Assembly (NCBI GenBank): GCA_009760855.2
Contig: WPIO01000005.1
Location: 6,060,001 to 6,124,000 of the forward strand
DNA: 64,000 nt
Source: Cristatella mucedo
Taxonomy: Eukaryota > Bryozoa > Phylactolaemata > Cristatellidae
Reading direction: 5' to 3'
Numbering within the stretch: the stretch's first letter is position 1; the number at the start of each line of letters is the position of its first letter. The notes beneath the pieces were generated by a model. The model worked only from the letters and a program-made list of their open reading frames with translations. It was not told the DNA's origin and searched no databases. A program made the position numbers and the translations under genes. Shown in pieces: positions 1-64,000 of the stretch.

Positions 1-400
1 CCAAACATGCCCCACATTGTGCTCACCACCGGCGCTCCCTTGGTGGCCACACGAGGTGTGCACAGATACACTGGCACTTAGCATGCCCTTTTCCTCATCA
101 AACTAACAGATGAAGCCCTACCAGCCGACAGCCAGCTCTCCACTGGTAAGCCATTCGGATATGAGTCTTTGTTTTGCCTTTAGGACTTCCGGACTCCAGT
201 TTGGAGCCACAGACTGCAGAATCCTTGCCCATAATTGTGCACTTTACTGTGATCGAACTCTCTGGCTCTTGGGTTTATATAATGACCTCTGGAGGGTGTA
301 CCTTCATCCCGGCTGTGCCCCTCCTTCCAGAGTTTAGGTAATGCATGTTCCATGTGAACAGCTGTAATTATGACATCGTTTTTGTTTACGAGAGTGATCA

Positions 401-590
401 TTGGGTGCGTTAGCCCAGGGCCGAAAGGCTTGCATTCGACGATCTGGGTCATTCATAGGTTTGAGTCATATTTCAGGCAATCCTTTACTTGTTGCTGCAA
501 GCGGGATGAAGCTGCTAAGGCTCTTCTACTGCTGTACATGGCTAAATGAGGCTGTTGAATCAGCTGTTTACTTTATTAAGCCTCATGTTG
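401..590 (+). mobile_element. SINE-A copy (tRNA-derived)
   Basis: Shares with other copies a B-box-like GGTTTGAGTC, CAATCCTTTACTTGTTGCTG, TAAGGCTCTTCT and the tail ATGAGGCTGTTGAATCAGCT. The tRNA head is degenerate. Confidence 0.6.
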
Positions 591-3137
591 CATCAATTCA
601 AATTACAGGCTCATGTTTGCGTACACGCTTGCCCGGAATTCTGTTCCTACTGACCCATCTCCATTCTCTCATGCTCTGCCTCTTCGATCCCTCTCTCCTC
701 CGATCTCTGTTTGTCGTTGGCAAAACAAATATTAATGAAGTAAATGATGTCAGGCACAGCTCTCCTCCTTTGCTTTGCTCAAGGCTACGTCACTCGACAA
801 TATGGTTACTGTGCTTTGTTGCATGAAGATTGCTGCGTGCAGTATACGATGCACTCGCGTACAACAGTGGCGGTAAACCGTTAATCATCGTGAGTAGTAG
901 GGATTCGACCGCGAGCCATTAAACCAAAGCAAAAAGAACAAATTCGCCCAATCAAAATAGTACCTTTCACGATGGCTTCTCCATAAACCAGTGTATAAAA
1001 CAAATCAATGGTGGGAGAATGCACTGCCGACCCTTTAAATTCATTTACAAATGTTAGATTCCCACATTTTAATCAGACCCTGGAAAAGATTGCATTGTTT
1101 GTTTGTAGGGGAGAGTACTTAAGCGTGCAGTAATGTGAAGGCTATGGTGCCCAGAACGGTATGAATTAATAACATAACGCTGTCGTCATTCGGCATGCCT
1201 AAGATCAGTGAGTTGACTACATTTGACAAAGGGCCAATGGTACGTGTTGCATCAAATGAGACTTGCAACATTACAATAGCTAAAGATTTGCAAACTGATG
1301 AGACCACGGCGAGGTACAGCCTGAAGGAGAATGCTTCGGCCCAAACCGTAGTTAAAATGCAGAGACCTGGCCACCTTTACTAAACCCGAAGCAGACTAAC
1401 AAAGAGCAAAGCTTGAGGCATCGTTGCACCCCTTCCAAGTTTTCATGCTCAAAGCGTGCAGGCTGCTACTGGGAAGCTAGTTGTTAGGGATACAATTAGG
1501 CTGCGATTAGAGGAACAAGGCTTGCTTGCTTGAATCACAAAAAGAAGCCGCTTCTTCTTTCGTCAGGCACAAATGGCTGGTTGGTAGTGGTCTAGGTGCA
1601 CAAGCACACAGGACACACGTAGATCGGAGCCAAGTCCCGTGGATTAGGGAGAGTTAAATTCACGATTTGTGGTAGCTACAAACGTATGCAGTATGTGTGT
1701 CGTTGCCCCAATGAATTATTTCATGATAATTGTCAGGAGAAGATGGCAAACTTTGACGGCAATGGGGCTATGGCCTGGGAACGCTCCTGTAGTAATGGGC
1801 TAGGCAGGCTGCATCGGATATCTGATTCAAGATCATGATGCAAGACGTTCATTTAGAGCTACTTAAGATCGTTAAAGTACCTAAGGCAGTGAGGCTTCGT
1901 GGAAATAATTTTTTTTTCCTACAGGACGATGACCCTAAGCACATGGCAGAGTTCAGTATTTTTTCTGCAGAACTTTTGGATTCGGTTTAGGCTCAATGAT
2001 GCTATGGGAGTGGCCTACTTAATCTGTCGACCTTACTCCCTTTGGTAATGGCTGTGATGAAGTTATAGGATGTGCAGAGCGCAGGGGGGTCATATGCATC
2101 TGAAGACTGTTCTCAAGTTTACAGAACGTTTGAAGAGAGATAACATTTGATGTTAGCAATGCTCAGTTTGCCTTAAGTCCTAGCCCTGCAGACAGATGAC
2201 TACTACTCTTGTGATGCAACTTCATTGTAGCATGACAAATTAATAAAATTCTACGGTTGCTTAGTTAGGCTTAGTTAGGCTATGTTAGTTAGTCTTATTT
2301 TATTTATCGTGCATGATAACAGCACTGTCCACCTTTAAAAAAAATTCAGAACCTTTACGGCCCCACGGCCATTTTAGTTGGCATCGACCACACTTTTGCG
2401 CTTCAGTGTATGTACAGTGGCATTGCCCGTGATGATGTGGACTGCAGGTGACTTGGTTTGTCTGCCAGCTGAGAAGATATGGCTTTTTTCCAGGAACTCT
2501 GTCGTGGGCCTTTAGGCACCACATCAATCTCATACAATAGACTTTCTGTCACCCCAGTGTTGCTACACACATACAAAGCATTACAGCACTGTGGGTAAGC
2601 AAATATTTCTACTTGCGACTCCCACATCAGTAATCATGCTTGACATAATTCATTAAACTTTGCAGTATGTCCTCTTCAATATACACATTACTCTATAGCA
2701 AGTTGTGTGACTAGGCATAGTCATCAGGCTGGTAGCATTGCCTGAATTAGTTGTGATAATTCAATGTGAAATATAGCTTTGGTGGTTGTTCAATCTTGTA
2801 GCCCATAGCAAGTCTTATGGGTTTGTGGCACCATAAATCTTGAGTTCCGGTTCCAGTTGGTGTGCCTTCAATGCTGGCTATTTCTAAGCTCTTCTCTTGG
2901 CTACCGTATGGGCAGTGGAAGCTGTTTAGGCTTTGAATAGGCCATACGAAAATATCCAGGGTTACATCCACTTAGTGGTGGCTTTGTGAAGTTATAGATC
3001 ATAAAGACAACAAATACATGTTCATCCTTCGAGGTTGATGCCTGACCTTGTGAATTATAGTCATGTTAATCTTTGCTAAAGTTTTATGGATTGTGGGAAG
3101 CACACTGATCAATAAAATTTTGTCTACGAGGTTTCAT
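591..3137. other. No recognised gene
   Basis: AT-leaning DNA with only short ORFs. A small tandem of GCTTAGTTAG sits near 2262-2296. No family motif was seen. Probably intron or 5' flank of the P3H gene. Confidence 0.4.
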
Positions 3138-3290
3138 AGTAGTTGGCTAAGGTGTTTGCTATCCCTGACCGAGGTCTTGGGTTCGAATTCTGCAGTGGGT
3201 GATCCTTTATTGCCAACTGCAAGAGGAGGCAGTAAAATCCGTTAAGGCTCTTCTACCGATATATATGGGCTGCTAAATCAGCTAATATTT
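3138..3290 (+). mobile_element. SINE-A copy
   Basis: GTTGGCTAAGGTGTTTGCT head, B box GGTTCGAATTC, then GTGGGTGATCCTTTATTGCC and the tail GGGCTGCTAAATCAGCTAAT. Confidence 0.65.
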
Positions 3291-4382
3291 TTTTATTGGT
3301 CAACTGGTATTTTAATTCCGTTGTGCTATACCGGCAGTCATACCTTGGCAGTTGCAGCAGCTACTGCTACTTCCATCCACTCAGTAGGTCTGTGCATACT
3401 ATTCTTGCAGGAATCTGATAAAGTGGGGATCGGTCGGTAAGAGTAATACATAGCTGTAGTTGATCTTTGTAGTTCCCACATTAGGAGCCCAAAATTGCTT
3501 ATTTCTCAAATGGGTTTGGATATTTCATTTCATTCTATTTTGCACTCAGCGAGGCATCAAGACCTGTAATGAAAGATTAGCTGCTTAATTTTTATTATTT
3601 GCGTTCTTGTCTGAATTGTTGGCACCAACCGTGTGCAGCAGGCATAGACCTCACAGAGCTACCGCCTTGCATATTGACAAGCATTATGACATTGCCTGAT
3701 TACTCACAACTGTCGCTCATCCAGCTCTCAGACATGCTGTTTGTTTAATGTCAGCATTCGTTAACTGTTTGATATGTACTGCCCGATCTCACGGTTTGTG
3801 AATCTCATGAGTTGGGTGGCACCGGTTTTGACCGGAGTTTGTATAATAGCCTGTTGATATCTTTTGAGTTAGTCATGGTACACTACTCAGCAATTGCATG
3901 TCTATGCTTTGCCGACAGCTGTCAGCTGCCTGCCACTATTAGGATGGATTTTGAGCTTTTCATTAATCGGTGCTTGTCAGTTTTAGCCAGCAGGTTTTTA
4001 TGCAATAAGCGATGAGCATTGCCTGTTTCGATATTAGGTACCTTAGGAATTTATGAGACGGATTTTACTAGTGGAAATTTACAGTAGTTAAACCATTATG
4101 ATGGCTTGGTGTAAGGTATCAGAACCTTAGGAGGCTAAGCTCGAATGATCCCTCCCACACAGAGATGTTTGCACACCGGAAAAGTCAATGGAGTCGTCAG
4201 AAAGATACTCAGTAAGCTTAGAAAATGCATGGTAATTTTGCAGAAGTACCCAATCAACGTAAAAGATCACAGAAGGGTGTGTGTGGGTCGGGTCTTGTAA
4301 GCCGAAAATGTGCTCATCCGGCCGAAATTTTCTAATGTTTGTGTGGTAAGAATTTGGCCTGTGCACTTTTAGAAGCCATAAG

Positions 4383-4515
4383 TGTGTTGGCTACCGAATG
4401 CATACCGAAAGCAGCTTAGGCTGTGAGTGCGCTCAACAAAACTCTCCTACTTAACACCCACATAGTCTTTATGACTTTGTGGAGTTACAGATGGAGATGC
4501 ATTACATTACATCGG
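4383..4515 (+). mobile_element. LINE-C 3' tail
   Basis: GGCTACCGAATGCATACCGA through GACTTTGTGGAGTTACAG and CATTACATTACAT. Nearly the same as the end of the 41045-41440 copy. Confidence 0.65.
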
Positions 4516-4537
4516 CAGTATTGCAGCCAACGTCGAG

Positions 4538-4665
4538 CCGGTGTGGCCCAGTGGTTAAGGTGCTTGCTTCAACCAAGGTCTGGCCAAGGTCGCAGGCTCG
4601 AGTCCCGTGGCATATGTGAAGCTTAAGGCGCTATATACATGAGTTATATTTATATTTTATATTAT
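4538..4665 (+). mobile_element. SINE-B copy
   Basis: A box TGGCCCAGTGGTTAAGG, the CCAAGGTCTGGCCAAGGTCG spacer, B box GGCTCGAGTCC, CATATGTGAAGC and the tail GGCGCTATATACATGAGTT. Confidence 0.72.
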
Positions 4666-6605
4666 TTAAGCACCGACTCAATGAATGTGACATGCTTTAT
4701 TAATTTTAGCCGTCAGTGCCTCCTTAAGAGTTATGCATGGAGTTGCAATTCAAAATTGAAAGTTCCAGTGTACCTAGAGTGCTTACAATCTGCTCTATAC
4801 ATACACCGTGTGAATAATCTCCATGAAGTAATGAAGTACCATTGAGAGAGGTGAACGGCCATTACTTACAACCTTGCTTGCTACCTTGATCGTGATGACC
4901 TGGCTGTTTGTCCGGGTCAAGAAGTTGGTACTCTCGTTATATGCTTCCTTTTGCATTTCGCTGCATTTGCACCTGGCTGCAAGCATGCTCAGCAAGAGTG
5001 CAGGTGAGACAGGAGCCATACTTACGGTCACGATCTGGAGCTTTTATTTTCCATGCCAAGGTCGGGCTTCTATTTTCAAACCGAATTTCGGATTTTTGAC
5101 ACAACTTGCTGTTCTTCTTTTTGCATCTTAAGTACTGAAGCTGCTGCCGTACGGGTGCTACTGTTGGATATCACGTGTATGCCAGCTACCACGTGTACAG
5201 AGAAAACACCTGTGATCGGTTTAATTATTATTTGATGCATCGACTACCTATTATTATAATGAGACGACAGTGGAGGGTCTGTTTCAAGCGGTTTTCGAAA
5301 CGACCGAAGCATGCTAACAAGCTGTGTTGAGCGAAAATATGTATCTGCAGTCGTATCAGTGGTCGAAAGATGTGCCAGATTTGCCACAGATTGTCGTTGT
5401 ATGGTTGGATCGCTGGCGTGTTAGTGCCCATTACAGCCATAGCAAGCTACATAGAAAACGTATTCATGATGTTTTGTTGTCCATTTGTGTGTCTTGAAAT
5501 CATATCACCCGTGCTTGGTACACTTGCTCGGCATCGTACTGGTCAGCTTCCCATCTGCAGGCGTAGAACCTGCTCGTAACCTATGTCAATGGCAGCTTCA
5601 GTGACTGAAACCAAAGATTCCAAGCCCTTGTTGACCGAAACAGAAATGTGTTCTCTGGCCATGCCATTGACAAGTGTGTAAGTAGTATTGAGAAGCAGCT
5701 TTAGTCCAGCTGAAGGGTGTTCACACGTCCACGACACAAATTGTGGTTTTGAGTCTTGCATTATTGCATTAAAACAATTATTAATTGCCTGCTGAAACCG
5801 GAGTGAAAGCCGCCTAGGCTTCTCTGTCATAAATAAGTTGTTGAATAATGTCATAAATTAGGCTGTTGAATTGGCATACGTTTACTTTTTACTTTAATTT
5901 TAATTTAGCACTAACTTTAGTTATTCGTGCATATAAAGGGGTAGAGTGTTGCATTGCTGAAGCTGATATAGTTAGCTAGAACGCTGATGTCTCACGTTTC
6001 TAACTTACTGCATGCATGCTGTCAGGTTTTGATGTGAGTGGTGATGTAGCTATTGAAGGGCGCGATTAGTAAGTACTGGATCTGTTGCACAATTTTTCAG
6101 TTAGAGATATCTGTCTTGGTTTTCTTTGATATTCCTGAATGAATTACAAGGCACACAGTTTGCTGACAAATGCCGTATTTAGACCTGCATGCATTCTTGA
6201 CGTAAGGCAGTCGTCAGTGGCGCCTAAAGAATTGGTTGAGAAATTAGTATGCAAAAGATATCGTTCAGTTAGACTTATGCAAAGTGCAGATTGGCTTGCT
6301 TGAATGGTCATCGAATTTCAGCCATATGCTTGAGGATTCAGAGAGCAGCACGTAGCTACTGGCAGTGTATACCGTTCCTGATTTGTCTTTGTGCCTTGTG
6401 GCAGTGTTGTCTAGCACGTGCAATAATTTGTTGACCCGTAGCACTCTATTTTGGCATGAAACTCCGAAACTATTTTTGAGCAGATTTTAAGACCTGCGAA
6501 GATGTCATGAAGGTGTTACTACGCTTCCACATTTTGTCTGGCGCTAGTAAGGGCCAGTGTGCAATCATCAGCAGCATGCTGTGTTTGTAGTCGCTGATAT
6601 TCCAG

Positions 6606-25103
<18,498 letters not shown>

Positions 25104-28100
25104 CCATCCGTTATGTGGTCGGATTCAGTAGCATTGCCGGAGGAAGCCCTCGCATTGCAGAGAGGGTGGTGTAGCTGCAACAAATGCAGTAGCAGAATGC
25201 TGTTTTTTTAGTCCTTTTTTATATCCGGGGAGTTGTGCGCTTCTCAAATGACCATCGCTCGAGCAAAGCACAGCCTAGGCCGGGCACCGTTCATTGCTGA
25301 TGCCGTGCCGAGGAGCTTTTTCTTCTTATCATTTGATGACCTTCCCATTTTGCTCCCTGTATGTCTTGCTTGCTTTTGGCCGATAATTGAGCCTACTTTA
25401 ACCCTACCTGGGCATCCGTTTGCGTACGGGTGTACCTAATGATCCACCAAAGCCCTAAGCTCAGGAATATAATGCTGGCCTGATACCGTGTGCGTCAGCT
25501 TTGTCTTTTTCGCCTCCTGTTTTTCCCGTTGTCCATCTATGGGCTGTTCTCATCCTGTCGTGCTCGTACGTCTATTCTCAAATGTCGTCAGTGCTGCTCG
25601 GAACTCACACTGAGCATGGGAGAACCAGTCAAACCCATTACTACTGCTTTACAACTGCACCCTGTTTGCCTAGGGCCTGGTTGCTAAGCTGAACACGAGT
25701 GCACTGCCAGGTCAACCACAAAGAAGGGCAAGGAAGCAAACGTCTCTTCAGGGGCTACACATTGTTAGTCAACGATGCTTTGAATACTGGTGGCTATCGT
25801 TTAAACGTAGCGTTTTCGGTCGGGGCTAATGAGGCAGCTTATCAAATCTTTTTACTTCAGCTTGTGCATAAATTTTCGGGCACAACGCAGTCTGCATGCC
25901 CACAGGAGGCAGACTTGAGGAGTAGGAATGAAAGCATATTAAATGCTGATAGTATAGTACTCCAGGTGGCTTGCTGCATTCGACCCTATAATTCAACTCT
26001 GCTTTAATAAGCTGGGATGACGAAGTAGCTGCCATGGTGGAGGCTCCCAATGATGATCAAAAATGAGACAAATAGAAAGGAAGTAGAACAATCAACTGGA
26101 GGACCGCGGTCAGCATCCCTGTGTGAGAATTGTGTGAATTATAGTCGGGGATTTCCAGCGTATCTGTCCTCGATTTTTAGGTGAAAATAATTTACCTGTA
26201 CGCAAACTGGACCGAAGGGCACGAGGATACTGCCGAAGCAATTTAATTTAGTTAATGCAGTCGATCTAAGCCTCGGCAAACCTTGAAAGTGTTGCAAATA
26301 TGCTGTTCGGCTTCTGGACTAATGTCATTCGGCCACAACCACAGTGCTCGTAACTCCTTGTCGACATTCAACAAATACCGCCCAAGCTTGACCCTTGATA
26401 TAGGGCTAGCGACTTATAGGTGGGTTGTTAGCTGGGTAGCGGGTCGGTTTCGTCAGGGTCACTAATATGATGTCCCTCTTTGGTCACCAAGCATGACCTG
26501 GTTAGTAGACGTGGATATTGTCAAATCGCATGCGGTCGGCGTTCGCGGTTTCGGAAGGGCACGAGAGCAAGCGAAAACTCAACGGTAAGCAGAAGGTATA
26601 TTAGACCGGCTGTAGTAGAGCAGTAAAACTAACACACCTGCTCGTTCTGCTCCGTACCACCATGTCGCCGCGAATTGGCAAGGCGGTCCTTAAAAATGCC
26701 GACGGTGAGGCGATGGTCACTTGCTTTCGCCGAGAAGTATTCTCTGTGCATCGTGGTCATGTCAGGACCAATCGGACTGCCGAGCTCGAGATTGAAATCA
26801 AAAGTCCGATCAACCGATCGAGGTACGTGGTACAATTAACCAGCTCTATTCAAGCACCAAAACTACATGCACTTTGGCGCAACAGTTTGGCGAGGCTTTT
26901 CGAATTCGAGGGACGGCCGACGCGTGTCCCTACACCCTTCAAAAGTTGGTCGGAAACCATGCCGCCAACAAAGGAGGCAATTAGGCAATCCTTAATGATA
27001 GTGTCGCTGCTAGAGCTTCATGGGCTCCAACTATGGGACTAGGGTTCGCCGTGAATTAATGCAAGTGCAGTTTTAACCTCAGCTGCTTTTGACTGATTAA
27101 ATGACAATACAATCTGGATTTCGTTGCTCTTCTTGCTTTCGTTGCTCAGCGACAAGTGCTGAGGCTCGTAGTGTGCTCATCGCCATCTGCAAAACGGAGA
27201 AGAGATGGACCGAGGTAAGGCCTTTGTGGAACATGACGGCCGCAGCGAAGAGGCAGCTGCCATTTTGTGGAATGGATTTTTATCTGTCAGAATGGTACGA
27301 TTCAATCACCTGAGAGCTCATGAGTGCATTAAAAAGACTAGTATCTTCATTCAGAATCATTTGGCTAGCAATAGCTTCAAGGGCTGCTAGAGAATGAGAC
27401 GGCTTGTTTCCGTTTTCGTAACTCGGGATGTATCCAGTAGCTCGGGATAAACAGCGAAAGCAAATATACCTGTGGTAGACATTTTGAGTTCGCACCGGGG
27501 GCTGGCAGCCTGATGCACTGACCAGAGCCACTTTGACTTCACGAGAAAAACGTTGTGTCTTCTATGTGGTCATTTGGGATCAACTTATGTGGTGACGTTT
27601 CCGAGTATCTACACGAGATTCCTTTATTTATGGGTCGTGCTACTTTACAGATTGGAAAATTTGTTTTTGAGCCTCGATAGGGTAATGCATTCTCACTTTT
27701 TTCACGCCTTAGATGCGTGCCGCATTCGAGAAATTCATATGTCACAAGATCTTCTGACCTTGTCCAGCTGATTCGATTGGGTAATAGCGGGTGGTGTTTG
27801 AAGGCAATTGGTTCAAATTGAGTTATGCCCCGATATGATGATGCTACATCTCAACTGCTAACTGCTCGCTGTACCTTGCTATGCTTGGCTAGTGCTTTCG
27901 CTAGCACGAATGCGAGCCCAGTGAAGCATGGAGCAACGAAACGCGCCCGAAGAAACAAATCTGTACGACGTCCACGAAGGTCAAAAGTATATTTCGAATG
28001 CCCTCTCACTCGGGCCGGCCAGCTATAACTTGCGGCTGGAGTACGACTACCTCGGCCCTTAATATACTAGATCCTCAGAGAAAACCCAAGCCATACATAC

Positions 28101-29689
28101 ATATCACAGGGCCGCGTCCTATGCAGATATCAATGGGCAGTTGCCAAAATCAAAGGCCTTCTTTCAACCAAAACAGATATTGAAGAGCTACAAAATACCC
28201 AAAGCATGAACATCAAGCCATACTTTCTACTTGAGCTTTTTTCATTTGAAATGTAAGCGATTGGCGAGAAAGATTGTTACAGAAGACGCGGAGCCATTGA
28301 CTATACGCTATTTAAGTTTTGGCTATAACATTCATAAACAATTTTCATATCTTGTATGAGCTGCTGGTAAGACAACTACGAAAGCGTACTGTCGCTTATC
28401 CATGACGCCTCCAATGCCCAGTTTTAATCAGCACCGTTAGAACACGGAGGGTGCCGGCGCTAAGCCAGCCGACACCCTCGGGGTCAGTATGTGCTAGCAG
28501 AAGTCGTCCGTACCTAAGTATGGCAACTTGGGATCGCAATGCCGAGCGTGTTTCTCGCATTTGCGTTCGTGTATGCATGGCTAAGTAGCGAAGCAGCCGG
28601 TTCGCGTATGGTACCCGACCTTTGTAGAATTGTTGCTGGCAGTGCCTGAGTGCGACTTCTTCCGATTGCCTGTCTCATAAGTAGCATCTAATCGCAGTCA
28701 AAATCCTATGTAATATCAATCAGACCTGTTGTGATATGTGTAGTTTGACAGCCGATGCCCAACACCTACAGTTTATTAAGGCGCACGGAGCCGAAGGGCG
28801 CACGGATCCCTTCGGCCCCCGCTCGACTGCCTCTCATCGACTCCTCGGCTCCCCTGGTCGACCCCGATGATTCATCGAGGACCACAACTGTGCACACACC
28901 GACCCTGATGGTGAATCCACCATCTGTCCACCAGCGGGTTACCAGCCTGTGTCCACGCCACATCACAGGCGGACTACGCTCCTAACAGCTGTTCACCAGA
29001 GGCTTATCAGAGGAGCCTGCATACCATACATACATACATACATATGAACTACAATATGTGTTGCAGATATTATACGCTAAGAGATGAGGTTTCGATGGTC
29101 AAGTGCTTTTTCGGGAATATTTTGCTTTTTAAATAGTTGCGAGCCGAAATGCGATGAGATCACAAGTAAGCGAAAAAGACATGAACGCAAAGGCATTCGT
29201 ACTGTTAATGTGCGTTATTTATTCATCTGCAAACGAGAATTTCAACAATGCCTAGCTCCAAGACGCAGATATATCTGATAAGCAGCACGAGCTTCACTGG
29301 AGCTTGAGCGATGTGCTTTAGTTTTTTAAGAGTATTTTTTGTCCTTAAACAAAGGGTCGCTTCTTTTTGTGAGACCTGGCTGCATGCAAAGAAATCTAAT
29401 TCGCATCAACACCGCGGTGAGACCGATCGAGGAATGAAGCATGAGGGTCATGGTCAGAGGTATGAGAAACTTATGAAAGACTTAGGAGCAGGAGTCCAGA
29501 GCTTTGATCAGGAATGGGCCAACCGACAGGCACCGGCTCTCCATCAACGAGCATTTCGACTTCTAGGTTCGGTCACACACTTTGCGCTTCCTTAATTCTC
29601 TCGCTCGGACTGCACGATTATAATTCTTCCCAATCAGGCTTTCTATAGTTCTACCTGGTCTTCTGACTCAAGTCGTTTAGTTATGCCTC
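25104..29689. other. P3H downstream region, no recognised gene
   Basis: P3H 3' UTR then intergenic DNA. No clear AATAAA follows the stop. A 126-codon plus ORF at 26662-27042 starts in a good context (ACCACCATGTCG) but shows no domain; it is noted as hypothetical only. Confidence 0.3.
29020..29046. repeat. (CATA)n microsatellite
   Basis: About six CATA units. Confidence 0.8.
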
Positions 29690-29770
29690 TCAACAGCCTC
29701 CTATTCTTTGGAGACCGTGTCTTCAATTCGTATGGTCTCGAAGTCTGGAACTAATCCCCGACTGAAATCA
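29690..29770 (+). mobile_element. LINE-A C-terminal relic
   Basis: CTTTGGAGACCGTGTCTTCA and GGTCTCGAAGTCTGGAACTA correspond to the [14 protein letters not shown] region. The fragment is short and frameless. Confidence 0.5.
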
Positions 29771-29804
29771 CAGTATAATCTGGCTTGATAGTTAAAAAGA
29801 AATA

Positions 29805-29965
29805 ATAATACACTTGATAAAGCGCCTTCAGATAACCCAATCTCTTTCTAGGCGCTTTGCATTTGCTGCAAAGGAAACACGATCGAATGGTGAGTGGTAT
29901 CATGCTTGATAAAAAAACATGAATAACATAGTTAGGGGTGACATGCACAGGGTCAGCATGCAAGT
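29805..29965 (-). mobile_element. LINE-A 3' end fragment
   Basis: Inverted relative to the fragment just before it. AATAATAATA tail, GATAAAGCGCCTTCAG and the 3' UTR block with GACATGCACAGGGTCAGCAT. Confidence 0.7.
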
Positions 29966-30299
29966 GTGAAGAAGCTTGAAGTTCACCTGCTCCTTACAGC
30001 ATTTGCCTGTTCATGTCTCTTGTACGGTAGATATGCTGAAATTGGGCATGCAAGCACTAATCAATTGCTATGGTTCCTTCCCAGTGAATGTATAAAGTTC
30101 CTAGACGGAGATTTAGCTATCTTTAGGTGCTACATAAATGTTTTGTTATTTCTCAGTGCTATAACAGACATTGAAGAGAAGAAAGGAGGTTCTTCTAAGT
30201 CAAATGAGGGGAAAGATCGCAGAGGTGACACACACTTTGGAGACACTGGACTATCGGCACCCAGGCGCTGGCTTGCTTGCATCCCTCTACCTACCTCAG

Positions 30300-31228
30300 A
30301 CCTCATGCTGGTACCGACTTGTGCAATCGGGCGCTTACAGCTAATGCAAAAACCTGCCTCTAGGCTTGTCTGTCATGAGCATCGCAGTTGCCATCTCACC
30401 ACTTCTCGCCGACCTGCACTGGCTTCCAGTCAAGCAACGCAACGACTTCAAGGTTTTGTCACTCACTTTCAGTTCTCTTCATTATTTGGCTCCAGCCTAC
30501 CTATCAGATCTACTCCCACACCGGGATAGCATCGTATCACCTGCTTTTCAAAATCTAATTGTTTACCTATACATCGTACACACCTTAAATCCATTGGAGA
30601 CCGTGCCTTTACTTCGTATGCTCCCAAAGTCTGGAACTCACTACCGACTTGCGATCACGATATCTCCTGACTTGACCGCATTTAAAAAAGAAATTAAAAA
30701 CGCATCATATTGTGGGTCCCTGAGATACGTCCTTTATGTGCTTTTTCGTGCTGACACTGTGCAAGTGTTGCGTGTGTCTGCGGCTTCTTCTTTTGTAATT
30801 AGCGAAGCGCCTTGACACTAATGTACATGCCTCACCTGTGGCCAATAGTTAAGCCATTGACGAAGCGAAGCGGCAGGCCACTAATGCAGGTCATGTGTCT
30901 TGTCGTCTCCTGCGATTCACCAAGCTCTCGTATATGTACGCGTTAAGAGTAGTAAGAGAGAGTTTCGTTTACCGTTCATGTATGCGCTATGTCTCCGTGA
31001 GACTTCCACTAGAACGCCGCCGCCGGAGCCACTGTTATACAACTCATGCTGCCACTAACCATACCTGCATGCTGAACCTGTGCATGTCACTCCTAACGAT
31101 GTTATTCCTATTGTTTATTGAGCATGCTACCAGTAACCATTCGATTGTGCTTGCTTTGCAGCAAATGTAAAGCACCTAGAAAGAGATTGAGTTCTCTGAG
31201 GGCGCTATATCAAATGAATTATTATTAC
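30300..31228 (+). mobile_element. LINE-A 3' third
   Basis: Starts in the codons for TCAIGRLQLMQ and runs through [20 protein letters not shown]-type frame-shifted sequence and a 3' UTR, with a local insertion around 30810-31070. It ends with AAAGCACCTAGAAAGAGATT and ATTATTATT. Confidence 0.75.
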
Positions 31229-31604
31229 AGAATTAGGAATGCCATTAGAACCGAGTGTAAACATAGGACTAATCTTAGCTTGATCTTTTGAATGCATGCG
31301 ACTCGGTCCCTACCAGGCAATTCAGGCTGCCCTAATTCATTTTGGGTACCCGAGAAAGTTAGCAATAAACATCATATCTGAATGATACAGGAAGTTTCAA
31401 ATGACATTCGTGATAGCCATTTCACAGTTCTCACGCTTGGCATAATTTCAGAGCTAATGACCTGGTAGGCTGTGCTACCTTTTCTACTCTTTGTGCTAGA
31501 TATGAGGACCTGATCCTCCGAAGCGCTGCACCTGTAGTCTTAAGAATAGTTGAGAGTCAGATCCTGTATGGGCATTCATTGATGGCGGTACTATCGTTTC
31601 CCGA

Positions 31605-31655
31605 GTACCGAACAGGTAAGCCTTGAGAGAGATTAAGTTCTCCGAGGGCGCGTTC
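31605..31655 (+). mobile_element. LINE-A/SINE-B type 3' stem-loop fragment
   Basis: AAGCCTTGAGAGAGATTAAG and TTCTCCGAGGGCGC are the shared 3' stem-loop without tail or head. Confidence 0.4.
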
Positions 31656-32997
31656 GGAAGAGTTATTTACTTGGCACCGTATGATTGTTATTGAGTTGAC
31701 CATGCCGAGGGAGAAAAATATGAAAGTGGCGCAAGAAAAGAAAATTAACTGCTACGAGGACTTAGCTGCCCAGTGCATGAGTAAGAGGAAGAAAAGTTAG
31801 CTATTTGCAGCGGAAGTGAGTGCTCAAGATTATGTTGCTGGCTCGACCACCTCTTTCCTTGGTTGCATCAGTTTTCGGGGTATGGACCTGCAGCAAGCTG
31901 TCAAAGAAGTAGCCGAGTGCAGTGAAGCAGTTATTGCATGGATTTGATAAAAAAAAATTTAAGATTATAGCGTAGAGGATTAGTGAGGGGTTCTAATCGG
32001 CAGCCAGCGAATACATGAGAAATGTGAACCTTCTATGTCGGGAGGAGGCGGAGCCAGCTGAATGAGTACAGTCTCTACTAAAGCAGCGATCTGTCGCGGA
32101 CAGATCAGCGGTGGCTTTTACCAGTACAACGTCACATCCCACGGGACGCGGCCGCCCGTCAGCATCGGTTTTTTGCCTCAACTGCCAAGCTCTGGCTTTC
32201 CTTTGGCTTTTCTCTGGCTTCTGGCTTTTCTCTGGCTTTCCGTGCCTTTGCTCCCTGCTGCCATGCAGTTTGTCGCTCTGGTTCTTCGCAGCAGCCGTAC
32301 GCTAGACAGGCGCCGTTTCTCCTGGGTTTCGCCGGTTAATCAGGGTGCTGGCGAGGCGCGGTTGGGGAGTGTTGCAGCTAATAAGGCCGAAACTTCACTT
32401 GTAGCCTTTTCATGCAGGGTGATTACTCATACAGTGGCAAAATGCCCCGACTGAGCTGCGGTAGCAGACAAACTTCTAACGCTGACGTCACAAAAGAGGT
32501 CCAACATCCGACCGCGCCATGTCAATTTCTTGTGTTACTTAACCACCACCACCACTGAAAGATTCAAAAAGAACCACTCTTCAACTAAAGATTTCCCCTC
32601 AAAAATGGTTTTCGGCTGCGGTAGAACGGTTCGTTATCAATGGCTGCCAGCGCCTCCGCGAGTGCTCGTGCAGCTTCCGAAAACCGACCGCTTACCATGT
32701 CCTAGGGAAAAACAAGGCAGTCTGCAGTAAACGGGGTGAAGGATTCGTTTACATAAACCAGGTTGTCCATTATGCATTGATGGATAAAAATTCGTTTCCT
32801 AAGTGCTCTTACGGTATCATTTTTACCGCTGGGTGGCCCACGGCTGCGAAGGGTTTTTAATTAAAAGGGCTCGCCATCAGCAGATCGCTTCCAGCACCTC
32901 TCATGCACCCGTTAGTCAGGAGCAGATTAACCGCCGCCCGGCTTTGAACAATTCATCCAATTAAGACGATACTGGGAAGTTTAGATCGAGGTCAAGA

Positions 32998-33075
32998 GAA
33001 AGAGAGAGAGATAGAAGAGAAAGAGAGAGATAGAAGAGAGAGAGAGGGAGAGGGAGAGAGAAAGAGAGACAGCAA
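32998..33075. repeat. GA-rich simple repeat
   Basis: Imperfect GAGA/GATAGAAGAGAAAGA array. Confidence 0.85.
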
Positions 33076-33944
33076 GAGAGCCTGGGCTTCGTTCCGAAGT
33101 CCTGTATGATCGCAGGTGCCGTCTCGTCTGTCTAACTGGGAGTACCGCCGCAGTAAGACTTTTTCCTTTGTTATTTAATCTATTTAGAAAATATGTTGTT
33201 AGATACTCGCGGAGCAAAAGAAAGTATCGTCTGGAAATTTTTGTGTTCAGTATTAGTCGGTGAGAAAAAAAGATCTGGCGTGCATATACTGGATTTACAC
33301 TCGGATTCCACGCCGTTTCATTTCGCTAACGGAGCAGAGCTAAAAGGGTTCACGCTTTAAATTTTGTGCGTACCCAGTCGCGTGAACTTAAAACGTTCTG
33401 CGAACAGATCTGTCTAACCGTTGACGGATCGTCCGGGTGGGCAAGCAGGGCCACGCAGACGCACCGGATGAAACACCGCAGACGCAACATCCCGATCTCA
33501 GTGACCTTTCTCCAATAGCACCTCCGGGCCCTCAAGGTTAATTCGTTAACCCACCCCATTGCCTGTGCATGCCACATTCATAATTGCCGAGTATGCTGGC
33601 CTCATGCATGCCACATCACTTTTTGCCGAGCCGGCTGGCCGCATGGAAAAACGACCGATGGAGCGGCACCAGCAGTCCAACTTCGAGTAGAGAGCCGCTC
33701 CATCAGTAAAACAGCGAGACCACACACGTGTCGACTCCGTCTCCAAAAATCTCGGGGGTTCGGTTGTAAAAGCTCTGTAGAAAAACTCTCTCCACGGCTT
33801 AATTAGTAAGGCGCTGGACTTTCGGAAGGAAGCCAGCCTCCCTGTCGGGAATAATATGTATGTAAAAAGCTTTTTCTTCGTGATATTTAAAGCTATACCA
33901 TTTCATGAAAAACCAACCATTCGATGTCTATACTTTGTAATTAG

Positions 33945-34000
33945 TGGTCTTTATGACTTTGCGGAGTTACAGACGGAGATGCATTACAATGCACGCTAAT
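33945..34000 (+). mobile_element. LINE-C 3' tail, short
   Basis: GGTCTTTATGACTTTGCGGA then ACGGAGATGCATTACAA. Only the last 50 or so bases of the family. Confidence 0.5.
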
Positions 34001-34571
34001 GTTCTTACCGAGTCGAAGTTTGCCGAAACTGGACATGCTCAAATCTGCTGAAAGTGTGAGCGCTTACTCTACTTGGCCACAGTCAAGAAAACACATACAC
34101 GCACACGCACACGCACATGCACACAGAATGATTAAAAGACGTGATAAGGAGCCCATACGTTTACCAAATTTTTGACCAGCCCACTGCCTGCTGCTAACGC
34201 TCGGTAGGATGAACTGACTGGTAAACTCTTGGCGACTGTTCAAAATGACGACTTGGGTTTTCTGCGCGTTATTTTCCAATGGCGATAATTGTAATTGCGA
34301 TTCCACAGCGATTTTGCCAGGTGGTAACTGAATAGCACCAAGTTAAAAGCTTCTAAATTAGTAATTGTTGAGAAATCTGTCATCCAATCTGCTGAATAAG
34401 CATTCACGTGCTTGCCAAATGTAGAGATCCGATCTGCAGATATCGCTCAGAGATAAGTTATTACGGAGCGATAACCTTGAGCATGACAGATCTCAAAGGC
34501 TGTACCCAAGTATTTCTAATATTCTTCTCGGCATTGTAGCACATTAAGTAAGCTCTCGCTTTCTTTCTCTC

Positions 34572-34623
34572 CCCGTGTATAGACACGTCATAGGTAGTGA
34601 CCTATGACGTGTCTATACACGGG
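34572..34623. repeat. Perfect inverted repeat, 24-bp arms, 4-base loop
   Basis: Left arm 34572-34595 begins CCCGTGTATAGACACG. Right arm 34600-34623 is its exact reverse complement. The loop is AGTG. No coding sequence is nearby. It could be a foldback element, a cruciform-forming site, or an amplification/assembly fold-back artefact. Confidence 0.9.
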
Positions 34624-35412
34624 AGGTAGGTACGATAGGTACCTGAGTAGTACGATTGTAATTTTTTTTAATTTAGAATCTTAATCACTTGAAACTATGT
34701 GACGCACCTATAAAAACTTACAAAACGAACGACTTGTACGACTGGGGAAAGCACTGTGTGTTAGTTAACTTGCAAGCATGCCTGCGGGCTTAGATTATAG
34801 TTGCTTATTGCATTACCGTGTATACTTGGATGCAGAGAACGACGTACATTAATTACCGCCAGTTGAAACGGAATCTCTTAGCGTAAGCAATAAATAGAGC
34901 TAGCTATCTTGTGATTTCGCATAGTCCTCACTTCAGATCTGCCCGACTAACGTCTGACTGCTTGCTCAACATCTGACTGCATGCTCAATTGCCAGTCACT
35001 ATTAGTGCATTCACTCCTGCAGTCGATGCTTGAGCGTTTGCCATAGTTTTCTCAGCCGACAACCCCAACTAACTAAATTTCTATAGAATGACGCGATTAT
35101 CGAGACGCTGTCCGACATGAGGGTAGGTATGCAAATCACGAAGTTGTGAGCAATTATTGCACTGGCCAACCTCAGTCAGGGAAGGGGTCCTAAATATGCC
35201 CACTAAGACGCTTCGGCTAGTCTTTCTCCTGGTTGCAACTCAAAAATGGGCCTCGGCTTTTGCTCGTGCTCCGAGCAACGCAGAAGACATGGGATGAGTG
35301 ACGAACAATGCGGCTTGCAACAGCTAGTGAGCCAATCGTCAGCGCCTACTGAGCGGGCGCTCAGACGTAACAGTCACGTGACTAGCCTACGTGCGGCTGT
35401 CGAGTTAGATCG

Positions 35413-35607
35413 GTTAGTTCTCAACCTTCCTAATGCCGCGACCCTTTAATACAGTTCCTAATGTTTTGGCGACCCCCAACCATAAAATTATTGTGTGCGA
35501 AATTTGAAAATGCGTGTTTTCCGATGGTCTTAGGGGACCCCTGTGAAAGAGTCGTGCGACCCCCCCCCCAAAAAGGGTTTCGACCCACAGGTTGAGAACC
35601 ACTGTAC
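35413..35607. mobile_element. hAT-type MITE resembling the SPIN family
   Basis: The element is 195 bp and non-coding. Both ends carry GTTCTCAACCT inverted repeats (left at 35417, right complement near 35590-35600). Internal blocks such as CCTAATGCCGCGACCCTTTA and TTTTCCGATGGTCTTAGG match what I remember of SPIN (SPace INvader) non-autonomous hAT elements. It is flanked by a perfect 9-bp direct repeat GTTAGATCG (35404-35412 and 35608-35616), hAT-like (8 bp expected). The outermost few bases of the ends are degenerate, and a poly-C run of nine interrupts the right part. Confidence 0.85.
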
Positions 35608-35639
35608 GTTAGATCGTCGTGTGGCGGGGGTGGGGTGGG

Positions 35640-37640
35640 TGCGGGGCGATGTAATTGCAAAGACTGCAAGCCGTGCTCGCAAGAATGCTAGCAAGCGATG
35701 GCCGTCGATGTACGATTGATTCAACGCTGCAGCGGCTCGTTTTCCGGCGGCGCGGTTCTGCGAGTAAAGCGGACGCAGGCTCGCTTAAGCCAGTCGGCGG
35801 TCCATTAGCAGGCCGCGAGTTGGTCCGCCCCACCGCCGCGCTTGCTCAGCTGGTGCCGTAGCGCATTGCCGTCGAAGGTGCGACCGCTCAGCGAGCGCCT
35901 TTCTTATGAGTACGCGACCTCAAAAATGTCTCAGCGAAAGCATTCCAAGCTTTCTCAGCAGAGGCTCGTTCACGCGTGAACGGTCGAGAAAACTTCGTGA
36001 GCGATCGATGGCAGGACAGGGTAGTACATTTTTTTTTGGGCCGCTTGCTGGGAGTGAGAGGTTAGCGGTTCGCGCCAACGGCGTATTGAGCAGCAATCGC
36101 GCCAGTGGCAGCACTTCCGCACCGCGTAAGACCGCGACTGCAGCGTCGGTCTCGCTTGGCGCGTCGCAACCCTGAGGAGAATTTCAAAAGCTCTAGCTGG
36201 CGGTGGTAGAGCTTTTAGAGCGTGGAATGCGCTCACAAAATTTTTTGGAGCTGAATTCTGCCGCGCGGCCGCCCCTCCATGGGAGAGCGCGGCTCGGTAG
36301 CGAGAGCTGGCTGGCGAGCGAACGCGCGCAGCAGTTCCGCTCGAGCGAGCTCAGAAGCCAAGCTGCTCCTTCAGATTCTGGCGTCGGACGACGAAGTCAG
36401 CTCGGCTAGCAACGGCAGCGCCCGGCCTGCCTCTATCGGAGGCGCCTGCGATCCGCGGTTTAGCGAACCTCACTACTGCAGCGACGAATCGGCTGCCATG
36501 GATGCCGACGGCTACCGACGAGAATATGCGGCGACCAAGTTCGGTGCATGCATGCTGTGCAACTCGTGCCTGGAGAACCGGATACTCCGCTGTAAGTGCG
36601 CGCAGCTGCGCCGGGGGCGCGCCTCATCGTCCGTCGGGCGCCGCTATGCTGCTGGCGACCGGCGCGGCGGCTCGTTGAGCCGACGCCATGCGGCGCACCC
36701 TGGCGCCCGCCGGTCGCACTCGCGCCTGTCGTTCCCGCCCAGCGCCGCAAGCAGACCGGCTGCTAGCTCGCACCGCCGCCGGAGTCGGAGCGGCCAGCGA
36801 CAGCTCGGCGGCTGCGACGGCGTCGTCGGGACGCGAGCCTAACGCCATGCAGCTAGAAGATGACGACGATTGCAGCAGCGACAGCGGCGGCCGCGAGCGC
36901 CGCGCTCGCGGCACGTCGATCGGCACGTCGCTCGCGCAGTCCGACCACGCGCTACCAGCCGCCGCCGGCGCGACGCGCGGCGTCGCCGCCGCCGGCGCTC
37001 GTCAGCAGTCGACGGCAGCGGCTATGGAGATCGCGCCGATCGCCGTCAGGCCGCCGGCCCGTCGCAGCCGCAGCCGCAGCCGTTCGGCGTCGACCCGTCG
37101 CCGAGGTCGGCGCCGCTCGAAATCGCGAAGCCGCTCTAAGGGCAGCGGCGGCAGCTTGGCCGGCGCCGGAAGCTGGGTCAGAGTGCGCCAGCACTATCGG
37201 CGGCGGCGCGGTCGGCGAGGGGCGGCGCTCGGCGCCGACGCGCACGCTGCCTCGGCAGCCGACGACGAGGACGACGACGACGAGTGCTACTAGCCGAAAG
37301 CCTTGCCGCCACGCTGGTCGCGCGGTGGCAGCCGCCGAGCGTCTGGATGACCGGCGCGACACTCGTCCGCCGCTGCAACAGCCGCAATGAGGCAGCATTT
37401 GAGCGAGGGATTCCCGGAAGTTCTCTCGCGACCGGATCGGCGCCGCCCAGTCGGCTAGCACCGCAGAGGCCAGCCAGAATGAGGCGACGGGGAAATGTCT
37501 ATTTTTTCAACGCTAAATCACGGTCGCTACATCTCGCTTCGTACTGCGCCGCCGCAGCAGCGCTCAATGCAGACGTCGCAGCGGCCCGTTTCAGCTCGCC
37601 CGCAGTACGCTTGGCCGCCGGACGATATCTGAGCGGGTAC
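35640..37640. promoter_or_regulatory. CpG-rich island
   Basis: About 2 kb is dense in CG dinucleotides and GC-rich codon-like repeats, in sharp contrast to the surrounding AT-leaning DNA. It is consistent with an unmethylated promoter or first-exon region for the candidate RS gene. No TATA box is evident. Confidence 0.55.
36279..37293 (+). CDS. Candidate RS-rich acidic protein in a CpG island, two exons
   Basis: I do not recognise this gene. The proposed model is 36279-36591 joined to 36743-37293 (287 codons). The ATG context is good (CTCCATGG) with an upstream in-frame stop. A consensus donor GTAAGT lies at 36592 and a pyrimidine-rich acceptor (TTCCCGCCCAG) ends at 36742; the phases fit. 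The first exon has a mixed-composition part (ILASDDEVSSASNG, then MDADGYRREYAATKFGACML, then a Cys-rich NSCLENRILRC). The second has an acidic/serine cluster (LEDDDDCSSDSG), an arginine-serine domain (RRSRSRSRSASTRRRGRRR, then SKSRSRSK) and an acidic end DDEDDDDECY. RS domains are typical of nuclear RNA-processing proteins. Because the DNA is very GC rich, several other frames are also open here, so the model could be wrong. Confidence 0.4.
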
Positions 37641-37769
37641 GAAAATTACCGCTAGCACGTTACCGACGAATCTTAACATTCAGCAGTTTCTGGTTGCACT
37701 AGGCAGTAAATGCCAAAGGCGTCTTACTAAGCCTCGCCATTTAGAGGCAATTTCTATACGTCATTGAGA

Positions 37770-38070
37770 TGTTTGGGGTCTCTTTCTCATTCAGTCTCTA
37801 CCGCTCTTTATCACGCTCTATTGTCCCTCTTTTTTCTTGCCAGTTCACCATTTTGATCTCTCGCCTTTTCTATTTTTCTTCTCATTTGTTTCTCCTCCCG
37901 ATAGCTGTCTCACCTTGTTGTCACTCACTAACTCTCTCCCACCCACTTACCTCTCTTTCTTCGTCCTCTCAATCTCTCTCCTTTCTGTCTTCCCTTTTGT
38001 CTCGCTTCTTTTCTCAGCTTTCTCTCTTCCTTTACTTCTCTCTCGCTCTTTCTTTATCTCTCAGGGACGT
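37770..38070. repeat. Pyrimidine-rich low-complexity tract
   Basis: About 300 bases of CT-rich sequence just beyond the DNAAF1 3' end. Plus-strand ORFs over it (Ser/Leu/Phe only) are composition artefacts. Confidence 0.8.
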
Positions 38071-38106
38071 GTTTGAGGGACTTGTGCTGCCTTCAAGTGC
38101 ACCAGT

Positions 38107-38112
38107 TTTAAT
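38107..38112 (-). terminator. Candidate poly(A) signal of DNAAF1
   Basis: ATTAAA on the minus strand, 92 nt past the DNAAF1 stop. A nearer AATACA variant lies at about 38184-38189. Either would fit. A long pyrimidine-rich (plus strand) tract starts beyond it. Confidence 0.4.
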
Positions 38113-38203
38113 GACTGAGAAGTATACATGCAAAGGACTGTATTTCTGTAGTAACAATGTACATACAAGAAAACAAAGTACAAAATGTATTTAAGGCTAA
38201 GTT

Positions 38204-38353
38204 CTAGTCGACATCATCAAAATTCGTTTCACGAATAGCTGAGACAGCAGCAGACACTGCCTGTTCCGTACTTATCGGTGTATCGGTAGTCGTCGTGACT
38301 GACTTTCTTAGTGCCACTTGTTCACTTGTTTCTTTGGCTGGAGTTGCCGAGAG
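38204..38353 (-). CDS. DNAAF1: DNAAF1 exon 12: C-terminus and stop
   Basis: Acceptor with a nine-T tract ending TTTTTAG, phase 0, 49 codons then TAG at 38204-38206. Thr/Ser-rich sequence ends [12 protein letters not shown] possible ATTAAA poly(A) signal lies about 90 nt downstream. Confidence 0.75.
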   Translation of the reverse strand, partial: LSATPAKETSEQVALRKSVTTTTDTPISTEQAVSAAVSAIRETNFDDVD

Positions 38354-41300
38354 CTAAAAAAAAATTAATGAACAAAGCATGGCTGTCAACATAACCCAAA
38401 ACAGCATAGCATTCTATAATCATAACGCTCCTACGTGCAAGCCAATCACCGTGTCCCTTTTATAATAATAATAATAATAATTCACTACGCTGCCTATAAT
38501 TAGCAACAGCACGGACCAGGAGTGTACAAGATCTCTTCGATGATCGCGGTACCAATGCTAAGCCTTGTTAAAGATAAGCCAAGAATCGAAATAATTTTGG
38601 TCAGAATCGTCGGTTGTCTAAGAATGCATACATTTGTCGGCCGAAGCGGCATATTTTTCTTTCCGTATCACCCACATGTCCATCGCGTTCTTTATATTTA
38701 GATGCACCATTTGTAGGACATACGTTTCAAAGTTCTCCCGGAAAGCCTTGATTAATTTATGTCTTTTGCACAATTTTTTCAGGTGCTTCTGGCTAGTTAA
38801 ATGTGGAAGAACGCTATTTTAAAACATTGGCCATCCATAAACTGATTGGAAAAACTAGCAATATATCCGACACAAACTTTATACTCTAGCGTTAAAGGTT
38901 GAATTCGTTTTTTAGATAACATTCCCACATTGCTTGCAGCTGCATTTAACATAGAGCTATTGTCAATATTTCTTTTAGCTAATAGAATTCTTGCGAATGA
39001 CATATTGCATGCTGAAGCAGATACCTACAAGCCAAGCTCGTATTTAATGATATATAATCTTGTAAGCTATGAGGCATAGCATATCATAACCCGCGATAAA
39101 ATATATATATTTCGTTCCCATAAATGAATAAATAAATAAATACACATCTAGTTTTAAATCTCTAAAAAGTTCAGTGGAGCTCTATCGTCATTGTCAATTG
39201 TTGTGTACCGGTGTGAACAGATTCAGGTGCCTGCGGCGAGTAACTCTCATGTACAAGGAGTGCCTCCACTCCTAAATTACATCAGCTTCTTTTGTTCGGA
39301 ATATAAATTAAATTTAGGCTCAGTTACTGACGATTATCAATACTGTGACTGCTCAGATATAGCAACTTGACTAACAACAACACACACTGTCCCACCTCTG
39401 AGATGACACGTGGAGATGATATCCCGTCATTTTCAACATCCTCAATGTCTTCCAATTCTGGCATATCCTGTTAAATAGATTAACTATTGTACATAAAAAT
39501 ATCAACATACTGTGACACAATTAATTAAATAAAATAAAAATTATATTGCCGAGGCCTACATATACCAACAACGGCGGCAACCCTTAAGATAACGCGTCAG
39601 CAACCCTCACTGTTTTTGCTCTGCGGTTTTACTCGTTTTCTAACGCTACTCCTTCAATTTGCCCTATCTTGGCATGTCTCAATCTCTTGTCAAACGCTTA
39701 ATAAATAAATGCCAAATAGCAGGGTCTTTCAATAGGAGTTTTCTAAGCAGCACTCATACAGCTTTGTGTTTGAGATTTATCCAACTTTGCAATCCTGCAG
39801 TAAATTATGTTATCTGATTTGATTTCGAGGAAAAGCCTTGTGTGATACACCAGTTAATATTAGTATTAATAATGCACCTGATAAAGCGCCCTCAGAGAAC
39901 TCAATCTCGTTCTAGGGGCTTTATATTTTCTGCTAAGGGAACCGCGATTGAAGAGCATCAAGCCTTAGCATTACAGGTTTAATCACTCCGTCAGGGGAAA
40001 TCTACATCGCAGGCAGCAATACCACTCAGTGCAGAATGTTTTTCACAGGACACAAGTTAGTTGGGACCACGAAGGCTTACAATAAAATGAATGGCACTGT
40101 GGACCACGTTAAGATTCAGAGCGCTTGGGGTCTGTATGAACCAGCACTAATGTGTATGAAGGAGTGCTTGAATCATTCGAGTACAGGTATGGCAAAGGAG
40201 CAGAGGACAGGTTGCAGCAATAATGTTACTTAACAGCATTTTCATTGATCAATATTGCCAGCGATTTGCAGACAGTCGCATACAAAACAAAATAACGGTT
40301 ATGTTTGCCACATAACATGTACATGCCTCGTAGCCTTCCTCGGCAGCAGGTTTTCCGGCTGCCTCGTCGGAAGAGGAGATCTCTGTAATTAGGACCCTGT
40401 TTCTTCGTGAGCTGCCGCTCAAGCTAGCCGCCCACTTATCACCTATTAAAGATAAAGAGACATGTGCAGAATATGGAAATTTTGACTTCGCATTTTTTTA
40501 CTTTGCATACCTTGAGTTACAACAGTATGCAATGTTCAAGAGGCAAGCTCAAGGCAATCATCTCAAACGATCAGGAATCCCGAGTTGCTGCTTTGTGATA
40601 ATGCTCAAAAAAGCCACATATAAGCCAAAGCAGAAGCACCACCGTCGATCCCTATCAGGATTCCGACTGAGATTACGTCTACAGGCCGTGCAGCATCCAC
40701 GATACTATAGCAGCAGAATCCTAAGCATAGCTCACTTTAGAAGTAATCAGCTTGCTCATGGAATTATCCATTGGCCAGTGGCTGATATTGTGGATTTGGT
40801 ATTTGACGTTGCAAATGTCACGGACTTTGAGCTTGAGTAATTTCGATTAACAGCAAAAAGTCACAGTGCACATGATGTTTCTCTATACAATCGAGATCTG
40901 TGTGCTAAAAAGAGCAGTGCATCATCGAGTGTTGAGCAATCAAAGACACAAATTCTAGATACCAGGAAATCGCATGCAAATCATTCTGGCAGCACGCAAG
41001 ACCTTTACTAATCACGGGGCATCACACACAATTTGAGGGGTTAAATAAATCTATATAATACCAAATTAGCTGTCCCATTCCTCCGCTTAAAGACAGTTGG
41101 CGACAGAAGCTTTAGCTCTGCAGGTCCTAGACTGTGGAACTCGCTTCCACAATTCTTACGCAACGACATCTACTCTCCAACTGCCGACTATGGCACATCT
41201 TTTTTAGCGGTCCTGAACTGCTACTTCTATGCTACTCACTACCTCAACTGCTCTCCTAACTCTGCTATGCTTCCCACTTTCTCCTTGTTGCGTGAGACGA

Positions 41301-44300
41301 AGTCTGTTGGCTACCAAATGCGTACCGAAAGCCGCTTAGGCTGTGAGTGCGCTATACAAAACTCTCCTGCGTAACGCCCACATGGTCTTTATGACTTTGT
41401 GGAGTTACTGACGGAGATACATTACATTACATTACAAGGGGCAATGAAGAAATCGCATTTAATGCCATCAAAGTGTAGAGCACTTGGTGCATGCAGCTAA
41501 TACTGGAAATACTAAATCCTTAGGTACCAAGGTTCAAATTCTGCTAGTACCATGACTATAGCTAGATTTCAAGTGTCATATAAAAGCCGGGCCACCTGAT
41601 GCTACTTCTGAGATATTACACAGCTAGTACAAAAAACTCAGGTGCACATAGATAAGGGTACACAAAAGTTAGAATAAACTGCTACTTTACAGCATTGCTC
41701 CAATCTGGCAGGCAAATAAACAAGTAGCGCATCGACTTCGATGCCCTGTTGCTTACTTTTATTCGAACCGGCTCCTTTCCCGCTCCCGGCGTCCCATCCG
41801 AGATTTTCACTTGGCGGGCCTCCACTAGCTTCTCTAACTCTGGTCGCTCGGCTATGCCTCAAACCATCTTCATATGCTCTGCAACCTATAGCACCTCTGG
41901 CTTCTATATCCCTACAGCCTTGAGCTGACATCACGACATAGTCTGACTTGAAGTTATGTAAAGCCAAACCCAAAATAAATCACTTGCTCCTCGCAGCAGC
42001 ATACACTTCGTCCACCAGGGAACATCTCCTTAAATACTTGAATTATTCACATCAATAATAAATAAATAAATGTTAGCTGATTTAACAGCTCCTTTTATAT
42101 AGCGGCAGAAGAGCCTTCATGGCTATCATCACCATTTGCCGTGGTCAATGAAGGATCGCAGTATGCAGGGCTCGAAACAGCGACTTGGGTCGCAAAGACT
42201 AAGCACCAGACCCCTAGGCTAAGACTCAGGGGTGCTCTTCACGACTGGTTTGTGGATTCGAGTCCTGCAGCAGTCGATCCTTTATTGACTACTGCAAATG
42301 GTGACGATAGCCATGAAGGCTCCCTGCTGCTATATAAAAGGGGCTGTTAAATCAGCTTACAAAGTTTGCCACCTTATATTCACTCTTCACTGGTCAGTTT
42401 ATAGACTTATTTTCAAGCCTAAATTCAGTCATTCAGTGTTTATAAATAAATAAATTAATTAATCAAATTTATTTGTATAGCGCCCAAAGAGAACTGAATC
42501 TCTACCCGGGCGCTTCATATTTGCTGCAGGGCTTTAGCTCACGACCTCGGTCATCAAATGCATTTACTTCGACCTCGGTCATCAAAGGCGAGCACCTTAA
42601 CCCCTGGCCTAAACCGGGCGAGATTTATTTCTCTAGGGGTGCTGTCAAAGAAATGCTTATCTATGATTAGGGTTAAGACAGCAGCGACTTGATTTAATGA
42701 ACGCTTACTTCTAATGTAGTATCCTGTTAATCATAGTGTGAGAGCAGTCATGATTGCAACATGAGTGCAAATTAAATATTCACACTAACTCTTGTTACTA
42801 AGAAAATGTGCTGAGGCAACAGTACATATGCAGCTTCGAATTGTCGAGAAATGCCGAATTGCCATTTTACTAATCTTGAGGGTAAGAATCCCAGACATGA
42901 TCGTACTAGCATGTGGTTCGTTTTTGCTCATTTGAGTCAGTGCTAGCTACCCTTCTAACGACTCATGGCTCTATCCAGTCGCCTAGCGACTGCATTTAAA
43001 ATCCGATTTATTCTTTTAAACTGACAAAAGATGACTGAAAAATGTATTATAGAATTCCATTAGTATAGCCAAATATTTCCCACTAAGACATTAATCTGCG
43101 ATATTTTGATGTGACCAGCTTCAATAAATGCGATAAAAGCAAGCAGTGGATGCTCCCACGTCGACTTCGGCTTGTCAATGTCCAGTTTTTGGCTGTTGGT
43201 TGCGACCGTGTTAGGCTAAGGACAGGATTTCAATATACTAATCTAATCACGGCCATTATATCTTACCCAGAGACCTCAACAAGGGTGTACTCCGAGAAAA
43301 AAGATGCAATAGCTCTTAGAGATTCAAACAGCAATTATGAGTCAGGCCGTCGATATTTCGGTGTTGGCATAAGCACCTAAAGTGGCAACAGCCACAAAAC
43401 ATTTGAAAATCAATTAGTCAGTGCTGGATTTAATTTTTAAAAGCTAGCATTAGCAAATTGAGGTGCCTGAGCACGTCAAGAGAACCCAAGTGGACTGAAT
43501 AATCATTAGCTTGGCTAGCTGCCATTCTAACCGCCGAAGTGCCCCAGGCATGCAGCAGAAGTGCTCTCAGTACGGATGCAATTGATTAGATTACAATGCC
43601 ACATTTAGCGTCTACCTGTATTTCAGGTCTTAAAGGAGTGTCCCCTGCTGAGCGGGTTAATAAGGAGGCATCAACGTGGACCAGTGTACTAAATCAATAG
43701 TACCAAGGTTCTTCTAGCTCTGTATATCAATGTGGCTGTTAATTCAACTACCCTTTACTTTTTACTGTTTTTTAACCTGGCCTTAGTGCTAGTTTGGCCG
43801 TTACATGACATCTACCAAGAGACCACGTGTGAGAAGAACACCTACAGAGGCAATAAAGCTCGCAATCTTATGAATAACATTAATGTAAAAAATTTTTAAT
43901 TCATTTGTATAGCACCCCAAGAGAACTTAATCTATATTCAGGGGCTTCACATGTGCCTTTGGGGCTCGAGCCTATGACCTCAGCCAGACCTTGGTCTGGG
44001 TAAGCACCCGCTGGACAAAACCAACATTATGCATTATGTAATTACCTGAAAACAATATTATTTCTCTAATTATACGATGCACAATTCCACAGACACCCAA
44101 TGAAAGTTAGTGAGACAGTAGCTGGAAAACTCACCACTGATGCTTCCACTTGAATCTTCTATGAGGAGGTCAAGCTTGCTTTCGGCCGGTTTTCTATTGG
44201 AAGTTGAAAATATCCCACTTTCACCCTTAAAAGCACCAGATCCGATGTATGGCATATCAACAACCGCCTCTTTTTCCTGCAACTGACCAAGGAGGCAATG

Positions 44301-47300
44301 CATACCTTGTGCAATGCTCGATCAATATCATGTAATCATACAATGCTCGATCAATTTCAATGTGACTCTGTCGTTGATCTTAGCACAACTTTCCGACATG
44401 TTCCAGCTTCCAATGTAGCTGGCACCCACTGACAATGCATTGCCACGAATGGCTGAGCCCTAACGTAGTGCACAGCAAAAGAATCATCAGCAAAGTCTTA
44501 CATTTATTTCCTCATTACAGTCGACACTAGTCTTGCCATCAAACAGTAGGCTGCTCTCGTGTAGTTGAATGATCTCTCCTGTATCACTCCGCTTGCCCGT
44601 ACTAAACAGCCAGTCCACACTGTCAGGCTGCACCTCAGGTGGCTCAGTGCTGACATCGCTGCTGCCACGATCCAAAGACGGATCCAATCTTTCCAGGCTG
44701 GATTCGTGCTCCTTCTGCAGCTGCACGTTCAGGCGGCTAGCTTCATTGCGTTTCCTCACTTCCAGCAGGGCTACAAAGGTGTCGTAATTTCTCGGGTCAC
44801 TGTTTGCCACATTTAAAAATCAAAGGCACAAAATCATTATTTCATAACACTAAAAACCGACCGTTGAACTTGGAAAGATTATTGACCTTCAACGTGATAA
44901 AAGCAATTATTAACTATTACAAAAGCAGTGGTGCCTTACCCTATTTTACCAGAAAATGTGTAGCAAAGGGTAACCTCCTGAAACATCAGCCAATGACCTG
45001 CTGAGTAGGCAGGAGGTTCTGTTTAAATGAACATTATTTTCAAGAGAGACAAAAGGATAGTGCATGCACATTTAAGCATGTGTATATGTGTGTGCATCCT
45101 TATGTAATGATATCAGGACGATATAAATGCATTCCCAATACATTGATGCACGCAGTCCACAAAATACACTCCACACCAACTGTGCAAGAATGTCACTGGA
45201 TGGGGATGAACAAAAACAGGCCATGATATGCAAGAAGGCCTGCACAAGTGTACCGGCTTCTACAAGAATAGTCTTAGCAGAAGCATTTTGATAATAGAAT
45301 AAGCTTTTAGATTAATGCAGCAAGGCATACATCTGAAACATGCTGTTGTAGTTTCATATTCTGGAAGACTTCATTGATTGCTTAGATTTGAGCACTGCAA
45401 AACTATGTCACGTGTTTGCATTATTCTTTAGAGACCTGTAATGAGCTATAAGTTGAAATGCGAGCTAAAAAACACAGAAGTAAACAATTCCCAGAAAATA
45501 AAAAAACACGGGTTTTTTCTGTGACTCTATCGCCTATGCTAATTGAGAAATCGCTTCATGAATTGTGTACGGGTTTAGAAGTTTATAGTGTGACCAATGA
45601 GTACACTGGCTTTTATATAGTTCATATAGTTATTTAAGTTGGTGGACGAAAGAAGAGTGTGTGCCACGGTATCCTCATTGGTATGATTATTTTAAGTCTT
45701 GATTTTAGCCACATAAATTATGAGTTATTTGATTCGATCAAATTTGATTTTGAGCCTCATTATATAGCAAATGAGGTTAGTAATTTCACTAACGAATACA
45801 CAGTTTGCTTGCTCTATCGAATGAATCCTTTGTTAAGCTCTACTTGCTGATGTTGCAGTGAGATCGTACACAGAATGTCCGAGGCCTGACTAGCGATGGA
45901 TTTGAATGGTGCTGAAGTGGCCGAGGGTCCGTCAAATCATCATCCATAGTATCGACACAGGTAGTGTCATATGTCGTCTAGTGAATTCTCATAATGCACC
46001 TGACAAGTGGTATATAAACGTTTATTCAGCTCCCCTAAAATAAAGCTCTGAGTGTGGCAGGCGATGCAATAAGTACACGATGCAAGAAAACGTCAATGCG
46101 GTTTCACTATCGTGGGCAATTTGTTCAAGGCTAAGGAGACCATCTTGTCACTTATTCGGCTACTTAGAAATGCTTTGACTACTATTATCCATCACAAGTT
46201 TAGATTAGAAGGAAAAGCAGTGGTTAAGGAAACCGTCGTGGCTAAATTCTACTGTCTTGCATCGAGGTGGTTAAAACAACCACTCGAATTCATAACAGGC
46301 TGCAGATACAGCTGCCATTACTGCCATGCAAAAACTGAACAGCTTTGATGGAGAAACAGTTATTGCAACGGATTCTCAATTCTGAAGGCTTTTATTCGAA
46401 TCCGGATAACAATAATTAGATGCTTGGGTGGAAACCTTAAGAAAACCGGATCTCTTTCTAAGTATTTTGAAGATGGAATATTTTGCTAAACGATTGTAGA
46501 ACCTTTCCCATCGATTGAAACCAAGTGACTAGAAGCAGCATTTATGCCAAACGTTAGTATAGTGCCACGCCTTGTATGTGCAATGGCTGCCAATGACTGC
46601 AGATGAGATGCCAGCAAAGATCAAGCTACAAAAGCATACCATCAACACTATCCTTGATTTTCTTGTTTTCACGTTCCTGCCACAGGCGACGCTCCAGCTG
46701 TTCAGCCTCCACTCCTCCTCGTGCCCAGGCCTCGGCACAAGCACGGTCCTTTGGAAATACTGGCCGATCATCAAGGAACTGTAGATCTTTCTGAAAGCAT
46801 GAAGAAACATCCCCAATGAAACAAAATAATCCACGTTCACAAATACTGCGAGCAGCTAGATGCATATCCGGTGCTATGAACTTAAATTTGAAACCGGAAT
46901 AGACTTGTTGCCACTGCGAAACAAACTCATTGAAGAGACATCTGACATGGCTGCCAGCATGCAGCTTATTAATCCCATGAAAATTCCTTGAAAATGCATT
47001 ATGGAAACTGACCTCCAACCACTCTTTGGGAACTTACAATTCTGATTGTTGCCGTTTTCCTGTAGTTTGGTATTAGCTTAATGAAAGGGTTTCCTGCTGT
47101 ATTCAGCACTCTCTAGAAAAAAAATTGCACAGGCTTAGCACATACACTAAAACATCTGACAATGTTGAACAGAGACTGAATGCAATTTAAAAAAATTAAT
47201 GTGAAAGATCCAACTATACTTGGGCTGGAATAGCCACCAACTGAACCTTTCACTGGCTAGATACTACTTTATGAATCGTATAATGTAAGACTCAAACCCA

Positions 47301-47653
47301 CGACTTGCATCATCACGTTCGGGCACCTTACTCCTAAGCTAACTTTGGTGTTGGTGACAAGAAGTGATCCAGGCAAAGTACTCCTGTAAAAACCAATTGT
47401 TACAGCATCCACGTGCGAATAAGTTGATTAAATTGCACAAATTCGACAAAGAGCAAGGGCATCGGACTGGAGCACCTGGTTTCGTCAAGTCGCCGAAGTG
47501 TCAAAATATAACAAAAAATAAAATATAATTCATCTGGATAGCACCCGAAGAGAACTTAATCTCTCCCAAGGCATATGCTGCAGGGGTCGAGCATGCGAGC
47601 GTGGTTGATAAAGGTGAGCACCTCTCCCCTGGGCATAATTAGGGCAAAGCTGC

Positions 47654-47749
<96 letters not shown>

Positions 47750-50700
47750 TCTGTGTGTGTGTCTCTGTGTGTGTCTGTGTGTGTGTGCGTGCGTGTGGGA
47801 TCTAGGGAAGAAGGGAGAGTAGGCTGATGGGATTTGCTGATGGGTGCTCGGCCATGCCGAAGTCCTGCTTTGCGTATTTATGTGTTTTGAGGCTTGCACT
47901 CACCCGAATGAAGAACATTTGTATCATTCGCGCTTGTATAACGCTGCATGACCTCATTTCTAATTTCAGTGGGCATTTGGAGAAGTTTCACAATACAAGT
48001 CCATGATTGGAGAAAATGCAGTCTATTGACGTCTGATGACGTGCATACCAAAACGAATCCGACCGATATAAGAAACTAATGCTAACAGTGATATGCAAAC
48101 AGAGCTGAACTAGCATCTGAAATTTCACATTGATCCGTCGAGTACTAGCCGAGTTATATAATTTACAAGGCACAAAGCTACACTGTAAATGAAGCTGTTT
48201 GAAAGTCACAAGCATGTACCTCAACAAGCTGCAAACACATACCTCAATATATGACGGTTCAACAAGTTGGGACACAATTCGTATATAAAGCAGATATCAG
48301 TAAATATTTTGTTTGTAGATATCTTACTTCTAGTTTAGTTTCAGGTTAGACGTAGCTTGCCTACTCGTTTCTTAATGCATTCTTTCCATGTGGAAATCTT
48401 CAAAACTTCAGATCCCATTTCTAACATGTTCGTCTTTTGAAAGATACCCTATACAATTATTCGATTGTTAGACTTCTCAGTCTTTTCTCGACATTAGCCC
48501 TTAATTCAATAGGACATGAGACTTCATTATAAGCTATTGATTTGTACGATACAGAAATCGACAAAGTTGGTAATATCTATATCAAGACTATCGTACTGAC
48601 GCTAGCATCCTTTATATCAGGTCGTTCCTGCTACCGCACTAGAAAAGCTCAGCTTACTATCGACAACGAACATTTCCTGGTCGGTTTGATGGTACAATCC
48701 TTGGCGACATAAATCAGAGATATTCATCTGCTTGTACACATCCATCCACGGACGCTAGCTGCTCAGGGCATTGCATTTCTTGTTTGTGCTGACTCATGCT
48801 TCTCAATTAGCATGCTATAGATGTTGAGGGTGGCAAGGAGAGGCACAATGGGCAAACCTTGACCTTACTCGGGCCAGACAATCATAGGTGAGCAAGCCGG
48901 CATGTATTTTACTTCGTCTTCGTCCAAGAGGGCCTCAGTAGAAAAGGGCTGCTGATTGGCACCATTCGGTGCAGCTAGCAGACGACAGTCCATTGCTGCT
49001 AGCTAGAACACGCTTTGCTTTTTCTTGAGTACACCTAGCTTCAGCATTCTAGAAAGTCGACGGGGTTTGGCAGAAAAATAAACAATTCGCATCTAAAAAT
49101 TGTGAGCACCATAAATTCTCTGCTGCGAAAGGATGCTATTTCTTTTATGTGTGCCAATACATCATAGCTAGCACCATAGCTTGCACGGCCGTGCAGCTAT
49201 CAAGCTTTCAAAAAGAGCAGTGCAACCATAAAACTACTTGCCGAACATAGGTGCGGCTTAATCAAGTCTTGGTTATCTTATCCGTGTCCCTACTAATTGT
49301 CGAGAATGTCTTGCAAGACCCGTATGCAGAAATGCATCGATGCTGATGCCTCTGGTGTCCTCACAGATCAGAGTGACCTGTCATGACACCAGGGGACCGT
49401 GTTATCATTCATTGTTCATGTCGTGTTTTACATACAGTAAATAGCACTCTGTCTGCTGAATGAGTCTCGGCCAGTTGCTCGTACGACCGTGTTCAACGTA
49501 GATGCTCAATGTGACTACGCTGTTTGCAGCCACTGCATGAACACACATTGCACACAAGTTAGGCATACACTCGGACAGGGGTGGCAGGTTGTAAAAATTA
49601 CATTGGCCTGCCTGTGGACAGGTTAAACTCCCATCCGTCAAAATCATCTCATGAGACCGGCAAGACACGGTGCTCCATTGTCGAAAGGTAAGCACGATGA
49701 AAGCCCAGACTGCTTCGATCACGCTACACAAGACCGATTCTGTACACTCAGCACTAGTGACCCACTCGGTATCACTTACGAGGGCAGGCATGTCAGCAAA
49801 GACGGTCAGAACTTCTTCATCCTCTAATTTGTTGTGCGATATATCAAGACAAGACAGCTTCTGGCAGCCGACAAGGTGCCGGATGTCTGTAGCTGATGTC
49901 AGGTGATTGTGCGATATCTGCAGAGTGCTCAGCAGCGGTAGACAGTCTACAACCATTTTACGCAGCATAGTACCAGTAGTATACCAGGGGTGGCAGGTAT
50001 CAACACGCATCCGGGCATCACTTACCGATGTTCTCGATGACACGAATGAGATTGTTACAGAGGTTGAGTGTACACAGGTTCTGCAGAGGCTCGAGGTTCT
50101 GGATCTTCTGGATGAGGTTCTGCTGAAGGTACAAGCAGCGCAACTGGGTCTGAGCATGCAGATTCTTAATCTCCTTTATGCCATTGCATTCAAGCCAGAG
50201 GCACTTGAGGCCTGTGTACTCGTCCAGGTTCTCTATCTCGTAGAGGCCTGCAAGACACGAAACCGTGGCTGGGCACACTGGGGCACACACGAAAAGTGTC
50301 GATTGCTCGTTTTAGGATGTTTAGAGGAAGTAGCAATCTGCTGGATGCACACAGTTATGGGAGTGTGTGTGCACGTACGTGTGTGTGTGTGTGTGTGTTT
50401 GTTGTAAGAAGAGACGCATAGCACACATAAGAAACAGGCAGCAACAAAACACACCACAAGAACCGCTCTGCCACAAATCCACACGCCTATGAAGGCCTCA
50501 AGGGTGTATTTCGATTGTGCCCTTACTTGGGCCTACACCCTATAGCCAACTCTACAGCCAGCTTCCTTAACACTCTTCCCTCTGCCATTAAATACATGCA
50601 GTGCAAAAAATTCTCACACTATGGCCACAGCTGTTGTTGCAGTAAACTCGTTTGGGTAATAAGTGGATGCAAAGCATGTGAAAATACTTATTTGCAACCC

Positions 50701-50768
50701 CAAAAAAAAACATATATGCCGTTGGTGTGTTTGTGTGTGTGTGTGTGCATGCGCATGCATGCGTGCGT

Positions 50769-50815
<47 letters not shown>

Positions 50816-53800
50816 TTTAGTGCTACCTCATCTCATATCTCATCGCAATTATTTATGACCTCCCATGCCTGGCCAGCTTTTGTGCAGTCGTAAATTGTAG
50901 CACATTCCAAAGAGCCCAAGTTTTACTGGACAGTTCGGCTACTGGTGTAGGCTGAACACACGGCCTCGGCCACCTGTCGATATTGCTCGTAGTTTTATAA
51001 GATTCAAATCAGGCCTCTGTCTGAGCCACTGCACCTGCACCAAATAAGGATTCGTCAAAGCGTACTTTACTCAAGTCATTGTTGATCAAGAAAAGAGGAT
51101 TTCACGGCTCATATACTCTATTTGGGGGTCGCTACATTTGGCAGCAAAGTAACGACCCTAAGAAAACTGCGTAGCAGGTGAAGTAAATTTTGACAAATCC
51201 TTGTTTGGTCTGGTGCAGCGGCTCAGTCAGCTGCCTAATTGGCAAGTGTATGTAGGCCCCGTGTCCTGGTGGCCCACTTGCGATTCTGAATCTCCAGTCG
51301 ATTAGTTCGAAAAAGTGGCAAAAGGCTTTCGAAGAAAGGTTTGCTACAAAAAGTCCTCTGTAAATGCCCCAAAGCGCCCAAGTGCCACAGTGCTTATCTT
51401 GAAGGTGTGGAGTGACGTTTCGGTTGAAGAAATGTACATGTTTGCATTAGGCTTTACAGGAATAGGGAAGATATGGCTTCTGGGATACAGCATAAACAAT
51501 AACACTGGTTAACTACATCTTCAGCTTGATGATTAGCAAGCCAAGCCTGTATGCTGTGATCAGCACATCAGGTTACGAACGAACTACACAGGCTACTCAT
51601 GGAGCCTCGGTAAATGAGTGTGGTCAATTGGCTGCTGACTGAGGCCCAATGAGATAATTACCTTTGTAGTGTAGATAGAGTACATCATTGAGTGCTGGCG
51701 TCATATATAGCTTCAGCTGTTTGCAGTGGTCTCGGAGAAACGCTTTGGTAATGCTGCAATTCAGCAGGGCACAGGAATGTCATACTTGTTGGCAAAACCG
51801 TCTCAGCATGCGGTTAGGCTTACTGTCAGCTCCTGGGCACACCACTCAGGTTCAGGACAAGAGACAGGCAGCAGAGTGAACAAGGCCAGTGTCGGCTGAC
51901 AGGGGTGACTGGTAGCTGTGGTATAGAGAAAACAACCGTGAGACTTTAAAGTGCATATCTGTACGTAAGTGTACGCTACACTATGTATAATTGCCTCTGG
52001 GTCTTACTCCAGGAGCTAAGGTGCTCACTCTTCATGACCCGGGTCGTAGGTTCGAGTCCTGAAGTGGACAATCCTTTATTGTTCACTGCAAGCGATGGTG
52101 ATAGCCGTTAAGGCTCTTCGGCCACTACATAAATGAGGCTGTTAAATAAGCTAAGCTTAGGAAAGGTAGGGAGCATAGTTATTTGAGGGAATAATAATAA
52201 TGATAATAATAATGCACTTGATAAAGCACCCTCAGAGAACTCAATCTCTCTCTAGGCGCTTTACAATTGCTGCAAAGGGAAATGCAATTGAATGGTGTGT
52301 AATATCATGCTTGATAAACAAACAAAATGAATAATATGGCTAGGGGTGACATGCACAGGGTCAGCATGCAAATGTGGTTAGTGCAAGCATGCACAGTGTC
52401 AGTACGCATAAGCACATGAAGGACGAATCACAGGGACCCACCAAATGCTGTCCTAAATAGGTGTGTTTTTAAACTCTTTTTAAGTGTGATTAAGTTAGGG
52501 GATGTTGTGACGCAAAACAGGAGTGAGTTCCAGGCTTTAGGAGCATACGAAATAAAGGCACGGTCTCCAAAGGATTTAAGGTTTGTACGAAGTATTGGTA
52601 AACTGTTGGATTCCGAAAAACGGGTGGTACGATGCTTGGCCTAGTGGTGGAGTAGATCTGAGAGATAGGCTGGAGCCAAAGAATGAAGTGACCTAAAAGT
52701 GAGCGACAAAACCTTGAAGTCGATCCGTTGCTTGACTGGTAGCCAGTGCTGGTCGGCAAGAAGTGGTGTAATGTGTCAACTGCGACGCTCACGACAGACA
52801 AGCCAAGCTGCCGAGTTTTGCACCAGCTGCAATCGCCTAATTGCACATGCCGGTAAGCCAGCAAGCAGTGAGTTACAGAAGTCAAGACGGAATGTCACAA
52901 ATGCATGGACCAACTTGGACGTGGTATCCTTATCTAAACAAGCCCGAATTTTAGCAATGGTATGTAGCTGAAAATAGGCTGATTAGACTGTGGAGCTGAT
53001 ATGGTCGTCTAACGAGAGGTCACTTTGGAATATGACACGTAGATTTCGAGCTGATTCAACAGGAGATATGCTGGAAGAGCCAATTTTGAGTGTCAGCCTT
53101 TCCAATTTGTGAATCACACTGGATTTGCTCATAACTAGTAAGTTAGTTTTGTCATCGTTTAGTTTTAGAAAATTTGCTGCCATCCATGTGCGGCTGTCAT
53201 CAATACATGCAGCAAGTGAGTTGAGAGAATTTGAGGAGCTCGAAGGCTGGGAGGGATCAAAGCAAAGGTACAACTGAGTGTCATCAGCATAGAAGTGAAA
53301 GCCTAGATTGTGCTTGGCAATCACATCAGCAAGAGGCAGAGTATAAACCGTGAAAAGAACCAGACCTAGCACGGAGCCCTGAGGTACCCCATATTTCATA
53401 GGTACCTCGGATGATCTTTGTCCATTCACATCAATACTCTGGAGTCTCCCACTGAGATAGGATCTGAACCACTGCAGAGCAGTGCCAGTGATGCCCAGGC
53501 GAGATGAGAGGCGCTCTTGAAGAACTTTGTGATCAATGGTATCAAAAGCTGCCGAAAGATCGAGCAAAACAAGCAGAGACACTCTACCTATGTCTGCATT
53601 CCTAAGTAGGTCGTTGTATATGCTAAGCAATGCTGACTCTGTGGAGTGACTAGCTCTAAAGCCAGACTGGAACTTACTAGCAAGGTGTGAGGTTTCGATA
53701 TATGTGTTCAGCTGGTCCGCCACGACCCGTTCCACTGTCATTGATAAGAATGGTAGAAGGGAGACTGGGCGGTAGTTGCTTAAGTTCTCTTGGTCTAGTG

Positions 53801-56800
53801 TAGCTTTCTTGAGAAGTGGCATGACTACAGCTTTTTTGAAAGGTGCTGGGACATGACCTGAGGCTAATGACATATTAATGATGTTAGTTATGCATGGCAG
53901 CAGCAGATCAATGCAACGTAGGAGCAGGACAGTGAGAATAGGGTCCAGAGGACTTGTTGTCTTCTTTGATTGAGATACAAACTTCAGGACTAGATCACTA
54001 GTTACCTGCTTAAATGTAGACATCGAGGTGCAGCCAGGAATCGGGGAACAGCATTCTAGTGGGGATGTTGTCATCGCAGGGATGGATTCCCCGATCTTGT
54101 CTATCTTCTGCACAAAGAATCGAGAGAAGCAATCGGCTAGATCATCACAAGGATCATCCGGTAAGGAGCTAATCTGGGAGCGGTTGAGGAGATGGTTGAT
54201 CGTCGACATCAGCATTTTTGGATTGTGCATCTGTGATTCAACAATGTTTCTATAGAAGCTAGACTTGGCCTTGGCTAGGATCGATTGGTAGGACCTACAG
54301 TAGTTTTCACATGCCTGTCGATGGACAGTCAGCCCAGATCTTTTGTATGCTTTTTCAAGCTTTCGCTTAGTAGACCTGGCTAGTTTAATGTCTGTGGCAA
54401 ACCATAGGCCGTCTGGGCGCCTCCCCCCCCCACAGTGCGCTTTGTCAGAGGTGCAAACTCGTCGAGCGTGTCAGCTAGTGTCGTGCTGTAGCTGGCCGTG
54501 ATGGCACACTAGGTAAGGCGCCAGCTTTCACGACCTCGGTCCCGAGGTCGTGGGTTCGATTCCTGCGGTGGGCGATCCTTTATCGCCACTGCAAGCAGTA
54601 GTGATAGCTGTAAAGGCTCTTCTGTCGCAATACAAAAAGAGGCTGTTTAATCAGCTAGGATTTATTTATTATTATTTACCAATGATGACAGATCGGAGGG
54701 AGGACTGAGCAGCAGAGGTGAAACAGATATTCTTGCAAGGACAGCATCGATGTCAAAGGTCTTGAGGTTTCGTGATTCACAGGTTATTTTAGAGGAGGAG
54801 GTGGGCACACACTGTAGATTGAATGAGTTCTGCAGGGAAGCTTTTTTTATTGGGCTTTGCCCTATATGTTGTCTGAATGGCGCACCTCTTCGTAAGCCAT
54901 GATTAGCACTAGTCCCATTCAAGAAGCGCTGCCCATGAGGACACTGCGATACTGAATGCTCGAGGCCGGACGGGATGTTCGCATGCATAGGGACAGCGAA
55001 GCACTAGGATGCAAAGCGCCTGCTACTTGCCTCCGTCCATAATTGTATTCAGCCATCAAGACCAAGCAGCCATTATGCTGACGGCTATTTAACTACTGCA
55101 CTCATAACCAAAGTGACTCTTGGGGTGCGACTGGTAGCTCCCATACCGAGTTCATTTCGTGCGATAGAGAACAACTCGAGGAGCTCAGATAGGTTGGTCG
55201 ATGAAGTACGTCGAAGAGCTCAGTCACTAACAATCTTATCATGCTGACCCTGTGGATGTCACCTGTAGCCATGTTATCCTTGTTGACATTGTGCATGCTA
55301 TTACTAACCATCGTTAGTGCTTGCTGGCATACTGGCCTTCAATCTCAGACGCTTACAGCTGGTAAAATTAATATGTCATTAGCCTCAGGTCAGGTCCCAG
55401 CACCTTTCAAAAAAGCTGTAGTCAGGCCACTTCTCAAGAAAGCTACACTAGACCAAGAGAACTTAAGCAACTACCGCCCAGTCTCCCTTCTACCATTCCC
55501 ATCAAAGACACTGGAACGGGTCGTGGCGGACCAGCTGAACTCGTATATCGAAACCTCACACCTTGCTAGTAAGTTCCAGTCTGGCTTTAGAGCTAATCAC
55601 TCCACAGAGTCAGCATTGCTTCGGGTATACAACGACCTACTTAGGAATGCAGACATGGGTAGAGTGTCTCTTCTTGTTTTGCTCGATCTTTCGGCAGCTT
55701 TTGATACCATCGATCACAAAGTACTTCTAGAGCGCCTCTCATCTCGCCTGGGCATCACTGGCACTGCTCTGCAGTGGTTCAGGTCCTATCTCAGTGGGAG
55801 ACTCTAGAGTGTTGACGTGAATGGACAAAGATCATCTGAAGTACCTCTAAAATATGGAGTACCTCAGGGCTCTGTGCTAGGTCCGGTCCTTTTCACCGTT
55901 TATACTCTCCCTCTCGCTGATGTGATTGATAAGCACAATCTAGGCTTTCACTTCTATGCGGATGACACTCAGTTGTACCTTTGCTTTGATCCCTCCCAGC
56001 CTTCGAGCACCTCAAATTCTCTCAACTCACTTGCTGCATGCATTGATGACATCCGATTATGGATGGCAGCAAATTTTCTAAAACTAAACGATGATAAAAC
56101 TAACTTACTAGTTATGGGCAAACCTAGTGTTATTCAGAAATTGGAAAGGCTGACTTTCAAAATTGGCTCTGCCAGCATATCTCCAGTTGCATCAGCTCGA
56201 AATCTAGGTGTCATATTCCAAAGCGACCTCTCGTTAAACGACCACATCAGCTCCACAGTCAAATCAGCCTATTTTCAGCTTCATAACATTGCTAAAATTA
56301 GGGCTTGTTTAGATAAGGATACCACGTCCAAGTTGGTCCATGCATTCGTGACATCTCGTCTCGACTTCTGCAACTCACTGCTTACTGGCCTACCAGCATG
56401 TGCGATCAGGCGATTGCAGCTGGTGCAAAACTCGGCAGCTAGGCTTGTCTGTCGTGAGCGTCGCAGTTGCCACATTACTCCACTTCTCGCCGACCTGCAC
56501 TGGTTACCAGTCAAGCAACGTATTGACTTCAAGGTTTTGTCGCTCACTTTTAGGTCTCTTCATTCTATGGCTCCAGCCTATCTTTCAGATATACTACCCC
56601 ATCAGGCAAAGCATCGTACCACTCGCTTTTCGGAATCCAACAGTCTAGAAATACCTCGTACAAACCTTAAATCCTTTGGAGACCGTGCATTTAGCTCGTA
56701 TGCTCCCACAGCCTGGAACTCCTTCCCGACCTGCATCAGAACATCCCCTGACCTGATCACATTTAAAAGAAACTTAAAAACATACCTATTTAGGACAGCA

Positions 56801-58660
56801 TTTGGTGGGTCCCTGTGATTCGTCCTCGATGTGCTTATGCGTGCTGACACTGTTCATGCTGCCACTAACCACATTTGCATGCTGACCCAGTGCATGTAAC
56901 CCCTAACCATGTTATTCATTTTGTTTGTTTTTCAAGCATGATTTTACTTACTATTCTATTGCGTATCACTTTGCAGCAAATGTAAAGCGCCTAGAAAGAG
57001 ATTAAGTTCTCTGAGGGCGCTTTATCAAGTGCAATATTATTATTATTATTATTAAAAAACTCTGCAGCTAGGCTTGTCTCTCGTGAGGGTCGCAGTTGCC
57101 ACATCACACCACTTCTTGCTGACCTGCAGTGGCTCCCAGTCCAGCAACGCATCGACTTCAAGGTTTTTCCACTCACTTTCAGGTCCCTTCATTCTTTGGC
57201 TCCAGCCGACCTATCAGATTTACTCCCCCACCAGAGTAAGCATCGTACCACCTGGTTTTCGGAACCTAACTGTATACCTATACTTTTGGAGATCGTGCCT
57301 TTTGTTCGCATGTTCCTAAAGCCTGGAACTCACTCCCGACTTGCATCACGACATCTCCTGACTTGACAACATTTAAAAAGAAACTAAAAACGCACCTATT
57401 TATGTCAGCATTTGGTGGGTCCCTGTGATTCGTCCTTTATGTGCCTATGCGTGCTGACACTGTGCTTGCTGCCACTAATCATACTTGCATGCTGACCCTG
57501 CACATGTCACCCCTAATAATGCTATTCTTATTGTTTATTAAGCATGCTACCACTAACCATTCCATCGTTCTTTCTTTGCAGCAATTTTAAAGTACCTAGA
57601 TATTGATTGAGCTTTCTGAGGGTGCTTTATCAAATGTATTATTATTATTATTAGTATCTGATCATGCTGATCATGCTTCCTTTACAGCATACATAAAGTG
57701 CCTAGAAAGAGATTAAGTTCTCTGAGGGAGCTACACAAGTTTATTATTATTATTATTAAGAAGAAGAAACATCAGCTAATGACGACACTGCAGAGAAAAT
57801 AGATAGAGAGGGTGACACGAGAAAAATGTACCACTATCGCACATTAATCGAAGCAGTGCATTTCACAGTTTGGGATACACAGAGCGATAGCACCCCGTGG
57901 TTCGAACTCGAAAAGAAAGGGCAGCTAATTCCTTACCACAAGAAAACCAGTGGGTATGAGAAGGCTAATAGCGTTGTAACAACTCGGTTAGCAGGAGCTA
58001 GGGAGGCGTGACAGGAGTGCATGAGGAGGGTAAGAACTTGGGCTCATATCCACAGTTCAATCGGCCAGCCACTACCACCACAGCCTCTTTAACAAAGAGG
58101 ATGCGTAGCTTACTATTGATTTAAAGATTGGCCTAGTGGTCACACTTAGGACGGCCAATGGGGGATTTTCGGCAGCCTAACAAAAAAAGAGAGTTAAAAC
58201 AGCCGAGCCCAGAGAGAACCTGAGCAAGTGTAAGCTAGTGAACAAGCAAAAAGCACAGGGCTCACCGTGGATAATCAGCTTTTTTGGAGCTGCTGTCCGG
58301 CTCACCGCTTGCCTGGCCTGCCTCGGTTTTCGGCTGTAATTCGCCATAGATACCAGTTTGATCAGCTTTCTCAGTTGGTACTGTCGAGTTGTCTGCCTTT
58401 TCCCCTTCGGTCACCACTGGTTCAGAGCCTTCCGGGCTTGGTTCTTGGAGAGATGCAGTCGTTTCTATGGCGACGGGGCTGCTGCTGGTCTCATCAATAG
58501 CCTTAGTGTCATCGCACAGTAAAGCATTTACCGAGCTCTTGCCTGTATCGATTTCCATATCGTCGGAGCAAAACTCGGGGGCCTCTGTATAGAGCCGTTG
58601 GTCGTTGTAGGTGATGACGAGTGAGTTGCTATTATTTTCATTAGCAATCCTTTCTTCCAT
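38204..58660 (-). CDS. DNAAF1: Dynein axonemal assembly factor 1 (LRRC50), twelve exons
   Basis: DNAAF1 is a cytoplasmic LRR protein needed to preassemble outer and inner dynein arms of motile cilia. Exons from 5' to 3' are 58266-58660, 51662-51753, 50026-50247, 49780-49946, 47038-47112, 46640-46790, 44502-44770, 44135-44276, 41757-41924, 40327-40382, 39396-39467 and 38204-38353. They sum to 1959 nt (652 codons plus stop) with consistent phases. Diagnostic blocks are [18 protein letters not shown], then leucine-rich repeats with [19 protein letters not shown], then the LRR-cap [14 protein letters not shown] and [18 protein letters not shown], nearly identical to animal DNAAF1. The tail is acidic and weakly conserved, with [13 protein letters not shown] resembling the family's C-terminal acidic block. 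The ATG is set by an in-frame TAG 12 nt upstream and a G at -3 and +4. Exons 9 and 10 are the least certain. Intron 1 (6.5 kb) is full of LINE sequence. Confidence 0.9.
39396..39467 (-). CDS. DNAAF1: DNAAF1 exon 11: acidic MPELED block
   Basis: Acceptor TTTAACAG, donor GTGGGA, phase 0 to 0, 24 codons. [18 protein letters not shown] resembles the vertebrate C-terminal segment DDLPDLEDDDE. The other frames contain stops. Confidence 0.78.
39860..39965 (-). mobile_element. LINE-A 3' tail in DNAAF1 intron 10
   Basis: AATAATGCACCTGATAAAGC then the stem-loop and GCTAAGGGAACCGCGATTGA. Only the tail is present. Confidence 0.7.
40327..40382 (-). CDS. DNAAF1: DNAAF1 exon 10 (tentative, GC donor)
   Basis: Acceptor AATTACAG, incoming phase 1. 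[18 protein letters not shown] resembles the acidic tail of DNAAF1. To leave in phase 0 and join exon 11 it must use a GC donor (CGAG|GCATGT), a known minor donor class. The next usable frames hit stop codons in exon 11. Confidence 0.5.
41045..41440 (+). mobile_element. LINE-C 3' fragment with (ATTAC)n tail
   Basis: A plus-strand frame reads [20 protein letters not shown], the C-terminal motif of CR1/L2-type LINEs, but the following 3' UTR differs from LINE-A. It ends GGAGATACATTACATTACAT. The same 3' end occurs at 4383-4515 and 33945-34000. Confidence 0.7.
41757..41924 (-). CDS. DNAAF1: DNAAF1 exon 9 (tentative)
   Basis: Acceptor GATGTCAG, donor GTAAGC, phase 1 to 1, 168 nt. It is open in the only frame that joins exons 8 and 10. 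The sequence is Gly/Ser/Arg rich with no family motif. Because it is phase symmetric it could be skipped without frame loss. Confidence 0.5.
42068..42195 (-). mobile_element. SINE-A copy, minus strand of an inverted pair
   Basis: The reverse complement carries the family tail (GAGCTGTTAAATCAGCTAAC) and the TGACCACGGCAAATGGTGAT core. It faces the plus copy at 42210-42362 head to head. In DNAAF1 intron 8. Confidence 0.6.
42210..42362 (+). mobile_element. SINE-A copy, plus strand of an inverted pair
   Basis: B box GATTCGAGTCC, then GTCGATCCTTTATTGACTAC, CATGAAGGCTCCCTGCTGCT and GGGGCTGTTAAATCAGCTTA. Confidence 0.65.
42452..42618 (-). mobile_element. SINE-B copy with internal duplication
   Basis: Tail AATTTATTTGTATAGCGCCC. 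CGACCTCGGTCATCAAA occurs twice in the head part, making it longer than sister copies. In DNAAF1 intron 8. Confidence 0.65.
43655..43760 (+). mobile_element. SINE-A fragment
   Basis: Only AAGGTTCTTCTAGCTCTGTA and the tail GTGGCTGTTAATTCAACTAC remain. The centre is deleted. Confidence 0.4.
43890..44030 (-). mobile_element. SINE-B copy
   Basis: ATTCATTTGTATAGCACCCC, TTTGGGGCTCGAGCCTATGA and CAGCCAGACCTTGGTCTGGG. In DNAAF1 intron 8, about 100 bp from exon 8. Confidence 0.7.
44135..44276 (-). CDS. DNAAF1: DNAAF1 exon 8
   Basis: Acceptor GTTGCAG, donor GTGAGT, incoming phase 0, outgoing phase 1. Peptide [20 protein letters not shown] then a Ser-rich acidic stretch. There is no strong family motif here; the call rests on splice signals, phase and position. 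Confidence 0.7.
44502..44770 (-). CDS. DNAAF1: DNAAF1 exon 7: helical and acidic linker
   Basis: Acceptor CTTTGTAG, donor GTAAGA, incoming phase 1, outgoing phase 0. The exon begins [20 protein letters not shown], continuing the helix of exon 6, then becomes acidic and Ser-rich. The frame joins exon 6 exactly. Confidence 0.82.
46640..46790 (-). CDS. DNAAF1: DNAAF1 exon 6: LRR cap, [11 protein letters not shown] block
   Basis: Acceptor GCTTTCAG, donor GTATGC, incoming phase 0, outgoing phase 1. [20 protein letters not shown] is the most conserved stretch of DNAAF1 and identifies the gene. It runs into a basic/acidic helix ([18 protein letters not shown]). Confidence 0.95.
47038..47112 (-). 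CDS. DNAAF1: DNAAF1 exon 5: start of LRR cap
   Basis: Acceptor TTTTCTAG, donor GTAAGT, phase 0 to 0, 25 codons. [20 protein letters not shown] matches [20 protein letters not shown]-type sequence of the family. The exon is too short for a simple ORF scan and is easy to miss. Confidence 0.93.
47520..47640 (-). mobile_element. SINE-B copy
   Basis: ATAATTCATCTGGATAGCAC, GAACTTAATCTCTCCCAAGG, CAGGGGTCGAGCATGCGAGC and GAGCACCTCTCCCCTGGGC. Directly followed by the compound GA/GT microsatellite. Confidence 0.6.
47656..47795. repeat. Compound (GA)n(GT)n microsatellite
   Basis: About 27 GA units then GT runs with CT interruptions, in DNAAF1 intron 4. Confidence 0.95.
49780..49946 (-). CDS. DNAAF1: DNAAF1 exon 4: leucine-rich repeats 4-5
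   Basis: Acceptor GGTTGTAG, donor GTAAGT, incoming phase 1, outgoing phase 0. Blocks [15 protein letters not shown] and [20 protein letters not shown] match the family repeats that end with ...SMPDL. Confidence 0.93.
50026..50247 (-). CDS. DNAAF1: DNAAF1 exon 3: leucine-rich repeats 1-3
   Basis: Acceptor TCTTGCAG, donor GTAAGT, phase 1 to 1. It encodes three SDS22-like repeats: [20 protein letters not shown], then [20 protein letters not shown], then [17 protein letters not shown]. Confidence 0.95.
50376..50400. repeat. (GT)n microsatellite
   Basis: Short GT run in DNAAF1 intron 2, about 130 bp from exon 3. Confidence 0.85.
50724..50813. repeat. GT/GCAT microsatellite
   Basis: GT run, then GCATGCGCATGCATGCGTGC, then about 20 GT units. 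The alternating purine-pyrimidine stretch favours Z-DNA. Confidence 0.9.
51662..51753 (-). CDS. DNAAF1: DNAAF1 exon 2: pre-LRR conserved block
   Basis: Acceptor ATTGCAG, donor GTAATT, incoming phase 2, outgoing phase 1. [20 protein letters not shown] followed by [10 protein letters not shown] matches the conserved block just before the first leucine-rich repeat. Confidence 0.92.
51990..52165 (+). mobile_element. SINE-A copy
   Basis: A clean B box GGTTCGAGTCC, then GTGGACAATCCTTTATTGTT, GCCGTTAAGGCTCTTCGGCC and the tail ATGAGGCTGTTAAATAAGCT. It ends just before the LINE-A copy at 52190. Confidence 0.7.
52983..54230 (-). pseudogene. LINE-A reverse transcriptase ORF, truncated by a stop
   Basis: This open stretch of 415 codons covers most of the non-LTR reverse transcriptase, with fingers/palm motifs in order and an intact FYADD box. 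The reading frame continues upstream of the first Met (FYRNIVESQ...), so the Met is not a real start. It ends at a nonsense TAA after ISSTV, where sister copies read [12 protein letters not shown]. Lacking an endonuclease and the C-terminal end, it is not expected to be active. Confidence 0.85.
54490..54665 (+). mobile_element. SINE-A copy nested in LINE-A
   Basis: Best preserved head: A box TGGCACACTAGGTAAGG, B box GGTTCGATTCC (perfect consensus). The body has GGCGATCCTTTATCGCCACT and the tail GAGGCTGTTTAATCAGCTAG. It splits the LINE-A ORF between the codons for SSLV and [12 protein letters not shown]. An 11-bp palindrome (54529-54539 with 54542-54552) lies between the boxes. Confidence 0.78.
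55365..57052 (+). mobile_element. LINE-A copy, plus strand, one nonsense codon
   Basis: The copy is 5' truncated, beginning at [16 protein letters not shown], and ends in the conserved stem-loop and (ATT)n tail at about 57030-57052. The reverse transcriptase frame is open from 55365 to 56818 except for one TAG at 55806-55808, where sisters have CAG. It includes [10 protein letters not shown] and the C-terminal block [20 protein letters not shown]. It is close in sequence to the copies at 52190-54990 and 58715-60210, so insertion is probably fairly recent. A 3'-UTR-like relic lies just before it (55236-55330). Confidence 0.88.
57053..57650 (+). mobile_element. LINE-A 3' fragment, tandem to previous copy
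   Basis: It begins immediately after the (ATT)n tail of the preceding element with the codons for the [12 protein letters not shown]-like region and ends with its own AAAGTACCTAGA... stem-loop and (ATT)n. The frame is broken and it is older than the upstream copy. Confidence 0.8.
57685..57762 (+). mobile_element. LINE-A 3' tail only
   Basis: A third successive tail: AGTGCCTAGAAAGAGATTAA, then TTCTCTGAGGGAGC and (ATT)n. It is in the same orientation as the two copies before it. Confidence 0.7.
58266..58660 (-). CDS. DNAAF1: DNAAF1 exon 1: start codon and acidic N-terminus
   Basis: The ATG is at 58658-58660. An in-frame TAG lies 12 nt upstream, and the context has G at -3 and +4. The exon codes 131 residues plus two bases, donor GTGAG. 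The region is rich in Glu, Ser, Thr and Asp and low in hydrophobics, so probably disordered, as in vertebrate DNAAF1 N-termini. Confidence 0.75.
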
Positions 58661-58714
58661 TACCGAATTCTACAAGCCCTGTTAAGGTTGAGTTGTAGTG
58701 AATGAGTTAACAGC

Positions 58715-60210
58715 AAAATAATAATAATAATAATAATAATAACAATGCACTTGATAAAGCGCCCTCAGAGAACTTAATCTCTTTCTAGGCGCTTTACATT
58801 TGCTGCAAAGAAAAATGCAATTGAATGGTAAGTAAAATCATGCTTGAAAAATAAATACCATGAATAATAGGGGTGACATGTTAGGTTAGGGGTGACATGC
58901 ACAAGGTCAGCATGCAAATGTGGTTAGTGGCAGCATGCACAGTGTCAGCATGCATAAGCACATGAAGGACGAATCATAGGGACCCACTGTATGCTGTCCT
59001 AAATAGGTGTGTTTTCAAGTTCCCTTTAAATGTGGTCAGGTCAGGGGATGTTCTGACGCAGGTCGGGAGGGAGTTCCAGGCTTTGGGAGCATACGAACTA
59101 AATGCACGGTCTCCGAAGGATTTAAGGTTTGTACGAGGTATTTGTATACTGTTGGATTCCGAAAAGCGGGTGGTACGATGCTTGGCCTGATGGGGTAGTA
59201 TATCTGAGAGATAGGCTGGAGCCATAGAATGAAGAGACCTAAAAGTGAGCGGCAAAACCTTGAAGTCAATCCGTTGCTTGACTGGTAGCCAGTGCCGGTC
59301 GGCAAGAAGTGGTGTAATGAGTCAACTGCGACGCTCACGACAGACAAGCCTACCTGCGGAGTTTTGCACCAGCTGCAATCGCCTGATCGCACATGCTGGT
59401 AGGCCAGTAAGCAGTGAGTTGCAGAAGTCGAGACGGGATGTCACGAATGCATGGACCAACTTGGACAAGGTATCCTTATCTAAACAAGCCCGAATTTAAG
59501 CAATGTTATGGAGCTGAAAATAGGCAGCTTTGACTGTAGAGCTGATATGGTCGTCTAACGAGAGGTCGCTTTGGAATATGACACGTAGATTTCGAGCTGA
59601 TGCAACAGGAGATATGCTGGCAGAGCCAATTTTGAGAGACAGCCTTTCCAATCTCTGAATCACAGTGGGTTTTCCCATAACTAGTAAGTTAGTTTTGTCA
59701 TCGTTTAGTTTAAGAAAATTTGCTGCCATCCATGTGCGGATGTCATCAATACATGCAGCAAGTGAGTTGAGAGAATTTGAGGTGCTCGAAGGCTGGGAGG
59801 GATCAAAGCAAAGGTACAATTGAGTGTCATCCGCATAGAAGTGAAAGCCTAGATTGTGCTTGGAAATCACATCAGCAAGAGTGAGAGTATAAACCGTGAA
59901 AAGAACCGGACCTAGCACGGAGCCCTGAGGTACTCCATATTTCAGAGGTACTTCAGATGATCTTTGTCCATTCACGTCAAAACTCTGGAGTCTCCCACTG
60001 AGATAGGACTTGAACCACTGCAGAGCAGTGCCAGTGATGCCCAGGCGAGATGAGAGGCACTCTAGAAGAACTTTGTGATCGATGGTATCAAAAGCTGCCG
60101 AAAGATCGAGCAAAACAAGCAGAGACACTCTACCCATGTCTACATTCCTAAGTAGGTCGTTGTATACCCCAAGCAATGCTGACTCTGTGGAGTGATTAGC
60201 TCTAAAAGTG
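58715..60210 (-). mobile_element. LINE-A copy next to the DNAAF1 start
   Basis: The 3' (ATT)n tail is at 58718-58745 and the 5' truncation at about 60210 (after SANHSTESA-like codons). The RT segment is open over 59496-60176 with [10 protein letters not shown] intact and ends at a TAA (AAA changed) after LHNIA. The C-terminal domain is at 58974-59392. The tail ends about 60 bp upstream of the DNAAF1 ATG in the same transcriptional direction. Confidence 0.85.
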
Positions 60211-63200
60211 GCAGATGCAGCACGGCACGAATTCTTGTCTTCCTAACACGGGGTTGGATTTGCAAGATTGTATGATATGCCTCTCATGACCACAGCAGTT
60301 ATACAGAAATCACCTACATCTCACCACACATCCAAACGCCAAACTGATTACTGCATCTCCAAAAGTGCTTGTCTCACACAAGCAATGTTGGTAGATTGAC
60401 GTGCACCAAAAGACATGCAATACTCATGCCATTTAAAATATAAGTACAGCACTTGCTGATCATATTTGATCAAGGTCCTGTAAGTGAACCTATGGAGTGG
60501 CACAACCTGATTTGGCATCCGAGCGATACGTGACACTGACATCTTGTCCGGTAATAGCTGCATTTTAAATATCATATTTTGGCCTGATCAATAATGAAAA
60601 TGCAAAAGCGATCACGGCCTTCAAAGGCGGAAGAAATAAGGAAGGAAGGATTAGTCAGAAGTGTGCAAAACCACCTATGGATTTCTTAGTGACCTAGCTA
60701 GAACAGGCATAGACAAAGAAGGAAATGTTTATGACTGATTTTGATGCTATTAAGCCATTTCCGCAATCCAACAAAAGCCCAATCGAGCCCACTACTGCAA
60801 GAGATTTCAGAGGCGAGATTGACACTAGACTTTCCAACTCCAGTATGCCTTTCTCTACGGCCCCGTCTTGTCGAGTTAATCAAGTGGGGCTTGTGAGTCG
60901 CACTAACTTTTGTGTGAACACCACCTTCAATCCCGCAAGACTATTTAATTCATTAAGAAACCTCTTTATGTTTGCATTAAATACAGAAATCAAATTTGAG
61001 CAGACCGTCAAAGGCGAGGACAGCCGCACTGTCGAGTCGTAGCTGATAGGAGGAAAGTGAGAGGCAGGCATGGATCGTGCGACGGGAAAATGTAAAAAAA
61101 ACTACGGTGAAACAACCATGACGCTCAACCAACAACCATGACATGTAACAACCATGACGCTCCGACATGCTTTCCTTAGAGGCCACCAACGGGCGCAGGC
61201 TGCCATTAACTCTCACTTTAGCGTCAAAAACTAAAGAGTAGCAGTAGAGAAGCTCTACAGCTGGGCGCCTATAGGTCTGCAGAGAGGAATAGAACAGCCG
61301 GTATATAAAAAATGGCAAAAAATTGTATATGTGTTCTTTATGCGTCCGTATATTTTGCCTGTTGGCTCCTTACGGAGGTATGGAACGGTTGGGGCTGCTC
61401 CTGCTGGCTATCCCTTACCACCGATTATAAGACCAGGACCGATTGACTTGTACTAGGCTCATAGTCAGGATGTTATAAGTGCTTCCACCAGATATCCAGT
61501 AATACTACATACCGCAGATTAGCCGATATTTCTATCAGAGCTTCCTTACGAGAGAGAAGACGCAGTATCGTCAAACAGCAGGCTGCAGAGGCATGGCATA
61601 AGATGGGCGTCTTCGCTATAGCAACGGTTCTACCGATAGTATGAATGTTCTCTTGTAGATATAGAAATGTTCAAACTTATTGAAAATAAAATTCAAATTC
61701 AGCATATATATTTTGATTTCATTCAATAGATCAATGTTTTGCAGCGAAATACGTTTGCCTTTCCTTACTTCCGCTTTTCATCGAACGCCCCCGTGCTCCG
61801 CTACCGCTGTTTACCCGGGGTTTGCGTTGGTGGGTCGGTGTAGCCTCCGGATAAACACATGAATGGCTAGCGGCCATTCTAATCACACCAGGCACCTCTC
61901 GTAAGTAATACAGACGAGCGTCTGCGCGTGTCTTTGCTGAAGCTCGCGCTCTCCCGGCGTCCAATCGGTCGACCGGTTGCCCGTCGGCGGTCGCGCCTGA
62001 CGGCGCGCTTCTGCGTGCCAGGCTTCGGACCGCTCGCGACACTCGCTGTGGTGCATACTGTAGCCTGCTTATCTACTGGTGTTCATTTTGATTCGGTAAG
62101 ATGAGAACAAGGGTGACATGGATGGTGTCGTAGCGGTCGGTTTCCCTGACCTCGGCGAAGACATATTGACCTGTAGCTTAGATCGAAGCTAATTTTATTG
62201 ACCTGCGTGACTCGCCGAAAAGTGATCGCCGTCTGTTCCCCATCTCATTTCGCGCAAACTCGCATGAAAGATCATACCTTAGGATGGTCATAATCCATTC
62301 TGAGAGTTACTCGAAGCGTCAATATGGTTTCGCACTTCCTAAAATGCTACTTTCTTGTCGACACGATATCAATTAGGCGGTGTGCTTTCTGATTGTTTGT
62401 GATAAGATCTGGCGTGCCAGAAAATTAGGCAGTCATTAAGCTATCCTTGCCGACTTTCAGGACTTGGTCGTGGGTAAGCACATCCTTCCATCGGCGAGAC
62501 CTTCCTTTTTAACTTCACGACAGGCGAAGCTACTCCACCGACGACTTGGGACATCCACGTGATATGTAGATGTGATCCTCTATGAAATACCTCACGTTAT
62601 AAGATCACAGTAGTTTGTCCTGAAACCGCCTGTTTTTGCACAATCTATCTTATGGTAATTGTGGTCTCGCGAAAAGGGATTACTACTGTGCTCCCCTGTA
62701 GCTATACATGAAAAAAGGAGGGAATGGCAGTGAGAGAGACAGAGTGTGATAGATGTGGACCGACACACATAGAGAAATGCATGCTCGTATACAAACCCAG
62801 TTTACGGGGAGAGACAAAGAGAGGGAGGCAGAGACAGAGTAGCGGAGTGGGAGGTAGACCGAGACAAAGCACTGAGACAGGCTGACACTTCGAGTGACAG
62901 AGGGTTAGATGGGCTAGCTGAAAAATATACGAACAGATCAAGACAAAGAGAGGCAGACAACGGCAACGACATATGGGAGAGAGGGAAGAGATGGCTCTAT
63001 GAAGAGATATAGGGGATCGCTCGTGATAGAGGGGTGAGAGTGAGAGAGGCAGACGGTCATGCAAAGACAGATGCACAGCTTTATTAAAGCAGGCAGTCAG
63101 AAATTGATCAAGTACTTTGAAACAGAAGGTTGTGGGCTCGTTGGAAAACATCGGCGATGGTATGTGAAATTGGCAATCAGCCCCTGCTTCATGGGTGGGA

Positions 63201-64000
63201 GGGCAGCTAAAGCTCCACTGATCCATCGTGTGTGCCATGTTCCAGGCGTCCATAATTGACTTTTTCCACTAGGATGACCACTCTCTCGGCTTGTTTTTGT
63301 GTAGCAAATCGCATTGGCTTACTCATTCCTCTCTGATAACCACTCCACTTGCATGCAGTGTTTTCGGTTATATAGATAGTACTATCCTTTTTTTGGTTTT
63401 CTATCTCCTCCATCATTCACGGGGAGGCTTATGCTGTTACCTTATATGTGGTTGTTTTGATCTTGATATCCGGTTATATATGTGATGTGCCCTGCCACTT
63501 CCGATGATGATGTGAAGTGATCTCAGGTGCATATTGCTGTGCTTCTGCAACTGGAGGACTGGCATCAACAGCGGGGCTTCTAAAGGCAGCCTGGAGGTTA
63601 AAGCTAGAGTAGAGGCTCGTTTCAGTCTAGCAGAATCCTAGAACCATTGATCTAAGCATATATTCCCAGCTGCTTATAACCAAAAGGAGGGAGTAGTGAC
63701 TCCTTAAAGCCCACGAAAAAGATTTCCTGTACTGTAGGAAGAAAAGGATATATATATATATATATATATATATTAGTTTCTAATATTTGTATGCAATCCA
63801 GTACTATGCAGCGGTTCGTCTAAGCCAGAGGTCGGCAAAGGTTTTGGACTACTAGGCCATTTCAGGAGGTCAAGAAGGCATACTAGGCCTGAAGAAACTG
63901 CACCCACTCCAGTGGATTGGCCGTGGCAAGACGAACAAACAAACAAAAAGCCACAACTGACATACAGACACCCACGGCAATTATGGGCTTCTGTTCATAC
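60211..64000. other. Upstream of DNAAF1, no recognised gene
   Basis: Open stretches at 60348-60575 (minus, 75 codons) and 60725-61042 (plus, 105 codons) have no recognised motif. 61790-62050 is a short CpG-rich patch. 62700-63060 is degenerate GA-rich DNA whose minus-strand ORF of 183 codons is a composition artefact. Confidence 0.35.
63749..63773. repeat. (TA)n microsatellite
   Basis: About 12 TA units. Confidence 0.9.

Follow-up and report, generated by a model that had tools for sequence, protein, structure and literature searches.

SPIN elements (Space Invaders) are a textbook case of DNA transposons crossing animal phyla, and Lymnaea is counted among their hosts. The elements have been placed in the Buster family, in which TcBuster has a target type of nnnTAnnn (PMC3499496). 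SPIN entry into murine rodents and four other mammal lineages is dated to 15-46 million years ago (PMC5857283), and 385 SPIN elements are given for the painted turtle (PMC4054807). An account of the snail Biomphalaria glabrata describes a SPIN-like hAT with significant identity to SPIN and about 1,000 copies, and states that no intact transposase was detected for DNA transposons (PMC5440852). Another, on the bug Rhodnius prolixus, describes SPIN_NA elements and the transfer of SPIN into that insect (PMC11614815). Judged by these descriptions, the Biomphalaria family resembles the one reported here in being a high-copy, SPIN-related family of an invertebrate, and the Rhodnius elements resemble it as SPIN in an invertebrate but differ in their insect host. 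The host genome, 572 Mb with a GC of 46% in the window, is unlike that of B. glabrata, which is larger and has a GC of ~36%. Both the SPIN kind of element and jumps of this sort are already known, including from a snail and a bug; what may be new is the host.

The window (the whole 64-kb stretch of DNA that was analysed) lies in a 13.6-Mb contig of a host assembly of 572 Mb and 688 contigs. Comparison with a family consensus and a search of the whole genome identify, at 35411-35604 on the plus strand, a 194-bp non-autonomous SPIN-type hAT element (MITE) without coding capacity. The first-pass annotation had proposed a SPIN-like hAT MITE of 195 bp, and its kind has held up, as a decayed, non-autonomous SPIN-type element of about 194 bp. 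The SPIN-like termini that it described hold for the family; in the window copy both ends are damaged. The copy differs from a 40-copy consensus (which includes the copy itself) at 16/187 aligned columns, a K of 0.091. An 11-nt perfect inverted repeat, GTTCTCAACCT/AGGTTGAGAAC, occupies 35417-35427 and 35589-35599. It lies within a damaged left terminal inverted repeat on the plus strand (35411-35427), which reads CGGTTAGTTCTCAACCT in place of the CAGTGGTTCTCAACCT expected from 39 other copies, with CGGTTAG where CAGTGG is expected, and a right terminal inverted repeat on the minus strand (35589-35604, AGGTTGAGAACCACTG) that is complete by comparison with the ends of other copies. At the right, the copy runs CACTG, then TA, then CGTTAGAT. 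Reading of the plus-strand letters also gives GCGACCC motifs at 35438-35444, 35469-35475 and 35556-35562 and a TCGACCC motif at 35580-35586; these are possibly subterminal transposase-binding repeats, a putative role suggested by hAT biology. A C/A tract at 35560-35579, also on the plus strand, is altered: it has ten C, five A and GGGTT where the consensus reads CCCCCAAAGGGGTC. No second copy of the family was found within the 64-kb window (the best other blastn match had an E of 0.45), and an Rfam search of the window gave 0 matches at the gathering cut-off.

Outside the window the family is abundant. A search of the host assembly with the element returned 2221 first-look candidates, of which the best 40 were scored, 40/40 at E<=4.5e-57, and the best non-self match to the window element is 88% identical. 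Exact matches to the 25-nt left end number 270 in the genome (0 for a backward-read control), so that the further genome copies the first-pass annotation had asked about exist in high number. The 39 other copies most similar to the window copy were compared in detail, and the counts and ages taken from them lean with that choice. Against these copies the left-end probe agrees at 20-25 of its 25 positions and the right-end probe at 19-24 of its 24; their ends are CAGYG...CRCTG with an 8-bp duplication directly abutting. The abutting 8-mers are identical in 11/39 and match at seven or more of eight positions in 24/39, and TA stands at positions 4-5 in 23 of these 24, giving the target type nnnTAnnn. 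The family consensus is 187 bp long, lacks coding capacity and has the ends CAGTGGTTCTCAACC...GGTTGAGAACCGCTG. The 8-bp target-site duplication and short terminal inverted repeats starting CAG are features of hAT elements, and the nnnTAnnn type is that of the Buster group; the short, non-coding form and many copies with common ends are those of a MITE. Mean divergence over 40 copies is a K of 0.061 (0.051 without CpG sites), and the window copy, at 16/187, is more diverged than that mean. A second sample of 20 copies, chosen from the first 100 of the 270 places and required to have the exact left end, showed duplications of 7 or 8/8 in 9/20. Its mean K was 0.093 (0.048-0.183) over the 16 copies with a recognisable right end, with four of the 20 (L092, L099, L105 and L108) left out.

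The target site of the window copy is less simple than it appears. The perfect 9-bp direct repeat GTTAGATCG that the first-pass annotation had pointed out is present, at 35404-35412 and 35608-35616, and its description there as an intact target duplication fails: the repeat is out of register, and both element ends are damaged. Its right copy begins three bases beyond the right end of the element, and when the copy is aligned to the ends of the family, its two flanking 8-mers agree at 0/8 positions. Offset and damaged ends together rule out the repeat as an intact duplication. It is nevertheless a real relic, because a perfect 9-mer repeat at such spacing was found at only 0.07% of 200,000 random places in the window (with a slack of +-4 nt allowed on either side). 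The best reading is that the duplication of this copy would be AGTTAGAT at 35403-35410, of the type nnnTAnnn, and CGTTAGAT at 35607-35614 (neither with a strand), matching at 7/8 positions and offset by 2 nt on the right. The offset would correspond to two bases, TA, at 35605-35606, apparently extra by comparison with other copies and placed at the junction of element end and duplication, again without strand. On this reading the last two letters of the left 9-bp repeat fall within the element. The 9-bp repeat and the flanks were also considered as evidence of a common locus for the window copy and L014 (target-site duplication GGTTAGAT) and rejected, as the two copies match no further than the element and at most 12-14 nt of flank.

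Assignment to SPIN draws on two sources, one uncurated and one printed. The first is an uncurated reference consensus that we take to be the mouse SPIN/URR1-type repeat; it was set down in advance of seeing any other copy. The window copy differs from this putative mouse consensus at 14/166 columns, of which the 39-copy consensus agrees with the putative mouse sequence in 12 and with the window in 2. A single additional column has the window in agreement with the putative mouse sequence and the 39-copy consensus differing from it. The 40-copy consensus equals the putative mouse consensus at 79/81 and 84/85 columns of the two outer blocks (163/166, 98%). The putative mouse sequence also has a central 150 nt that is absent from the window element; searched against the genome as a prediction, this region matched the best 40 of 108 candidates at 83-94% identity, 40/40 of them scored at E<=4.8e-34. 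Had the sequence been wrong, its central part could not have found matching copies in the host. Its mouse origin has the support of printed primers in the outer blocks and is presumed for the central block.

These primers form the second source. Two papers print two Ate1 mouse reverse primers (PMC2767504, PMC2837401), which match the window element at 19/20 and 18/20 positions, although the second had not itself been searched for. Three Kcnq1ot1 primers, assumed from their context to be mouse, are printed in two others (PMC3447949, PMC6221546) and match it at 20/25, 18/20 and 15/20. With four of these five primers 0/1000 shuffles reached the match; the Kcnq1ot1 forward primer (15/20) is weak alone, its score being reached by 4/1000 shuffles and at one other place in the window. 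Eight control primers gave 9-14 matches to the window element. Against the family consensus, the five mouse-locus primers match at 18/20, 18/20, 20/25, 19/20 and 15/20. A Dscaml1 primer (PMC8028178) was judged a chance likeness, at 14/20 and reached by 13/1000 shuffles. A literature search with six pieces from the central block, and another with six different ones from the outer blocks, found none of them in print, and a search of viral contigs for SPIN words gave 0 matches and was uninformative. The internal blocks that the first-pass annotation had likened to SPIN are supported by the 39 copies, the mouse primers and the central-region search, a comparison with uncurated and printed sequence. 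Together these lines support reading the window element as SPIN type.

Longer members of the family are also present. Forms of about 320 bp with SPIN ends and nnnTAnnn sites occur in the host genome, and a consensus of 28 longer copies equals the putative mouse sequence at 297/304 aligned columns, a figure that leans because the copies were picked by likeness to that sequence. Three copies (L113, L115 and L116) extend past the 320-bp form. A 3,288-bp copy, L138, has both SPIN ends and a 7/8 duplication, GCTTAATC/GCTTAAAC, and its interior holds transposase-related pieces with broken frames. Seven of these pieces gave no hAT match in Pfam, and the transposase pieces gave nothing useful against PDB and nothing against NCBIfam. 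One 120-aa piece of L138 gave 12 matches in the genome, made up of its own locus, three at E<=1e-8, one at C658 and seven weak ones. The three strong matches sit in two further loci, L140 (C133) and L141/L142 (C676), each with a SPIN left end alongside in the same orientation. There are thus three loci at which a SPIN left end stands beside transposase-related sequence, one of them with the right end as well, and all are broken. A search for an autonomous hAT, as the first-pass annotation had suggested, yields transposase-related sequence next to SPIN ends, in wrecked form: no intact transposase-bearing copy was present among the loci read.

A chain of similarities gives good support to a hAT origin of these pieces. 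Two of the seven weak places, L143 and L144, were fetched, and their E values against the 120-aa piece are 2e-9 for L143 and 4e-11 for L144. L144 has DUF4371 at E 1.3e-5 and a hAT dimerisation region at E 0.005, both below the Pfam cut-off; over 340 aa it has 92% identity with L086, which is above the cut-off for PF05699 (hAT dimerisation). Because the piece resembles L144, L144 resembles L086 and L086 passes that cut-off, the transposase sequence associated with the SPIN ends is probably derived from a hAT. The older PF05699 loci themselves, L086-L089, were rejected as autonomous SPIN: no SPIN end pair was found at <=3 mismatches in 4 kb for each, and their surroundings hold only two single weak SPIN-end matches. 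Compared with tetrapod SPIN (the putative mouse SPIN/URR1-type consensus), the family is alike in its termini, its outer blocks, its nnnTAnnn sites and the central block of its longer copies; it differs in its common short form, only ~187 bp long for want of the central ~140 nt, and in its invertebrate host.

The genome also contains a very young Ac-type hAT family (L054-L083; 63 matches to PF05699 at E<=1.1e-16, by our count). Some of its open frames are ~640 aa long, and in their longest aligned piece 29/29 of the other loci fetched have 99.0-99.9% identity with L059; this family may possibly still be active. At C44:3588049-3588285 its domain lies within an open frame of 1947 aa, against ~640 aa elsewhere, which could be either a fusion or a chance read-through. 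The family has the hAT superfamily and the genome in common with the window family and differs in its near-uniform copies and its ends: its element end is ...GTACAGCCCTA, unlike SPIN ends. It was rejected as the source of the SPIN ends, having this different end and no SPIN end within reach in L054-L083.

The first-pass annotation had remarked that the genome otherwise looks invertebrate, and the mitochondrial code agrees. The mitochondrial contig, C688, is 21,008 bp long (20,000 of them read) and encodes COX1 (E 2e-132) with 11 in-frame TGA. AGA and AGG are stops in the vertebrate mitochondrial code; here they occur 6-31 times in each of eight mitochondrial open frames (named by eye), and the host is therefore not a vertebrate. 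ND1-ND6-CYTB-ND4L-ND4-ND5 lie in this order on one strand of C688, which we take to be a molluscan/lophotrochozoan block. The mitochondrial genome, ~21 kb with a GC of 0.44, encodes ND2 on the other strand from the majority of its genes, and an open frame of ~100 aa appears three times in C688 (11632, 13747 and 3078), once inverted. An ARAGORN search of the mitochondrial pieces returned 0 tRNAs. Five further COX1-like stretches with stops, on C166, C83 (two), C549 and C299, are probably nuclear copies of mitochondrial DNA.

The window has a GC of 46%, and four 500-bp tiles at 35501-37500 form a CpG island (GC 0.58-0.73, CpG o/e 1.22-1.41). The element sits just upstream of these tiles, at the edge of the island as had been claimed. 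Further along, 36250-37650 is CpG-rich, and each of its strands has long open frames that overlap and are rich in R, S and A; the one tested had no Pfam match. Many copies of one non-LTR retrotransposon lie in the window (7079-8232, 14603-15001, 29523-31227 and 52190-60206), with a reverse transcriptase match (PF00078) at 8.8e-28 and some copies 90-99% identical. One SPIN-type copy elsewhere, L105, which has the central block, is broken off by sequence that resembles this LINE by eye, an interruption that bears on the relative ages of the SPIN-type and LINE repeats. Leucine-rich-repeat exons at 49770-50300 on the minus strand (Pfam LRR_8 below cut-off) presumably resemble the ciliary gene DNAAF1.

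The element at 35411-35604 is very probably a dead MITE copy of a SPIN-type hAT family that entered an invertebrate lineage horizontally and then multiplied there. SPIN transposase from longer copies would have acted in trans through terminal repeats of ~16 bp, excising the MITE and pasting it into an 8-bp nnnTAnnn target, which would have been duplicated on insertion. In the window copy, substitutions would later have accumulated, the C/A tract would have been altered and both ends would have been damaged. Activity of the SPIN family appears to have been lost since, to judge from a search for intact copies that was not exhaustive. Horizontal entry is favoured because non-coding sequence is nearly identical to the putative mouse consensus and single copies are ~5-18% off their own consensus.

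Those same two observations weigh against the idea that a SPIN-like hAT family descended vertically from the common ancestor of host and tetrapods. Unselected non-coding DNA keeps far less identity over the more than 500 million years since the protostome-vertebrate split. An identity to the putative mouse consensus of 163/166 in the outer blocks and 297/304 in the longer form is too high for such descent, and copies only ~5-18% off consensus imply a burst much younger than the split; vertical inheritance seems very improbable, even with the comparison limited to one animal genome, the host's own. A different hAT family, of Charlie or Buster type, might instead have merely short termini in common with SPIN. 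Short hAT ends are alike, the genome has further hAT families and the comparison was with uncurated and printed sequence, but the likeness spans the whole element, each outer block included, and takes in the central block of the longer copies, and the end of the genome's young hAT family, ...GTACAGCCCTA, is of a different kind; we would be surprised if this were the explanation.

Contamination with vertebrate DNA, or a chimeric contig, is very unlikely, indeed close to negligible. The window copy lies within a 13.6-Mb contig, and the 40 scored copies lie at dozens of places on many contigs with differing flanks and 8-bp duplications; outside the element, the flanks of the window copy (200 nt on the upstream side, 12 nt on the downstream side) resemble those of none of the other copies compared. 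Its place at the edge of the CpG island could also suggest that the element was co-opted into a promoter at 35.5-37.5 kb. A copy that is more diverged (16/187) than the 40-copy mean, with damaged ends and no sign of constraint, makes such a role highly improbable. The SPIN-type MITE of horizontal origin remains the preferred reading.

Few invertebrate SPIN carriers are in print in the literature covered. It is conceivable, if a little doubtful, that the host belongs to an invertebrate lineage without reported SPIN, perhaps as a mollusc other than Biomphalaria or Lymnaea, and one that has kept MITEs of ~187 bp, forms of ~320 bp and transposase-bearing wrecks of ~3.3 kb. The picture of what SPIN is and how it acts is unchanged. 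If the reading is true, the SPIN wave would have reached one more host, in which transfer between invertebrates and tetrapods could be dated and given a direction. Short, middle and transposase-bearing forms in another invertebrate genome would be of use in working out the carriers of SPIN, the direction of its movement and its timing.
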